Assembly (NCBI GenBank): GCA_015056145.1
Contig: SVGY01000003.1
Coordinates: forward strand, 1-64,000
Length of the DNA stretch: 64,000 bases
Source: Clostridiales bacterium
GTDB lineage: Bacteria; Bacillota; Clostridia; Christensenellales; Aristaeellaceae
Reading direction: 5' to 3'
Part shown: positions 1 to 64,000 of the stretch, one piece after another
How the letters are laid out: each line of letters begins with the position of its first letter
Position numbering within the stretch: position 1 is the first letter of the stretch
Notes under the pieces: model-generated
Told to the model about the DNA's origin: nothing
The model's input: the letters and a program-made list of their open reading frames with translations, nothing else
The model's database searches: none
Program-made: the position numbers and the translations under genes

Positions 1-1
1 G

Positions 2-994
2 GGCAACGCCAACTACCTGTGGATCTCCTATTTCTACGCCTACCTGAACGAAACAGGCCGGGCGGGTTTTGTGATGGCATCCTCCGCCACGGACAGCCAG
101 GGCAAGGATAAGGACATCCGTGAAAAGTTGATCCGCACCGGGCATGTGGACTGCATGGTCTCCGTGGGCAACAACTTTTTCTACACCAAGTCCCTGCCCT
201 GCTCCCTGTGGTTCTTTGACAAGGGGAAGGCGGAAGCCATCCGTGACCGGGTGCTGTTTATCGATGCCCGCAACTACTATACCGTGGTGGATCGCACCCT
301 GAACGAGTGGAGCGACTGGCAGCTGAAGAACCTGAACGCCATTGTGTGGCTGTACCGGGGCGAGGTGGACAAGTACCGGGAGCTGATTGAGGAATACAAA
401 CATGCTATTTGCAACGAAATGAAGATGGCTGCATCATCACTTCAATCCGTTGCAGGTAGTTTCGTTATCAAATACCGTCAGAGCCTGCTTGATGCTGCCA
501 AGAGATTGACTGAAATCAGCACAGAATATTCATCTTCCTTCAAGGAGGAACTCCGTCTCGCCACGAAACTGCTTCGAGATACCTGCAAAGCGTATTTTGA
601 TGAATATTCCAAGGGCAATAGAATTGTTACGGATGAAGTGCTTTCCAATGGTACCTCCAAAAAAGCCATTGCTCTGGATGTTGACGAAACTGCGGCGGTG
701 TTGGAATGCGCCAGTTTGATTGTTTCTGAATACGAGTGGCTGACTGACAAGTTTGGCGATGGCGAATATGCGGATGTGCCCGGTCTGTGCAAGGTAGCCA
801 CGCTGGAAGACATTGAGCAGAAGGGCTGGTCGCTGACTCCGGGCGCATACGTGGGCATAGCCCCTGTAGAGGATGACGGCGTGGACTTTGCACAGCGCAT
901 GAAGGAGATCCATCAGGAGCTGCTGATGCTACAGGAGGAGTCGAATCGGTTGATGGACACCATCTCTAAGAATATGGAGGAGATGGGGGTATGA
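2..994 (+). CDS. hsdM: Type I restriction-modification DNA methyltransferase subunit (HsdM), C-terminal part, truncated by window start
   Basis: Frame open from base 2 (GNANYLWISYFYAYLNETGRAGFVMASSATDSQGKDKDIREKLI...); C-terminal LTPGAYVG motif; followed by hsdS and hsdR. Confidence 0.93.
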   Translation, partial: GNANYLWISYFYAYLNETGRAGFVMASSATDSQGKDKDIREKLIRTGHVDCMVSVGNNFFYTKSLPCSLWFFDKGKAEAIRDRVLFIDARNYYTVVDRTLNEWSDWQLKNLNAIVWLYRGEVDKYRELIEEYKHAICNEMKMAASSLQSVAGSFVIKYRQSLLDAAKRLTEISTEYSSSFKEELRLATKLLRDTCKAYFDEYSKGNRIVTDEVLSNGTSKKAIALDVDETAAVLECASLIVSEYEWLTDKFGDGEYADVPGLCKVATLEDIEQKGWSLTPGAYVGIAPVEDDGVDFAQRMKEIHQELLMLQEESNRLMDTISKNMEEMGV

Positions 995-2217
995 AGTGGG
1001 AAAAGGCTATCCTTGGTGATGTCACAGATTCATGTTTAGGAAAAATGCTGGACCAAGAAAAAAACCGAGGTGAGTACCAACCTTATTTGGCAAACATCGA
1101 TGTCCGCTGGGGTAGTTTTAATCTCGACAATCTGTCGGAAATGCGCTTTGAAGACGATGAAGATGAGCGATATGGTCTGAAATATGGCGATCTTGTTATT
1201 TGTGAGGGTGGAGAACCGGGACGATGCGCAATCTGGAAAGATCAGATTCCAAACATGAAAATTCAAAAAGCCTTGCATAGAGTCCGTGTACACAAAGAAC
1301 TTGATTATCGCTACTTGTTCTATTGGTTTTTATTTGCAGGAAAAACAGGAGCACTCGAGCAATATTTTACCGGTGCCACCATAAAGCATATGCCCGGTCA
1401 AAAGCTAAAAAGTGTTATTATCGACAAACCACCAATTGAAGTCCAGTGCCGCATTGCTGACATTCTCTCCGCATACGACGATCTGATCGAGAACAACCAA
1501 AAGCAGATCAAGTTGCTGGAGGAGGCCGCCCAACGCCTGTACAAAGAATGGTTTGTAGACCTGCGCTTCCCCGGCCACGAAACCACGTCCATTGTAGGCG
1601 GCATCCCCAAAGGATGGTTTATGACAACTGTAGGAGATATAGGTTGTCAGATTGAGTCTGGTTCTCGACCAAAAGGTGGCATAGATTTGTCTTTGCGAGA
1701 TGGCATTCCCAGCATTGGCGCAGAAAATGTTATTGGATTAGGAAAATATAATTTTTCTGCAGACAAACTTGTCTCGTTTGAGTTTTACAACTCAATGAAA
1801 AGAGGAAAACTCAAGGATCGTGATATTCTGATATATAAGGATGGAGCATACATAGGACGAACAAGTTTGTTTCAAGACGGTTTTCCACACGAAAAGGCCG
1901 CAGTAAATGAACACGTATTTTTGTTGCATACAGAAAACAAAAGTCTGCAATACTTCCTCTTTTTTACGCTATACCAGTATGAATACTTTGTAAAAATGCA
2001 GAAGCTAAACAAAAATGCAGCACAGCCAGGAATTAGTGCACAAGCAATGCTGTCTTTGGACATTTTATTACCTCCATTTCATGTGGTTCATGCGTTCGAT
2101 GAATTTGTTTCACCAATTATGAAAAACATTTTTGCAAAAGCAAAGCTGAATCGTGAACTGGCTGAAGCTCGTAATCGTCTCCTTCCAAAGCTAATGAGCG
2201 GAGAAATCGAGGTGTGA
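991..2217 (+). CDS. hsdS: Type I restriction-modification specificity subunit (HsdS), two TRDs
   Basis: Central ILSAYDDLIENNQKQIKLLEEAAQRLYKEWFVDLRFPG and terminal RNRLLPKLMSGEIEV are typical HsdS conserved regions; 4-nt overlap with hsdM. Confidence 0.94.
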   Translation: MKWEKAILGDVTDSCLGKMLDQEKNRGEYQPYLANIDVRWGSFNLDNLSEMRFEDDEDERYGLKYGDLVICEGGEPGRCAIWKDQIPNMKIQKALHRVRVHKELDYRYLFYWFLFAGKTGALEQYFTGATIKHMPGQKLKSVIIDKPPIEVQCRIADILSAYDDLIENNQKQIKLLEEAAQRLYKEWFVDLRFPGHETTSIVGGIPKGWFMTTVGDIGCQIESGSRPKGGIDLSLRDGIPSIGAENVIGLGKYNFSADKLVSFEFYNSMKRGKLKDRDILIYKDGAYIGRTSLFQDGFPHEKAAVNEHVFLLHTENKSLQYFLFFTLYQYEYFVKMQKLNKNAAQPGISAQAMLSLDILLPPFHVVHAFDEFVSPIMKNIFAKAKLNRELAEARNRLLPKLMSGEIEV

Positions 2218-3299
2218 TTATGGAAAATATCTCTGAATTGGAACGGTTGATTTCCATTCGTATTATGCAGGAAGATGCTGAAGCGATTTTCTCTTTGCTT
2301 TCAACTGAAAGAGATAGTGTCTTTGCAATGGAAATTATTCCATATTACGCTTTGTTTGTACAATCGTGTCAAGAGTATATAGGTGAAAACTTTCTTCCAG
2401 AAGAAATTACACTGAGTATTAAAGATATCCGTAACCATATCAAGTCTTATTCGGACTCTTTTGGAAAGTCCAAAAGGAAAGTTGCATCAATAGATCAAGA
2501 ACAGGATACAAGTTTCAAATCACAATTGAGATTCAATTTCCTCAAAAACTGGAATATTCATTTGAATCTCGGCACTTATTGGACAGAAGATCATCACATC
2601 ATAGGCAACACGCAACAGTTGGCAGCGTTTATTGATGTGAAAGATTTCTCAACTCCTGAAGCAGGAAAGAAAGCGTATGAGTTAGGGTATCAGATTGCTT
2701 CATTCGTTTCCTCTGTGCGTAGTGGTTTTTCTGACTCTTTAGGACAACTAATAATTGATAGACCCATCACTGCAATCGGAATAAAAAAATTTTTTGATAT
2801 CAACACAAACAGGCACAACACAATTTTCGTAAATCACGCATCCAAAGAGCTGAATCTTTTCTATTTACATCTCTTGTGCAACATGAATTTTGTTAAACAC
2901 ATTTTAAGACCGTTGTTACCCGAAGGAAATACATGGGCCTTTCGAGTGGAATACATAGTTACTTACTATACATTCCGAGCTTTGCAACGGTTGAAGAATT
3001 ATTGCGAGAACAACGACGATGTTGTAGCAGATACACAAGGGATTGGCGAAATTGAAGATGCTGCAAGCGGATTATTTCTTTCAAAATTCCGCAACTGCAT
3101 GATGCACTATAATCTTGAAAACCAAGGTGTTCTTTCACTTGAACATATTGAACAGCCATTCTATGGTATTATAGAAAATTGCTTTGAAAGCAAGGTATAC
3201 CAAACCTATTTGGCTTCGATTCACGATCTATCTGAACGGATAATCCGTTATTTGGAAAAACACTTTAATTGTGCTGACATTGAGTTGAAACAGCTATAA
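2214..3299 (+). CDS. Uncharacterised protein with C-terminal HEPN-like RNxxxH motif, embedded in the hsd operon (start may be ATG 2220)
   Basis: 361-aa ORF overlapping the hsdS stop; contains SKFRNCMMHYNL (R-N-x3-H); no Walker A motif found by eye. Confidence 0.75.
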   Translation: MIMENISELERLISIRIMQEDAEAIFSLLSTERDSVFAMEIIPYYALFVQSCQEYIGENFLPEEITLSIKDIRNHIKSYSDSFGKSKRKVASIDQEQDTSFKSQLRFNFLKNWNIHLNLGTYWTEDHHIIGNTQQLAAFIDVKDFSTPEAGKKAYELGYQIASFVSSVRSGFSDSLGQLIIDRPITAIGIKKFFDINTNRHNTIFVNHASKELNLFYLHLLCNMNFVKHILRPLLPEGNTWAFRVEYIVTYYTFRALQRLKNYCENNDDVVADTQGIGEIEDAASGLFLSKFRNCMMHYNLENQGVLSLEHIEQPFYGIIENCFESKVYQTYLASIHDLSERIIRYLEKHFNCADIELKQL

Positions 3300-3311
3300 G
3301 GAGATGCCATC

Positions 3312-6300
3312 ATGAGCTACGAGTACTCCGAAAACATCCTCGTGCAGGAAAGCGCAGGCCACCTGCTCCAGCAGGAGCTGGGGTGGGAGGTGGCGTTTGC
3401 CTATAACACCGAGAAGCTGGGCAAGGATGGCACCTTTGGCCGCAGCAGCTACCGGGAGATTTTGCTCAGCCGGTATTTTCGTGGTGCGCTCAAACAGCTT
3501 AACCCATGGATCACCGATGCGCAGGTGGACGAAGCCCAGAAAAAGCTGGAGGGGCATCTTTCCACCGCTTCGCTGATGCAGATCAACGAGGAAAACTACT
3601 TCCTCATCCGGGACGGCATCCCGGTTACGGTGCGCAAGCCCAACGGTCAGACCGAGACCCGGCATGCCATGGTCATCGACTTCCATCACCCCGAGAACAA
3701 TCACTTTCTCGCCATTAAGGAGCTGAAGATTCACGGCGATCTCTACCGCAGGCGCACAGACATCGTGGGCTTTGTCAACGGCATCCCCCTGCTGTTTGTG
3801 GAGCTGAAAAAGAACACCGTGGATGTACAGGCCGCCTACGACGGCAACTATACCGACTATCTGGATACCATCCCCCACCTGTTCCACTACAATGCCTTTC
3901 TGATCCTTTCCAACGGCAGGGAGGCCAAGGTGGGCACGCTGGGCAGCAAGTACGAGTTCTTCCACGAATGGAAACGCCTCTCCGAAGGCGATGCGGGCAG
4001 CGTTGCGCTGGAAACCATGCTGCGGGGCATCTGCCGCAAGGAAACCTTCCTCGATCTATTGGAAAACTTCATCCTCTACGACCACAGCGGCGGCAGAACG
4101 GTCAAGATCCTTGCCCGCAACCATCAGTATCTGGGTGTGAACGAAGCGGTCAAAGCCTATGAAGCCCGCAAGCTCAACAACGGTAAGCTGGGCGTGTTCT
4201 GGCATACGCAGGGTTCGGGCAAGAGCTACTCCATGGTATTCCTCGCCCAGAAGATCCGCAGGCAGTTTGAGGGCAGCCCCACCATTGTCATCCTTACCGA
4301 CCGGGAGGAGCTGAACCGTCAGATCAGCGATACATTTGAAAACTGCCATCTGCTCGGGGCAAAGGCGGCGCAGTTCATCGCCACCAGCGGCACCGATCTG
4401 ATCAACAAGCTGAAGGGCAACCCCAGCTTTGTCTTCACCCTGATCCAAAAATTCAACATGACCGATGTGGATCCCATCTATCCGGATCACGACATCATTA
4501 TCATGTCCGACGAGGCACACCGCAGCCAGTACGGCGTGTTTGCCGATAATATGATGACGCTGCTGCCCACGGCATCCCGCATCGGCTTTACCGGCACGCC
4601 GCTGCTGTCCGGCGACAACATCACTGAGCGCACCTTCGGCGGCTATATCTCCGTGTACGATTTCAAACGGGCGGTGGAGGACGGCGCAACCGTGCCCCTG
4701 TATTATGAGAACCGGGGTGAAAAACTACAGGAGATCCGCAATCCGGAGATCAACGAACGGATTCTGGATGCCATCGAGTCTGCCGATCTGGATGTGAACC
4801 AGCAGGAAAAGCTGGAACGGGAGTTTGCCAAAGAGATCCATCTGCTTACCGCCGAAGCCCGTCTGGATGCTATCGCCAAAGATTTTGTGAGCCACTATAC
4901 CGATCTGTGGAACAGCGGTAAAGCCATGTTCGTCTGCCTGAACAAGGTTACCTGCGTGCGTATGTACAACCTTGTGCAGAAACACTGGCAAACCGCCACC
5001 GAGGAACTGCGGCAGCGTATCCGTCATGCGACCCAGCAGGAAGCTCAAGAGCTGACCCGCAAGCTGGAATGGATGGAGCAGACCGAAATGGCGGTGGTCA
5101 TCAGTCAGGAGCAGAACGAAATTAAGACCTTCCAAAAATGGGGGCTGGATATTCTGCCCCACCGTACCAAAATGGAAAAGCGGGAATTGGACAAGGACTT
5201 CAAAAACGCCGAGCATCCCTTCCGGGTGGTGTTCGTGTGCGCCATGTGGCTGACCGGCTTCGATGTAAAGAGCCTGTCCTGTCTGTATCTGGACAAGCCC
5301 CTGAAAGCCCATACCCTGATGCAGACCATCGCCCGTGCCAACCGTGTTTCGGTGGGCAAAAGCAACGGTTTGATCATCGACTACATCGGAATCGTCAAGG
5401 CGCTGCGAAAGGCATTGGCGGACTATACCGCCAACCTTGAGGGCGGCAGTCAGGATCCCACCATCGACAAAGAACAGTTGGTCAATCGGGTACACGAATT
5501 GATCAGCACGGCTACCGACTATCTGGCAGAGTTTAATTTTTCTGTTGAAGCGCTGGTGAATGCACAGCACTTCGCCAAGCTGGAGCTGTTGGAGGTGGCA
5601 GCCAATGCGCTTTGCGAAACCAGAGAGATCAAGAAAACCTACTGCACCTATCTTTCTGAGCTGACCCGTCTGCTCAAATACTGTGACCGTGATGATGTGG
5701 ATACCGCCACCCGGCGCACCAAAGATGCGCTGGTAGCGATCTACGACGAGTTGCAGAAAAGGCGTATGCATTCCGACAATACGGACTTAATGGTGCAGAT
5801 CAATGCTATCGTGAATGAGTATGTACAGGTAGGTGAAGAACCAGCGTCCTCTCAGGAGAACAAGCGGTTCGACATCAGCCAGATCAACTTCGACCTGTTG
5901 CGCCGTGAGTTTGCCAAGGCCGCCAAAAAGAATCTGATCCTGAAGGATTTGGATGATCTGGTACAGCAGCGGCTGGATCAGATGCTGCGGGAGAATCCCT
6001 GCCGCATCGACTATTACGAGCGGTATCAGGAGATCATTACTGCCTACAACGCCGAACAGGATCGTGCCTCTATCGAAAAGACTTTCATGGAGTTGATGGA
6101 GCTTGCCAATTCCATGGATACCGAGCAGCAGCGTTATGTGCGTGAGGGTTTCTCTTCCGACGAGGAGCTTTCCATGTACGATCTTCTGTTTACCGATAAT
6201 CTGAGCAAGCAGGATATTCAGGCCATCAAGAAAGTGGCGGTGGATCTGCTGGCGAAGATCAAACAAAAGATCGCCGAGTTGGATCACTGGACAGATAAGC

Positions 6301-6443
6301 AAGAGACCAAGGCTATGATCGACAATTTGATCCGTGACACTCTGTGGGCTCAGCTGCCGGAGTGTTATGATGAGATCAGTATTTCCGGATATCGACAGAA
6401 GATCTATGAGTATGTGTATACAAGGTATCGTGGGGTGGCGTGA
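3312..6443 (+). CDS. hsdR: Type I restriction endonuclease subunit R (HsdR)
   Basis: 1043 aa; nuclease region (GIPLLFVELKK), GVFWHTQGSGKSYSMVFLAQ Walker A, SDEAHRSQYG, GFTGTPL, QTIARANRV helicase motifs. Confidence 0.96.
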   Translation: MSYEYSENILVQESAGHLLQQELGWEVAFAYNTEKLGKDGTFGRSSYREILLSRYFRGALKQLNPWITDAQVDEAQKKLEGHLSTASLMQINEENYFLIRDGIPVTVRKPNGQTETRHAMVIDFHHPENNHFLAIKELKIHGDLYRRRTDIVGFVNGIPLLFVELKKNTVDVQAAYDGNYTDYLDTIPHLFHYNAFLILSNGREAKVGTLGSKYEFFHEWKRLSEGDAGSVALETMLRGICRKETFLDLLENFILYDHSGGRTVKILARNHQYLGVNEAVKAYEARKLNNGKLGVFWHTQGSGKSYSMVFLAQKIRRQFEGSPTIVILTDREELNRQISDTFENCHLLGAKAAQFIATSGTDLINKLKGNPSFVFTLIQKFNMTDVDPIYPDHDIIIMSDEAHRSQYGVFADNMMTLLPTASRIGFTGTPLLSGDNITERTFGGYISVYDFKRAVEDGATVPLYYENRGEKLQEIRNPEINERILDAIESADLDVNQQEKLEREFAKEIHLLTAEARLDAIAKDFVSHYTDLWNSGKAMFVCLNKVTCVRMYNLVQKHWQTATEELRQRIRHATQQEAQELTRKLEWMEQTEMAVVISQEQNEIKTFQKWGLDILPHRTKMEKRELDKDFKNAEHPFRVVFVCAMWLTGFDVKSLSCLYLDKPLKAHTLMQTIARANRVSVGKSNGLIIDYIGIVKALRKALADYTANLEGGSQDPTIDKEQLVNRVHELISTATDYLAEFNFSVEALVNAQHFAKLELLEVAANALCETREIKKTYCTYLSELTRLLKYCDRDDVDTATRRTKDALVAIYDELQKRRMHSDNTDLMVQINAIVNEYVQVGEEPASSQENKRFDISQINFDLLRREFAKAAKKNLILKDLDDLVQQRLDQMLRENPCRIDYYERYQEIITAYNAEQDRASIEKTFMELMELANSMDTEQQRYVREGFSSDEELSMYDLLFTDNLSKQDIQAIKKVAVDLLAKIKQKIAELDHWTDKQETKAMIDNLIRDTLWAQLPECYDEISISGYRQKIYEYVYTRYRGVA

Positions 6444-6721
6444 GAACGGCCTGCTGTTATCTATCAAAGCCATTTATTCGAGTTTGGCGGTATACAGTTC
6501 GCACATAATTTCGAATCTGATCCGCTATAACAACACTCATTGGGTTCGAATAACAGTCTGAAACACACCGTTCCTTTCAAATGCCATTTCCTACTCAACC
6601 CCAAAATCATGTGATCCTTACCAAGGATTCACAGTACCTGCCGAGCTAAACATGCCATCCACATCCGCTGATATTCAAAACTAAAACCTTCTTTGCCGAT
6701 TCAAAACCCACCCCAACCTCA

Positions 6722-6790
6722 GCGATGTTACATCGCGTAGCCGCACACCCTGTGTGCGTTCTAAGGGGCTTGGGGAGTTGTATTCCCCAA
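6722..6790. repeat. Cluster of three adjacent inverted repeats in non-coding DNA (candidate oriT or replication origin of the element)
   Basis: gcgatgt-t-acatcgc (6722-6736), gcacac-cct-gtgtgc (6743-6757), ttgggga-n7-tccccaa (6770-6790). Confidence 0.6.
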
Positions 6791-7298
6791 CAAGCTGAGG
6801 TGCATTGTGGGTACGCTAAATTGCCCGAAAGAGCATTATGGGGCACCACATGCCTTGCTTGCTACTTTTGTCATCCCTAAAAAATCATTCATCAAGTTGC
6901 AGTTCTCTATCATCCCCGAACTTCATAAAAACGGTCCTCAGTTTTTCAAGAACCTTGCATCCCATTCTGTGTTTGCGATTACCCGGCCACCAAGAACAAT
7001 CATTCGCTATCAAAGATTCTTTGTTCGTCTTCACATCCTCTTGCATCTGTACTACACTGCATCCGGATGCTGAAAGAACAGTCCGGCATCCCCGAAAGAC
7101 CAAAACCGCATACGATCCACAGAGCTGTTTGACGGCCCGGATCAATGTCACCCTGATATCAGGTTGGTGTTGAACGGGTCGTCTTTTTTTCCGGATCGTA
7201 GCTGTCCAAACCGTCATCCGCACGCAGAGCCCGACGCGGAATCTGCTGTGTATGAATAGATGTGCGCGCATCAATAACCAACAAGGAGGTACCTGTTC

Positions 7299-7910
7299 AT
7301 CACGATTTACCAACACATCAAGGAACGCATCCCTGTACCCCGGGCCGCCGAGCATTACGGCATGAAGATCACCCATAACGGTATGACCACCTGCCCCTTT
7401 CACGAGGACAGAGACCCCAGCATGAAGCTGAACGAGCGGTACTACTACTGCTTCGGATGTCTGGTGTCGGGAGATGTGATCGATCTCACGGCGCAGCTGC
7501 TTCAGCTGAGCAAACGGCAGGCAGCGGATCGGCTGGCGGCAGATTTTCATCTGACGGACAGCCCATCGGCGGTGCAAACCACACCCGCAAAGACCACTTG
7601 CTCCGTACAAAGCAGACTCAGCGAACTGCGCAGCGTGCTGCTTGCATACGAGGCCACCCTGAAAAAACGGAAAGCCATTTTTGCGCCGGCAGCGCCCGAA
7701 GATGAAATCGACCAGCGGTACATTGCCACCTGCAACCTGCTGGAAGGCATCCGCTATCTGATCGATTCGCTGATCTTCGGCACCGCAGAAGAAAAAGAAA
7801 TGACGCTGGCAGCTTTCCATCAGGATGGGCTGAAGGAGCAGCTGGAAGAGTACATTCAAACATTGATACAGGAGGAACAGCATGCAATCGGCGAGCAACT
7901 ATTTTCGTGA
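7299..7910 (+). CDS. CHC2 zinc-finger DNA primase-like protein of a mobile element (start codon uncertain; first ATG is 7362)
   Basis: Protein ...RIPVPRAAEHYGMKITHNGMTTCPFHEDRDPSMKLNERYYYCFGCLVSGDVIDL: CPFH...CFGC zinc ribbon; aaggaggt at 7283-7290. Confidence 0.8.
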   Translation: MTIYQHIKERIPVPRAAEHYGMKITHNGMTTCPFHEDRDPSMKLNERYYYCFGCLVSGDVIDLTAQLLQLSKRQAADRLAADFHLTDSPSAVQTTPAKTTCSVQSRLSELRSVLLAYEATLKKRKAIFAPAAPEDEIDQRYIATCNLLEGIRYLIDSLIFGTAEEKEMTLAAFHQDGLKEQLEEYIQTLIQEEQHAIGEQLFS

Positions 7911-9189
7911 AACCATCCCCGCTCCCCTCTGGCTGGACTACAAAGGACGGGTCAACGAGGCGACCTTTGCCACGGACTTTCTGCGAACCCACCCCATGAT
8001 CTGCCTTCAAGGCAAGCTGTTTACGGTGGATGGACTGATTGAGGACGAAGCCGCTTTGCTCCGGGAGATCTTCGAGATGATCAGCGGGCACGTGACCACC
8101 AATCTGGCGAAGAAGTCCAAGCAGCTGCTGGAAGCCATCAAGCTGGCGTGTCACTCTGCGCCGCTGCCGGTGCAGTCGGACCGCATCCACATGGCCAACG
8201 GAACCTACTTTCTTGACGGCCGGTTCGACACCGCCAAGGATTTCTGCCTGAACCGTCTGCCGGTTCGTTACGATCCATCCGCAGCGGTGCCGGAGCGTTG
8301 GCTGCAGTTTGTGGATGAGCTGCTGATGCCGGAGGACATCCCTGCCCTGCAGGAGTTTTTCGGGTACGCGCTGCTGCCTGTTACCAAGGCACAGAAAATG
8401 CTGTTGCTTGTAGGCAAGGGCGGCGAGGGCAAGTCCCGGATCGGGCTGGTGCTGCGCTCGCTGTTGGGAGCCAACATGAACACCGGCAGTCTGCAAAAGG
8501 TGGAGACGGATCGTTTCGCCCGGGCAGATCTGGAATACAAGCTGCTGATGGTGGACGATGACATGCGCATGGAAGCCCTCACCGAAACCCATCATCTGAA
8601 ATCCATGGTGACGCTGGAGGATCGCATCGACATTGAGCGCAAGGGTGTACAGAGCACTCAAGGCGTGCTGTATGTGCGCTTCGCCGCCTTCGGCAATGGT
8701 GGTCTGCATGCGCTGTACGACCGCTCCAACGGATTCTATCGGCGGCAGCTGCTGCTCACCACCAAGGATCCTGCGCCTGGTCGGGTGGATGATCCGTACC
8801 TGATCGAGAAGCTGCGTTCTGAGAAAGAGGGTATCCTACTCTGGGCATTGGAGGGGCTGCACCGGCTCATCGACAACCAGTATCACTTCACCATCAGCCC
8901 CCGGATGGAGGAAAACCTCCGGGAAGCGGTGGCAGAGAGCAACAATCTGGTGCAGTTCATGGAGTCCTCCGGATACATCATTCTGGAGAAAGGCTCCGTT
9001 GCCCGGTCCACCAGTCTGTACACCGCCTACGAGCGCTGGTGCACCGACAATCTTGAAAAGCCGCTGTCCCAGAAGACCTTCGTACAGTTCCTTAGGCAGA
9101 ACGAAGTCACCTACGGCATCTCCTATTCCAAGCATGCGGTGGGTGATCAGCGCGGGTTCCACGGCATTCAGGTGAAGTACGTGAACTGA
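7882..9189 (+). CDS. Phage/plasmid primase, P4/D5 family helicase
   Basis: LLVGKGGEGKSRIGLVLRSLLG Walker A; LLMVDDDMR; D5-type helicase region; FAAFGNGGLHALYDRSNGFYRRQLLL. Confidence 0.85.
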   Translation: MQSASNYFRETIPAPLWLDYKGRVNEATFATDFLRTHPMICLQGKLFTVDGLIEDEAALLREIFEMISGHVTTNLAKKSKQLLEAIKLACHSAPLPVQSDRIHMANGTYFLDGRFDTAKDFCLNRLPVRYDPSAAVPERWLQFVDELLMPEDIPALQEFFGYALLPVTKAQKMLLLVGKGGEGKSRIGLVLRSLLGANMNTGSLQKVETDRFARADLEYKLLMVDDDMRMEALTETHHLKSMVTLEDRIDIERKGVQSTQGVLYVRFAAFGNGGLHALYDRSNGFYRRQLLLTTKDPAPGRVDDPYLIEKLRSEKEGILLWALEGLHRLIDNQYHFTISPRMEENLREAVAESNNLVQFMESSGYIILEKGSVARSTSLYTAYERWCTDNLEKPLSQKTFVQFLRQNEVTYGISYSKHAVGDQRGFHGIQVKYVN

Positions 9190-9330
9190 TGCAAAAGAAC
9201 CCGCCCCAGCCGCCCGGTGCGCCCATGACGGGCAGTTTGGGCGGCTGGGGCGGGTGAAATGGAGTTTGTTTTCATGGATAAGCGAACGGCAATTTGCCAA
9301 AACTTAACAATGTTAAGGAGGATATTGCAA

Positions 9331-9597
9331 TTGGAGATCAACGTAAATGACGAGATGAAGATGGTGGATATCTGGCTGACCAATGCAGAGAAGAATGATC
9401 CCGCCGTGAAGGCGCAACTGGATCAGGTGTATGCCCAGTACAAAAAAAAGAAGTACATGGTGGCTACATTTCTGTCGGGGAACCAGCCGCTGCAGCCCAG
9501 CATTTCGGATCTGCTGAAGTACAACCGGCGCAAGAGTGCGGAGGTTGCTGTGCAGAAGGCGAAGGGCGCTGGGAGACCGGTGGGGAGGGATCGGTGA
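9331..9597 (+). CDS. Small hypothetical protein (ORF open from 9259; TTG 9331 has the best-spaced ribosome-binding site)
   Basis: aaggagg at 9315-9321, 9 nt before TTG; basic C-terminus. Confidence 0.5.
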   Translation: MEINVNDEMKMVDIWLTNAEKNDPAVKAQLDQVYAQYKKKKYMVATFLSGNQPLQPSISDLLKYNRRKSAEVAVQKAKGAGRPVGRDR

Positions 9598-9602
9598 AAG
9601 TT

Positions 9603-9636
9603 TTGCCCCATCAGTTTGTGTTGCTGATGGGGTTTA
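9603..9636 (+). terminator. Rho-independent terminator
   Basis: ccccatcag ... ctgatgggg hairpin followed by T-rich sequence. Confidence 0.65.
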
Positions 9637-9895
9637 GTATTTTCCCGAACACTCACCTGATAGTTTACTCTGCTTGATTCTCAATGAGATTAATGATAAG
9701 ATAATTATAGATGCTATGGCGTTCTACGAAGTAAAGTTTCGTAGCTCAAAATAAACATCTATCCTCTTTGAGTTGTTGTCATGTTGCTTAATCATAGTTC
9801 TTAAGTTGCTTCGAAGATATTTTGAAAGCAAATGTTCACATCCCAACAAGAAAAACAACTCATTTGGGGCATTATACTAAAGAAGGGTTGGTATC

Positions 9896-11596
9896 ATGAA
9901 TAGTATTGAACTAAAAACCATAAACGAACTATCTATATACTCTTTTTTCATTCCTGCTTATCAACGAGGTTATCGTTGGACCCCACAGGAAGTTACCGAT
10001 TTATTGATGGATATTGATGAATTTATCCCACGCGAACTCGGAGATGGAGAAAAAAAGACTTGGTATTGCCTCCAACCGATTGTTGTAAAAAATCGTAACG
10101 AAGGCTTATTTGAAGTGATTGATGGACAACAACGATTAACAACTATATATTTGATTTTGCATTATCTGAATCAAGATTATGTTGAGAAAAAGCGTGACAA
10201 GTTGTTTTCTATTGATTATGAAACGAGAAAAGATTCCAAAGAATTCCTAAGTAATCCGGAGTTAGAGAACGAAGAATGTATAGACTATTATTTCATTCAC
10301 AATGCATACTCAACAATTGAAAAATGGTTTGATAAGCGTGAAGAGGATTCCTCGTTCGATAAAAACGAATTTAGATCAAAGCTTAAATTCCATACAAAAG
10401 TCATATGGTACGAAACGACAGAAGACAATGCCATTACTGTCTTTACCAGATTGAATATTGGAAAAATCAGTTTGACTAACGCCGAACTGATCAAAGCTTT
10501 GTTTTTGAACAGTTCCAATTTTAGAGCGGGCAACGAGGATCGAGTTAGACTGCGGCAGATTGAAATAGCAAACGAGTGGGACAGCATCGAAACAGCCTTG
10601 CAAAACAATAAGTTGTGGTATTTCTTGAGTGACGAACAAAAAGAAGATAATCGTATAGAATACATTTTTAATCTCATGAATGATTCAGGAGAAACAGACC
10701 AATATTCTACTTTCCGCTTTTTCTATTCTTGTCTGGCTGGAAAAAGCGAAGAAGTGATGAGCAGTTACTGGGAAAAAATCCAAGCGCATTATCAGCGTTT
10801 TAATGAGTGGTTCAGCGAACGGGAACTGTATCATAAAATTGGGTTTTTGCTTGCTTCAAAAATAGCGAAAATCAAAGATCTGTACAACTGCTCAACATCA
10901 CTAAAGAAAAGAGAATTTGTTCAACATATTGACATGCTGATAAAAAATCATTTCAAACATCAAAATTTGTTTGAATTAGATTATGAGAATAAAAACACAC
11001 AAAATGTTCTTTTGCTATATAATATTTTGACTATGCTACAGAACGAACATGATTCATCCTATTTTCCCTTTGATGAATACAAGCAAAACAGATGGAATAA
11101 AGAACATATTACTTCTCGCAAAGATGTGACCTCTATTCCTGTAATTAATAGGCGTGATTGGCTAAGCGATGTAATAAGTTACATTGATATTTCTCAAGAA
11201 GATGCAAAAGATTTGCCATCATCAATTAACCTTATGCTTACAAATGAAACATATACCGATGATGATTTGTTCACAACATTGTTTGAGAAGATTACTTCGC
11301 ATTTTAATCAATTCATAAACAGCACAGAAGACATTGATGGAATATCGAATTTAGCTTTGTTAGATGAGAAAACGAACAAAGGATATAAAAACGCAGTATT
11401 CCCACTCAAACGGAAATACATCATCGAATTAGACAAAACCGGTGGCTTTGTTCCTGTTTGCACAAAGAACGTATTTCTTAAATACTTCAGCGATTATCCT
11501 CCAAAGATTTCATTCTGGACACAGGATGATCGCGAAAAATACGAACAAGATTTAATTCGAGTCTTGTGCAACTATCTGGAGGTGACAAAACAATGA
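9896..11596 (+). CDS. DUF262 domain protein (GmrSD/ParB-like fold), probable DUF1524-like C-terminus; candidate defence nuclease
   Basis: FIPAYQRGYRWTPQEV, VIDGQQRLTTIYL; C-terminal RWNKEHITSR resembling the DUF1524 EHI motif. Confidence 0.85.
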   Translation: MNSIELKTINELSIYSFFIPAYQRGYRWTPQEVTDLLMDIDEFIPRELGDGEKKTWYCLQPIVVKNRNEGLFEVIDGQQRLTTIYLILHYLNQDYVEKKRDKLFSIDYETRKDSKEFLSNPELENEECIDYYFIHNAYSTIEKWFDKREEDSSFDKNEFRSKLKFHTKVIWYETTEDNAITVFTRLNIGKISLTNAELIKALFLNSSNFRAGNEDRVRLRQIEIANEWDSIETALQNNKLWYFLSDEQKEDNRIEYIFNLMNDSGETDQYSTFRFFYSCLAGKSEEVMSSYWEKIQAHYQRFNEWFSERELYHKIGFLLASKIAKIKDLYNCSTSLKKREFVQHIDMLIKNHFKHQNLFELDYENKNTQNVLLLYNILTMLQNEHDSSYFPFDEYKQNRWNKEHITSRKDVTSIPVINRRDWLSDVISYIDISQEDAKDLPSSINLMLTNETYTDDDLFTTLFEKITSHFNQFINSTEDIDGISNLALLDEKTNKGYKNAVFPLKRKYIIELDKTGGFVPVCTKNVFLKYFSDYPPKISFWTQDDREKYEQDLIRVLCNYLEVTKQ

Positions 11597-13569
11597 ATAA
11601 AGATATACTCTCCTTTTTTGAGTTAGTCAGCGAATACTCTGTACAAATTCCAATCATTCAAAGAGATTATGCTCAAGGTAGAGAACGCAACTCGACAATT
11701 TGCGAGAATTTCTTAACAGCAATAAAGAACAGTCTTATTAACAACAACGCAATAAATCTTGATTTTATTTATGGAAACTTGATTAATGAATGCTTTCTTC
11801 CGTTGGATGGGCAACAACGGTTAACAACGTTGTTTTTGTTACACTGGTACGCTTTTTGTAAGGAACAAAGCAACGACGAATCCATTCGCTCAATTCTAAA
11901 AAAGTTTTCGTATGAAACGAGATTATCTTCTCGAAGATTTTGTGAAGCATTGGTTAATAGCGACATAGTAATCGACAGCAATGCGGATAAGCTCAGCGAA
12001 CAAATACATGATTCAAGATGGTTCTTTATTTCTTGGAAGAATGATTCGACAATAAGAGCTATGCTGCGCACAATCGATTGTATACATGCTAACTTTAAAA
12101 ATGTTGAAAATATATGGGATTCATTGGTTGTGAAACGAAATGTCGTTTTCCACTTGCTTATCCTTGAGGACTTTGGTCTTTCGGATGACCTATACATAAA
12201 GATGAATGCACGTGGTCGTCTGCTCACTCCATTTGAAAACCTGAAAGCAGAAATAGAAGACAAAGTAGAAAGAAACCATTGGGAGGATAGCAAGAACGAA
12301 TTTGACAAGTTTTCACACAAAATCGATGGGTGTTGGACTCATTATCTATGGAAAAACTATCGAAAAAACAATTCTGTAGACAATGCACACATGAATTTTA
12401 TATCAACGCTGCTTATGACAAAATTGTCGACTGGACAAATCGTTAAGGGCTTGGAACGCATTCAGCTCATCCAAAAGTTGAACGATGATAATACGTGCAG
12501 AGAAATAATTGAGTATATTGACAAGGATACTTTTGATTACATATGTTCCTCTTATGAGCTGTATTGTAGACTATTAGAAACAAATGCAATTCCTCAGTTG
12601 ACATTTAGCATGTGGAGACATAGTCCAGAAAAAAATCTGCTACACCAGATCATGATCGGCTCTAACACTTCATACTCTCACAAAGTCTTGTTCTTTGCAC
12701 AAACAGAATATCTACATAGAAACCCTACCATTGATCAAGAAAAATTCTGTGATTGGATGCGTGTAGTTCGCAATATCGTTTCTCGAGCTGACCTTACTCC
12801 TGAAGGTAAACGAGCTGATATTGTTCGAAGGCCTGAATCCTTCAATGGTGCCATTAACCTGGTATATGAATTAGCAGCGGGTTGCGATGATATCTATAAC
12901 TATCTGAGAAACAATGCTGTATCTTCTGCCTTTACCCGTGACCAAATGAAGGAAGAAAGAATAAAAGCAAAGATCATTGTCGATACACCTCAATATAAGG
13001 AATTAATACATAAGGTAGAGGACAATGAGCTATTAAGAGGACATGTAATTTTTGCATTAGAATGTGCGAATTATCGAAACAGTGTTAGTGACATCGATTT
13101 TGAACTTCTCGAAAAAATCCAGAACGTATTCAACACGTATTTCAATAAAGAATTAGATAATTCAAACGTGGAATTTGATAAATTACGTAGAGCGTTGCTC
13201 ACGATCGAAGTTGACGGAAAATATCAGTTCTATAATTATTGGTGGTCTTACTGGTATGCAGGAAATGCAGAAAAAAGGAAACTTCTTTCTGTATATAGAG
13301 AAATCGAATATATAATCGGAAAAGCAGACTCATGTAAGTATTTCCGAAAGTTAGTTCTACTTCTTGTTGAACAAAGCTATGATGATATACTCAATGGATT
13401 TGTTAAGCCAGACAATATGGAAAACTGGCAGTATCGTCTAATAAAAGAGGAACGGTTGCTCTTTGGTTGCGACAAAAAATACATTGCAATACCAGACGAT
13501 CGCTCATATTGCTATTTGTTGAAAGGAATACGTCCTGCTACCATTGAGGGTTCCGTGAAAATTTCTTGA
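11593..13569 (+). CDS. Second DUF262 domain protein, translationally coupled to the first
   Basis: IPIIQRDYAQGR, LDGQQRLTTLFLLHWY, IKMNARGRLLTPFENLKAE; ATGA start/stop overlap at 11593-11596. Confidence 0.85.
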   Translation: MNKDILSFFELVSEYSVQIPIIQRDYAQGRERNSTICENFLTAIKNSLINNNAINLDFIYGNLINECFLPLDGQQRLTTLFLLHWYAFCKEQSNDESIRSILKKFSYETRLSSRRFCEALVNSDIVIDSNADKLSEQIHDSRWFFISWKNDSTIRAMLRTIDCIHANFKNVENIWDSLVVKRNVVFHLLILEDFGLSDDLYIKMNARGRLLTPFENLKAEIEDKVERNHWEDSKNEFDKFSHKIDGCWTHYLWKNYRKNNSVDNAHMNFISTLLMTKLSTGQIVKGLERIQLIQKLNDDNTCREIIEYIDKDTFDYICSSYELYCRLLETNAIPQLTFSMWRHSPEKNLLHQIMIGSNTSYSHKVLFFAQTEYLHRNPTIDQEKFCDWMRVVRNIVSRADLTPEGKRADIVRRPESFNGAINLVYELAAGCDDIYNYLRNNAVSSAFTRDQMKEERIKAKIIVDTPQYKELIHKVEDNELLRGHVIFALECANYRNSVSDIDFELLEKIQNVFNTYFNKELDNSNVEFDKLRRALLTIEVDGKYQFYNYWWSYWYAGNAEKRKLLSVYREIEYIIGKADSCKYFRKLVLLLVEQSYDDILNGFVKPDNMENWQYRLIKEERLLFGCDKKYIAIPDDRSYCYLLKGIRPATIEGSVKIS

Positions 13570-13598
13570 GATAATCACAGATGGTGAATTATCCTGAA

Positions 13599-13640
13599 GC
13601 CGAGGATGCGTAATGCAATTGCGTATTCTCGGCTTTCAGC
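13599..13640 (+). terminator. Probable terminator or hairpin after the DUF262 pair
   Basis: aagccgag...ctcggctt stem with nested pairing. Confidence 0.5.
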
Positions 13641-13796
13641 ATGCTGATGGTTATGCTTCATCAATATATCATACCCACTTGCAAGATCGAAACAAATGAT
13701 ATACAATATCATCTGCAATAAACGCATCCGCCGCAAACAAAGTTGAACCCTGTCGAACCCCCACACCCCCACACCCCCCAAGGAGGTCCCCCCATC

Positions 13797-15962
13797 ATGC
13801 CCGAACACTTCGACATCGCCGGCTACTGCCGAATCTCCGTAGACGACGAACTGGACCGCGATAACGTCTCCATCGAGAACCAGCGTGCCATCATAGCCGA
13901 CTTCGTCAAAACCCGCTTCCCCGGCAGCACCCTCACCTTTTACGAGGATCGGGATCGCTCCGGCTACACCTTTGAGCAGCGGGAAGGATACCAGCAGATG
14001 CGCAAGGGCTTGATGAGCCACCAGTACGATATCCTGATCGTGAAGGACTTCTCCCGTTTTTCCCGCCGTAACAGCCGGGGTCTGGTGGAGCTGGAAGACC
14101 TTCGGGATGCAGGTGCCCGGATCATCTCCATCGGGGACGGCATCGACTTTCCCAACGATGACGACTGGCTGAAAATCCAGTTCCAGTTTCTGATCAACGA
14201 AATGCCGGTCACCGATACCTCCAAGAAGGTGCGTAACGTGATCCGCCGCCGCCAGCAGGACGGGCAGTGGCTCTGCGCCGCCCCTTACGGCTACATTATC
14301 AACAAGCGCAAAGAATTCGAGATCGTGCCCACGGAGGCTGAAATCGTGCGGCTGATCTTTAAACTGTACGACGAAAGCGGCTGGGGTTATAAGAAGATCG
14401 CCAACCATCTGACGGAGCAGGGCATCCCCACGCCCCGGATGAGCGAGCAGATGCGCAAGGAGGCCGAGGGCGGTGAAAGCAACCGGCAGATCAAGCACGC
14501 ATGGGCCATTGTGACGGTTCAGGGCATTCTGGATAACGACTTCTACATCGGCACCTTCCGGCAGGGCAAGTACACCCGTGCCAAGATCAATGGCAAGGAT
14601 GTGAAGCGGGACGAGGGCGAGCACATCGTCATCGAGAACCACCATCAGGCTATTATCGACTACCGCACCTTTGCTACTACCAAGGCACTGCGGGAGAACC
14701 GTAGCCGTGCCAACTATCGTGGTGTCAAGAAGAACGACAATGTGTACTCCGGCTTCCTTGCCTGCGGCGACTGCGGCAGCCCCATGTTCGCCATGAGCCG
14801 CAGCGATTTGCAGCCCGCCTACACCTGCGGCACCTATCACCGCCGGGGCAGGGCAGGCTGCACCAGCCATCACATCCGGGTGGATAAGCTGGACGAGCTT
14901 CTGAAGATTTACGTCCGCAAGCTGATGCACGCCTCCGCCGGAATGATCGACAAACTGAACGCCGACCTTGCAGACGAGAACGACAGCATCACTGAAACGG
15001 AACAATCCGCCGACCATCTGGCGGAGGTACTGGAAGAACTGCAAGAGGAACTGAAGATCACCAAACGGCAGCGCATCCGGGACTTGCTCAAGCACCCGGA
15101 TCAGGAAAAGCTGCTGGAGGAAACCTACGACGAGCTGGAAAGCGACCTGCAACAGAAGATCGCCGGTCTCACCAACCAGATCCAGCTGCTGTCTGACAAG
15201 CGCAACACCATCATTCAGGTGAACCGGGTGGCCAAGACCGCCATGGACGTATTCCAAGACATTCTCGAAAAAGCCAAGCTGGATCGTACCGATCTGGAAC
15301 TCATCATCCGGCAGATCAAGGTCTACGAAGACCATCTGGAAATCCAGCTGCAGGCCGACATCGACACCCTCATCCGCACGGAAGCCATGGAGGACACCGT
15401 AAATTTTAATCAGGGCATCGAAAACTTGAGCTGCCGGATTGTCCAAACGGCCAGAAACCAGAAGGACAAGGTTTTCGATGTCCGTGTTATCAGTGACGGC
15501 GACCCGTTGGAAATCTACACCGACAGGGATGGCGAAGTGATCCTGAAAAAATATTCTCCCATTGGGGAAATGTCTTCCTTTGCCAAGGATTATACGGAAT
15601 CCATCTTCCGGGCCATGGGGCATATCGCCTGCATTGTGGACAGGGATCAGGTGGTGGCTGCCAGCGGTGTCAGCAAAAAGGAACTCAATGACAAACCCAT
15701 CAGCCCCGAAATGGAAACCGCTATTGCCAACCGGCAGACGGTGGCCATCAACCGTGCCGGCGGTGGTCGGATTGTGGCGGTAACCAGCGAGGAGGATATT
15801 AACGGATATACGGCTCAGGTGGTATCGCCCATCATTGCAGATGGCGAGGCCATTGGCGCAGTGCTTCTTCTGTCCAAGGAGCAGGGGGCGCACATGGGCG
15901 ATGCGGAACTGAAGGTGGCGGAAACTGCTGCCGGTATTGTGGGCCGCCAGATGGAACAATAA
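13797..15962 (+). CDS. Large serine recombinase (resolvase, recombinase and zinc-ribbon domains) fused in frame to a C-terminal SpoVT segment
   Basis: N-term DIAGYCRISVDDELDRDNVSIENQRAII, Recombinase and zf regions (SGFLACGDCGSPMF); from about 15500 GDPLEIYTDRDGEVILKKYSPIGEMSSFAKDY...AETAAGIVGRQMEQ matches SpoVT residues from about 31 to the end. Confidence 0.93.
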   Translation: MPEHFDIAGYCRISVDDELDRDNVSIENQRAIIADFVKTRFPGSTLTFYEDRDRSGYTFEQREGYQQMRKGLMSHQYDILIVKDFSRFSRRNSRGLVELEDLRDAGARIISIGDGIDFPNDDDWLKIQFQFLINEMPVTDTSKKVRNVIRRRQQDGQWLCAAPYGYIINKRKEFEIVPTEAEIVRLIFKLYDESGWGYKKIANHLTEQGIPTPRMSEQMRKEAEGGESNRQIKHAWAIVTVQGILDNDFYIGTFRQGKYTRAKINGKDVKRDEGEHIVIENHHQAIIDYRTFATTKALRENRSRANYRGVKKNDNVYSGFLACGDCGSPMFAMSRSDLQPAYTCGTYHRRGRAGCTSHHIRVDKLDELLKIYVRKLMHASAGMIDKLNADLADENDSITETEQSADHLAEVLEELQEELKITKRQRIRDLLKHPDQEKLLEETYDELESDLQQKIAGLTNQIQLLSDKRNTIIQVNRVAKTAMDVFQDILEKAKLDRTDLELIIRQIKVYEDHLEIQLQADIDTLIRTEAMEDTVNFNQGIENLSCRIVQTARNQKDKVFDVRVISDGDPLEIYTDRDGEVILKKYSPIGEMSSFAKDYTESIFRAMGHIACIVDRDQVVAASGVSKKELNDKPISPEMETAIANRQTVAINRAGGGRIVAVTSEEDINGYTAQVVSPIIADGEAIGAVLLLSKEQGAHMGDAELKVAETAAGIVGRQMEQ
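15495..15962 (+). pseudogene. spoVT: 3' portion of spoVT (lacks the N-terminal half of the AbrB domain) at the right junction of the element
   Basis: GDPLEIYTDRDGEVILKKYSPIGE plus GAF-like C-terminus; located immediately before SpoVB/yabM-mazG/yabN-hup as spoVT is in Bacillus. Confidence 0.85.
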
Positions 15963-16003
15963 ATGCACAAAAATTGCATAAAATGCAGAAAAATAATCCT
16001 GGC

Positions 16004-16032
16004 TTGATAAAATGTGGCAATGTGCTTATAAT
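16004..16032 (+). promoter_or_regulatory. Sigma-A-like promoter for the SpoVB-like gene
   Basis: TTGATA-17 nt-TATAAT. Confidence 0.6.
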
Positions 16033-16134
16033 AATGAAGCACGCCGCATTTTTTTGTTTTTTTGCCTTGAGCGAAACATGGCGGCAGATGGCGACAAACC
16101 AAAGAACGGCTCAGGCTGTGACGGAGGAAGAACA

Positions 16135-17709
16135 TTGAGTAAAACGGCGAAATCCATTCTGGGCGGCATGACCATCCTCAGTGTGGTTGGTATTATCAGC
16201 AAGATCATTGGCGCATTGCATCGTGTGCCGCTGGCGTGGCTCATCGGCGATACGGGCATGGGTATCTATCAGCTGATTTTCCCGACGTATAATATGCTTC
16301 TGGCTATATCATCGGCAGGCCTGCCTGTGGCCATCAGCCGCATGGTCAGCTATTCTCTTGCCCAGGACGATCCCGGAAATGCAAAAAAGATCCTGCGTAT
16401 TGCCCTGTGCTTCCTTACGGCGCTGGGTTTTATTGCCATGATGCTGATGATCGTCTTCAGCCCGCAGCTGGCCGCAAGATCTCAGGATCCCCGGACGGAG
16501 CTGGGCTTTGTGGCCATTGCTCCGGCGCTTTTGCTGGTGTGCACCATGTCCGCACTTCGGGGTTTCATGCAGGGCCAGCAGAACATGGTTCCCACGGCCA
16601 TTTCTCAGTTTATCGAGCAGGTGGCCAAGGTGTTCATCGCTTTGCCGCTGGCATATTTTGGCTCCAAAATCAGTATGGCGCATGCGGTGGCAGGCGTGCT
16701 GCTGGGAACCTCCCTGGCGGAGGGGCTGGCGCTGCTGTTTATGTATGTGGTCTATCTGAAAAATAAGAAGACTTTCGCAGCCATTGCCCAGGATGCGGAT
16801 AAACCTGCACAAGGAACGCTCTCCATCCTCAAAAAGCTGATTGTTTTCAGTATTCCCGTTACCATCAGCGCCTGCATTGTGCCCATGTCCGCCTTTATCG
16901 ACAGCGGGCTTCTGTTGGGAAGGCTGATCCTTTCCGGTATAGAGCAGACCGAGGCCACCGCCCTCTACGGACGCTATTCCGGCTATGTGCTCACCATTAT
17001 TAACGTGCCCTCCGCCATTGCAGCGGCAATCTCCATGAGCCTGGTTCCCTCCATCTCGGCAGCTGTGGCCCGGGGAGATGGCCCTTTCATGCGCAAGCAG
17101 AGCGCACTGGGCCTGCGGCTTTCTTTTACCGTGGGCATGCCCTGCACGGTGGCGCTGTTCGTCATCAGTCAGAGGGTGCTCAGCCTGATGTTTAACATTG
17201 CGCCGGAGAACCTGCAAAAAACCGGCATGATGCTGAGCCTTTCCGCTATTACCATTGTGCTCTTTACGGTGGTGCAGTCCACCAGCGGTATCCTCCAGGG
17301 ATTGAAAAAACAGTGGATTCCTATGTATACGCTTCTGGCCGGCGTTGTGGTGAAAGTTATTCTGAACTACACCCTCATCGCCATTCCGGAGATCAATATT
17401 TTCGGTGCATCCATCGCTTCCATTACCTGCTATACCATCAGCATGCTGCCCAATCTGTTCTTCGTACACAAGTACACCGGGCTGAAGGTGCAATTGGTGG
17501 ATATTTTCTTAAAGCCGCTGGCAGCCTCCCTTTTGATGGGCGCCCTGGTGTACGCCTTGGGCCGCTGGCTGCCTGACGGACGGCTCTGGACGACGTTCAT
17601 CGTGCTGGTGGGCATTGCCAGCTATGCCGGTTTTGCACTTTTGACCGGCGCACTGAAGAAGAGCGACCTTGCGCCTTTCCTGCGCAGGGGTAAGAAACAG
17701 GAGGCATAA
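16135..17709 (+). CDS. SpoVB/YabM-like polysaccharide biosynthesis (MOP/MVF flippase) protein (ATG 16078 is an alternative start)
   Basis: LSKTAKSILGGMTILSVVGIISKIIGALHRVPLAWLIGDTGMGIYQLIFP; ggagg before TTG 16135; synteny. Confidence 0.88.
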   Translation: MSKTAKSILGGMTILSVVGIISKIIGALHRVPLAWLIGDTGMGIYQLIFPTYNMLLAISSAGLPVAISRMVSYSLAQDDPGNAKKILRIALCFLTALGFIAMMLMIVFSPQLAARSQDPRTELGFVAIAPALLLVCTMSALRGFMQGQQNMVPTAISQFIEQVAKVFIALPLAYFGSKISMAHAVAGVLLGTSLAEGLALLFMYVVYLKNKKTFAAIAQDADKPAQGTLSILKKLIVFSIPVTISACIVPMSAFIDSGLLLGRLILSGIEQTEATALYGRYSGYVLTIINVPSAIAAAISMSLVPSISAAVARGDGPFMRKQSALGLRLSFTVGMPCTVALFVISQRVLSLMFNIAPENLQKTGMMLSLSAITIVLFTVVQSTSGILQGLKKQWIPMYTLLAGVVVKVILNYTLIAIPEINIFGASIASITCYTISMLPNLFFVHKYTGLKVQLVDIFLKPLAASLLMGALVYALGRWLPDGRLWTTFIVLVGIASYAGFALLTGALKKSDLAPFLRRGKKQEA

Positions 17710-17713
17710 GATT

Positions 17714-19159
17714 ATGGCAACGTTGACCATCGTTTCTCTGGGAACCGGGGGAGAGGAATTCCTCACCAAGGGCACGGATCGCCTTCTGCACAGGGGCGGG
17801 CAGCTGGTGCTGCGTACAGAGCGGCACCCCATCGCCGGTTATCTGCGCCAGGAGGGAATTGCTTTTACCACGCTGGATGCCCTTTATGACAGCTGCGAGG
17901 ATTTTGATATGTTCAATAAGGCGGCGGCGGTGCAGTTGCTGACGCTGCTCAAAAACGGCGATCTTTGCTATGCTGTGAGCGATGCCAGTTTTGATAACAC
18001 CGTCCTCACCCTTCAGCAGCTCAAGCCCCGGGAGACGGACGTGCGCATCCTGCCGGGCGTAAGCATTGCGGAGCGCTGCCTTGCGCTGGTGGATCGGGAA
18101 AGCTGCGCCGTGCGCATTATGACCGCCAGCGAATTTGGCACCTATCGCCTTTCTCCGGAAGAACCCCTGCTGCTTTGCGAAATGTACAGCCGCGAATGCG
18201 CTGGCGACTGCAAGCTGAAGCTTATGCAATTGATGCCCGAGGAAATGACCGTGAGCCTGATCACCGGCGAGGAATCTACGGGCGACCTGACCCGGCAGGA
18301 TATTCCCCTGACGGAGCTGGACCGGCAGGGGCACTACGACCATCTGACGGCAGTATATGTGCCCGGGGTGGATATGCTCAGCCGCAGCCGTTTTGATATG
18401 GATGACCTGATCCGGGTGATGAAGAAGCTCCGTGCACCGGACGGTTGTCCCTGGGATCGGGAGCAGACCTACGAAAGCCTTCTGCCCAGCCTGCTGGAGG
18501 AAAGCTACGAGTACATTCAGGCCGTAAAGGATGAAGATATCGACCATATGTACGACGAGCTGGGCGATGTGCTTCTGCAGGTGGTATTCCATGCGGAAGT
18601 GGCCCGCCAGCACGGTGATTTCGATATTCTGGATGTGACCACTGCCATCTGCCAGAAGATGATCGAGCGGCATACTCACATTTTCGGTACCGCTGTGGCC
18701 AACACCGCCGAGGATGTGCTGGTGAACTGGGAGGCCATTAAGCGCAAACAGCGGGGCATCACTTCCATTGCCCAGGCCATGGAGGATGTGTCCACCGGGC
18801 TTTCGCCCCTGCTTCGTGCAAGCAAGGTGCAGAACAAAGCCGCCAAGGTCGGCTTCGACTTTGCGGATGCCAAAGAAGCGCTCAGCAAGGTTTACGAAGA
18901 AGCCGATGAGGTTGCCCAGTGCATCGATGAAAAAATCGATACCGAGGAAGAACTTGGCGATCTTTTATTTTCAGTTGTTAACGTGCTTCGCCTGTGCGGC
19001 AAAAATGGCGATATTGCTTTGTATGGAGCCATTTCCAAGTTTATTTCCCGCTTTTCCGGCATGGAAAAATCGATAAAAAATGCAGGAAAACGAATTGAGG
19101 ACTTGACTTTATCAGAAATGGATGTATACTGGAATACGGAAAAGCAAGAAAATAAATGA
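17714..19159 (+). CDS. mazG: Tetrapyrrole methylase/MazG nucleotide pyrophosphohydrolase (YabN-type)
   Basis: LRAPDGCPWDREQTYESLLPSLLEESYEYIQA and ELGDVLLQVVFHAEVA (MazG) after a methylase N-terminus. Confidence 0.93.
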   Translation: MATLTIVSLGTGGEEFLTKGTDRLLHRGGQLVLRTERHPIAGYLRQEGIAFTTLDALYDSCEDFDMFNKAAAVQLLTLLKNGDLCYAVSDASFDNTVLTLQQLKPRETDVRILPGVSIAERCLALVDRESCAVRIMTASEFGTYRLSPEEPLLLCEMYSRECAGDCKLKLMQLMPEEMTVSLITGEESTGDLTRQDIPLTELDRQGHYDHLTAVYVPGVDMLSRSRFDMDDLIRVMKKLRAPDGCPWDREQTYESLLPSLLEESYEYIQAVKDEDIDHMYDELGDVLLQVVFHAEVARQHGDFDILDVTTAICQKMIERHTHIFGTAVANTAEDVLVNWEAIKRKQRGITSIAQAMEDVSTGLSPLLRASKVQNKAAKVGFDFADAKEALSKVYEEADEVAQCIDEKIDTEEELGDLLFSVVNVLRLCGKNGDIALYGAISKFISRFSGMEKSIKNAGKRIEDLTLSEMDVYWNTEKQENK

Positions 19160-19254
19160 TTTCGTTTCGGAAGTCAGCATTTTCAAACTTTTCGTTACAT
19201 CAGTAAACACTGTGCCCCGCAAGGGCACGGCAAAACAAAAGGAGGACAATCATT

Positions 19255-19530
19255 ATGAACAAAGCTGAATTGACTGCTGCCATCGTTAAGAAGACCGGTT
19301 TCACCAAGAAGGACGCCGAAAAGGCTCTGGGCGCTGTGACCGAAGTGATCACCGAAGCTCTGGCTAACGGCGAAAAGGTTCAGGTTGTTGGCTTCGGTTC
19401 CTTCGAAGTTCGCAATCGTCCCGCCCGCATGGCCCGCAACCCCCGCACCGGCGAGCAGATCCAGATCGCTGCTTCCAAGGCTCCCGTATTCAAGGCCGGC
19501 AAGGCTCTGAAGGACAGCGTGAACAAGTAA
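19255..19530 (+). CDS. hup: HU family DNA-binding protein
   Basis: MNKAELTAAIVKKTGFTKKDAEKAL...FGSFEVRNRPARMARNPRTGEQIQIAASKAPVFKAGKALKD. Confidence 0.97.
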   Translation: MNKAELTAAIVKKTGFTKKDAEKALGAVTEVITEALANGEKVQVVGFGSFEVRNRPARMARNPRTGEQIQIAASKAPVFKAGKALKDSVNK

Positions 19531-19565
19531 TTTTGTTCTGAAACTGCCGTCACCGATGGCAGACG

Positions 19566-19591
19566 GCGCCCGTATACCGGGCGCTTTTTTT
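19566..19591 (+). terminator. Rho-independent terminator after hup
   Basis: gcgcccgtataccgggcgc followed by a T run. Confidence 0.8.
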
Positions 19592-19734
19592 GTTGCAGAA
19601 AAACGCCGTGTTCGCAGGATGTTTTTTTGCAGAGCTTTTTTGCGGCAGATATTGAATCGGAACGCCATTTCGGTTTAGTATACTTTTTGTGGTTCAGCGT
19701 CGGAACCAGTTTTTTCCGGAAAGGAATCGACGCT

Positions 19735-20400
19735 ATGCTTTTTGTGACAGGAAGTATTTCAGAAAGAAGGGAATTTGTTTTGCTGGAAGCGCTGGGAAGC
19801 TTATCATTTGGGTATTTGCTTGGAAACTTTAATCCTGCTGCAGTTATCGCTGCACTGAAAAAAACCAATCTCCGTGAACAAGGCACCAAAAATCTTGGCG
19901 CCACAAACGTTACCCTTGCCTTTGGTTTCAGGCGGGGCCTTCTGGTTATGCTGGTGGATATTTTGAAAGGTTTTTTGTCAGTAAAAGTGGCGAAGATGCT
20001 GTTTCCCCGCCTGGTTGCCGCAGGTGCGCTGGCGGGTTGCGGCAGTGTACTGGGTCATGTTTATCCTGTTTTTTTGCGGTTTCGTGGCGGAAAAGGGCTT
20101 GCCGCCTTTGGCGGAATGATTCTTGCCCTTGATCCCTTGCTGTTTTTGATTTTGCTCATGCTGGGCATCGGAGTGATCCTGGTTACGGATTATCCGGTGA
20201 TTCTTACTTTTTTTGTGGCTGTTGCGGCTCCCTGGCTGATTCTCTGGCGTTTTGGCAATGGATGGATGTTCTGCGCAGTGCTTTTGGCAAGCGGCCTGCT
20301 TCTCTTCAAGCATCGTGAAAATATTATGAACCTGAAAAACGGAACCGAAGGAAGGCTGAGCGCTTATATTCAGAAACGGAAAAACAGTCCCGAAAATTAA
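19735..20400 (+). CDS. plsY: Glycerol-3-phosphate acyltransferase PlsY
   Basis: SFGYLLGNFNPAAVIA...GTKNLGATNVTLAFG; GHVYPVFLRFRGGKGLAAFGG. Confidence 0.92.
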   Translation: MLFVTGSISERREFVLLEALGSLSFGYLLGNFNPAAVIAALKKTNLREQGTKNLGATNVTLAFGFRRGLLVMLVDILKGFLSVKVAKMLFPRLVAAGALAGCGSVLGHVYPVFLRFRGGKGLAAFGGMILALDPLLFLILLMLGIGVILVTDYPVILTFFVAVAAPWLILWRFGNGWMFCAVLLASGLLLFKHRENIMNLKNGTEGRLSAYIQKRKNSPEN

Positions 20401-20424
20401 AATCCTGAGGAAGTGCAAGCATAG

Positions 20425-21276
20425 ATGAAGACCGGCGTTATCGATGCTGGCGGAGGAATGCGGGGCGTATATGCCGCCGGCGTTCTGGAATACTGCCTTG
20501 AAAAGAATATCCATTTTGATTGCTGCATTGGCGTTTCTGCGGGCAGTGCAAACCTGACCACCTATCAGGCCGGTCAGAAAAACCGGAACATACAGTTTTA
20601 TCTCGAATATGCTTTCCGCAAGGAGTATATGGGAATTGGACATTTGCTGCGTACCGGTTCTTATCTCAATCTGCATTACATGTACGGGGTCCTTGCCAAT
20701 TCCGATGGCGAAAATCCGTTGGATTATGTAGCCTTCAAAAATAATCCGTCCGATTTTTTTGTGGTTACCCAGGAGGCGCTTACGGGGGATACGAAATATT
20801 TTACAAAGGCGGATGTGAAGAAGGATGACAGCAGCGTGCTGATGGCTTCCTGCAACATTCCAGGCATAAATCGCCCCTTTGAAATCGATGGTACGCTGTA
20901 TTTTGACGGTGCACTGGGCGACCCTGTGCCTGTGCAGAAAGCATTTGACGAAGGCTGCGACAAAGTGGTTCTTATTCTGACCAAGCCGGTGGATATTCCA
21001 CGCAGCGCAGGGCAGGATGAGTATATTGCAAAACTGATCCGGAAAAAATATCCGGAATCCGCAAAGAATCTGTGCCAGCGGGCTGAGAAGTACAATCGCT
21101 CTGTGGAACTGGCCAGGCAGTACCAGCAGCAGGGAAAACTTCTGATCGTTGCGCCTTCCGACACCTGCGGCGTATCCACCCTTTCCAGAAAGAAAGAGGC
21201 CATGGCCGCACTTTACCGCAAGGGAATGGCCGACGGGGAGAAGATATCCGGTTTTCTTGGTTTGACGGACTGCTGA
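20425..21276 (+). CDS. Patatin-like phospholipase family protein
   Basis: DAGGGMRGVYAAGVLEYCLE; GVSAGSAN; DGALGDPVPVQKA. Confidence 0.9.
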   Translation: MKTGVIDAGGGMRGVYAAGVLEYCLEKNIHFDCCIGVSAGSANLTTYQAGQKNRNIQFYLEYAFRKEYMGIGHLLRTGSYLNLHYMYGVLANSDGENPLDYVAFKNNPSDFFVVTQEALTGDTKYFTKADVKKDDSSVLMASCNIPGINRPFEIDGTLYFDGALGDPVPVQKAFDEGCDKVVLILTKPVDIPRSAGQDEYIAKLIRKKYPESAKNLCQRAEKYNRSVELARQYQQQGKLLIVAPSDTCGVSTLSRKKEAMAALYRKGMADGEKISGFLGLTDC

Positions 21277-21408
21277 AACCGTGGTGGAAATGAAACGTAA
21301 TCCTTGGAAGGTTTTGTATGCGTATTGTTCAGCTGCTGCGGGCAGAATGGATTGTGCGGGGAGGAAAAAAGCTTCCACAAAAAAGGAAAAAAGCCCTGTT
21401 TTCCTGTC

Positions 21409-21437
21409 TTGACAATCAGCCTGGAGTAATTTATAAT
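21409..21437 (+). promoter_or_regulatory. Consensus sigma-A promoter for the structured ncRNA
   Basis: TTGACA-17 nt-TATAAT. Confidence 0.8.
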
Positions 21438-21443
21438 CATCTA

Positions 21444-21668
21444 CAGAGCCGCCTGAGGTGTGCGCCAGTGCCTTATTTTTACCCACATTTCACAAAACGG
21501 AGCTCGGGTCCGTCGTGGATGTCATGCCCCCGTGATTTATCACGCCAGGGGAAGGCAGTAAATTGACGGTAGAGCACCGACCTGCTTAACATAGCGGGTG
21601 AAAAAATAGGGTACAGCGGCATTTTGGGTCTCCGTGAAGCCTTCCTTCGGGAAGGTTTTTTATTTTTA
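21444..21668 (+). ncRNA. ssrS: Structured rod-like ncRNA, probable 6S RNA
   Basis: No convincing ORF; consensus promoter; 5' and 3' ends pair (ccttatttttaccc with gggtgaaaaaatagg), central bubble, apical cgtgatttatcacg hairpin, UUCG-loop terminator; about 190 nt. Confidence 0.5.
21640..21668 (+). terminator. Rho-independent terminator of the ncRNA
   Basis: ccttcc-ttcg-ggaagg followed by T run. Confidence 0.85.
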
Positions 21669-21729
21669 TTGATTTTGCGTAACAAAAAACGAGCGGCCTG
21701 TTGAATGGCCGCCCAAACCATGGGTCTGG

Positions 21730-23142
21730 TTAGTTCTTTTCTGCAAAGGAGAAGTAGTTTTTGGCATTCTGGTAGCTGATGCCCCTGACGATTTCCATAA
21801 GGCGTTCTTCATCCTCGGGGAAGAAGCCATCCTCCACCCACTGGCCCAGGAGACGGCAGAGAATGCGGCGGAAGTATTCGTGGCGGGGGTAGCTAAGGAA
21901 ACTGCGGCTGTCGGTGAGCATACCCACGAAGCCCGCCAGGTAGCCGAGGCTGGCAAGGCTGGAAAGCTGGTCTGTCATTCCCTGGAAATGGTCGTTGAAC
22001 CACCAGGCGGAGCCGTGCTGGATCTTGCTGACGGCTTCGGAATTCTGGAAACAGCCGCACATTACATCTATGACCTGGTTTTCGTGGGGATTCAGACTGT
22101 AGATGATAGTCTTGGGCAGGGCGTCCTTTTGCTCAAGCGCACCCATGAAACCGGACAACTGAGCAGCGGAGTCAAAATCGCCCATAGCGTCAAAGCCGGT
22201 ATCCACGCCGATTTTTTCAAACATGCGGGGGTTGTTGTCCCTGAGGCAGCCGTAGTGCAGCTGCATCACCCAACCCAGCTCGCGATAGCATTCAGCACAG
22301 AAGAGCAGGAAGGCCGTCTGGAACATGGCCTGCTCGCCGGGGCTGGCCTGCTGGCCCTTCAGGCGGTTCTGAAGGATCTCGTTGATGGTTTCATCATCGG
22401 CGGGAGCAAAATGGAAGCGCACAGGGCCATGGTCGCTGAGGCAGCAGCCGTTTTGAGCAAAGTATTCCATCCGGGTTTTCAGGGCCTGCTTCAGTTCCGG
22501 CCAGCCAGTGATCTCCACCCCGGAAACCTCGGACAGCTTTGCGATGTAGTCCACATAGTCGGGCTTATAGAGCATCATGGCTTTATCCGGACGCCAGGCG
22601 GGCAGCACGGCGGTTTTGAAGCTGCTGTCCTTGGCCAGCTTCTGGTGCCATTCCAGAGTGTCGATGGGGTCGTCGGTGGTGCAGATGGTTTCCACATTGC
22701 TCTGGCGGATCAGTCCCCGGACGCTCATGTTTTCCTCCTGCAGCTTTGCGTTGCAGAGGTTCCATACTTCCTCGGCGGTGTCCTTGTTGAGGATGCCCTC
22801 GTAGCCGAAATAGCGGCGCAGTTCCAGATGGCTCCAGTGGTGCAGCGGATTGCCGATGGCCTTGCCCACCACGGTGGCATATGCGATGAACTTGTCGTGA
22901 TCGCTGGCATCGCCGGTGATGTATTTTTCGTCGATTCCGGCGCAGCGCATAAAGCGCCATTTGTAGTGATCGCCGCCCAGCCATACCTGGGTGATGTTTT
23001 CGTAGCGCAGATTTTCAAAAATCTGCTGGGGGCTGATGTGGCAGTGATAATCGATGATGGGGCAGCTTTCGGCGGCTTCGTGATACAGCTTTACCGCCAT
23101 GGGCGTATTGAGAAGGAAATCTTTGTCAAGAAAAGCTTTCAT
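21730..23142 (-). CDS. uxaC: Glucuronate isomerase
   Basis: MKAFLDKDFLLNTPMAVKLYHEAAESCPIIDYHCHISPQQIFENLRYENITQVWLGGDHYKWRFMRCAGI. Confidence 0.96.
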   Translation of the reverse strand: MKAFLDKDFLLNTPMAVKLYHEAAESCPIIDYHCHISPQQIFENLRYENITQVWLGGDHYKWRFMRCAGIDEKYITGDASDHDKFIAYATVVGKAIGNPLHHWSHLELRRYFGYEGILNKDTAEEVWNLCNAKLQEENMSVRGLIRQSNVETICTTDDPIDTLEWHQKLAKDSSFKTAVLPAWRPDKAMMLYKPDYVDYIAKLSEVSGVEITGWPELKQALKTRMEYFAQNGCCLSDHGPVRFHFAPADDETINEILQNRLKGQQASPGEQAMFQTAFLLFCAECYRELGWVMQLHYGCLRDNNPRMFEKIGVDTGFDAMGDFDSAAQLSGFMGALEQKDALPKTIIYSLNPHENQVIDVMCGCFQNSEAVSKIQHGSAWWFNDHFQGMTDQLSSLASLGYLAGFVGMLTDSRSFLSYPRHEYFRRILCRLLGQWVEDGFFPEDEERLMEIVRGISYQNAKNYFSFAEKN

Positions 23143-23439
23143 TGGGAATGCATCTCCTTGTATATAGATGTGGGCCGGGTTGGTTTCCCTGTAAGTATAG
23201 CGGTTCCCATTGGGTTTTGCAATTGTATTTCAGGAAAAAAGAAGGGGCAAAACGAAAAATTCCGAAAATAAAAAAAGAAGCAGGAAAAGTACAATCCTGT
23301 GAAGAACTAACCGAAGTAAGGAAAATTTTGTTGGGATAATGATAGGCAACAGGGCTGCAAATGCAGGGGAAACCTTGCCTGCATCCGGAAGTTTTATCTT
23401 GTCCCGATAACCATGCATATCAGGAAGGATGAAGGAACC

Positions 23440-24396
23440 ATGGAAATGATCGAAAAACTGTCCCTTGCCGGTCTTGTTCCGGTCATCAAGGTTGAAAATG
23501 CAGAGGATGCCGTGCCGCTTTGCAAAGCGCTTGCTGATGGCGGTCTGCCTGTTGCGGAGATCACCTTCCGCAGCGATGCTGCTGAGGAAGCCATCCGCCG
23601 TGTACACGAGGCCCTGCCGGAGGTTATTCTGGGCGCAGGCACCGTGCTGACCAAGGATCAAGTGGACCGTGCTGTGGCAGCAGGCGCTACCTATATTGTT
23701 TCCCCGGGCCTGAACCGGGAGATTGTCCGTTACTGCCGGGAAAAAGGCGTTGTGATTGTGCCTGGTTGCGCCAACCCCAGCGATATCGAGGTTGCGCTGG
23801 AAGAGGGCCTTAAAACCGTGAAGTTCTTCCCTGCAGAAGCACTGGGCGGACTCAACCTCATCAAGGCCATGGCTGCTCCCTATGGCAGCGTTACCTTCCT
23901 GCCCACCGGCGGCATCAATGAGAAGAACCTCAACGATTATCTGGCCTTCCCCAAGATCGTGGCCTGCGGCGGAAGCTGGATGGTTCCCGCTGATGCTGTG
24001 GCCAACAAGGACTGGAGGCGCATCGAGGAGCTGACCCGCAGTGCAGTGAACGCCATGCTGGGCCTTGAGCTGCGTCATGTGGGCATCAACAGCGGCGACC
24101 CCGAAACCGCCCGGAAGGATGCGGAGCAGATCGCCAAACTGCTGGGCTGGCCCCTGGACGACCACAAGAACGCCACCTTTGTAAAGGATGCCTTTGAGGT
24201 AATGAAGGTTCCCTTCCGGGGCAAGAACGGCCACATCGCCATCGCCTGCAACAACATCAAGCGGGCACGCTGGCACCTGGAACGCCGGGGCTTTGTGTTT
24301 GATGACGACAGCGCCATCATGAAGGAAGGCAAGCTGCGTGCCATCTACCTCAAGGACGATATCGCCGGCTTTGCTTTCCATTTGCTGCAGAAATAA
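23440..24396 (+). CDS. eda: KDPG/KHG aldolase with C-terminal VOC-like domain
   Basis: LAGLVPVIKVENAEDAVPLCKALADGGLPVAEITFRS; LGAGTVLT; FFPAEALGG; extra C-terminal about 110 aa (RHVGINSGDPETARKDAEQ...). Confidence 0.92.
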   Translation: MEMIEKLSLAGLVPVIKVENAEDAVPLCKALADGGLPVAEITFRSDAAEEAIRRVHEALPEVILGAGTVLTKDQVDRAVAAGATYIVSPGLNREIVRYCREKGVVIVPGCANPSDIEVALEEGLKTVKFFPAEALGGLNLIKAMAAPYGSVTFLPTGGINEKNLNDYLAFPKIVACGGSWMVPADAVANKDWRRIEELTRSAVNAMLGLELRHVGINSGDPETARKDAEQIAKLLGWPLDDHKNATFVKDAFEVMKVPFRGKNGHIAIACNNIKRARWHLERRGFVFDDDSAIMKEGKLRAIYLKDDIAGFAFHLLQK

Positions 24397-24438
24397 TTAC
24401 CCCACATACGAATATCGACAGAACAGGAGTGTAGTCCC

Positions 24439-25467
24439 ATGAAAGTTGTAACCTTTGGCGAAATTATGCTGCGCCTGAAGAGCCCTGGATACGAGCGTTT
24501 CTTCCAGTCTCCCGTGCTGGAAGCCACCTTTGGCGGCGGTGAAGCCAACGTCAGTGTTTCTCTGGCAAACTACGGCATGGAAACCGCTTTTGTGACCGTA
24601 CTGCCCAAGAATGATGTGGGCGAGGCCTGCCTGCGGGAACTGCGGGGCTTTGGCGTGGATGTGAGCAACATCGTGCGCAAGGATGGCCGGATGGGCATTT
24701 ACTATCTGGAAACCGGTTCCGTGCAGCGCCCCAGCAAGGTCATTTACGACCGTGCCGGCTCTGCCATTTGCGAAGCCAAGCCCGGCGATATCGACTGGAA
24801 GAAGGCCTTTGAAGGCGCTGGCTGGTTCCATATCACCGGCATTACTCCCGCCATCAGCGAAGGTGCTGCGGAGCTTTCTCTGGAAGCTGTGAAGGCCGCC
24901 AAGGAGCTGGGCCTCCATGTGAGCTGCGACCTCAACTACCGCAAGAACCTGTGGAAGTATGGCAAGACCGCCGACCAGGTGATGACTGAGCTGGTGAAGT
25001 ATGTGGATACCGTCATCGCCAATGAGGAGGACTTCCAGAAGTCCCTGCTTCTGAAGGCCGAAAGCGCCGGAGCAGTGGAAGAGGGCGAACTGAACATCGA
25101 GCAATACAAAGCCATCGCCCGTCTGGCCATGGATACCTATCCCAACATTAAGCGGGTAGCCATTACCCTGCGTGAGTCCAAGAGCGCCAACCACAACGAC
25201 TGGAGCGCCTGTCTCTACAACGGCAAGGATTTCTTCCTCTCCCGCAAGTACCGCATCACCGATATCGTGGACCGTGTGGGCGGCGGTGACAGCTTTGGTG
25301 GCGGCCTGATCTACGGCCTGACCCACTACGACGAGCAGACTGCTCTGGAATACGCCGTGGCAGCCAGCTGCCTCAAGCATACGATCTCCGGCGACTTTAA
25401 CCGTGTGAGCGTTTCTGAGGTAGAAAGCCTCATGAAGGGCAGCGGCAGCGGCCGTGTACAGCGGTAA
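24439..25467 (+). CDS. kdgK: 2-keto-3-deoxygluconate kinase (PfkB family sugar kinase)
   Basis: [47 protein letters not shown]. Confidence 0.92.
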
Positions 25468-25492
25468 AATTCTGAAATAACCATATACTATC

Positions 25493-25530
25493 AGGCCCGG
25501 AAAGGAAAATGTTCCTTCCCGGGCCTTTTG
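25493..25530. terminator. Bidirectional terminator between kdgK and feoB
   Basis: ggcccggaaaggaa aatg ttccttcccgggcc palindrome plus T run. Confidence 0.8.
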
Positions 25531-27681
25531 CTATACGAGCCCCAGTAGCCGGATTAGGGCAGTAAACCCAATGCAAAAAATGATTCCGATGATGGTGGGC
25601 AGGACGAAGGCCAGCGCCGTCCATTTGAGGCTTCCCGTTTCCTTGCGAATGGTAAGCAGCGTGGTGGAACAGGGCCAATGGAACAGTGTGAACAGCAGTA
25701 CGTTTGCAGCGGTGAGCCATGTCCAACCATGGGAAAGGAGCACTTGCCGCATTTCGTTAAGAGCCCCGGTTTCCATCAGCATGCCGGTGGAAAGATAGGC
25801 CATCATCACGATGGGAAGCACGATTTCGCTGGCGGGAAAGCCCAGCAGAAAGGCTACAAGAATGGCGCCGTCCATGCCCATCAGCTGGCCTGCATCCTCA
25901 AAAAATCTGCAGCAGTGGGAAAGAAGGCTGCTCCCTTGTACATCCATATTGGCGCAAAGCCAGAGTACAAGCCCTGCCGGTGCAGCTACTGCCACTGCCC
26001 GGCCCAGCACAAACAGCACCCGGTCATATACTGAGCGGACGATGACCTTACCCAGCTGCGGTTTGCGGTAGGGCGGCATCTCCAGTGTAAAGGAGGAAGG
26101 AACCCCCTTCAGCAGCGTTTTTGAGAGCAGCCGGGATACGAGAAAAGTCATTGCGATAGAGAGCACCAGCAGTCCCGTGAGAATCAGCGCACTGATAAAG
26201 CTATGGAGAAGCCCCCCTTCCGTGCCGACAAAAAACATGGAAAGGATGGAAAGCAAAATGGGCAGGCGACCGTTGCAGGGAATGAAGGTGTTGGTGAGAA
26301 TGGCAATGAGCCTTTCCCTGGGGGAATCAATGATGCGGCAACCCACCACCCCGGCAGCATTGCAGCCAAGCCCCATGGCCATGCACAGGGACTGCTTTCC
26401 GCAGGCACAGCATTTTTCAAAGGGGCGATCCAGATTATAAGCGATCCGGGGCAGATAGCCTGAATCTTCCAGAAGGGTAAACAGGGGGAAGAAAATGGCC
26501 ATGGGAGGCAACATCACGGAAACCACCCAGGCGAGGGTACGGTATATGCCCAGCACGCAGGCGTCATGGAGCCATCCTGGGGCGTGGAAATGCTCAAAGA
26601 GCAGGCTCAGAAGATCCTGTCCCCTGAGCAAAAGGCCGGAGAGACTATCGGAAATGAGATTGGCCCCGGATATGGTGATCCAGAAAAGCAGAGCCAGCAG
26701 CAGAAGCATAATGGGAAAGGCGGTTCTCCTGCCGGTAAAGAATTGATCCAGCTTTCGGTCCCGGCGGGAATATCCGCCTTCTCCCTGCTGATGTATGCAG
26801 CCTTGCGTAAGTTTCTTTGCCTTTTCGTGTACCACTGCAACCATGGAATCTGAAATGCTGTTTTGAGAAATTCCTTCTCTGGCCAATTGTTCCTTTGCGG
26901 TGGCAATGCTGGATTTTGCTTGCTGTATTTCCGCTTCGCTCCATCCACAGGCTTCTGCGGTTTGCCTGACAAGCGAAGCCTCTCCTTCCAAAAAACGCAG
27001 GCAAAGCCATTCCCTGCACAGAGGAAGAGCATTTGTTGGAGGCAGCGCTTTTTCCAGCCAGGCTGCTGCGGTTTTCAAAGCATTGGGGCAGGGGAGAGGG
27101 GAGCAGACACTGCGGGGATGATCTGCGGCTGCATCCATGAGCGCTGTCAGCCTTTTGAGACTTTGTTTCTTTCGGGCTACTGTGCCCACCACCGGCACGC
27201 CCAGCCTTTTTTCCAGCAATTCCAGATCGACCCTGACGCCCCTCAGTTCCGCTTCGTCAAGCAGATTCACACAGACGATCACGTTGGGGACGATCTCCAA
27301 AATTTGCAGGGTGAGGTTCATGCTGCGCTGGAGGCACCCTGCATCGCAGATGACGATGCACAGCGCAGGCCGCTGGAAACACAGGAAATCTCTGGCAACC
27401 TCCTCCTCTTGCGAATGGGCCAGGAGGGAGTAGGCTCCAGGAATATCCACCATTACATAAGAGTGTTTTTTTGTTCTGAAATAACCCTGGGCATTGGAAA
27501 CGGTTTTGCCGGGCCAGTTTCCCGTATGTTGATGCATACCGGTGAGGGCGTTGAATATGGTGCTTTTGCCAACGTTGGGATTGCCAGCCACCGCAACCAC
27601 AACATCCTCCGGGCTTCTTTTGTGGATGTGAAGACCGTTGTCCACTGCGTTTTTTCCCGTGGATCCATGAGTCAGTCCCAT
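25531..27681 (-). CDS. feoB: Ferrous iron transport protein B
   Basis: VVAVAGNPNVGKSTIFNALTGMHQHTGNWPGKTV; VDIPGAYSL; membrane core; start at 27681 with upstream SD. Confidence 0.95.
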   Translation of the reverse strand: MGLTHGSTGKNAVDNGLHIHKRSPEDVVVAVAGNPNVGKSTIFNALTGMHQHTGNWPGKTVSNAQGYFRTKKHSYVMVDIPGAYSLLAHSQEEEVARDFLCFQRPALCIVICDAGCLQRSMNLTLQILEIVPNVIVCVNLLDEAELRGVRVDLELLEKRLGVPVVGTVARKKQSLKRLTALMDAAADHPRSVCSPLPCPNALKTAAAWLEKALPPTNALPLCREWLCLRFLEGEASLVRQTAEACGWSEAEIQQAKSSIATAKEQLAREGISQNSISDSMVAVVHEKAKKLTQGCIHQQGEGGYSRRDRKLDQFFTGRRTAFPIMLLLLALLFWITISGANLISDSLSGLLLRGQDLLSLLFEHFHAPGWLHDACVLGIYRTLAWVVSVMLPPMAIFFPLFTLLEDSGYLPRIAYNLDRPFEKCCACGKQSLCMAMGLGCNAAGVVGCRIIDSPRERLIAILTNTFIPCNGRLPILLSILSMFFVGTEGGLLHSFISALILTGLLVLSIAMTFLVSRLLSKTLLKGVPSSFTLEMPPYRKPQLGKVIVRSVYDRVLFVLGRAVAVAAPAGLVLWLCANMDVQGSSLLSHCCRFFEDAGQLMGMDGAILVAFLLGFPASEIVLPIVMMAYLSTGMLMETGALNEMRQVLLSHGWTWLTAANVLLFTLFHWPCSTTLLTIRKETGSLKWTALAFVLPTIIGIIFCIGFTALIRLLGLV

Positions 27682-27932
27682 GAGCAAATCTCCTCCTTTA
27701 CGGGCTGTACGAAGATTTTGTCTCCATCGGATTTGCGAATGGCGATCAGAGCTTCGGAAATCAAATAGGCAGAGGGACTGCCGAAAGGGCTTATACCGGC
27801 GCATTCCACCTGCGAACCCTCCGTCAGCCCGATATCTAAAAGGCGTCTGCGAATGCTGCCGCTAAGGGAAATGTGCTTTACCTGCGCTTTTTCGCCGGGC
27901 AGAAGCTGCGCCAGAGTGATGGCTGAGGGCAT
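27672..27932 (-). CDS. feoA: Ferrous iron transport protein A
   Basis: 86-aa FeoA/SH3-like protein (RRRLLDIGLTEGSQVECAGISPFGSPSAYLI) overlapping feoB. Confidence 0.9.
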   Translation of the reverse strand: MPSAITLAQLLPGEKAQVKHISLSGSIRRRLLDIGLTEGSQVECAGISPFGSPSAYLISEALIAIRKSDGDKIFVQPVKEEICSWD

Positions 27933-28093
27933 CGTTGCATCCTCCTGAAAAAAAGATTGGGCTTGATATATCCCATGATCAGCATATGCAGGGATGAAAA
28001 CTGGGTGAGGGAACGGCGTAAAGAAAAGGAAAAAGCCATTGACGAAAGTTTCTGAATTGTGTAAAATATATACATTATTGGGGAGGTGTAACT

Positions 28094-30484
28094 ATGCTTC
28101 ACGAAAACAGGATTTGGGTCGGCACCGACACAAATCAAAAACCGGTATACCTTCTGCCCCATATGTCCAACCGTCACGGTCTCATCGCAGGCGCAACCGG
28201 TACCGGCAAAACCGTTACCCTGAAGCTGATCGCCGAGGGTTTTTCCCAGATGGGCGTACCTGTATTCCTCAGCGATATCAAGGGTGACCTCAGCGGTATG
28301 GTGCGGGATGGCGTCAGCAATGCCAAAATAGAAAAACGCCTTGCAGAAGCTGGTGTTCAGGGCTTTGAACATACTCATTTTCCTTCCATTTTCTGGGATG
28401 TGTACGGCGAGCAGGGTCATCCTGTCCGGGCCACCATCAAGGAAATGGGCCCCATGCTTCTGGCCCGTATGCTGGATTTGAACGATACCCAGACGGGTGT
28501 TCTGAACATCCTGTTCCGGGTAGCGGAAGAAGAAAACATGCTGCTTCTGGACCTGAAGGATGTTAAGGCCATGCTGGCATATCTGGGCGAAAATGCTGCC
28601 CGCTATACAGTCAGCTACGGCAACGTTTCCAAGGCCAGCGTTGGCGCTATTCAGCGTGCTATGGCTGTTTTGGAAGATCAGGGCGGCAACCTCTTCTTTG
28701 GCGAGCCTTCTCTGAAGATCACCGACTGGATGAAGACCGACGAAAACGGCAGGGGTTATATCAATATCCTCAGCTGTGACAAGCTGTTCCTGCATCCCCT
28801 GATGTACTCTTCCTTCCTTTTGTGGATGCTGACCGAGCTCTACGAGGCGCTGCCCGAACTGGGCGACCCTGACAAGCCCAAGATGGTGTTTTTCTTTGAT
28901 GAAGCTCATCTGGTGTTCAATGACTGCTCCAAGCAGCTGCTCAACAAGGTGGAGCAGGTGGTGCGTCTGATCCGTTCCAAGGGTGTGGGCGTTTATTTCA
29001 TCACCCAGAACCCCTCGGATATCCCCATGACCATTCTTGGCCAGCTGGGCAACCGTGTGCAGCATGCACTGCGTGCTTTTACCCCTCTGGATCAGAAGGC
29101 GGTCAAAGTTGCCGCACAGACCTTCCGTGCCAATCCCCGCTTCAATACGGAGGATGCTATTTCCCAGCTGAAAACCGGTGAGGCTCTTCTTTCCTTCCTG
29201 GATGAAAACGGCGCTCCCACCATTGTGCAGCGTGCTACTATCCTTCCTCCTCAGAGCTTTATGGGCCCCATTACTGAGGAAGAGCGCAACCAGTGCATTC
29301 AGTCCAGCCCCTTTGCCGGCGTTTATGACAATGCGGTGGATCGGGAAAGCGCTTATGAAAAGCTTACCAAGTCTGACGAGCCTTCTGAAGAAGCTGCTTC
29401 TCAGGAGCAGCCTCAGCAGCCTGCAGGCCCCATCTTTGTGGATGATATCAATGCTTACTACGCCTCCTTTAATGGCGGTGTGTATCAGCAGCCCGGAGCG
29501 ATGCAGAATCAGCCTGTGATGAATGCCGTTCCCGGTCAGCAGCCCTTGGGCATGATGCCCGGACAGCAGGCATATGGTATGATACCTCCCCAGCAGGCAC
29601 AGGTACCGTACACGCCCAGTCTGACCCTGCCCATGCAGTCTGCCCCCGTACAGGATGTACCCCTGACCGGCGCACCTGTGCTTACCTTGCCGGAACAGTC
29701 CGTAAATTACGAAACACCGGCTGAGCCGCAAACGCCCGTGCTGACGCTGCCGGAGTCTCCCTATCTGGAGCAGGTGGCCCAGGAGGCGTCCCAAATCGCT
29801 GCCAAATCCCAGGTTATTCAACCTCAAGGATTTATGGTATTTGATCCGTCGACCGGACAATATATACAGAAGGAGCTGGAAACAATGGATAACAACATTC
29901 CTCAGGTCCCCGTACAGCAGGCTGACGCTACCCAGCAGCCCATGATGCAGCAGATGCCCATGCAGGGCATGTATCAGATGCCTCAGCAGGGCATGATGAT
30001 GCAGCCTGGCATGATGCCCCAGCAGGGCATGATGATGCAGCCCGGCATGATGCAGCAGCCCATGATGATGCAGCAGGCTGGCGATCAGCCCCAGACCATC
30101 ACTCAGAACGTGCTGATGCTGGATCCCGCTACTGGTGCTTATGTCCAGAAGCAGGTGACCATGGCTTACAACCCCGCCACCGGCCAGTATGTGCCCGTTC
30201 AGACTGAAGCTGAAGCCAAGGCTGCTGCCAAGGCCGCCAAGGAAGCCGTTGCCGCACAGGAAAAGGCTGCCAAGGAAGCCGCTCGTGCTGCTAAGGAAGA
30301 AGAAGCTGCCGCCCGCCGTGCTCGCAACGACGAACTGCGTGAAGAGCGTGCAGAGCGTGCCCGCGCCAACAACAGCGTGCTGGGCCGCATCAAGAACACC
30401 GCTATTTCTAGCGCCACCCGTACCGTGACCACCAAGCTGACCAACAGCCTGCTGGGCGCCATTACCGGCAAGAAAAAGCGCTGA
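28094..30484 (+). CDS. HerA/DUF853 family ATPase (YjgR-like) with long Q/M/P- and A/K-rich C-terminal extension
   Basis: LLPHMSNRHGLIAGATGTGKTVTLKLIAEGFSQMGVPVFLSDIKGDLSGM; FFFDEAHLVF; C-terminal repeats MMQPGMM, DPxTGxYVQK. Confidence 0.9.
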   Translation: MLHENRIWVGTDTNQKPVYLLPHMSNRHGLIAGATGTGKTVTLKLIAEGFSQMGVPVFLSDIKGDLSGMVRDGVSNAKIEKRLAEAGVQGFEHTHFPSIFWDVYGEQGHPVRATIKEMGPMLLARMLDLNDTQTGVLNILFRVAEEENMLLLDLKDVKAMLAYLGENAARYTVSYGNVSKASVGAIQRAMAVLEDQGGNLFFGEPSLKITDWMKTDENGRGYINILSCDKLFLHPLMYSSFLLWMLTELYEALPELGDPDKPKMVFFFDEAHLVFNDCSKQLLNKVEQVVRLIRSKGVGVYFITQNPSDIPMTILGQLGNRVQHALRAFTPLDQKAVKVAAQTFRANPRFNTEDAISQLKTGEALLSFLDENGAPTIVQRATILPPQSFMGPITEEERNQCIQSSPFAGVYDNAVDRESAYEKLTKSDEPSEEAASQEQPQQPAGPIFVDDINAYYASFNGGVYQQPGAMQNQPVMNAVPGQQPLGMMPGQQAYGMIPPQQAQVPYTPSLTLPMQSAPVQDVPLTGAPVLTLPEQSVNYETPAEPQTPVLTLPESPYLEQVAQEASQIAAKSQVIQPQGFMVFDPSTGQYIQKELETMDNNIPQVPVQQADATQQPMMQQMPMQGMYQMPQQGMMMQPGMMPQQGMMMQPGMMQQPMMMQQAGDQPQTITQNVLMLDPATGAYVQKQVTMAYNPATGQYVPVQTEAEAKAAAKAAKEAVAAQEKAAKEAARAAKEEEAAARRARNDELREERAERARANNSVLGRIKNTAISSATRTVTTKLTNSLLGAITGKKKR

Positions 30485-30497
30485 TCTACATCCGAAC

Positions 30498-30527
30498 AAA
30501 CCGGCAGGCAGCAATGCCTGCCGGTTT
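30498..30527 (+). terminator. Rho-independent terminator
   Basis: accggcaggca gcaa tgcctgccggtttt. Confidence 0.8.
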
Positions 30528-30578
30528 TCCGATATGGAGTGTTTTTTCAGAAAACAGTCAAAATGTGAAAAAATATGC

Positions 30579-30607
30579 TTGACAAAAAAGGGGACTATGA
30601 GTATAAT
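30579..30607 (+). promoter_or_regulatory. Sigma-A promoter of tRNA-Ser
   Basis: TTGACA-17 nt-TATAAT. Confidence 0.8.
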
Positions 30608-30623
30608 AATTTTCGTTGACCAT

Positions 30624-30714
30624 GGAGAGTTGGCTGAGTGGTCGAAGGCGCACGACTGGAAATCGTGTTTACGTTGATAGCGTAACTAGGGTTCAAATCC
30701 CTAACTCTCCGCCA
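30624..30714 (+). tRNA. tRNA-Ser (anticodon GGA), CCA encoded
   Basis: GGAGAGT/ACTCTCC acceptor stem, GACTGGAAATC anticodon loop, long variable arm, GGTTCAAATCC T-arm. Confidence 0.97.
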
Positions 30715-30805
30715 AAGGGCACGCAGATTATGAAATAGTCTGTGTGTTCTTTTTTTGCAGAATTCAGATGTGGCAGATTGCACTTGGCAGTTGCATAGAT
30801 TTAGA

Positions 30806-30842
30806 AGCCCGTGAAACACAGCGGTTTCACGGGCTTTTTGCT
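30806..30842. terminator. Terminator hairpin
   Basis: agcccgtgaaac ... gtttcacgggcttttt. Confidence 0.75.
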
Positions 30843-30883
30843 TTTGTGAAATTAGGATACAATTCGGTCCTTAGCCATATACG

Positions 30884-32173
30884 TTAGCTGAGCTGCAGAA
30901 TAACAAGATGGGCTGAAACGGGCTGCGCTCCGCCCGCAAGGGGGGTAATGGTGAGGGCGGCGGGATTGCTAGCAGGATTCCGGACAGTAAGAATGCTGTC
31001 CACGGCAGTGGTGGCAACGATTGCCATTCCGACAATCTGGGACACACCGGTTGCACGGCCTACTACGGTATAGTCAAGGTCTTCGCCATTCAGTGTCAGC
31101 ATCAGCTGTCCTGCCTCGGTTACACTCACCTGAAACAGAACCTGATATACGCCGATGTCAGCCAGCCTGAAGGAGGAAGGCCCTTCCCTGACGATACCCG
31201 TTCCGCCTGCCGGGCCGTCCTGAGGGAAGGAAACATCCGTACCCGGAGCAACCGTTGCGGAGTTGTCAGGAGGCATCAAGGCAAAGAAATCTGCATAATT
31301 CAGAATTCCGCCAGCGGGGCCTTGGGGGCCAACCGGGCCAGTTTCACCAATGGGGCCTTGGGGGCCGACAGGGCCAGTTTCGCCAATGGGGCCTTGGGGG
31401 CCGATGGGGCCAGTTTCACCAACGGGGCCTTGAGGGCCGACAGGGCCGGTTTCACCAGCGGGGCCTTGGGGGCCGATGGGGCCAGTTTCACCAATGGGGC
31501 CTTGGGGTCCTTGGGGGCCAACAGGGCCACTTTCACCAATGGGGCCTTGAGGGCCAACCGGGCCAGTTTCACCAACGGGGCCTTGGGGGCCGATGGGGCC
31601 AGTTTCGCCAATGGGGCCTTGGGGGCCAACCGGGCCAGTTTCACCAACGGGGCCTTGGGGGCCGATGGGGCCAGTTTCACCAGCGGGTCCTTGAGGGCCA
31701 ACCGGGCCAGTTTCGCCAATGGGTCCTTGAGGGCCGATGGGGCCAGTTTCACCAGCGGGTCCTTGAGGGCCAACGGGGCCAATAAAACCACGTTCGCCTG
31801 CGGCACCACGAGGGCCGATGGGGCCAGGAACGCCAGAAAGTCCACGAGGGCCCGTGGGGCCGACAGCACCAGCAGGGCCTTGAGGGCCTCTGGGGCCGGG
31901 TACACCGGGAAAGCCACGAGGGCCCATAGGGCCGGGTTCTCCGACGGGGCCACGGGGGCCCATGGGGCCAGGTTCACCTTTGGGCCCACGCTGGCCTTGG
32001 CAACAGCCGCATTCATCGTCGAAATTGGTTTGGCAGGGCCGCCTTCTTTCTGCCTGGGTTGGTCTGCTTTGAGGGCATTCCTGCTGTCTCTGGCCGCAAG
32101 GCTGCTCAGTACAGCTGCGGCAGGCACGGGAGGACGGATTCATCCACCCGAGGTCATTATCAAAATAATCCAT
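30884..32173 (-). CDS. Collagen-like (Gly-X-Y) repeat protein with BclA/TNF-like C-terminal domain; probable spore-surface/exosporium protein
   Basis: Cys-rich N-terminus, then GPxGETGPxGPQ triplet repeats, then [30 protein letters not shown]...; ggaggtg SD before ATG 32173. Confidence 0.9.
31306..31790. repeat. About 36-bp tandem repeats encoding [12 protein letters not shown]-type units
   Basis: Repeated ggggccttgggggccgatggggccagtttcacc units. Confidence 0.85.
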
Positions 32174-32456
32174 TGTTTCACCTCCGGCGCAGTCTTTTTG
32201 AGACCGCATTACAGCATATGCAAAAACACCATTCCGGGTTTGCGGTTTTGTTAATGATTTGTTGAGGCCCCCTTTGAAGCAGCGGCGATTGACGACGCAG
32301 CGCCGTGAGTGTATACTTGCATCATCGTAAGATTGTCCCACGGGGGGCGATAACTGCCGTTTCCGGTGGATACGGTGCGGAAATACAGAAATATCAACCG
32401 GCGGCTTAATGCAGATTATGCTTTTGTCGGTATCTTTTTTGGGGGAGTATCGGATC

Positions 32457-33050
32457 ATGAAGAAAAAACGTCTGGACAGGAACCTGAAATGGGGTTTCCA
32501 GTTTTTTCCCTATTATCAGATGCGGGTGGATATGGAAGAGTTTCATGGCCTGGCATGCCTGATCAGGATGACCGATGGCGATATCATCCATTGGACGCTG
32601 CCCAGGGCTGGAAGGGTACCGGTGGCGGGAAGCGGCATGGTCTGGCTTGAATTGATCCCTGATGGACAACATCGCATGATTACCGCCAAATATCTGCCGG
32701 AGAAACGGGTTTCCCTGTGGTATGTGGACGTGATGGAGTCTTTTGAGTTTGATAGTGATGGCGTAGCGGTGTACGAAGACAAGTATCTTGATGTATACTT
32801 TACTCCGCAGGGGGATGTGGTGACGGATGACCGGGATGAGTTGGACGCTGCCTTCCGATCAGGCGAGCTTACCAGAGCGCAGTACGAAGCGGCGCTGGAA
32901 GAGGGTGAAGCGATTCTGAAGGAACTGTGTACCGATATCAGCGCCACAGAGGCTTGGTGTGGAAGAATATTGGCCTGTGTGGAAGAAAGAATTGCAGGCG
33001 GACTTCTCCCCATGGAAAAGGATCCTGCGGTACTGGGTATGCACAGATAG
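32457..33050 (+). CDS. DUF402 domain protein
   Basis: [46 protein letters not shown]. Confidence 0.75.
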
Positions 33051-33089
33051 CAAAAATACTCACATATTGCATGGGAGGCGGGATGTCCG

Positions 33090-34442
33090 GTGCGAATCAT
33101 TACACGAGAAAGGGAGTATTACAGCAGCCTTGTGAGCCTGGCGGTGCCGGTTGCCCTTCAGGGGCTGATCGCCTTTCTTGTGACCTTTGCAGATAACCTG
33201 ATGGTTAATTCCCTTGGGGATGCGGCGGTTTCCGGCGTGTATATGGGCAGCCAGATACAGACCCTGCTGCAGATGCTGACCGGAGGAATCGGCAGTACGA
33301 TCGTAATCATTTCGGCTCAATACTGGGGTAAAAAAGATGTTCAGCGTATGCGGGTTATCACTGCCACAGGCCTGCGTACGGCATTGGCAGCAGGTATCGT
33401 TTTTATGGCGGCTGGCCTGATTTTTCCCCGGGAGATCATCCGCATTTTTACGGCGGATGAAACGGTGATTGCCGAAGGTGCGATTTATCTGCGCTGGGTC
33501 AGCCTTTCGTATTTGTTTTTCTGCGTAACCCAGACACTGATTGCTTCCATGCGGTCGGTGGAAGTGACGAAAATCGGCATGTGGGTTTCGCTTGCGTCAC
33601 TGGTGGTGAACATTTTTTTAAATTATGTGCTGATTTTTGGTAAAATGGGCTTTCCTGCGCTGGGGGTGAAGGGCGCAGCCATTGCTACCACAGCATCCCG
33701 CATTGCAGAAACGGCGGTTGTTGCTGCATACGTTTTTGTAAAGGACAAACGGCTTGGCCTCCGGCTGGCAGACGTTTTTCTCCGGGAGAAGCCCCTGATC
33801 CGGGATTTTTTCCGCTATGGCCTGCCTCTGGTGGCCGGGGAGCTCGTCTGGGCTGTGAATATGATGTGCAATTCCAAGATCATGGGCAGCTATGATGCTG
33901 CGGTCATTACGGCGGTCAGCGTCGCCAATACCCTCAATTCCCTTGCATATATCACTATCAACGGCCTTGCTTCTGCTGTGGGGCTGATTACGGGCAAAAC
34001 CGTTGGCGCAGGCAAGGTGGAACTGATGAAGGAATACGCCCGCACTACGCAGATCCTTTTTCTGGGCGTGGGCCTGATTACGGGTGCGGCGGTGTATATC
34101 ATCGGCAGGCCTTTTGTTGGGCTGTACGGCGGCATTTCCGGCCAGGCTGCCGCCCATGCGCTCACCTTTGCAAGGGTGCTTTGCATCACGCTGGTAGGTA
34201 CCTGCTATCAGATGCCGTGCCTTTTTGGATTGGTGAAATCCGGCGGAGATATATCCTTTGTTTTTCGGAATGATTCGATCTTTGTGTTTCTGGTGGTTTT
34301 GCCTTCAGCCTTTCTGGCGGCATGGCTGGGCGCCCCTGCGTGGGTCACCTTTACCTGCCTGAAATGCGATCAGATCCTCAAGTGCTTTGTGGCGGTGGTG
34401 AAGGTGAACCGCTTTGACTGGATGAAAAAACTGACGAGATGA
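33090..34442 (+). CDS. MATE family efflux transporter
   Basis: Multi-TM; PVALQGLIAFLVTFADNLMVNSLGDAAVSGVYMGSQIQTLL. Confidence 0.92.
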   Translation: MRIITREREYYSSLVSLAVPVALQGLIAFLVTFADNLMVNSLGDAAVSGVYMGSQIQTLLQMLTGGIGSTIVIISAQYWGKKDVQRMRVITATGLRTALAAGIVFMAAGLIFPREIIRIFTADETVIAEGAIYLRWVSLSYLFFCVTQTLIASMRSVEVTKIGMWVSLASLVVNIFLNYVLIFGKMGFPALGVKGAAIATTASRIAETAVVAAYVFVKDKRLGLRLADVFLREKPLIRDFFRYGLPLVAGELVWAVNMMCNSKIMGSYDAAVITAVSVANTLNSLAYITINGLASAVGLITGKTVGAGKVELMKEYARTTQILFLGVGLITGAAVYIIGRPFVGLYGGISGQAAAHALTFARVLCITLVGTCYQMPCLFGLVKSGGDISFVFRNDSIFVFLVVLPSAFLAAWLGAPAWVTFTCLKCDQILKCFVAVVKVNRFDWMKKLTR

Positions 34443-34447
34443 AGAAA

Positions 34448-34498
34448 TTCCCCCGTCCCCGCGGCTCAAAGGCAGCAGGGGCGGGGGAAGATTTTTTC
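34448..34498. terminator. Terminator between convergent genes
   Basis: ttcccccgtcccc ... ggggcgggggaa plus T run. Confidence 0.7.
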
Positions 34499-34501
34499 CT
34501 T

Positions 34502-35497
34502 TCAGTCTTCACCAAGACCGGCGTAGGGAATGTTTTCAATGAGGCAGCGGGCCGCGTTGCCGATATCTTCTTCATCGGGCAGCTCGTTTTCCCGGGCGCA
34601 GCATTCAAATTCATCCACGATGTTTTCTATTAGAACCATGTCGATGAACAGGGGCAGCCGGCAAAGCATTTCGTCGGAAAGTTCGGTTTCGCTTCTGTAA
34701 CCTTCCAGAATGCGGGAAAAATAATGCTCCATGTACTTCATTCGCGCTGCACCGTCCGGCAGGAAACGGCACCAGCCTTCGCCGTGAGTCCACAGGTTGG
34801 CCAGGTCGAACATATACCAGCAATACATACAGTTGTCAAAATCGAAAACCGTTATTTGTCCGTTGCTCATGTCGATGTGGAAATTGCCATCGCTGAAATC
34901 GAAATGAATAAGGCCGTAGCTCTCCGGTGTAACGGGCAGGGCGCGGAAAGCATCCAGCCGCTTTGAAATGGCGGCTTTCAGCACGGCGTATTCATCGGGA
35001 ATGAGACGGTTGAGATTGTCCATGTTGTATTTGTCGAAATAATCGCTTCTGCGGTGCGTGGGCGCATAGGTTTTGGAAAGACGGTGGATGTGGCCCAAAG
35101 TCTTGCCGGTGTTGTAGAAATACTCTTCCAAAGGCGCGTTATCCCGGTAGCGGTAGCCGTTGTGGGCCAGAAGCATACCTTTGGCACAGGCAAAAAGGCT
35201 CAGGTAGATGGGATTTCCCTCGTGGGTCATTTTTTCCACCAGTTTGCCGTTTACGGAAGGAAGCACATCCGCCACCGGTGCGCCGTTTTGGCTGAGGTAG
35301 CGGACAAACTCCGTTTCTGCCAGATAGTCTGCTTCCCGGCGGTCGGGCAGGGGAGACACACGGAGAACAGCCTGATTTTCGCTGTTCAGGCGGCAGAGGA
35401 AAAGGAGGTTTCTTCCGCCTTCATGACCGGGCACAGGAAAAAGCTCATATTTTTCCAAGGCAAACAAAGCCTTTGCGGCATCGATGATTTGATTCAT
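34502..35497 (-). CDS. Aminoglycoside phosphotransferase-fold (APH/CotS-like) protein
   Basis: YGLIHFDFSDGNFHIDMSNGQITVFDFDNCMYCWYMFDLANL kinase motifs. Confidence 0.85.
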   Translation of the reverse strand: MNQIIDAAKALFALEKYELFPVPGHEGGRNLLFLCRLNSENQAVLRVSPLPDRREADYLAETEFVRYLSQNGAPVADVLPSVNGKLVEKMTHEGNPIYLSLFACAKGMLLAHNGYRYRDNAPLEEYFYNTGKTLGHIHRLSKTYAPTHRRSDYFDKYNMDNLNRLIPDEYAVLKAAISKRLDAFRALPVTPESYGLIHFDFSDGNFHIDMSNGQITVFDFDNCMYCWYMFDLANLWTHGEGWCRFLPDGAARMKYMEHYFSRILEGYRSETELSDEMLCRLPLFIDMVLIENIVDEFECCARENELPDEEDIGNAARCLIENIPYAGLGED

Positions 35498-35536
35498 TTT
35501 TTTCTCCTTTATTTGCAGAGGGATTTGTGAAAAGCC

Positions 35537-36064
35537 TTACAGAATCGTGACCAGTTCTTCCATGGCCTTGCGCTTTTTCTGGCGCAGGGGGTCGCCCTCG
35601 GTGGCGTAGCCAAGGGTGATGACCAGGCGCACGGGCTGGTCAAGGCCGATGATACTGCGGATTTTCTTGTCGTCCAGCCAGCCGATGATGCAGCTGCCAA
35701 GCCCCTGTGCGGCGGCTTCGGCGGTGATATAGGCGGTTACGATGCCGATATCGTAAGGCAGGCAGTCGTTGCCTTTCACCTTGGCGGCCAGGGCGACGGT
35801 TTTTGCCCGGGGCATTTCGGAAATAACGATTTGAATGGGCGCAGAGGGAGCGAATTTATTCATGCCCATGCCGGTGGTGGCCTTGGCTACCTCCCTGGCT
35901 TTTTCTCCACGGCACACCGTCAGGTGGTAAGGCTGGGCGTTGCAGGCGGAGGGGGCAAGACGGGCGGCTTCCAGGATAGCCTGAAGCTTTTCAGCCTCTA
36001 CGGGACGGTTTTCGTCGTAGCTGCGGCAGGATTGACGGTTATTGGCGATTTCGGTAAAATTCAT
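35537..36064 (-). CDS. Nitroreductase family protein
   Basis: NRQSCRSYDENRPVEAEKLQAILEAARLAPSACNAQPYHLTVC; LGSCIIGW. Confidence 0.92.
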   Translation of the reverse strand: MNFTEIANNRQSCRSYDENRPVEAEKLQAILEAARLAPSACNAQPYHLTVCRGEKAREVAKATTGMGMNKFAPSAPIQIVISEMPRAKTVALAAKVKGNDCLPYDIGIVTAYITAEAAAQGLGSCIIGWLDDKKIRSIIGLDQPVRLVITLGYATEGDPLRQKKRKAMEELVTIL

Positions 36065-36183
36065 GAAAAAACCTCCTTATTTCAGCCTGAAAACAGGGCG
36101 CACGAAGGGTGCGTTTTTTCAGAGTATAGCACAGATCATATGAAAATAAAACAGATGTTTTTTATTGCGTGGAATAAGGTACA

Positions 36184-36705
36184 TCATCCGTTTTTTGCAT
36201 TGGCACGCATTTCTGCACTTTCCTCAAGCAGTTCCTCCAGCGGGCGGTGTTGGCCGCCCCAGTACTCAAACACATGCATGCCGTCATTTTCCATCACCGG
36301 GCCGCTCAGATGCAGCTCCATCCCCATCTGGCGGTAGATGGATTCGTAATCAGGATGTGCAGGCGTAAAGGGCAGGAGCAGCGCAAAGGATTGATAAGAT
36401 ACGCCGTAAACGATGTCCCTGATGCCCAGGGAGGCGATGGCGGCAAGGCAGCGTTCGCAGGGAGCGCAGCTGGTGTACAGCGTGGCGTTTTTCAGAAGTC
36501 TGTCCGGATAGCGGTTGGCGCATTTGCTGACCAGATTGAACTCTGCATGGCCAAAGAGGCCCTTTTCATAATCGGCGGTGTTTTCTGCTTCTTCGAGGAT
36601 TTTTCCGTCGGCAACCAGCAACGCCCCAAAGGTGTCATAGCCCTTTTTGCCTGCATTTATCGCCAGCTCATAACAGCGGCGAATGAATGGCTCGTGTTTT
36701 TGCAT
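36184..36705 (-). CDS. Cytidine/deoxycytidylate deaminase family nucleoside deaminase
   Basis: GHAEFNLV and TSCAPCERCLAAI zinc motifs. Confidence 0.88.
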   Translation of the reverse strand: MQKHEPFIRRCYELAINAGKKGYDTFGALLVADGKILEEAENTADYEKGLFGHAEFNLVSKCANRYPDRLLKNATLYTSCAPCERCLAAIASLGIRDIVYGVSYQSFALLLPFTPAHPDYESIYRQMGMELHLSGPVMENDGMHVFEYWGGQHRPLEELLEESAEMRANAKNG

Positions 36706-36844
36706 TGTAATCATCCTTATTTTTGTGATTGCAACCCCGGGAAAAAGTATAGCATTTCCTTGTACAAAACTCAACAAACCCATTGCAAAATGGCGGCAGT
36801 TGTGATACTCTGCAAAAAAATGACAAAAAGGAGCTGTTATTTAT

Positions 36845-37816
36845 ATGAAGGCATTTATTACCGGCGGCACTGGAAACATTGGACAGTATGTAACAAAAGC
36901 CTTTTTGGACGCCGGGCACAGCGTTGTGCTGCTTACCCGTACACCCGACAGGATTCCCGCCTACAAAACCATGGAAAACGTGGAAGTGGTAAAGGGAAAC
37001 ATTCTGGAGCTGGACGTGATGGGCAAAGCCTTGCAGGGCTGCGACGTTGTGGTGCACATTGCCCTTGGCTGGGGTAACGATCCTCTGGAAATGCTGGATC
37101 ACGATACCCGGGTGACCGCCTACCTGCTGGATGCTGCGGAAAAAGCCGGTGTGAAGAATTTTGTCTACACCAGCTCCACTGCTGCTGCAGGCCCGCTGCG
37201 CCCCGATATGGACGAGACCAAGTGCTGCCTGCCTGAGAACCTCTACGGCGCTACCAAGGCAGCTTCCGAGGCCTATGTGCTGGGCTTCCGGCATTATTAC
37301 GGTTCCCAGGGCAACGGCAGCACACAGGTGAAAATGCGCCGCAACATTATCCGTCCTGGATACACCTACTCCAACCCTGCGGTGGAAGGAGGCGCTTCCC
37401 AGTCCGACACCCGCTTCAAGAAGATTGCTGAGGATATCGTAGCCGGCCGGGATATTGACTGGTCCATCAACGACGGCACCCAGTTCCTTTCCGGACAGCA
37501 GATTGCAAAGTTGTACCTGAAGCTGGCGGAAAGCGATCTCAATGAGCAGATTTTCTTTGCACTGAGCCACAACTATGTTTCCTGGTACGATATTGCCAAG
37601 GTGGCCAAGGAAATGGTGCCTGAATCGCCCAGCAAGATCACCACGCCCGACGAGGAGGGACAGCACACTCTGTACGGCGTAAAGAAAATGGAAGAGGTCT
37701 TTGGGCTTAAATTCGATGCCTGGGAAGATCTGCGGGAACATATCGCCTGGAATATCGAACGGGCCAAGGCAGAGGCTGCCGGAGAAAAGGTACACAACGT
37801 GCTGCATGTTTGGTAA
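36845..37816 (+). CDS. NAD-dependent epimerase/dehydratase family protein
   Basis: MKAFITGGTGNIGQYVTKAFLDAGHSVVLLTR Rossmann motif; YGATKAASE. Confidence 0.9.
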   Translation: MKAFITGGTGNIGQYVTKAFLDAGHSVVLLTRTPDRIPAYKTMENVEVVKGNILELDVMGKALQGCDVVVHIALGWGNDPLEMLDHDTRVTAYLLDAAEKAGVKNFVYTSSTAAAGPLRPDMDETKCCLPENLYGATKAASEAYVLGFRHYYGSQGNGSTQVKMRRNIIRPGYTYSNPAVEGGASQSDTRFKKIAEDIVAGRDIDWSINDGTQFLSGQQIAKLYLKLAESDLNEQIFFALSHNYVSWYDIAKVAKEMVPESPSKITTPDEEGQHTLYGVKKMEEVFGLKFDAWEDLREHIAWNIERAKAEAAGEKVHNVLHVW

Positions 37817-37851
37817 CTCTCCAAAAAAACAATGAAGCGGGGTGAAGAGCC

Positions 37852-38718
37852 GTGGACAGTTCCCTCGGAAGCCTGCGCCAGCTGGAACACCACACCGGGG
37901 AAAGGGTGCGGCTCTATTCCAACCGGCAAAGCGACGATTATCCCCAGCACTGGCATACCTCCTTTGAGATTATCCAGCCGGTGGAAAACGAATATGTGGT
38001 TTTGGTGGGGGAGGAGCGTCATCTGCTGCGGCCCGGGGATATCCTGCTGATTCCCTCCGGCATGGTGCACGAAATATTCGCCCCGGAAACGGGCCTGAGA
38101 TACATATTCATGGTGGAGCGGGAGGAAGTATGCCGCCTCAAGGGTATGAGCGCCATTCTGGGCAGCTTTTACCCGAGCCTGCTTCTGACCCCTGAAAAGG
38201 ACGGCTGGCTGCATCAGGCAGCCTCCGGGCTGATGAAACGTGCGGCGGAGGAATACGGGCAGGGCGATTGCTTTGCTGGGGAAATGATGCGCCTGATCAT
38301 GGAGGAAATGCTTTTGCTGATTGGCAGGCGACTTGTGGAGCAAAAAAGCGGAAGCAGCGCAGTCAGAGACCCGGAGCAGGATCGAATGGCCCGTTTTCTG
38401 GATGTGTGCGGCTTCATTGGCGATCATTGCCATGAAAAACTGAGCCTTGAGGATGCAGCCCGTTATGCCGGATACAGCAAGAACCACTTTGCAAGGTTTT
38501 TCAAGGAATTATCAGGAAAAAGTTTTTACGAATACTGCCTTGAGCAGCGCATGCTGCTGTGCGAGCAGCTTTTGGCAGACCCTGCACTGCCGGTAACGGA
38601 GGCTGCGCTTCGGGCAGGATTTGGCAGCATTGCCACCTTCAACCGCATCTTCAGGGAGCGCAAGGGTATGTCGCCCACGCAGTACCGCAGGATACAGCTG
38701 GGTAACGAAAATCAATAA
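37852..38718 (+). CDS. AraC family transcriptional regulator with cupin N-terminus
   Basis: HWHTSFEIIQPVENEYVVLVGEERHLLRPGDILLIPSGMVHEI; two HTH at C-terminus. Confidence 0.92.
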   Translation: MDSSLGSLRQLEHHTGERVRLYSNRQSDDYPQHWHTSFEIIQPVENEYVVLVGEERHLLRPGDILLIPSGMVHEIFAPETGLRYIFMVEREEVCRLKGMSAILGSFYPSLLLTPEKDGWLHQAASGLMKRAAEEYGQGDCFAGEMMRLIMEEMLLLIGRRLVEQKSGSSAVRDPEQDRMARFLDVCGFIGDHCHEKLSLEDAARYAGYSKNHFARFFKELSGKSFYEYCLEQRMLLCEQLLADPALPVTEAALRAGFGSIATFNRIFRERKGMSPTQYRRIQLGNENQ

Positions 38719-38744
38719 GATACACTGTAAGGGAGCGCATTAGG

Positions 38745-39839
38745 ATGGAAAACCTTTTTGTGAAATATGGCATTCCCGCCTTGGAAGTACAGAAGAAAAT
38801 CCGGGAAACATTTGACACCATCTTTTTTGATGAAAACGAGAAGTTTTATTTTGAACTGGATCAAGACAGCGCCTTTATGATGGACACCGGCAACGTGGAT
38901 GCCCGCACCGAGGGCATGAGCTATGGCATGATGATGGCTGTGCAGATGGACCGTCAAGATATTTTTGACAAGCTGTGGATGTTTTCCAAGCGATACATGT
39001 GGCATGAAGATGGCAAGTATCAGGGCTATTTCGCCTGGTCGGTGAATCCTGAGGGACGGCGCAATGCCCAGGGCCCTGCTCCCGACGGCGAAGAGTACTA
39101 CGCCATGGCGCTGTTTTTTGCCTCCAAACGCTGGGGAGACAAGGAAGCGCCTTATGACTATTCCGTACAGGCAAGGGACATCCTGCGGCACTGTGTGCAC
39201 CAGCATGAACTGGTGGAGGATGGCCGGGCTATGTGGGCACCGGAAAACAAGCTGATCCGTTTTGTGCCCGAGGCTGATTTTTCTGATCCGTCTTACCATC
39301 TGCCGCATTTTTACAGCCTTTTTGCCCGTTGGGCCGATGAAGAAGATCGTGCGTTCTGGCAGCAGGTCGCTGACAACAGCCGGCAATATCTGTTGAAATC
39401 CAGCCATCCGGTTACGGGCATGGCTGCTGAGTATGCGGAGTATGACGGAACGCCCAGGCATATGTTCCGCAAGGATTTTGATTTCTACAGCGATGCCTAT
39501 CGTGTTGCCATGAATATTGGTCTGGACAGCGCCTGGTTTGGCAAACGGCCTGAATATGCGGAGATCATTGACCATCTGCAGCAATTCCTCTGGGGTCGTG
39601 AGCCTTACAAGGCCTACATGCTGGACGGCCGTGAAACCAGTGAACCCGCCATGCATCCCGTGGCGGTGATCGCCACCACAGCGGCCGGTTCTCTGGCAAC
39701 CGACAACCCGAGGCAGGAGCGCTGGGTAAAGTTCTTCTGGGAAACGCCTCTGCGCACCGGCGGACGTCGTTATTACGACAACTGTCTGTATTTCTTCTGC
39801 CTTTTGATGATGGCCGGGGAATACCGGATTTTTGAATAA
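38745..39839 (+). CDS. Glycoside hydrolase family 8 (reducing-end xylose-releasing exo-oligoxylanase-like)
   Basis: DARTEGMSYGMMMAVQMDRQDIFDKLWMFSKRYM; GYFAWSVNPEGRRNAQGPAPDGEEYYAMALFFAS. Confidence 0.9.
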   Translation: MENLFVKYGIPALEVQKKIRETFDTIFFDENEKFYFELDQDSAFMMDTGNVDARTEGMSYGMMMAVQMDRQDIFDKLWMFSKRYMWHEDGKYQGYFAWSVNPEGRRNAQGPAPDGEEYYAMALFFASKRWGDKEAPYDYSVQARDILRHCVHQHELVEDGRAMWAPENKLIRFVPEADFSDPSYHLPHFYSLFARWADEEDRAFWQQVADNSRQYLLKSSHPVTGMAAEYAEYDGTPRHMFRKDFDFYSDAYRVAMNIGLDSAWFGKRPEYAEIIDHLQQFLWGREPYKAYMLDGRETSEPAMHPVAVIATTAAGSLATDNPRQERWVKFFWETPLRTGGRRYYDNCLYFFCLLMMAGEYRIFE

Positions 39840-39840
39840 G

Positions 39841-40344
39841 ATGGATACGATTATCCTTCGCCCTATGGAAGATACAAACGCCGATTACACTGCTCTGCAG
39901 TCCTGGTTTCACGAACCGGAACTGCAGCAGTGGGTCTGGTGCGATAAAAGGGGCGAACCGCCGGTTTCACTGGAACGTGTGATTGAGAAATACGGTGCAC
40001 GAATCAAGAACCCTGTGGATGTGTTTCCGTATTTTATTCTGCGCAAGGGTGAGCCCATCGGTTTCATTCAGTATTATCTGGCAGATGATCACAGAATCGG
40101 GCTGGACATGTGGATTGGAACAGCAGCAGAGCGTAACCGTGGTTTTGGCTCGGAAGCATTAAGGCAGATGACGGCAATCATCCTCCAGAAACATCCCGAA
40201 ACCAAGGAACTTTTTATCGACCCGGAAAAGGCCAATATCCGGGCTGTGAAATGCTACCGGAAGGCGGGATTTCAGGAAGAATACGAGTACACGGATGAAG
40301 AGGGTGCGCTTTGTCTGATGATGAAGATGTGCTTTGAAAAGTAG
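39841..40344 (+). CDS. GNAT N-acetyltransferase, aminoglycoside 6'-N-acetyltransferase-like
   Basis: GLDMWIGTAAERNRGFGSEALRQM; DPEKANIRAVKCYRKAGFQ. Confidence 0.82.
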   Translation: MDTIILRPMEDTNADYTALQSWFHEPELQQWVWCDKRGEPPVSLERVIEKYGARIKNPVDVFPYFILRKGEPIGFIQYYLADDHRIGLDMWIGTAAERNRGFGSEALRQMTAIILQKHPETKELFIDPEKANIRAVKCYRKAGFQEEYEYTDEEGALCLMMKMCFEK

Positions 40345-40350
40345 TTTTGT

Positions 40351-40715
40351 GCCTCCGGCGGCCCTGCCGGGGGCCTTCTTTTCTTCTGGGAAGAAAAGAT
40401 GCAAAAGAAGCGCAATGGGAAAGCGAGAGGGGAGTGCGGGAGAGCATTCTTCTGCCGATGCGGGCGGAGCCTGCAAACTGTGCGCAGAGAAGGAGTGTGC
40501 CTCCGGCGGCCCTGCCGGGGGCCATCTTTTCTTCTGGGAAGAAAAGATGCAAAAGAAGCGCAATGGGAAAGCGAGAGGGGAGTGCGGGAGAGCATTCTTC
40601 TGCCGATGCGGGCGGAGCCTGCAAACTGTGCGCAGAAAAGGAGTGTGCCTCCGGCGGCCCTGCCGGGGGCCATCTTTTCTTCTGGGAAGAAAAGATGCAA
40701 AAGAAGCGCAATGGG
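40351..40715. repeat. 148-bp tandem direct repeat, about 2.5 copies, each with an 11-bp perfect inverted repeat
   Basis: gcctccggcggccctgccgggggcc starts at 40351, 40499 and 40647 (period 148); catcttttctt-ctggg-aagaaaagatg at 40523-40549. Confidence 0.93.
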
Positions 40716-40729
40716 TGGGATTGTGCCTG

Positions 40730-40768
40730 CAAAAAAATCCCTGCACCATGAAAACGGTGCAGGGAGCA
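40730..40768 (-). terminator. Terminator for the minus-strand GH2 gene
   Basis: On minus strand ccctgcacc gttttcat ggtgcaggg atttttttg. Confidence 0.8.
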
Positions 40769-40783
40769 GTGTGCATAGGTGGT

Positions 40784-43030
40784 TTATTTCTTTTTACGGA
40801 TTTTGTTCAGCTTGGCGTTCAGGTCAAGGAGTTCTTCCTTGGTGAACTTCGCGTTGGCAAAGCCGCCCATCATGGTAAGCAGGCGCAGCACGGTAAAGCC
40901 GCCCATCATGCTCATCATTTCGGGGGTGGCCTTCAGGTCGAAACCTGCGGCCTTCACACGGCCTTTTTCGCCCTTCTTCTTACCGCCGCTGAGCACCTTC
41001 TTGGCCAGTTTGGCAAAGAGGAGCTTACCACGCAGAGGCTTGAGAACTTCGCTCATCTTATCGTTGAGGCACAGGTAGCCTTCCCGGGTGGTGATATCGA
41101 ACCAGTTGAGGATAGCGCCCTCTTCCTTGAGGCGATATTCCTCATTGAAGGTATCCACCTTGCGGATGATGCTTTCGTCACGCAGATCCCCCGCAACGGC
41201 TTCCAGCTTGGTTTCGCCGGCGTTTGGCACGTCAAACTTGAAGAAGTGATCCTCAGCGGTTTTCTTGCCAAGGGATACGCCGTTGGCGAAAAGTTCCACC
41301 TCGGGCTGATTGGAGTACACGGTTACCTTGGTTACATCTTCCACACGGTCGATGTAACGCTTGGAGCACAGGTGCACGAAAGGATCATCGCTGAGCCATG
41401 CCTTGTAGGCATAGAAGGAGTCCTTCTTGTACTTGCGATCCATGGTGACAAGACCCTTGTGGTTCTGGCCGTTTTCGCCGCCTTCGCTGCGTGCGTCTGC
41501 GCCGAAGTCGAACATATTCCATACATGGGTAGCCCACATATACTTGCGGGTGAACAGCTGCTTGATAAGCTCTTCGTGGTAATAGGACTGGTATTCCTCG
41601 GTATAGTCACCCTGAATGGGATCGGAGGTATGCCAGTTCAGCGCCTCGCAGCCATACTCGGAGCAGCCGATGGGGATATTGGGATGGGTGGCGTGGAACT
41701 TATCAAACCAGGGGCCGTTCATGGAAGTTTCGCCGCCGTACCAGCCAAAGTAGTGGTTATAGGAGACTACATCGGGAATCAGCAGGTAGGGATCATCCAT
41801 CTTGCACATGGACACGGCTGCAATGGTGGTCAGGCGGGTTTTGTCCATTTCATGGCAGAGATCATTGAGGATGCGGTGGTTTTCCAGCAGATCTTCGTCG
41901 GCACCGCCGATGCTGATTTCGTTGGAAAGGCCCCATACCACAATGGAGGCGTGATGATAATTCTGGGTGACCAGTTCCTTCATCTGGGAAATGGTGTTTG
42001 CCCGGCCGGTGGGCATATGCTTGGAGATGTAGGGGATCTCCGCCCAGATGACCAGACCCTTTTCATCGCACAGATCATAGAAGTACTGATCGTGCTGGTA
42101 GTGGGCCAGACGGATGGTGGTTGCGCCCACTTCCATGATGAGGTCGATGTCCTCTTCGTGATGGCAGGGCAAAAGGGCATTGCCCACACCCCAGCGGTCC
42201 TGGTGGCGGCTTACGCCACGAAGGGGATATTCCTCGCCATTGAGGATGAATCCGTTTTCGGGATCGATCTTGAAGGTGCGGCAGCCGAAGCGCAGGGCTA
42301 CGGTATCCACCACTTCGCCGTTCACCACGATGGAGGCTTCGGCTTTGTAGAGGTAAGGATCCTTGCGGCCGTTCCAGAGATGCACACCGGCGATATCCAG
42401 CACGGCTTTGGTTTCGGTGGTTTCGGCCTCTGCTACGGTATTGCCTTCCTTATCCAGCACAGTAAAGCGCAGGGTCTGACCCTCGGCGGGATTGGTCACA
42501 TAGGCTTCCAGCTCCACTTTGGCATCCGTTCCAGTCACTTCGGGGGTCACCTTAAGGCCGGGGCCGCCAAAGTAGTCCAGATCGAAATGGGTCTTGTTGA
42601 CGCAGACCAGGTTTACATCACGGTACAGGCCGCCGTAGAAGGTGAAATCTGCCATCTGGGGATAGACTGTCTCGTTGGGTGCGTTATCCACAAGAATGTT
42701 GATTTCATTTTCGTCGGCCAGAGCTTCGGTGATATCCACACGCCAAGTGGAATAACCGCCGTCATGGTGGGCCAGCTGCTTGCCGTTGACGGAAACGTCC
42801 GCAGAGGAGTTTGCGCCACGGATTTCCAGATAGTACTGGTCAGCCTCGGGCAAGTCAGCCTTGTTCAGTTTTTTCTGGTACAGGCAGGAACCACGGAAAT
42901 AGTCGTTGCCGCCATCCTGGCCGTCTACGGCATTCCAGCTGTGGGGCAGGTTGACGGTTTCGGGGGAGGCAAAGGCGGTCACGCCTTTTTCAAAAAGCCA
43001 GCCCTCGTTGAGGTTGATAATGGTGCGCAT
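40784..43030 (-). CDS. Glycoside hydrolase family 2 (beta-galactosidase/beta-glucuronidase-like)
   Basis: LNEGWLFEKG...VNLPHSWNAVDGQDGGNDYFRGSCLYQKKL; GVSRHQDRWGVGNALL; VVWGLSNEI. Confidence 0.92.
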   Translation of the reverse strand: MRTIINLNEGWLFEKGVTAFASPETVNLPHSWNAVDGQDGGNDYFRGSCLYQKKLNKADLPEADQYYLEIRGANSSADVSVNGKQLAHHDGGYSTWRVDITEALADENEINILVDNAPNETVYPQMADFTFYGGLYRDVNLVCVNKTHFDLDYFGGPGLKVTPEVTGTDAKVELEAYVTNPAEGQTLRFTVLDKEGNTVAEAETTETKAVLDIAGVHLWNGRKDPYLYKAEASIVVNGEVVDTVALRFGCRTFKIDPENGFILNGEEYPLRGVSRHQDRWGVGNALLPCHHEEDIDLIMEVGATTIRLAHYQHDQYFYDLCDEKGLVIWAEIPYISKHMPTGRANTISQMKELVTQNYHHASIVVWGLSNEISIGGADEDLLENHRILNDLCHEMDKTRLTTIAAVSMCKMDDPYLLIPDVVSYNHYFGWYGGETSMNGPWFDKFHATHPNIPIGCSEYGCEALNWHTSDPIQGDYTEEYQSYYHEELIKQLFTRKYMWATHVWNMFDFGADARSEGGENGQNHKGLVTMDRKYKKDSFYAYKAWLSDDPFVHLCSKRYIDRVEDVTKVTVYSNQPEVELFANGVSLGKKTAEDHFFKFDVPNAGETKLEAVAGDLRDESIIRKVDTFNEEYRLKEEGAILNWFDITTREGYLCLNDKMSEVLKPLRGKLLFAKLAKKVLSGGKKKGEKGRVKAAGFDLKATPEMMSMMGGFTVLRLLTMMGGFANAKFTKEELLDLNAKLNKIRKKK

Positions 43031-43060
43031 TGGTTTGATTACCTCCTGAGATATGGTGAA

Positions 43061-44710
43061 TTATTCGGCGGGAGCTGCTTCGATGGCGACAGTCTCGGCA
43101 TCTTTGGGTTCTTCGCTCTCACGGCCCAGATCAGCGTTCATTTTGGCCAGGGTCTTCTTGTCCAGATTGTACACAACGGCAAGGCCGATAAACTGCACAA
43201 CGGCGCTGAACAGATACAGACCGGCAACCAGCCAGCACATGTTTTTGGCGGTTGCAGGGCTCTGGCCAATGGTGCCGAATTTGGCCTCGTAACCCAGCAC
43301 ACCCATGATCAGCAGCACGATGGAGGGGCCAATGCCCTGAGCCAGCTTGCGGAAGAAGGAATGCAGCGCATAAACGGTGCCTTCTTCACGGGTGCCGTAT
43401 TTCCATTCGTTGTAGTCGATAGCATCTGCCATCATGGCCCAGGATACGCAGGTGTACACGCCCATACCCACGCCAAATACGCACAGGCCCAGCAGATATA
43501 CGATCAGAGCAATGTTCACATTGCTGATGAGGGGGAAGACGAGCATAATCACGCCGCCCACCAGAGAAACGACGGTGCCAAACACGGAAGCTTCCTTTTT
43601 GCCGTATTTCTTAACGATCTTGGTAATGAAGGGCATGAAGATGAACATGGGCAGGAAGCCGATCATCTGCACAAGGCCGGACAAGGAGGCCATGTTGAAA
43701 TAAGTGGCAAACATGATGGTATTGGCAGTGGTGGCAGCGTTCATGCCAAGGAACATACCCATGGCAGCCAGCGTGGCGCCCACGGCGGGACGGTTCTTGA
43801 TAAACTTGACGAAAGCCTGGAAAATGTTGAATTTTTCGGTGTACTCGTTGGCTTTTACGGTGTTTTCGTCCACACGGATGGTGATGGTTTTCAGCATGAA
43901 CATGAAGGCAATGAAGCCCAGAATGCCCATGATGAGGGCTGCCCAGAACACACGCTCGCCCAGCAGGATCTCCACCTGCTTGCCGGTGGTGGGACTGAGA
44001 ACTGCGTCGCCGATCTCATAAGGAGCTTTGGTTTCGGGGTTGATCAGGAACAAAGCCTTGTCAACGCCTTCAGGAATTTCGATCTTGCTGAGGAAACTGT
44101 CGGTGCCGTCATAGGTGACTTTCTGCCAGATCAGCATGGGCAGGATCACCATGGGAAGGATGTTGCCGATCATGGAGCCGATGGAGCGCCAGGTGGACAA
44201 CTGAGCACGCTCGCCCACGTCCTCGGTTACCAGGGACAGCATAGAGCCGTAGGGGACGTTTGCGATGGTGTAGAAGGCATCCCAGATTACATAGCCCAGG
44301 ATGAACAGCACAGCCTTCACAACCACGCTGGCATTGGGGAAGGGCATGAACACCGCTGCGCCGCCAATGAGCAGGCCGCATGCACCGATGAAAATGTACT
44401 GCTTATACTTTCCATGCTTATAGTTGCGGTGATCGTTGTCGATGAGGGTACCGATCATGGGATCGTTTACGGCATCCCAGATCTGCACCAACAGCAACAG
44501 CAGGGACAGCAGGCCGGTTTCCATCATCATGTAAACCAGCCAGAAGGTTTGCACGGTGCCTTTCAGGGCAAAGCTCATGTTGCAGCCAAGATCGCCGGCG
44601 GCATAGGCCAGACAATCCCGTATGCCGAATTTGCGTTGTTTCTTTTCAGGGGTGGGGGCAGTACTCTGGTTCTGTTCCATGGATTCTCCCTCTTTCTGAT
44701 GATTTCGCAT
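43061..44710 (-). CDS. GPH-family glycoside/pentoside/hexuronide:cation symporter
   Basis: RDCLAYAAGDLGCNMSFALKGTVQTFWLVYMM; IWDAVNDPMIGTLIDNDH. Confidence 0.92.
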   Translation of the reverse strand: MRNHQKEGESMEQNQSTAPTPEKKQRKFGIRDCLAYAAGDLGCNMSFALKGTVQTFWLVYMMMETGLLSLLLLLVQIWDAVNDPMIGTLIDNDHRNYKHGKYKQYIFIGACGLLIGGAAVFMPFPNASVVVKAVLFILGYVIWDAFYTIANVPYGSMLSLVTEDVGERAQLSTWRSIGSMIGNILPMVILPMLIWQKVTYDGTDSFLSKIEIPEGVDKALFLINPETKAPYEIGDAVLSPTTGKQVEILLGERVFWAALIMGILGFIAFMFMLKTITIRVDENTVKANEYTEKFNIFQAFVKFIKNRPAVGATLAAMGMFLGMNAATTANTIMFATYFNMASLSGLVQMIGFLPMFIFMPFITKIVKKYGKKEASVFGTVVSLVGGVIMLVFPLISNVNIALIVYLLGLCVFGVGMGVYTCVSWAMMADAIDYNEWKYGTREEGTVYALHSFFRKLAQGIGPSIVLLIMGVLGYEAKFGTIGQSPATAKNMCWLVAGLYLFSAVVQFIGLAVVYNLDKKTLAKMNADLGRESEEPKDAETVAIEAAPAE

Positions 44711-44917
44711 AACATCTTACGCACACAAAAAACAGGAACACACCGGAAAAGAGGAGTGAGGCTCTTTGGCAATGTGCTTTGTCTTTTGGGACGTATCCTT
44801 TGTTATGATTATAACATATGTAAATTGTTTTTCAAGTGTATTTTTTTGGATGGGAAGAATATGCGCAAAGAATGGATTTACTTCAACAAAAAACCGCCCC
44901 AAATGGGCGGAATTGAT

Positions 44918-45700
44918 TTATTCGTAATAAACCTCTGTTAGCTCCAGCCCGCATGCGGGGGCCGTAATGCCCAGCGCCAGGCGGTCGCCGGTTACAATGG
45001 CACGGGCGAAAGCGTCTTCCGGCAGGCGGCCCATACCGATATCCAGCATGGTTCCAGCGATGATGCGCACCATGTTGTACAAAAAGGCGTTGCCACGAAT
45101 GGTCAGGGTGAGGTCGCAGCCGGATTTGTCAAGAGCCACGTCGTGAATGGTACGAACGGTGGTTTTGGCTGTGCCGCCTGCTGCCTGAAAAGCTGCAAAA
45201 TCATGGGTGCCGATCAAGTCATTCAGGCTTTTTTTCATAAGATCAAAGTTCAGCTTCTGAGGCACATGGGCGCAGAGATTGCGGTAAAGGGCGCTGGCAT
45301 GGGGAGCGTTGTGAATACGATAGGTGTATTTTTTCCCCTTGGCGTCAAAGCGGGCATGGAAAGAGGGAGCGACGTCCCTCCCCTGCAGGGCCCGGATATC
45401 CGCAGGCAGACAGGTATTCAGTGCAAAGGGATACTTGTCCGCCGGAATGCGGCTGGCGGTATCGAAATGCACCATTTGCCCAAGGGCGTGCACCCCTGCA
45501 TCGGTGCGGCTGGAGCCGGTCACGGTGATGCTTTCGCCGGTGAGGGAAGACAGCGCTTCCTCCACTACCTGCTGCACCGCAAGGGCGTTCTGCTGCCGCT
45601 GCCATCCGGCGTAGGCGGTACCGTCGTAGCTGACGGTGATCAGCACCCGGTGTTTGCCCTCCGGGCTGGAATCCTTGATGAGGGGAGGTAAATCTGTCAT
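44918..45700 (-). CDS. truA: tRNA pseudouridine(38-40) synthase
   Basis: SYDGTAYAGWQRQQNALAVQQVVEEAL; GSSRTDAGVHALGQMVHFD. Confidence 0.95.
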   Translation of the reverse strand: MTDLPPLIKDSSPEGKHRVLITVSYDGTAYAGWQRQQNALAVQQVVEEALSSLTGESITVTGSSRTDAGVHALGQMVHFDTASRIPADKYPFALNTCLPADIRALQGRDVAPSFHARFDAKGKKYTYRIHNAPHASALYRNLCAHVPQKLNFDLMKKSLNDLIGTHDFAAFQAAGGTAKTTVRTIHDVALDKSGCDLTLTIRGNAFLYNMVRIIAGTMLDIGMGRLPEDAFARAIVTGDRLALGITAPACGLELTEVYYE

Positions 45701-46506
45701 AGCTGAATCAACTTTCCGCAAAGAATGGTAACGGCCAGGAAGGCAATACTCACAAGCGCTGCCCACAGGTCGTTTTTCTGGTACTTCAGCACCCGGAGGC
45801 GTGTACGGCCTTCGCCGCCGTGATAGCAGCGGCTTTCCATGGCCATAGCCAGGTCGCCCGCCCGGCGGAAGGCGCTGACGAACAGCGGCACCAGCAGGGG
45901 GATCATCGCCTTGGCACGCTTGATGAGATTTCCGCTTTCAAAATCTGCGCCACGGGCCATCTGTGCCTTCTGGATTTTGTCCGCTTCCTCGGTAAGGGTG
46001 GGAATGAAGCGCAGGGCGATGGACATCATCATAGCCAGCTCGTGAGAAGGGAAACCGATTTTGGAAAGTGGTTTCAGCAGGCTCTCGATGCCGTCGCACA
46101 GGGCGATGGGGGAGGTGGTCAGGGTGAGCACGGCGGTGCCGGTCACAAGGAAGATCAGCCTCATGCAGAAGTGGATGGCCGTCATCAGGCCTTCTTTGCT
46201 GATGCGCAGAAAACGCCACTGAAAGAGCGTAGTACTGCCGCTGGAGAAGAACAGATTGAGGATAAAGGTAAGGATCAGCAGGAATCGCAGCGGTTTTACG
46301 CTGGACAGAAGCTGCCTTGCCCTGATGCCGGAAAGCTTTGCGCACAGCAGGATGTAGATCAGCGGAAAAATGTACCACACCGGGCTGGAAACAAAGAACA
46401 CCATTACAATATAGAGAAGGGTAAGCAATATTTTGGTTCGGGGATCCAGCCTGTGAATGGCGGAATTGCCGGGCATGTACTGGCCCAGGGTGATATCTTT
46501 CAGCAT
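45697..46506 (-). CDS. ecfT: Energy-coupling factor transporter transmembrane protein EcfT
   Basis: GQYMPGNSAIHRLDPRTKILLTLLYIV; KAQMARGADFESGN; synteny. Confidence 0.94.
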   Translation of the reverse strand: MLKDITLGQYMPGNSAIHRLDPRTKILLTLLYIVMVFFVSSPVWYIFPLIYILLCAKLSGIRARQLLSSVKPLRFLLILTFILNLFFSSGSTTLFQWRFLRISKEGLMTAIHFCMRLIFLVTGTAVLTLTTSPIALCDGIESLLKPLSKIGFPSHELAMMMSIALRFIPTLTEEADKIQKAQMARGADFESGNLIKRAKAMIPLLVPLFVSAFRRAGDLAMAMESRCYHGGEGRTRLRVLKYQKNDLWAALVSIAFLAVTILCGKLIQL

Positions 46507-47366
46507 GCGCCCGCCTCCTTTCCACGGAGGGACAGAATGGCTTCAATAAGTTCCTCCTGGGTATAGAGGCCCCTGGGAAGATCGTAGCCTTCGGCGATAA
46601 GCTGATCCGCCAGCTGAGCAGCCTGAGGTACGCCCAGCCCCACAGAGGTGAGCAGATCAGCCTGCTGGAATACTTCCCGGGGCGTGCCGGTAAGCACCAT
46701 GCGGCCCCGGCTCATTACAACAAGGCGGGTGGCCAGGGTAGAAATATCATCCATGTTGTGGCTTACCATAATGATGGTGATGCCCCCGGATTGATGCAGT
46801 TCCCGGATCATGCCGAGAATGCTGTGGCGGCCTGCGGGATCAAGGCCTGCGGTGGGCTCGTCCAGAATGAGTACCGTAGGTTCCATGGCAAGCACGCCGG
46901 CAATGGCCACACGGCGCATCTGACCGCCGCTGAGCTCAAAGGGAGATCTGTCGGCCACGTCGTCATAATCAAGGCCGACCAGTTCCAGTGCGTGGCGTAC
47001 CCGGCGGTCGATCTCCTCCTGGGCAAGGCCGATGTTTTTAGGGCCAAAGGCCACGTCCTTGGCTACTGTTTCTTCAAAGAGCTGATATTCGGGGTACTGG
47101 AAAACCAGACCGATCTTTTTGCGTACTTCGATCAGGCTGACACCTTTTTCGGTGATGTCCAGCCCATCCACCACGATCCGTCCGGAGGTGGGCTTCAGGA
47201 GGCCGTTCAGGTGCTGCACCAGCGTGGTTTTGCCGGAACCGGTATGGCCCAGAAGGCCGATGAACTCGCCATCCTCGATGGTGAGGTTCACATCCTCCAG
47301 GGCAATGGCGGTAAAGGGGCTGTCCGGCATATAGGCATGGGTCAGATGCTCGATTTGGATGGGCAT
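46500..47366 (-). CDS. ecfA2: Energy-coupling factor transporter ATPase EcfA2
   Basis: GLLGHTGSGKTTLVQHLNGLL; LSGGQMRRVAIAGVLAMEPTVLILDEPTAGLDPAGR. Confidence 0.94.
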   Translation of the reverse strand: MPIQIEHLTHAYMPDSPFTAIALEDVNLTIEDGEFIGLLGHTGSGKTTLVQHLNGLLKPTSGRIVVDGLDITEKGVSLIEVRKKIGLVFQYPEYQLFEETVAKDVAFGPKNIGLAQEEIDRRVRHALELVGLDYDDVADRSPFELSGGQMRRVAIAGVLAMEPTVLILDEPTAGLDPAGRHSILGMIRELHQSGGITIIMVSHNMDDISTLATRLVVMSRGRMVLTGTPREVFQQADLLTSVGLGVPQAAQLADQLIAEGYDLPRGLYTQEELIEAILSLRGKEAGAC

Positions 47367-48214
47367 AGCGTTTCTTTCAGCTCCTTTAGCATATCGCTGA
47401 CGTTGAGAATATCGTTGGAGAGGGGCAGGCCCTGCTTGCGAAGTTCCATGGCCATTTCCGACATGGGGGTCACATCCAGCCCCAGCGCCTTCATTTTTTC
47501 CACCTGGGAAAACACTTCCCGGGGCGTGCCGTCCATGGCGATGGAGCCTTTGTCCATGACCACGATGCGGTCGGCGGTGGCAGCTTCCTCCATAAAGTGG
47601 GTGATCCATACCACGGTGATGCCCTTTTCCCGGTTGAGCAGGTGTACGGTTTGCAGCACATCCTCCCGGCCGGCAGGGTCCAGCATGGCGGTGGATTCGT
47701 CCATGATGAGCACATCCGGCTCCATGGCCAGCACGCCTGCAATGGCTACCCGCTGCTTCTGGCCGCCGCTGAGCAGGTGGGGCGCACGCTCTGCAAAGGC
47801 GGACATCCGCACGGCGCCCAGGGCCGCTTCGATCCGCTCGATCATTTCATCCTGAGGAACGCCAAGGTTTTCAAGGCCGAAGGCAACGTCTTCCCGTACC
47901 ACATTGGCAACGATCTGGTTGTCCGGGTTCTGGAAAACCATGCCTGCATGGCGGCGGATGTTCCATACCTTTTCCTCGGCGGCGGTGTCCATACCGCAGA
48001 CAAGCACCTGGCCTTCCGTGGGAAGGAAAAGGGCGTTCATCAGTTTGGCCAGCGTGCTTTTGCCGCAGCCGTTGTGGCCGAGCACCGCCACGAAGCTGCC
48101 GGGCTCGATATCAAGGGAAACATGGCTTACCGCCGGTTCTGCCTCCGGCTCATAGCAGTAGGAAACGTCCTTCAGCTGGATGGGAAGGATGTTTTTTTCC
48201 ATGAGGGAATCCAC
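47342..48214 (-). CDS. ecfA1: Energy-coupling factor transporter ATPase EcfA1
   Basis: VLGHNGCGKSTLAKLMNALF; LSGGQKQRVAIAGVLAMEPDVLIMDESTAMLDPAGR. Confidence 0.94.
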   Translation of the reverse strand: MDSLMEKNILPIQLKDVSYCYEPEAEPAVSHVSLDIEPGSFVAVLGHNGCGKSTLAKLMNALFLPTEGQVLVCGMDTAAEEKVWNIRRHAGMVFQNPDNQIVANVVREDVAFGLENLGVPQDEMIERIEAALGAVRMSAFAERAPHLLSGGQKQRVAIAGVLAMEPDVLIMDESTAMLDPAGREDVLQTVHLLNREKGITVVWITHFMEEAATADRIVVMDKGSIAMDGTPREVFSQVEKMKALGLDVTPMSEMAMELRKQGLPLSNDILNVSDMLKELKETLCPSKSSI

Positions 48215-48238
48215 TCCTTTAAAAATGCGGGGGATGAG

Positions 48239-48682
48239 TCAACGCTGCCGATATGCCCCGGGAATAAGCTCCGGGCAGTGTTCGCCGGCGTAAACAAGGG
48301 CGCTTTCCCGGTCTGCGTCAAGCTGACTGCGCAGGGCTTCGAGGCTGGGAAAAGCTTGTTCGGGACGAAGAAAATGCCGGTATTCAAGGCATAGTTCTTC
48401 GCCGTAAAGGGGCTGCCATGGAAGACCGATGAGATGTGCCTCCACCGTGGGCATGCCTTCCGGCAAGGTGGGATGATAGCCCTGATTGAGGATGGCGAGG
48501 TAGTTTTCGCCCTTCAGGCGGGCTACTGCCACATATACGCCGTTTTCGGGGAAACCTTGTCCCTCCGGCCTGTAGGCAATGTTGGCAGTGGGAAAACCAA
48601 GCTGGCTGCCCAGGGCCTTTCCCTGCTGCACCGTACCTGTCAGCAAAAAGGGCAGGGAAGGCCGGAAATGATCGCCTTTCAT
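48239..48682 (-). CDS. Stand-alone riboflavin kinase domain protein (RibF C-terminal type)
   Basis: GTVQQGKALGSQLGFPTANIAYRPEG...NGVYVAVARLKGENYLAILNQGYHPTLPEGMPTVEAHLI. Confidence 0.85.
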   Translation of the reverse strand: MKGDHFRPSLPFLLTGTVQQGKALGSQLGFPTANIAYRPEGQGFPENGVYVAVARLKGENYLAILNQGYHPTLPEGMPTVEAHLIGLPWQPLYGEELCLEYRHFLRPEQAFPSLEALRSQLDADRESALVYAGEHCPELIPGAYRQR

Positions 48683-49061
48683 GGGGATTCCCTCCTCTCC
48701 TTCCAGGGATGAACACAAATAGATATTATATCGCAGATAGCACCGACGGTCAAACGGGAAAAGGAGAATTTCTCTGCTTTGCAGATATTTTCTGCAGAGA
48801 AGACAGTGTTTTTTATATGTTTTTCAGGATGGGGAATCGTTTTTCTTTTTCTGTAGCATTGGAGTTAAGCAAATCCGGGAAAAACAGAGCAGGCTGGTTT
48901 TGCCAACGATGCACAGGATGCGCAAATCCAGTCCGCAGTTGCAAAAAAGTTCAAACCATACAGAAATTGATTTGTTTTTGTAAAATCCTGGTCAATCTCT
49001 TTTCAATTGTAAAAGTTTGGTGTACAATAATCATGAATAGTAACAAGAAGGGGGTTCTTTC

Positions 49062-49322
49062 GTGACGGAGAACGGAACTGCCAAATTTACGCCCGTTGTG
49101 GAAGGCGCCGCAAGGGATGCGGGAGATATTCTGAACCATGTATACCGTGCACTGCAATCCAAGGGCTACGACCCTGTGACCCAGATTGTGGGATATCTGA
49201 TTTCCGGCGATCCTACCTATATTACCAGCTACGGTCAGGCCCGGAGCATGATCTGCCGTCTGGAACGGGACGAGATCATGGAGGAGCTTGTGCGGGTATA
49301 TCTGCAGGGGCTGGATAAATAA
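49062..49322 (+). CDS. ireB: IreB family regulatory phosphoprotein (DUF965)
   Basis: [59 protein letters not shown]. Confidence 0.94.
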
Positions 49323-49729
49323 TGGCGAGGATTATTGCTCTGGATGTGGGGGACGTGCGCATCGGCGTTGCGGTTTCTGACCCCACAGGGACCATCGCTC
49401 AGCCGCTGGAGGTATACAAGCGGGTGGGCTGGGGCCCGGACAGCCGCTATGTACAGGAACTTTGCAGCCGTTATGAAACCGATCAGGTACTGTTGGGGCT
49501 GCCCCTTAACATGGACGGCACCCGGGGGTTTCAGGTTGAAAAGGCCATGGCTTTTGGTCAGGTACTGGAAAAAGCAGGACTGACCGTATTTTATCAGGAT
49601 GAAAGAATGACCACCGTTACCGCAGAACGGGTGCTTATCGGCGGCAGTGTGCGCCGGGAAGATCGCAGGCAGTATGTGGACAAGCTGGCGGCGGCGGTGA
49701 TTCTGGAACAATATCTTGCATCCCGGTGA
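49322..49729 (+). CDS. ruvX: Holliday junction resolvase RuvX/YqgF
   Basis: ALDVGDVRIGVAVSDPTGTIAQPLEV; YQDERMTTVTAERVLI. Confidence 0.94.
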   Translation: MARIIALDVGDVRIGVAVSDPTGTIAQPLEVYKRVGWGPDSRYVQELCSRYETDQVLLGLPLNMDGTRGFQVEKAMAFGQVLEKAGLTVFYQDERMTTVTAERVLIGGSVRREDRRQYVDKLAAAVILEQYLASR

Positions 49730-49750
49730 TGCAAAGGAAAGAGGCATACA

Positions 49751-50086
49751 ATGAGCGAACATAACGAACACATGGTGCAGCTTCAGGACGAAAACGGCAA
49801 TGACGTGAATTTTGAACATCTGATGACCGTGGAACACAACGGCGAATATTATGTGCTGCTGGAGGCCACCGAGGATACCGACGACTGCAAGGAAGGCGAA
49901 GCCATCATCCTGAAGATCGTCCGGGACGAAGAAACCGATGAGGACGTGTACGCCACCATCGAGGATGAGGACGAATTCGAGCAGGTATTTGAAAAGTGTA
50001 TGGCCGCCATGGAAGAAGAGGACATGATGGCTGCCGGTATGACCATGGAAGCCCTGCTGGACGACGAAGAAGAGGACGAGGAGTAA
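49751..50086 (+). CDS. DUF1292 domain protein
   Basis: Acidic small protein downstream of ireB-ruvX; HLMTVEHNGEYYVLLEATE...EAIILKIVRDEETDEDVYATIEDEDEFEQVFE. Confidence 0.88.
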   Translation: MSEHNEHMVQLQDENGNDVNFEHLMTVEHNGEYYVLLEATEDTDDCKEGEAIILKIVRDEETDEDVYATIEDEDEFEQVFEKCMAAMEEEDMMAAGMTMEALLDDEEEDEE

Positions 50087-50089
50087 CAG

Positions 50090-50635
50090 ATGCCTCATCT
50101 TATTGGTGAAAGGATCATGCTGCGGGAATACCGCAGCAGCGATTATGAATCCATCCGTGCCTGGGTAAACGACAGGGAGACCATAAAACACCTTTCCACA
50201 AGGTTCTGGCCTCCGCAAACCTCCGTGGATACGGAAGAATTCCTGCACCGCATGCTGCAATCCAGCCACAATGCCTACAACTTCGTCATCGCAGACAAGG
50301 CGGACGAAAGCTACATCGGTCAACTGGATATATTCCGGGTGGACTGGCGGCTGCGGCAGGGCGAGATCGGCCTGGTTATCGGCCGCAAGGAAGTCCGGGG
50401 CAGGGGCTATGCAGTGGAGGCCCTGAAACTGCTTCAGGAATTTGCTTTTATGACACTCGGCCTGGAAAGGCTGGAGCTGGAAGTGCACATGGAAAACAAA
50501 TCTGCCCTTAAATGCTATGACAAGGCAGGGTTTGTCCTGGAAGGCATCAAACGCCATGCATTTTATTCGGAAGGACGTTTCTGCGATCTGGGCATGATGA
50601 GCATCCTGCGCAGCGAGTGGGAACAAAGCCGCTGA
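50090..50635 (+). CDS. GNAT family N-acetyltransferase
   Basis: GEIGLVIGRKEVRGRGYAVEALKLLQEFAF; NKSALKCYDKAGFVLEG. Confidence 0.9.
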   Translation: MPHLIGERIMLREYRSSDYESIRAWVNDRETIKHLSTRFWPPQTSVDTEEFLHRMLQSSHNAYNFVIADKADESYIGQLDIFRVDWRLRQGEIGLVIGRKEVRGRGYAVEALKLLQEFAFMTLGLERLELEVHMENKSALKCYDKAGFVLEGIKRHAFYSEGRFCDLGMMSILRSEWEQSR

Positions 50636-50669
50636 ACCCTTACACCACGGCCCTTTTGTTGCATAAACT

Positions 50670-50702
50670 GTACCATCCCTTTTCCGGGGATGGTTTTCTT
50701 TT
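50670..50702 (+). terminator. Terminator
   Basis: accatcc cttttcc ggggatggttttctttt. Confidence 0.7.
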
Positions 50703-50802
50703 GCCTGGATTTTATGACCGGGGTTGACTTTTTTGCCATAAATGGGATAAAATATCACTTTGTGGGGACATGAGTCCCGCACGCTCTGGAAGGAGAGTAC
50801 TT

Positions 50803-52122
50803 ATGGGCAAGATTGTTGTGAAATTTGGCGGAAGCTCGCTTTCGGAAGCAAAGCAGTTTCAGAAAGTTCGTGCCATTGTTGAAATGAATCCCGACCGTTG
50901 CTATGTGGTGCCCAGCGCCCCTGGCAAACGTTTTTCCGAGGATGAAAAGGTGACGGACCTGCTCTATAAAACCTTCCGGGCCGCACAGGCCGGTGAGGAT
51001 TTCCGTGTCGTTTTTTCAAAGATTCGTGAACGCTACATGGAGATCAAATCCCAGCTGAACCTTTCTGTGGAGATTGAAAAATATCTGGACGAAATCGAAG
51101 CAGAAGTGGAAAAAGGCGTTACTGAGGATTACATTGCCAGCCGGGGCGAATACCTGAACGGTCTGCTTCTGGCAGATTATTTGGGATACGCATTTCTGGA
51201 TCCCAAGGACATGATTTTCTTTGCCGATAACGGTACCTTTGACAGCGAACGCACCAATACTGTGATGTCCGCCAAGCTGGCTCAGGTTCCCCGGGCGGTG
51301 ATTCCCGGCTTTTACGGCAGCATCCGGAATGGAGAGATCCACACTTTCTCCCGTGGCGGCAGCGATATCTCCGGCGCTATCGTGGCCCGTGCCTGCGGTG
51401 CGGATATCTATGAAAACTGGACTGACGTAAACGGTTTCCTGATGACCGACCCCCGCATCGTGCCCGGTGCAAAGCCCATCCGCCACATCACCTATCGTGA
51501 GCTGCGGGAGCTTTCTTACATGGGCGCCGCCGTGCTTCACGAGGACAGCGTTTTCCCGGTGCACCGTGCCGGTATTCCTACCAATATCCGTAATACCAAC
51601 GAGCCCGAAAACGATGGCACCATCATTATGCACGGCGTTACCGACGAACCCAACCCCTATGTTATTACCGGCGTGGCTGGCAAGAAGGGATTCAGCATCG
51701 TTTCTGTGGAAAAGGCCATGATGAACAGCGAGGTTGGTTTTGGCCGCAAAGTACTGCAGGCCATCGAAGAACTGGGCCTTTCCTTCGAGCATCTGCCTAC
51801 CGGCATTGATACCATGTGCGTGGTGGTATCCACCGCCCAGCTGACCCCCGTCAAGGAGAAGCTGGTAAAGCGCATTATGGATCTTACTTCCCCCGACACC
51901 CTCACCATTCACGACAATATGAGCATCATTGCCACTGTAGGCCGTGGTATGGTGCACAATCCTGGTACCGCCGCCCGCCTTTTCACTGCGCTGAGCCGTG
52001 CTCATGTGAACGTGCGTATGATCGACCAGGGCAGCAGCGAGCTGAGCATCCTGGTGGGTGTGGACGACAACGACCTGGAAGCAGCTATCCGTGGCATTTA
52101 CGAGGAGTTTGTGAGGGAATAA
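50803..52122 (+). CDS. Aspartate kinase with ACT domains
   Basis: IVVKFGGSSLSEAKQFQKVRAIV; SRGGSDISGAIVARA; ACT region. Confidence 0.94.
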   Translation: MGKIVVKFGGSSLSEAKQFQKVRAIVEMNPDRCYVVPSAPGKRFSEDEKVTDLLYKTFRAAQAGEDFRVVFSKIRERYMEIKSQLNLSVEIEKYLDEIEAEVEKGVTEDYIASRGEYLNGLLLADYLGYAFLDPKDMIFFADNGTFDSERTNTVMSAKLAQVPRAVIPGFYGSIRNGEIHTFSRGGSDISGAIVARACGADIYENWTDVNGFLMTDPRIVPGAKPIRHITYRELRELSYMGAAVLHEDSVFPVHRAGIPTNIRNTNEPENDGTIIMHGVTDEPNPYVITGVAGKKGFSIVSVEKAMMNSEVGFGRKVLQAIEELGLSFEHLPTGIDTMCVVVSTAQLTPVKEKLVKRIMDLTSPDTLTIHDNMSIIATVGRGMVHNPGTAARLFTALSRAHVNVRMIDQGSSELSILVGVDDNDLEAAIRGIYEEFVRE

Positions 52123-52290
52123 GTTAAATATCGGTTAGTGGAAACAGCATGGTGAATATCGTGCTGTTTCTTTTTTTCAGTGATAAAAGTGGAAGAAAAG
52201 GCCTTGCGCAACAAAACAATCCATGTTATACTATCAAATGGTGCATTTTGATAAATATGGCAGAGAACCATCTGCTCAGGAGGAAGACAA

Positions 52291-53841
52291 ATGGAACATT
52301 CGGTAGAAAAACTCACCGGCAACAAAGTCAAAATTTCCTTCAAGGCCACTGCGGCTGAATTTGAAGAAGCTATCCAGAAGGCCTATTTGAAGCTTCGTGG
52401 GCAGATCAACGTACCCGGCTTCCGCAAGGGTAAGGCTCCCCGCAAAATGATCGAGAACATGTTCGGCAAGGGCGTTTTCTTCGAGGATGCTCTGGAAGAA
52501 ATGTTCCCCGCTGCCTACATGAAGGCCGTGGAAGAAAACGACCTCAAGCCCGTCAGCCGTCCCGAGCTGGACGTGCAGGTAATGGAAGCTGGCAAGGATC
52601 TGGAATTCAGCGCCGAAGTATTTGTTATGCCCGAAGTGAAGCTGGGCGATTACAAGGGCGTGGAAGTGACCCGCAACGTCCGCAAAGTGACTGAAGAAGA
52701 AGTGAACGCCCGCCTGGAGCAGGAGCGCAAGCGTGTTGCCCGCAGCGTGGAGATCACTGACCGTGCTCTTGAAAACGGCGACATGGCTGAGCTGGACTAT
52801 TCCGGCAGCGTGGACGGTGTGAAGTTTGACGGCGGCACCGCCGAGCATCAGACCCTGCTCATCGGCTCCGGTTCTTTCATCCCCGGCTTTGAAGAGCAGA
52901 TGGTGGGTATGCAGGTTGGCGAAGAGAAGGATCTCAACGTCAAGTTCCCCGAGCAGTATCATGCTGAAAACCTCAAGGGCAAGGACGCCGTGTTCCATGT
53001 GAAGCTGCACGCCATCACCAAGGAAGAACTGCCCGAGCTGGATGACGATTTCGCTGCCGAAGTAAGCGATTTCGATACCCTGGCCGAATTCCGTGCTGAT
53101 ATCGAAAAGAAGCTGCAGGAAACCGCCAATGCTCAGGCTGAAGAAATGACCAAGTCCGCCCTGATCGAGAAGGTTGTTGCCAATGCTGAGATCGACCTGC
53201 CCGCCCCCATGGTGGAAGATAAGCTGGACGATATGATGCAGCAGATGGCCTGGCGTATGCAGCAGCAGGGCTTCTCCATGCAGCAGTATATGCAGATCCT
53301 GGGCCAGAGCGAAGCTCAGATGCGTGATATGTACCGTGCCGAGGCCGAGAGCAATGTACGCTCCGAGCTGGTTGTGGACGAGATCATCAAGGCCGAAAAC
53401 ATCGAGGCTGACGATGCCGATGTGGACGCTCTGCTGGGCGAATACACCGCCGCTATGGGCCAGAATGTGGAAGAGCTGAAGAAGAACTTCAGCGCCGAAC
53501 AGCTGGATTACTTCAAGCATCGTGCTCAGGTCAACAAGGCTATCGAGCTGATGTGGTCCACCGCCAAGGTGACTGACGAAGAAGTAAAGCCCGAAGGCGA
53601 AGAGGAAAAGAAGCCCGCCAAGAAGACCACCACCCGCAAGAAGGCCGCCCCCAAGGCTGAAGAGGCTGAGAGCGAAGCCGAGAAGGCCGAAGAAACCGCC
53701 GAAGCCAAGCCCAAGACCACCCGCAAGAAGGCTGCCCCCAAGGCTGAGGCCGCTGAAGGTGAAGAGGCCGAGAAGAAGCCCACCACCCGCCGCCGCACCA
53801 CCAAGAAGGCTGCCGAAACCGAAACCGGCGCTGAAGCCTGA
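52291..53841 (+). CDS. tig: Trigger factor with Lys/Ala/Glu-rich C-terminal tail
   Basis: NKVKISFKATAAEFEEAIQKAYLKLRGQINVPGFRKGKAPRKMIENMFGKGVF; PPIase region; tail (TTRKKAAPKAE) repeats. Confidence 0.95.
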   Translation: MEHSVEKLTGNKVKISFKATAAEFEEAIQKAYLKLRGQINVPGFRKGKAPRKMIENMFGKGVFFEDALEEMFPAAYMKAVEENDLKPVSRPELDVQVMEAGKDLEFSAEVFVMPEVKLGDYKGVEVTRNVRKVTEEEVNARLEQERKRVARSVEITDRALENGDMAELDYSGSVDGVKFDGGTAEHQTLLIGSGSFIPGFEEQMVGMQVGEEKDLNVKFPEQYHAENLKGKDAVFHVKLHAITKEELPELDDDFAAEVSDFDTLAEFRADIEKKLQETANAQAEEMTKSALIEKVVANAEIDLPAPMVEDKLDDMMQQMAWRMQQQGFSMQQYMQILGQSEAQMRDMYRAEAESNVRSELVVDEIIKAENIEADDADVDALLGEYTAAMGQNVEELKKNFSAEQLDYFKHRAQVNKAIELMWSTAKVTDEEVKPEGEEEKKPAKKTTTRKKAAPKAEEAESEAEKAEETAEAKPKTTRKKAAPKAEAAEGEEAEKKPTTRRRTTKKAAETETGAEA

Positions 53842-53937
53842 TAAGTAATGTATAAGCTGCGCATCGCTTGCATATGCTGTAAGAGTATATCTTGCGGTGC
53901 GCTTTTTCCAAAGCGTATTCCAAGGAGGGAAACGGAA

Positions 53938-54531
53938 ATGAGTTTGATCCCAATGGTTATTGAGCAGACCAATCGTGGCGAGCGTTCCTTTGATATTTAT
54001 TCCCGCCTCTTGAAAGACAGGATTGTATTTCTTGGCGGAGAGATCAATGACGACGTGGCCAATGTTGTGGTTGCGCAGCTGCTGTTTCTGGAAATGGAAA
54101 ACCCGGACAGCGATATTTCCCTGTATATCAACAGCCCCGGCGGCAGCGTGACTGCGGGCATGGCTATTTTCGATACCATGAACTACATCAAGCCTGACGT
54201 GCGCACCGTGTGCATCGGCATGGCTGCCAGCATGGGCGCTTTCCTGATGATGGCAGGCACCAAGGGCAAACGTCTGGCTCTGCCCAACAGCGAGATCATG
54301 ATCCATCAGCCCCTGGGCGGCGCAAGCGGTCAGGCCACCGATGTGGCTATCCGTGCGGAATGGCTTATGAAAACCAAGGAAAAAATGACCCGGATGATGG
54401 CCGATATGACCGGTCAGGATCTGGAAAAGGTGAAGCAGGACGTGGAGCGTGATTATTTCATGAGCGCCGAGGAAGCCCTGAAGTACGGCATCATCGACGA
54501 AATTTATCAGCCCCGTAATGCACAGAAATAA
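53938..54531 (+). CDS. clpP: ATP-dependent Clp protease proteolytic subunit
   Basis: [66 protein letters not shown]. Confidence 0.97.
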
Positions 54532-54542
54532 GAGGTGACATC

Positions 54543-55835
54543 ATGCCAGGTGATGAAGGCAAGTCCCGGATGAAGCACTGCAGCTTCTGCGGAAAATCTA
54601 GCGACCAGGTGCATCGCATGGTTGCTGGGCCCAATGTACAGATTTGCAACGAATGTATCCTGCTGTGCCAGGAGATCATCAGCGACGATATGCTGGCCAG
54701 CCCCGCCGCCGCTTTCGATGGCGAGATCCCCACTCCCCATGAGATCAAGGAAACGCTGGATCAGTACGTCATCGGTCAGGAGGCCGCCAAGCGCGCGCTG
54801 GCCGTAACGGTTTACAATCACTACAAGCGCATCTCCGCTTCCGCCAAGCAGGACGAGGTGGAGCTGCAAAAGAGCAATATCCTCATGATCGGCCCCACCG
54901 GCTGCGGCAAGACCTACCTTGCCCAGACGCTGGCCAAGCTGCTGAAGGTGCCATTTGCCATCGCCGATGCCACCAGCCTTACCGAGGCCGGCTATGTGGG
55001 CGAGGATGTGGAGAATATCCTGCTGAGGCTCATTCAGGCAGCTGATTATGATATTGAGCAGGCACAGCGTGGCATCGTCTATATCGACGAGATTGACAAG
55101 ATCGCCCGCAAGAGCGAAAATCCCTCCATTACCCGTGATGTCAGCGGCGAAGGCGTGCAGCAGACCCTGCTCAAGATCCTGGAAGGCACCGTGGCCAACG
55201 TACCCCCTCAGGGTGGCCGCAAGCATCCTCATCAGGAGTTCATCCAGATTGATACCAGTAACATCCTCTTCATTTGCGGCGGCGCTTTCGACGGCCTCGC
55301 ACCCATTATCGAGCAGCGTGTGGGCAAGAAGTCCCTGGGCTTTGGCGCTGAGCTGAAATCCCAGACCGAAAGCAACCTGACGGAAGTGTTCAAACAGGTG
55401 CGCCCGGAAGACCTGATCAAGTTCGGCCTCATTCCCGAATTTGTGGGCCGTCTGCCCATTATGGTCAGCCTGGAGCAGCTGGACGAAAACCAGCTGGTAC
55501 GCATATTGACCGAGCCTAAGAATGCTCTGGTTCGCCAGTATGGCTATCTGCTGGATCTGGACCATGTGGAGCTGCTCTTTGAGCCTGCCGCCCTCAAGCA
55601 GATCGCCCATCTTGCCATCGAGCGCAAGAGCGGTGCACGAGGCCTGCGTGCCATTGTGGAGGAAGTGCTCATGGATACCATGTTTGACCTGCCCTCCCGC
55701 AAGGATGTTAAGCAGGTAGTGGTAACGGAGAAGAGCGTTAAGGGCAAGGATAAGCCCAAGCTGATTCTGGAGGGCCAGGAGCCAGCCAAGCCCCGCAAGA
55801 CAAAATCTGCTCCCAAAACCAAGAAAGAAGCCTGA
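54543..55835 (+). CDS. clpX: ATP-dependent Clp protease ATP-binding subunit ClpX
   Basis: [27 protein letters not shown] zinc finger; [22 protein letters not shown]. Confidence 0.97.
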
Positions 55836-55853
55836 TGGCCTTTGGCAACAGTA

Positions 55854-55890
55854 AAACCTTCCCATGAGCTGCTTATGGGAAGGTTTTTTG
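55854..55890 (+). terminator. Terminator after clpX
   Basis: aaccttcccat ... atgggaaggtttttt. Confidence 0.8.
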
Positions 55891-56083
55891 CTGGATGAAA
55901 GAATTGGCACAGTAGTGCAGCATAAGGATTTTGTTCCGTTCCGCAATGGAGAAAACCATCTGAAAAGTATTTGCAAAAACTAAAAATAACTATTGCAATT
56001 TGCCCTCCGTGCGAGTAAACTACCCGTGGTAAGCAAGCTAAAACGTTTTCGGCACACTTTATACGGCGTTTGGAAAGGGCAGG

Positions 56084-57457
56084 ATGCATATGGCCAAGAC
56101 ACGGGATATGACGCATGGGTCGCCTACGAAGTTGATACTGGGCTTCTTTTTTCCCATTTTGTTTGGCAGCATTTTTCAGCAGGTTTACAACATGGTGGAC
56201 ACCATTGTGGTGGGCCGCTTTCTTGGCGTAGATGCGCTGGCAGGCGTGGGTTCTACAGGCCCGCTGAATTTTTTGGTACTGGGTTTCTGCATGGGCGTAT
56301 GTACCGGTTTTGCCATACCCGTTGCGCAGAAATTTGGCGAAGGCGATTATGCCGGGATGAAACGCTTCGTGGTGAATGCCATATTACTGGCGGGAATTTT
56401 TGCAGTGGTCATTACGCTGGTGGTGAGCCTTTTGTGCCGCAACATCCTTCAGTGGATGAACACCCCCGACGAGATCATGAAATATGCTTATAACTACATG
56501 ATCGTTATTTTCCTGGGGATTCCGGTCGTGTTTATGTACAATATTCTTTTCGGCATCATCCGCTCGCTGGGTGACTCCCGCACGCCGGTTTATTATCTGG
56601 TGATCTCCTCTTTCCTGAATATCGGGCTGGATCTGTTGTTTATCCTTGTGTTCCATACGGGCGTGGAAGGAGCAGCGCTGGCGACGGTTATTTCCCAGCT
56701 GGCAGCGGCGCTGATGTGCGTGTGGTACATCCGCCGCAGCAATGTTCTCATCTTTGAAAAGAAGGACTGGTATCTGGAAAAGGAATATGTGGGACGGCTT
56801 ATGAACATGGGTTTGCCGACGGGCATGCAGTACTCCATCACCGCTGTGGGCAGCATTATCCTTCAAACCGGTGTAAATGGCCTGGGCCCTGCGACGGTGG
56901 CAGCCGTATCCACCGGCAACAAGCTGTTGCAGCTGATGGGATGTCCCTTTGAGGCGCTGGGCAGCACCATGGGCACTTTTGCAGGCCAGAATGTGGGCGC
57001 ACGCAAGCTCAAGCGTATTCACAAGGGTCTTGTGCGCAGCAGTCTTCTTGGTATCTGCTACTCCCTTCTGGCGCTGCTGTTGGTGATTCTTTTTGCAAAC
57101 CCCATGCTCAAGCTGTTTATCGGTGAGAACGATACGTCCATTCTGAAGGACGCAAGGCAGTTCGTCATTACCAATGTGTGCTTCTACACATCGCTGGTTT
57201 TTGTGCAGACGGTGCGTTTCTCCATTCAGGGAGTGGGCTTTTCCAAACATGCCATATTCGCAGGTGTGTTTGAACTTGTGGCCCGAACCGTGGCCGGTAT
57301 TGTGCTGATTCCTGCCTTTGGTTTTGCGGCCGTGGGCTATGCCAGCCCCCTTGCGTGGATTGCCGCAGATTTGTTCCTGTTCCCGGCATATTTCTGGGTG
57401 ATGGGACGGCTGAAAAAGCGGATGATCGCCGATGGGCTGCCTTTTGACCAGGAATAA
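56084..57457 (+). CDS. MATE family efflux transporter
   Basis: GSPTKLILGFFFPILFGSIFQQVYNMVDTIVVGRFLGVDALAGVGSTGPLNFL. Confidence 0.94.
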   Translation: MHMAKTRDMTHGSPTKLILGFFFPILFGSIFQQVYNMVDTIVVGRFLGVDALAGVGSTGPLNFLVLGFCMGVCTGFAIPVAQKFGEGDYAGMKRFVVNAILLAGIFAVVITLVVSLLCRNILQWMNTPDEIMKYAYNYMIVIFLGIPVVFMYNILFGIIRSLGDSRTPVYYLVISSFLNIGLDLLFILVFHTGVEGAALATVISQLAAALMCVWYIRRSNVLIFEKKDWYLEKEYVGRLMNMGLPTGMQYSITAVGSIILQTGVNGLGPATVAAVSTGNKLLQLMGCPFEALGSTMGTFAGQNVGARKLKRIHKGLVRSSLLGICYSLLALLLVILFANPMLKLFIGENDTSILKDARQFVITNVCFYTSLVFVQTVRFSIQGVGFSKHAIFAGVFELVARTVAGIVLIPAFGFAAVGYASPLAWIAADLFLFPAYFWVMGRLKKRMIADGLPFDQE

Positions 57458-57470
57458 GATAAAAATATAA

Positions 57471-57520
57471 AACCCCGTTTTTCCGGTGCAATGTTGCATT
57501 TGGAAGAAACGGGGTTTTTT
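57471..57520. terminator. Terminator between convergent genes
   Basis: aaccccgtttttcc ... ggaagaaacggggtttttt. Confidence 0.8.
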
Positions 57521-57531
57521 GAATGGAAGGA

Positions 57532-58902
57532 TCATTCAAGGGCAAAGCCGTATTCGTAGAGCCTGCTGAGATCCGTCCAGGCTGCATTGCGGCTGGGGGC
57601 GCCCAGAATGACGGCGATCAGCGTTCGGCCCTCCCATTGGGCAGCGCCCACAAAGCAGAAACCTGCAATGGAGGTGAAGCCGCTTTTCACCCCGGCGGCA
57701 TAGGGAATATAGAAGGGGGAAGCGGAGTCGAAGATTTCGTAAGTGTTGTAGATGGTGAGGGAATCACGCTTCCGGGTGGCGGGCAGGGTGTATTCCAGGC
57801 AGGTGACGATCTGGCAGAACTGTGGATCCGTAAGCCCGGCCCGGGCTGCCAGGGACAGGTCGTAGGCGGTGGTATAATGGTTTTCGTCGTGATAGCCATG
57901 AGGGTTGACGAAGCTGGATTCATACATGCCAAGCTCCCGGGCTTTTTCGTTCATGCGGATCATAAAAGCGTCAACACTGCCTGCATCTATGACGGCCAAA
58001 GCGTTGGCGGCGTCGTTGCCGGAGCGGATCATGAGGCCGTAGAGCAGGTCGATCTTCCGCATTTTTTCGCCGGGATAAACGGGCACCAGCGAGCTGTCCT
58101 GAGGTACCTCGGAGGCCGCATCGGGTATGGTGTACTTCTCTTCGAGATTGCCGTATTCCAGAGAGGTGAGCAGCGTGAGCACCTTGGTGGTGCTGGCGGG
58201 GTACATGGGTGTATGAGCGTTCATCTCAAAGAGGATCTCGCCGGTAGGCCCGTCGATGAGAATGCAGCTTTTGCAGTAAAGATGCTCCGGGCTGAGGCTC
58301 AGCGGCCTGGATTCATCGAAGTAGACCGGGGCCTTGAAACCGTATACGCTCAGGTCGGAGTTGATGAGCTCCAGGGTATAGGGGTCTGCATTGCCGGTAA
58401 CGGGCAGGGTGGTCAGCTCCAGCTCGGTGGCGTATACCTGGAATTCCATCACCGCAGCCTGGGTGGCGCTGCCATAAGCGCCGTCCGCATATCCGCTGAG
58501 CATGCCCAGGTCGATAAGGCGGTTTTGAAGCGCTTTTACCCTTTCGCCACGGCTGCCGGGGCAAAGAGTGAAGAGGATGGCCTCCACCGTTTCATCTTCG
58601 GAATGGATCAAAGAAAGGGTCAATTCGTCTGCCCGGCCAATTTCGGGAAAGCTGTACCCGCCAAGCTCTGTAAGCAGTCGCTGGGCTTCGCCCACCCAGG
58701 AGGCAGTCTGCTGGCCGTACACGCCGTCCGCCTGTCCGGAAAAAAGACCGAAATATTGAAGCCTTTGCTGCAATTGCTTCACACTTGGGCCCTGATCTCC
58801 CATTTGCAGGGATACAGCTTCAGCATGCGCATACAGAGGCAAAAAAATGGCGCAAAGAAGAAAGTAAAGCAGTTTTCGGGCATTGGTACGCATCTTTTGC
58901 AT
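57532..58902 (-). CDS. D-alanyl-D-alanine carboxypeptidase (S11) with two N-terminal peptidoglycan-binding domains
   Basis: Signal peptide; two PGB_1 repeats (GPSVKQLQQRLQYFG; GERVKALQNRLIDLG); YPASTTKVLT and SGN motifs. Confidence 0.93.
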   Translation of the reverse strand: MQKMRTNARKLLYFLLCAIFLPLYAHAEAVSLQMGDQGPSVKQLQQRLQYFGLFSGQADGVYGQQTASWVGEAQRLLTELGGYSFPEIGRADELTLSLIHSEDETVEAILFTLCPGSRGERVKALQNRLIDLGMLSGYADGAYGSATQAAVMEFQVYATELELTTLPVTGNADPYTLELINSDLSVYGFKAPVYFDESRPLSLSPEHLYCKSCILIDGPTGEILFEMNAHTPMYPASTTKVLTLLTSLEYGNLEEKYTIPDAASEVPQDSSLVPVYPGEKMRKIDLLYGLMIRSGNDAANALAVIDAGSVDAFMIRMNEKARELGMYESSFVNPHGYHDENHYTTAYDLSLAARAGLTDPQFCQIVTCLEYTLPATRKRDSLTIYNTYEIFDSASPFYIPYAAGVKSGFTSIAGFCFVGAAQWEGRTLIAVILGAPSRNAAWTDLSRLYEYGFALE

Positions 58903-59022
58903 GGACTCCTTTCGTAAGGAATAAATGTATTCTACCATATAAGACGGATTTGAAGGGTAAATTATTGCTTCCTGGGTCTGTTTTTTTCCTGTGCGGCATA
59001 CCATTTGCCGGAGGGATGCCAA

Positions 59023-60129
59023 ATGAAAAGAGATTACCCGCCCTTGTGGATCGGGGCTTTGCTGGTTTTTCTGGCAGTGGTGTGGAGGATGATGGGGGCG
59101 CCCCTGACCGGTGCGGAGTGGGCAGACGTTAAAACGCCGCTTTGGCAGGCAAGGGTGCTGACTCCATCCAGAATGGAAAGGATTTTTCTTTTGTGGATGC
59201 CCGGGGAGAGGGCTGTGGGCGCAGACACCCTCATGGAAGGGGACGACCCTGACGGAGCAGAACTGGTCAGGCGCAACAGTACCGATCAGATTAAGCTGAA
59301 GGTGCATACTGCAGGGGGGATTGCAACTATGCCGCTGGAAAGCTATGTATGCGGCGTGGTGGCAGCGGAAATGCCAGCCAGCTATCACCTGGAAGCATTA
59401 AAGGCTCAGGCGGTGGCCGCACGCACACGGGCAGTGTGCCAGAAGGAATCCGGCGGATGCAGAAGTTATCCCGGGGCAGATATCTGTGATGACAGTGGCT
59501 GCTGCCAGGGCTATGCTTCCATGACGGAATGCAGGGAAAAATGGGGTGACGAAACGGAATTCTACCGCCAGCGCATCATCGGCGCAGTGGAAGAAACCAT
59601 GGGCTGGATCATGACCTATGAGGGGGAGCCTATTACCGTGATGTATCACGCCATGAGCGGAGGAAAAACCGAGGATGCGGCTGCGGTATTTTCGCAGCCG
59701 CTGCCATATCTTGTAAGCGTGGAAAGCCGTGGCGAGGAGGGCGCACGGGGTTTTTTTACGGAAACCACCTTTACCTATGAACAAATGGCGGCAGCGGTAA
59801 ACGGCAGCATACCCGGGATGGATGTTTCTGCGGATGAGCTTAGGCGCAGTTTTTCCATTACGGAATATACGGACAGCGGTCGGGTCAGGCAGGTTTCAAT
59901 GGGGGATGCACTGGTGGAAGCCTCCTCCTTGCGCAAGGCGCTGGGGTTAAGGAGTACCTGGTTTTCCATTGCATCCGATGGTGAGGGCGTCACTTTTCAG
60001 CAACGGGGTTACGGTCACGGCGTGGGGATGAGCCAGGTGGGGGCAAACAGCATGGCGGCAAGCGGCTCCACTTGCGGGCAGATTTTGCTGCATTATTATC
60101 CCGGGGTTAAGATCGGACTGCGGGAATAG
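59023..60129 (+). CDS. spoIID: Stage II sporulation protein D
   Basis: MPLESYVCGVVAAEMPASYHLEALKAQAVAARTRAV; YHAMSGGKTEDAAAVF; GYGHGVGMSQVGANSMA. Confidence 0.95.
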   Translation: MKRDYPPLWIGALLVFLAVVWRMMGAPLTGAEWADVKTPLWQARVLTPSRMERIFLLWMPGERAVGADTLMEGDDPDGAELVRRNSTDQIKLKVHTAGGIATMPLESYVCGVVAAEMPASYHLEALKAQAVAARTRAVCQKESGGCRSYPGADICDDSGCCQGYASMTECREKWGDETEFYRQRIIGAVEETMGWIMTYEGEPITVMYHAMSGGKTEDAAAVFSQPLPYLVSVESRGEEGARGFFTETTFTYEQMAAAVNGSIPGMDVSADELRRSFSITEYTDSGRVRQVSMGDALVEASSLRKALGLRSTWFSIASDGEGVTFQQRGYGHGVGMSQVGANSMAASGSTCGQILLHYYPGVKIGLRE

Positions 60130-60173
60130 GTTGTAATCATCGGGGGAATCCTTGAAAATGGAGGGATGAACCG

Positions 60174-60881
60174 ATGGAAAATCAAAACAGATTTGTAAAA
60201 AGCCTGAGAAAGGCCTATCTCTGGTATGACCGGATGATGGAAAAACAGGGATTTTATGTGGTGCTGGCGGTGTGCGTATTGGTGATTGTAATCAGCGCCG
60301 TATACACCTTCCGCCTTCGGGAAGAGGAAAGCCGCATCGTGACCGCAAAACAGGCGGAAACCGCCGGTGGAAACCAGAATGCGGAAACCCTGGAAGAAGC
60401 CCGGGAGTTGATCGCAAGCCAGAATGCACCGGAAATGCTTGAACCTGTGCCCACGGAATCGCCCCTGAAGCTGCAGCAACCTGTCCCGGGCTTTGTGGAC
60501 AGGGAATTCAGCCTTGAGGAACCACAGTTTTTTGCTGCCTCCGGCATGTGGCAGATTCATGCCGGCATCGATCTCACAGCCGAATACGGCACTCCAGTGC
60601 AGTGCTGCCTCTCCGGCAGGGTGAGCAGGGTGTGGAAGGATAATGAAAAGGGCCTGACGGTGATGATCAGTCACGAGGGTGGATATCAATCCGTCTACGC
60701 AGGGCTCAGCAGCGCCGATTATGTCCGCCAGGGGGATGAGGTGGTAAAAGGCCAGACCATTGGTCATGTGGGCAATGGGGTGCTGGCGGAAAGCGATGCA
60801 CAGCCCCATCTTCATTTTGAAATCCACCGGGAGGGAAAGCCCGTGGATCCGTTGGCGGTGTTTCTGGGTATTGACAAGTGA
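60174..60881 (+). CDS. M23 family peptidase, SpoIIQ-like
   Basis: Single N-terminal TM; IHAGIDLTAEYGTPVQCCLSGRV ... HLHFEIHREGKPVDP; next to spoIID. Confidence 0.88.
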   Translation: MENQNRFVKSLRKAYLWYDRMMEKQGFYVVLAVCVLVIVISAVYTFRLREEESRIVTAKQAETAGGNQNAETLEEARELIASQNAPEMLEPVPTESPLKLQQPVPGFVDREFSLEEPQFFAASGMWQIHAGIDLTAEYGTPVQCCLSGRVSRVWKDNEKGLTVMISHEGGYQSVYAGLSSADYVRQGDEVVKGQTIGHVGNGVLAESDAQPHLHFEIHREGKPVDPLAVFLGIDK

Positions 60882-60938
60882 GGAATGACATGATACATTA
60901 TAATACGTTTATCACATCCCTAAGGAGGCAACCGTTTT

Positions 60939-62774
60939 ATGTGCGGAATTGTTGGATATATTGGAAACCAGGAATCCTCTCCCATTTTGATGGAGGGTTT
61001 GGAGCGGCTTTCCTACCGTGGTTATGACAGCGCCGGCGTGGCCGTTATCGGCAGCGATGGAAAGATCAACGTTCGCAAGGCCAAGGGCCGCCTGGAAAAC
61101 CTGGAAAACCTTCTGAAGGAAAAGACGGTTTACGGAACCGTGGGCATCGGCCACACCCGTTGGGCCACCCATGGCGAACCCAGCGACCTCAACGCCCATC
61201 CTCACACTGACGTGAAGGGCGATATCGCCGTTGTGCATAACGGTATTATCGAAAACCATGTTTCCCTGCGCAAACAGCTGGAAATGAACGGTGCACAGTT
61301 TGTAAGCCAGACCGATACCGAAGTGGTGGCGCACCTGCTCAACCAGCTCTATGAAGGCGACATGAAGGCCGCTTTGCTCAAGGCTATGACCATGCTGGAG
61401 GGCAGCTACGCCCTGGGCGTGATCTGCACCCGGGAACCTGATGTGGTGTACTGTGCCCGCAACGACAGCCCGCTGGTGATCGGCTTCAAGGATGGCGAAG
61501 GCTTTATTGCTTCGGATATTCCCGCATTGCTCAGCCATACCCGTGACGTGATCTTCCTCAAGGACAAGGAAATCGGCGTTCTGGACCGCAGCGGCGTGAA
61601 AGTATTCGACATTTACGGCAACGAGCAGCACCACGAGCCTTATCATGTGGAGTGGGATCTCAGCAGCGCTGAAAAAGGCGGCTATGCTCACTACATGCTC
61701 AAGGAGATTCATGAGCAGCCCGAAGCCATCAAGAAGACCTTCGAGCCCCGCTACTCCGGCACGCCCGGCGACTACAGCTGGCTGCCCCTGACCGTGGAGG
61801 AAGTAAAGAACCTGCGAAAGATCAGCATTGTGGCCTGCGGCACTGCTTACCATGCAGGCGTTGCCGGACGTTATGCCATCGAGAAACTGGCCCGCATTCC
61901 CGTGGAAGCTGCCATCGCCAGCGAATACCGCTACCGTGACCCCATCATCGGCGAAAACGAACTGTTCATCGCCGTGAGCCAGAGCGGCGAAACCGCCGAC
62001 ACCCTCGCAGCACTCCGTGAAGCCAAGCGCCGTGGCGCAAAGGTCATGGCTGTGTGCAATGTGGTGGGTTCCACCATCGCCCGTGAAGTGGGCGACGAAA
62101 ATACCCTGTACACCTACGCAGGTCCGGAAATCGCCGTTGCCAGCACCAAGGCATATACTACCCAGGTGGAGCTGATGATGCTCATCGCCGTGGCTCTTGG
62201 ACAAATGAAGGGCGAACTTGCTTCTGAAAAGGCACAGGAACTGCTTGATCAGATGCACCAGATGCCCGCACTGGTGGAAAAAGCTCTGGGCACTGAAGAA
62301 CAACTGCAGAAGTTTACCAGCATCGCCAGCCACAAAAAGCATGTGTTCTTTGTGGGCCGTGGCCTGGACTATGCTCTGTCCCTGGAAGCTGCCCTGAAGC
62401 TGAAGGAAGTCAGCTATATTTTCAGCGAAGCCTACGCCGCCGGCGAATTGAAGCACGGCCCCATCGCCCTTTTGCAGGAAGGCCGCCTTGTGGTAGCTAC
62501 CATCACCCAGACCGCTCTTCTGGACAAGACCCTGAGCAATCTGCGGGAAATCAAGGCCCGTGGCGCATGGGTGGTTGCCGTCTGCCGGGAAAGCCTGAAG
62601 GAAAAGGTAACTCCCGAAGCCGACGAGCTGATCCTCATCCCTGATACCGACGACCTGCTGATGCCCCTGCTGGCGGTCATCCCGCTGCAGATGTTTGCCT
62701 ACTGCATGGCCGTGGCCCGTGGCTGCGATGTGGATAAGCCCCGCAACCTTGCCAAGAGCGTTACGGTGGAATAA
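60939..62774 (+). CDS. glmS: Glutamine-fructose-6-phosphate aminotransferase (isomerizing)
   Basis: MCGIVGYIGNQESSPILMEGLERLSYRGYDSAGVAVIG; C-term PRNLAKSVTVE. Confidence 0.97.
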   Translation: MCGIVGYIGNQESSPILMEGLERLSYRGYDSAGVAVIGSDGKINVRKAKGRLENLENLLKEKTVYGTVGIGHTRWATHGEPSDLNAHPHTDVKGDIAVVHNGIIENHVSLRKQLEMNGAQFVSQTDTEVVAHLLNQLYEGDMKAALLKAMTMLEGSYALGVICTREPDVVYCARNDSPLVIGFKDGEGFIASDIPALLSHTRDVIFLKDKEIGVLDRSGVKVFDIYGNEQHHEPYHVEWDLSSAEKGGYAHYMLKEIHEQPEAIKKTFEPRYSGTPGDYSWLPLTVEEVKNLRKISIVACGTAYHAGVAGRYAIEKLARIPVEAAIASEYRYRDPIIGENELFIAVSQSGETADTLAALREAKRRGAKVMAVCNVVGSTIAREVGDENTLYTYAGPEIAVASTKAYTTQVELMMLIAVALGQMKGELASEKAQELLDQMHQMPALVEKALGTEEQLQKFTSIASHKKHVFFVGRGLDYALSLEAALKLKEVSYIFSEAYAAGELKHGPIALLQEGRLVVATITQTALLDKTLSNLREIKARGAWVVAVCRESLKEKVTPEADELILIPDTDDLLMPLLAVIPLQMFAYCMAVARGCDVDKPRNLAKSVTVE

Positions 62775-62791
62775 AACTGAATCATTGCATT

Positions 62792-62828
62792 GCCCCCTTC
62801 CGATAACGATGCCGGAAGGGGGCTTTCT
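62792..62828. terminator. Terminator between glmS and the GH94 gene
   Basis: gcccccttccg ... cggaagggggc. Confidence 0.75.
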
Positions 62829-62837
62829 GGTGCCCGA

Positions 62838-64000
62838 TTATCCCCGGATGGGAAACACGCCTTCGTGGATTTTGCCATCATCCCGAAGAACAATGCAGCC
62901 TTCCTTGAGCCGCTCGCCATCAGCCATGGGGAAGGGGCAGTCTCTGCGGCCGTGAAGATGATAGGTGGCGCTGCCAAAACGGTAGGTGATGCGCACCCAG
63001 TCCCAGCCCGCAGGAAGTACCGGTCGGAAACGCAAAATATTGCCGACTTTTCGGAAGCCCAGCAGTTCGCTGAGCATGAGGTACTGATACCATGCTGCGC
63101 TGCCGGTGTACCATGTCCAGCCGCCTCTGCCACGATGACGGGGAGTTGCATAAATATCCCCGGCCATCACATAGGGTTCCACCCGATACCTTGCTGCGGT
63201 CTGGCGGGTGAGGGCGTGATTTTGCGGAAGAAGCGCAAGGGCGAGCTCCCAGGCCTGGTCGTATTTGCCCAGCTGGTAAAAGGCGGCCATTGCCCACACG
63301 GCGGCATGGGTATATTGCCCTCCATTTTCCCTGACGCCGGGCACATAGGCAGAGATATAGCCCGGTTCTTCTGCACCGTTGAAGGGCGGAGTGAAGAGCT
63401 TGAGAATACCGATATCCGGCTCCCAGAGATATTCACGCACATTGTCCATGGCGGTGGCACAGCGTTCCCGGCTGAGGCCGGAAAACACAGCCCAGCACTG
63501 GGGCAGAAGGGTCAGCATGCACTCGGTGGAATCTGCCGAGCCAAGAGGATCGCCCATGGAATACCAGCCCCGCAGATACCAGCTGCCGTCCCAGCCCGTC
63601 TGGTCAAGGGCCTGCATCAGCCGGATGCGCAGCGTGGCAAAACGGTTGGCTGTGGCGGGGTCCAGATAGGGCGACAGGCGGCGCAGCACTTCGCACAGGA
63701 ACATGCCAAGCCAAACACTTTCGCCTTTCTCGCCGCCGACACGGTTCATGCCGTCGTTCCAGTCGCCGCTGCCCATGAGGGGCAGGCCGTGGGGGCCGAA
63801 GGATACACGGTCGATGGCCCTCAGACAATGCTGCTGAAAGGATTCGATAATGCCGGAGAGAGGGGCTTTTTCCACACGGTCCCTTTCCTCCGGGGCCAGG
63901 GGCGGGGATTGCAGATAGGGCACCGGCTCCGCCAGAAGGCTTTTGTCGCCGGTGATATTGAGATAGATGGCAGCAATATATGGCAAAAACAGCATGTCAT
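62838..64000 (-). CDS. GH94/glycosyltransferase-36 C-terminal part (cyclic beta-1,2-glucan synthase or cellobiose phosphorylase type), truncated by window end
   Basis: DMLFLPYIAAIYLNITGDKSLL...GLPLMGSGDWNDGMNRVG...GWYSMGDPLGSADSTECMLTLLPQCWAVFSGL; frame open to window edge. Confidence 0.9.
   Translation of the reverse strand, partial: DMLFLPYIAAIYLNITGDKSLLAEPVPYLQSPPLAPEERDRVEKAPLSGIIESFQQHCLRAIDRVSFGPHGLPLMGSGDWNDGMNRVGGEKGESVWLGMFLCEVLRRLSPYLDPATANRFATLRIRLMQALDQTGWDGSWYLRGWYSMGDPLGSADSTECMLTLLPQCWAVFSGLSRERCATAMDNVREYLWEPDIGILKLFTPPFNGAEEPGYISAYVPGVRENGGQYTHAAVWAMAAFYQLGKYDQAWELALALLPQNHALTRQTAARYRVEPYVMAGDIYATPRHRGRGGWTWYTGSAAWYQYLMLSELLGFRKVGNILRFRPVLPAGWDWVRITYRFGSATYHLHGRRDCPFPMADGERLKEGCIVLRDDGKIHEGVFPIRG

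Follow-up and report, generated by a model that had tools for sequence, protein, structure and literature searches.

The locus lies within a 64,000-nt stretch (the window) of contig SVGY01000003.1 from a Clostridiales genome (GCA_015056145.1) and consists of two adjacent genes on the forward strand. The first, P1 (9896..11596, ATG start), encodes a 566-aa protein in which a DUF262 domain is followed by a helical linker and a DUF1524 (HNH) domain. The second, P2 (11593..13569, ATG start), encodes a 658-aa protein with a DUF262 domain and a largely helical C-terminal half. Both proteins belong to PF03235 (GmrSD_N; E = 3.2e-31 for P1 and 1.5e-19 for P2), as a first-pass annotation of this DNA had proposed, and the motifs that it quoted, VIDGQQRLTTIYL, LDGQQRLTTLFLL and EHITSR, are all present. 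A whole-genome search returns P1 and P2 as the only PF03235 proteins above the family cut-off. Their DUF262 domains are mutually homologous (hhalign probability 98.7, covering P1 residues 5-242), with the C-terminal halves falling outside the alignment.

The TGA stop codon of P1 sits on the ATG of P2 in an ATGA overlap (11593..11596), again as described earlier, and a Shine-Dalgarno-like GGAGG (11578..11582) is found 10 nt before the P2 ATG. The ORF caller starts P2 at a GTG at 11566, which is an in-frame extension upstream of the ATG at 11593. Among relatives, the spacing between the two genes is -14 to +11 nt at 27 of the 29 junctions measured. Given the gene overlap, coupled translation of P1 and P2 is plausible. 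Upstream of the pair lies a terminator-like hairpin on the forward strand, with an 11-pair stem and a T tract (9605..9633), which is a match to the consensus only; it suggests that P1 and P2 may form their own transcription unit. In a promoter scan, matches were no more numerous than in shuffled sequences.

The DUF262 domain of P1, a ParB/Srx-like NTPase/sensor domain (9938..10507), matches PF03235 above the family cut-off and carries three motifs that are invariant in 30/30 homologues: Q23-R24, the DGQQR nucleotide-binding motif (D76-R80; 10121..10135) and F183/N187. The DUF1524/His-Me (HNH) nuclease core follows at 11078..11440, with E403-H404 at 11102-11107, N485 at 11348-11350 and N494 at 11375-11377. 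The C-terminus of the window's P1, searched singly against Pfam, does not reach GmrSD_C (PF07510), and the assignment rests on the family alignment, in which 25 of the 30 members match this domain and E403, H404, N485, L488, L489, N494 and K505 are invariant. These residues make up the published GmrD motifs, (E/D)H, NLxLLxxxN and NxxFxxK (PMC4619093). The suspicion that EHITSR is a DUF1524-like motif is thus borne out, E403-H404 being its invariant part.

The AlphaFold2 model of P1 (mean pLDDT 79.7, with moderate local confidence at the HNH core) places these residues in a beta-beta-alpha core formed by strands 400-404 and 486-490 and helix 491-497. H404 ends the first strand, N485 just precedes the next, and N494 lies in the following helix. 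Foldseek searches with the model return DndI and SspE as top matches, and profile searches match DndI (9jfl, E 2e-18, profile positions 7-511) as well as SspE and BrxU. From its domains and motifs, P1 is predicted to be a complete GmrSD-like enzyme.

P2 retains the same kind of N-terminal domain (11620..12255), which scores above the PF03235 cut-off. Its QR and DGQQR (D72-R76; 11806..11820) motifs are present in 29/29 homologues. The third DUF262 motif departs slightly from the FxxxN given in the GrwAB paper: P2 has YIKMN (within YIKMNxRG), and YxxxN is found in 28/29. The C-terminal half of P2 (12256..13566) also contains conserved residues: R390, N394, E455, K458, E476, G483 and W612 each recur in 27 or more of the 29 members. 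In a model of medium confidence (pLDDT 74.6), residues from about 230 to 658 are largely helical. No Pfam domain besides DUF262 is detected in the 29 relatives, PADLOC gives no specific domain for this half, and Foldseek and PDB profile searches find nothing past the DUF262 domain, their only matches being SspE, DndI and BrxU. The inspection of both C-termini for nuclease domains called for by the first-pass annotation therefore gives DUF1524/HNH for P1 and nothing for P2, in line with its remark that P2 has no recognizable nuclease. With 658 aa, P2 is short compared to most relatives (700-860 aa), and the two proteins most closely related to it, at 665 and 660 aa, are just as short.

The two genes were asked to be adjacent in other genomes if they are to be regarded as a pair, and they are: P1 precedes P2 on one strand in 36/36 paired loci drawn from plasmids, IMG/VR contigs, Bacillota genomes and E. 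coli (35 distinct loci, since L145 and L146 are near-identical). Among plasmid records matching P2, 16/16 have a P1 match alongside, and 11 of these were inspected. Members of the P1 family score at least 201, with split-gene fragments at 144 and 116, compared to at most about 115 for other DUF262 proteins. The exceptions to pairing are P1 without P2 in L069, a P2 remnant in L151 and a P1 cut by the contig end in L074; P1 is frameshifted in L007 and L072. In L007 (6201-7929), on a Paraburkholderia plasmid, the frameshift splits P1 and P2 is intact. The conservation of adjacency and order is far beyond chance, and the pairing is close to obligate. The two proteins are also co-inherited, as their distance matrices correlate with a Mantel r of 0.949, a value reached in 0/5000 permutations, none of which exceeds 0.44.

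According to the records, the hosts belong to at least six phyla (Bacillota, Bacteroidota, Actinomycetota, Campylobacterota, Pseudomonadota and Spirochaetota). Within the phylum of the window's host, 5/399 genomes carry the pair. In E. coli, the pair or part of it occurs in 28/5426 genomes, with at least 80% of the query covered in 7. An intact chromosomal pair by tRNA-Gly/Cys/Leu and yecA is seen at L181 (7982-12245) and similar E. coli loci (7/5426 genomes); other E. coli strains retain the pair only partly, in some with an IS3-family transposase gene within the stretch. The closest homologues are L148 (68% identity for P1 and 62% for P2) and L003 (56% and 47%). A single-protein query of genome contigs gave one relative only, and the phage records searched contain no full-length relative.

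Downstream of P2, a large serine recombinase ORF (13743..15962, forward strand; PF00239 and PF07508; likely start ATG 13797) runs in frame into the 3' part of spoVT (PF15714, 2.5e-43). This agrees with the earlier description of a spoVT element. The genome carries the 5' part of spoVT on a different contig (G000:C28:14867-14974), and spoVT is intact in five congeners. In congeners G057 and G106, the 5' part lies at the opposite end of an element of about 26-34 kb, a skin-like arrangement. In the window, the element also carries type I restriction-modification genes (71..6443, forward strand), consisting of HsdM, truncated where the contig ends, HsdS, a 361-aa ORF and HsdR. The genes from hsdS to hsdR are contiguous at 991-6443, and the 361-aa ORF between them (2214-3299, a RloF-like position) has no significant Pfam or PADLOC match and does not belong to the DUF262 proteins. 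Another 3.4 kb downstream comes the pair, separated from hsdR by the primase genes of the element backbone, a CHC2 primase-like ORF and a P4-family primase/helicase (DUF5906; 7362..9189, forward strand), which are 95% identical in the sister-species element. The spoVT element of another congener (L171 3398-15060, G106:C157) carries a type I RM system that differs from this one; a RelA/SpoT-domain protein is encoded between its genes, and a DUF6119 protein precedes them.

The element recurs over about 34 kb in the sister species, G057, where HsdR and primase are 95-97% identical and the recombinase is 92% identical. Identity of 95% holds up to 9597 and resumes at 13778 at 92%; in between, the cargo slot of the window (9598..13777) is replaced by 9.6 kb of unrelated genes, including McrBC-like ones. 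In G057 (L170 7604-13582, G057:C22), McrC (PF10117, 6e-89) is encoded together with an AAA_5 protein and a further protein that partly matches BnzB in PADLOC. The GC content of the pair is 0.353 compared to 0.540 in the flanks, the largest contrast among the 28 loci compared, which fits a recent arrival. The pair is separately acquired, exchangeable cargo of the spoVT element, in agreement with the inference of separate acquisition drawn earlier from AT-richness.

The features above closely resemble those reported for GrwAB, a two-protein modification-dependent (type IV) restriction system from VSP-II of the V. cholerae WASA lineage that is active against T-even and 7-deazaguanine phages (Nat Microbiol 2025; PMC12137116). 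There, grwA is the first gene and encodes DUF262-linker-DUF1524, grwB is the second and encodes DUF262 plus long unknown domains, both genes are required for defence, and DGQQR and HNH (H/N/N) mutants are inactive (PMC12137116). P1-P2 is likewise a two-gene operon with the DUF1524-bearing partner first, here with an ATGA overlap. Like GrwA, P1 has QR, DGQQR and FxxxN in an N-terminal DUF262 domain and, in the AlphaFold2 model, H, N and N in the beta-beta-alpha fold of a C-terminal DUF1524 domain. Like GrwB, P2 has an N-terminal DUF262 domain, in this case with YxxxN as third motif, then a long C-terminus without a Pfam domain. DGQQR is found in both proteins, both systems are carried on genomic islands, and the frequencies are similar at about 1% of genomes (471/45,725 for GrwAB; PMC12137116).

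The spacing of the catalytic residues also compares well. The two asparagines are 9 residues apart in GrwA (N521/N530) and in P1 (N485/N494), and the distance from the histidine to the first asparagine is 90 in GrwA, 81 in P1 and 64-102 in most of the P1 family. In L144, the P1 residue numbers H431/N521/N530 are identical to those of GrwA; we did not count this as evidence, the DGQQR arginine being at 87 versus 81. P1-P2 differs from GrwAB in lying in a Bacillota spoVT element and in having a P2 on the short side.

Taken together, we propose, at a probability of roughly 0.82, that P1 and P2 constitute a two-protein restriction system of the GrwAB type, a type IV (modification-dependent) member of the GmrSD family, which an element inserted in spoVT carries as exchangeable defence cargo. 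P1 would be the GrwA-like and P2 the GrwB-like gene. That the pair belongs to the broadly defined GmrSD family (type IV) follows from the presence of both DUF262 and DUF1524. Because the comparison with GrwAB was made by published architecture, gene order and residues, that is by description and not by sequence, membership of the GrwAB type rests on architecture. By this likeness, modification-dependent restriction, the function suggested in the first-pass annotation, is also the one we judge most likely. The pair was in addition put forward as a candidate undescribed system, which no longer holds: GrwAB (2025) has the same two-gene architecture and order, and the related TgvAB was published in 2024. 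PADLOC 2023, which is older than the GrwAB publication, and NCBIfam give no specific or full-length match, only partial DUF262-region matches to HEC-06, Orf5 and SspE; in substance, the already described system is GrwAB (PMC12137116). Filed by its architecture, the pair is a new, diverse example of a kind of system published in 2024-2025.

Other known systems were compared in the same way. TgvAB, from V. cholerae VPI-2, has the DUF262-only TgvA first, and H571 and N602 of TgvB are 31 apart (J Bacteriol 2024; PMC11411939). It shares with P1-P2 two DUF262 proteins, one with DUF1524, and a location with type I RM genes, and in TgvAB both proteins are required. We rejected TgvAB membership, since the order of P1 and P2 is reversed, the H-to-N spacing is 81 versus 31, and the pair lies beside the RM operon, whereas TgvAB is embedded in it. 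The single-chain type IV enzymes GmrSD, BrxU and HEC-06 (PMC4619093, PMC8565348) have the domain order and motifs of P1, but they work as one protein, whereas P1 is nearly always accompanied by P2. Menshen, Dazbog and PD-T4-2 each contain a DUF262 protein, reported without DUF1524 and with other partners, such as a predicted OLD nuclease in Menshen (PMC10952713). PADLOC gives a weak NsnA match only (E 2e-5, within residues 64-206). Dazbog is set apart by description, with both the review text and the absence of a PADLOC match arguing against it.

SspE and DndI, the best structural matches of P1, are phosphorothioate-sensing nickases that depend on Ssp/Dnd modification genes (PDB 7drs, 9jfl; PMC11662687). 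They share the DUF262 plus HNH fold with P1, but have no P2-like partner. A search of the 16 kb surrounding the pair and of the annotated neighbourhoods on plasmids found no ssp/dnd phosphorothioation genes, and membership was rejected for lack of linked modification genes in these regions. The resemblance nevertheless feeds an alternative in which P1-P2 forms a two-protein clade of its own within the GmrSD family, not orthologous to GrwAB and TgvAB but parallel to both, and responds to a different trigger, such as phosphorothioate or some other mark on the backbone. Two-protein GmrSD systems arose in more than one form, as TgvAB and GrwAB illustrate, the nearest solved structures by profile are phosphorothioate sensors, and the likeness to GrwAB is one of description. 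We consider this alternative improbable, as gene order and the long-C-terminus partner agree with GrwAB and not TgvAB, and the absence of dnd/ssp genes from the regions scanned speaks against such a trigger.

Two further alternatives fare worse. The pair could kill or arrest the host, by abortive infection or as a toxin-antitoxin module, instead of restricting modified DNA, and such modules do show tight overlap and co-inheritance; P1 and P2 are however both large, have DGQQR intact and are not antitoxin-like, which makes this very unlikely. That the pair has decayed in this genome or survives as a remnant without function, as the short P2 and the broken relatives (the frameshifted P1 of L007 and L072, the lone P2 fragment of L151) might hint, is hardly credible, since both frames are open and full length compared to L148 and L003 and every catalytic residue is present.

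Returning to the GrwAB-type reading, a mechanism can be sketched from GrwAB, TgvAB, SspE, DndI and BrxU. P1 would combine an NTPase/sensor (DUF262) with an HNH nuclease (DUF1524), and P2 would contribute a second, active-looking DUF262 domain and the large helical C-terminal region. The two proteins may form a complex, in which one or both DUF262 domains would recognize a hypermodified base when phage DNA enters the cell. A conformational change driven by NTP turnover would then license the HNH centre of P1 (H404/N485/N494) to nick or cut the modified DNA. By analogy with these systems, P1-P2 very probably attacks chemically modified phage DNA.

The exchange of cargo in the sister species bears on this function. 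McrBC is a modification-dependent restriction system, and because the G057 slot carries McrBC-like genes where the window has P1-P2, one slot appears to hold two different modification-dependent restriction modules. The McrBC-like genes provide independent support for the function of P1-P2. The common slot suggests that such elements trade equivalent attacks on modified phage DNA. A more tentative proposal, which we regard as doubtful when taken as a whole, is that P2/GrwB has as its C-terminal half a new helical module, which would either read the modified base or gate the nuclease of the partner, and that the spoVT element swaps modification-dependent restriction modules (GrwAB-like, McrBC-like) via one cargo slot.

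The role of the P2 tail is the most interesting point of the system, and the pair offers a test bed for GrwB function: about 30 diverse sequences reveal conserved residues of the GrwB partner, making its role testable by mutation. Experimental work on GrwAB-type systems has been confined to a pandemic island of Vibrio, and our analysis extends them to an element of a spore-former and to at least six phyla of bacteria, with E. coli chromosomes among the carriers.

Neighbouring genes also favour the GrwAB-type reading: besides the type I RM genes in the window's element, QatABC lies near one plasmid copy of the pair and an Abi-family gene near another. A WYL-domain regulator is near the pair in 4/11 plasmid loci (L004, L005, L012 and L013). 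Directly upstream of P1, two of these loci (L004 and L013) have a 3'-5' exonuclease gene that may represent an accessory module.

Follow-up and report, generated by a model that had tools for sequence, protein, structure and literature searches.

A mobile element carrying defence genes very probably uses the forespore gene spoVT as its attachment site in gut Clostridia

Known elements that change genes on integration

Serine-recombinase elements are known to split several sporulation genes, i.e., skin in sigK (B. subtilis and C. difficile), SPbeta in spsM, gin in gerE, and yin in yabG. The excision of skin is confined to the terminal mother cell; in C. difficile, the skin recombinase is constitutive, control is exerted through a directionality factor, and excision takes place solely in the mother cell (PMC5025042). 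Mycobacteriophages with integration-dependent immunity have their attP within the gene for the repressor (Broussard 2013, described in PMC9934374 and PMC6109161). Large serine integrases such as phiC31, Bxb1, and A118 recombine a dyad attP with a dissimilar attB at a 2-bp crossover, and engineered Int-RDF fusions of such integrases exist (PMC5737554).

The element described here interrupts spoVT, a forespore gene without which C. difficile does not form heat-resistant spores (PMC3789822). It was analyzed in a window of 64,000 nucleotides, i.e., the first 64 kb of contig C4 of a Clostridiales genome of 2.77 Mb. Like the skin-type elements, it carries its own recombinase, and its precise excision would rebuild the target. 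Unlike them, it interrupts a forespore gene, its recombinase gene is continuous in frame with the target, its int promoter is of vegetative type, it transfers recurrently across orders, and its excision at sporulation time is hypothetical. The resemblance to skin/sigK proposed in the initial annotation thus holds in part: a spore gene is split, with both halves present in order and in frame, but skin excises in the mother cell and spoVT is a forespore gene. A search of freely accessible full-text papers found the elements of sigK, spsM, gerE, and yabG and no report of spoVT as the target of an element.

As described in the two sources cited above, integration-dependent immunity is the nearest known design: attP also lies in a 3' coding end and integration alters the C-terminus of the protein. 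There, the repressor loses a degradation tag; here, a serine integrase gains a host domain and the host gene is exchanged reciprocally. The integrase shares with phiC31, Bxb1, and A118 the domain order, the 2-bp crossover, the dyad attP, and the dissimilar attB, and differs from them in a natural exchange of its C-terminus on integration; its directionality factor is so far a candidate. New here are the reciprocal tail at the left end and the location of attP within the int coding sequence.

The fused gene and the split spoVT locus

The ORF at 13797-15962 (forward strand, like all the window features below) is a 722-codon frame (721 aa), open throughout, in which a large serine integrase continues in frame into SpoVT, the latter being present from codon 31 through its last codon. 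Pfam matches to Resolvase (7-158), Recombinase (178-301), a zinc ribbon (317-369), and SpoVT_C (591-720, E 2e-43) occur in this single protein, confirming the in-frame fusion proposed in the initial annotation. The element-encoded part up to the crossover (13797-15500) comprises the catalytic, recombinase, and zinc-ribbon domains and a coiled coil, as defined by Pfam, an AlphaFold model, and a 28-sequence alignment, i.e., the architecture of a large serine integrase. The SpoVT portion starts at codon 31 (GDPLEI..., window position 15498), and the element-derived bases end with the core GA at 15501-15502. The spoVT part from codon 32 on (15503-15962) encodes an orphan half of the AbrB DNA-binding domain, the GAF domain, and the stop, as delimited by the SpoVT_C match and by tests of selection and conservation. 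The AlphaFold model of the fusion is weak overall (mean pLDDT 64); it shows the catalytic fold, a long coiled coil, and the GAF as a separately folded module, and residues 568-586, which include the orphan DNA-binding half, have very low confidence (pLDDT below 50).

Searching 85,462 species genomes with the window protein yielded 182 loci, and the best 80 of the 182 all run into SpoVT. We have read 86 loci, i.e., these best 80, five from relatives, and the window. The fusion is open through the end of SpoVT in 85 of the 86, from two bacterial orders, although this set was ranked by match and broken copies may be under-counted. The same junction is present in 85 further loci, which excludes a chance origin of the fusion. 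Most of the sources are metagenome assemblies, so a chimeric contig or an assembly artefact was considered. However, the same junction is present in dozens of independent assemblies, in a genome of only three contigs, and in the isolates Butyricicoccus pullicaecorum DSM 23266 and Agathobaculum butyriciproducens DSM 100391, making an artefact extremely improbable.

The genes downstream of the fusion encode a SpoVB-like flippase (16012-17709), a MazG/YabN homologue (17669-19159), and HU (hup; 19255-19530), all identified by Pfam. In sister species, which lack the integrase, an intact spoVT is followed directly by the same SpoVB gene, and therefore the fusion sits at the native spoVT locus, as had been proposed. 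The SpoVT_C of the fusion is the only one in the genome, and no second full-length spoVT was found in its 2.77 Mb. The first 33 codons of spoVT are located on the minus strand of another contig (G000:C28:14867-14974), with 89% identity to the SpoVT N-terminus used as query. Thus, the 5' fragment predicted at the other edge of the element exists, and neither the lack of this fragment nor a full-length copy elsewhere, which would speak against an element inside spoVT, was observed. The expected location near mfd was not confirmed, since the left neighbour encodes a GrpB-NUDIX protein (Pfam). Base 1 of the window is already inside the element and the left junction lies outside it. Since contig C28 carries element sequence from the 5' half to the contig end, the element spans at least 30 kb in this genome. 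In eight relatives (G001, G009, G070, G263, G424, G429, G430, and G432), both halves of spoVT are found on one contig in the same orientation, 7-34 kb apart: 34 kb in G001, 26 kb in G009, 27 kb in G070 (the three-contig genome), 22 kb in G429, 18 kb in G430, 12 kb in G424, and 7 kb in G432. Together with the C28 fragment, this supports the proposal that everything left of the junction is an element inside spoVT.

The element carries a type I restriction-modification system (1-6443; hsdM fragment, hsdS, and hsdR; Pfam and PADLOC), a CHC2 zinc-finger primase fragment with a D5/DUF5906 helicase-primase (7362-9189; Pfam), and two GmrSD_N (DUF262) proteins (9896-13569; Pfam, with weak PADLOC matches for the first), likely a restriction/defence pair. 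Between the last two lies an ORF of 112 aa (9259-9597) without any Pfam family, a homologue of which is found upstream of int, usually within 1.5 kb, in 71 of the 86 fused loci. Its position and conservation make this companion ORF the best candidate for the recombination directionality factor. The int gene has a ribosome-binding site (AAGGAGG, 13780-13786) and a vegetative-type promoter (TTGCAA, 17 bp, TACAAT; 13679-13707), the same arrangement being present in 46 of 82 loci. A conserved motif, TACAATRTYATCT (13702-13714), overlaps the -10 box in 46 of 82 loci, with 0 expected in shuffled sequences, and is a possible operator. Apart from small ORFs, the 6.9 kb of a compact relative (L050, 4807-12151) contain only int, the companion ORF, and two genes for AAA ATPases, and this relative is probably close to a minimal element.

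Attachment sites and movement of the element

At the left end of the element, the 33 codons of spoVT are followed in the same frame by a conserved 23-residue tail, e.g., SQITGKAWEKFCFAMSDLAKRAGW-stop, which is found across 20 junctions. When the right and left ends of the element are joined, they form a near-palindrome, e.g., TCCATGTTATCAGTGACGGC-GA-CCCGTCACAGATAACAGGGA in G009 and G016. In 16 loci, the rejoined attP has 11-17 of 20 positions symmetric around GA (mean 15), and the corresponding values are 7-11 in attB, 6-11 in attL, and 4-8 in attR, i.e., inverted attP half-sites around a 2-bp core and a different attB, as in large serine integrases. The attP dyad centres on GA (15501-15502), within the aspartate codon (GAC) of GDP, and the crossover is therefore predicted there; GA is also the only segment common to attL, attR, and intact spoVT. 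This agrees with the site-specific junction expected near ggcgacccg. Comparison of the left, right, and intact junctions defines attR at 15481-15522, with the element half to the left of GA and the spoVT half to the right.

The left-end tail would be the own C-terminus of the integrase, as encoded in the circle. Its codons 1-8, close to the core, show a pS of 0.22 and a pN/pS of 1.6, being constrained as DNA, as a half-site would be. In codons 9-24, pN/pS is 0.35 in frame versus 1.1-1.5 in the other two frames, which points to protein-level selection on the tail and suggests that the excised circle is probably a real, functional state. Thus, the C-terminus of an element protein differs between the two junctions, as in an integration switch.

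These data are best explained by a mobile, defence-carrying element that uses spoVT as attB and whose excision restores spoVT, an explanation that we consider very probable and that rests at the sequence level on the junctions, the shared core, the attP dyad, the alternative tail, recurrent transfer, and selection on both stranded ends. The window would hold the right end of this site-specific element, which measures at least 30 kb in this genome and 7-34 kb in the relatives, with attP within the 3' coding end of its own integrase gene and attB at about codons 26-38 of spoVT. In the circle, Int would end in its own 23-residue tail. On recombination of the circle with spoVT at GA, the two in-phase frames would swap their 3' ends, the integrated int becoming Int-SpoVT_C and the 5' end of spoVT gaining the int tail (33 codons plus tail, 57 aa). 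Excision would restore spoVT exactly, and the companion protein would probably serve as its directionality factor. The in-frame nature of the fusion would be due to the reciprocal int tail at the left end, which was outside the view of the initial annotation.

The initial annotation had also raised the possibility that the recombinase-GAF chimera is itself functional, for instance with the GAF domain sensing a sporulation signal and controlling excision or integrase stability. The frame is always preserved despite a linker of variable length and sequence ahead of the junction, and the GAF part is strongly conserved and forms a separate module in the model. However, the constant frame is forced, because int must read through attP into its own tail, and the DNA-binding half, conserved to the same degree, would serve no purpose in a chimera. 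Moreover, in two relatives with spoVT intact elsewhere in the genome, the same int half-site is joined to other sequences: in G535 (contig C157, L246, core at 2506), it is fused in frame to the C-terminal part of DUF6506, and in G581 (contig C9, L245, core at 2921), it runs into an unrelated frame with an end about 40 residues further on. The DUF6506 gene of G535 would be an alternative target of the same element family, and the G581 junction is apparently off-target or uses a different attB. Since these integrases carry other fused sequences, the GAF domain does not seem to be needed for an integrated element to exist. A working chimera is therefore possible but unlikely, and so is a C-terminal switch in which the tail form of Int integrates and the GAF form, informed by the SpoVT ligand, excises the element in the prespore. 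If true, the switch would amount to a programmed germ-line rearrangement with re-integration after germination. The fusion appears to be mainly a structural by-product of having attP inside int, rather than an evolved chimera.

According to the record titles, the best 80 loci belong to Clostridia, mainly Oscillospirales, with cultured Agathobaculum, Butyricicoccus, Flavonifractor, and Pseudoflavonifractor among the carriers. Of 394 evenly sampled genomes of Oscillospirales, the order of Butyricicoccus, 35 encode a related integrase. Two of these integrases are distant relatives (36-38% identity) whose ends lack the junction; among the remaining 33, all that were read or have the length of a fusion are joined to SpoVT, with two exceptions. 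Within the genus of the window, 7 of 17 genomes have a split spoVT. The element family is thus widespread in gut bacteria. The distances of Int and SpoVT_C are weakly correlated (r = 0.30): L045 and L064 have integrases that differ by 6% and SpoVT_C parts that differ by 58%, and L042 and L087 have SpoVT_C parts that differ by 4% and integrases that differ by 38%. This discordance rules out the fusion as one old vertical event. Since the two histories disagree, the elements must have entered the same spoVT codon of different hosts repeatedly, int gaining the SpoVT end of each host.

In IMG/VR, the window integrase alone gave no match, and an integrase alignment retrieved four close relatives (56-61%), three of them fused and one ending at the core; no left junction was found in the records of these four. 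A search of phages and plasmids for free forms returned only a fragment (MT839487) and a divergent fused copy (MT836658). The fragment (MT839487.1, L219) ends 16 bp before the core and L222 likewise stops only a few bases from it; such virome or viral contig ends at the attachment core would be expected if reads fork there. Two other genomes differ from the common arrangement. Ruminococcaceae bacterium P7 (G428) has two distinct junctions of 5' spoVT with a tail (L187 and L188) and a single fused integrase, which may reflect a mixed culture or a second element. G046, with an intact spoVT, also contains on C10 a 5' spoVT-like fragment (L039, 3411-3524) with a different tail, LELLTLNAFDRFYWAIHN, maybe of another element type at the same site.

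Use of the split gene and its meaning for sporulation

Only excision of the element can undo the break in spoVT, whose product is required late in sporulation. The omega of SpoVT_C on the 3' half is 0.02-0.15, and 0.02-0.07 in pairs with similar Int and SpoVT_C dS, in which the element and the host half have probably travelled together; it is 0.04-0.07 in the pairs L085/L091, L105/L114, L114/L117, L059/L060, and L094/L111. Residues 42-50 of SpoVT, in the DNA-binding domain, are almost invariant in 83 fusions, although their partner strands are absent there. These values indicate strong purifying selection on the stranded half, which could partly reflect time spent without the element, and the invariant orphan half and the low omega fit a reconstitution of SpoVT. 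In the genus of the window, most genomes with a split spoVT keep a sigma-G-like promoter on the 5' half, as do their intact sisters (GCATAA-17-CATACTA, found in 2% of shuffles), and carriers have a sigma-G orthologue, clear and complete in nearly all of them.

A dead insertion, with the two pieces of spoVT as relics of its inactivation in lineages that have ceased to sporulate, could be suspected because most sources are MAGs and no excision product appears in the assemblies searched. However, it hardly fits the low omega, the intact ORFs, the conserved attP, tail, and 5' half, or the retained sigma-G, and with the selection tests largely refuting it, we consider this reading very improbable. 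Since the stranded half is still under selection, carriers probably restore spoVT, either in cells going on to sporulate or in a subpopulation.

One MAG, G012, has one contig with intact spoVT and another with the left junction, which share their first 141 bp, ending at GGCGACCC, and a single upstream contig overlaps both. This sample held both states, in one strain or two, and as the right junction and int are missing from the assembly, the fork could be two strains, which weakens its value for the preferred explanation. A similar pair in G002 was set aside, since its two upstream flanks differ, unlike those of G012. Searches that included attP patterns found no attP circle in 396 genomes of the order of the window, 394 Oscillospirales genomes, or the IMG/VR assemblies; assemblies keep circles poorly.

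A stronger form of the restoration by excision is a programmed event like that of skin/sigK, in which the element leaves during sporulation and spoVT is rebuilt in the spore-forming cell. The conservation of both halves with the forespore-type promoter in the genus of the window, the selection on the 3' half, the presence of sigma-G, and the need for spoVT in C. difficile spores (PMC3789822) are in its favour. However, upstream of int and of the companion ORF, the regions covered by our scan, there was no excess of sigma-G/F- or sigma-E-like sites, and the int promoter is of vegetative type. The companion is only a candidate directionality factor, and internal or operon promoters could still provide such control. 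Because spoVT is a forespore gene, judging from its promoter and from C. difficile (PMC3789822), excision in the mother cell would not restore SpoVT where it is active. Excision in the forespore would in turn lose the element from the surviving line, unlike in mother-cell elements (PMC5025042, PMC5595907), and this is the main puzzle. A programmed excision therefore appears doubtful, though less so than a functional chimera. Of the precise excision suggested in the initial annotation, the intact spoVT as expected product stands, and its sporulation timing is not backed by the promoters found or by any assembled circle.

With spoVT, the spore genes known to be interrupted by mobile DNA now include a master regulator of the forespore. 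The carriers are gut bacteria, the sporulation of which has hardly been studied, and the C-terminus of an integrase would depend on its integration state. Since the site of action of spoVT is the future spore, three options would be left to carriers: to rebuild the gene in the germ line, to do without proper spores, or to maintain a mixed population. Annotated int-SpoVT "fusion genes" may thus be read as a signature of interrupted sporulation.
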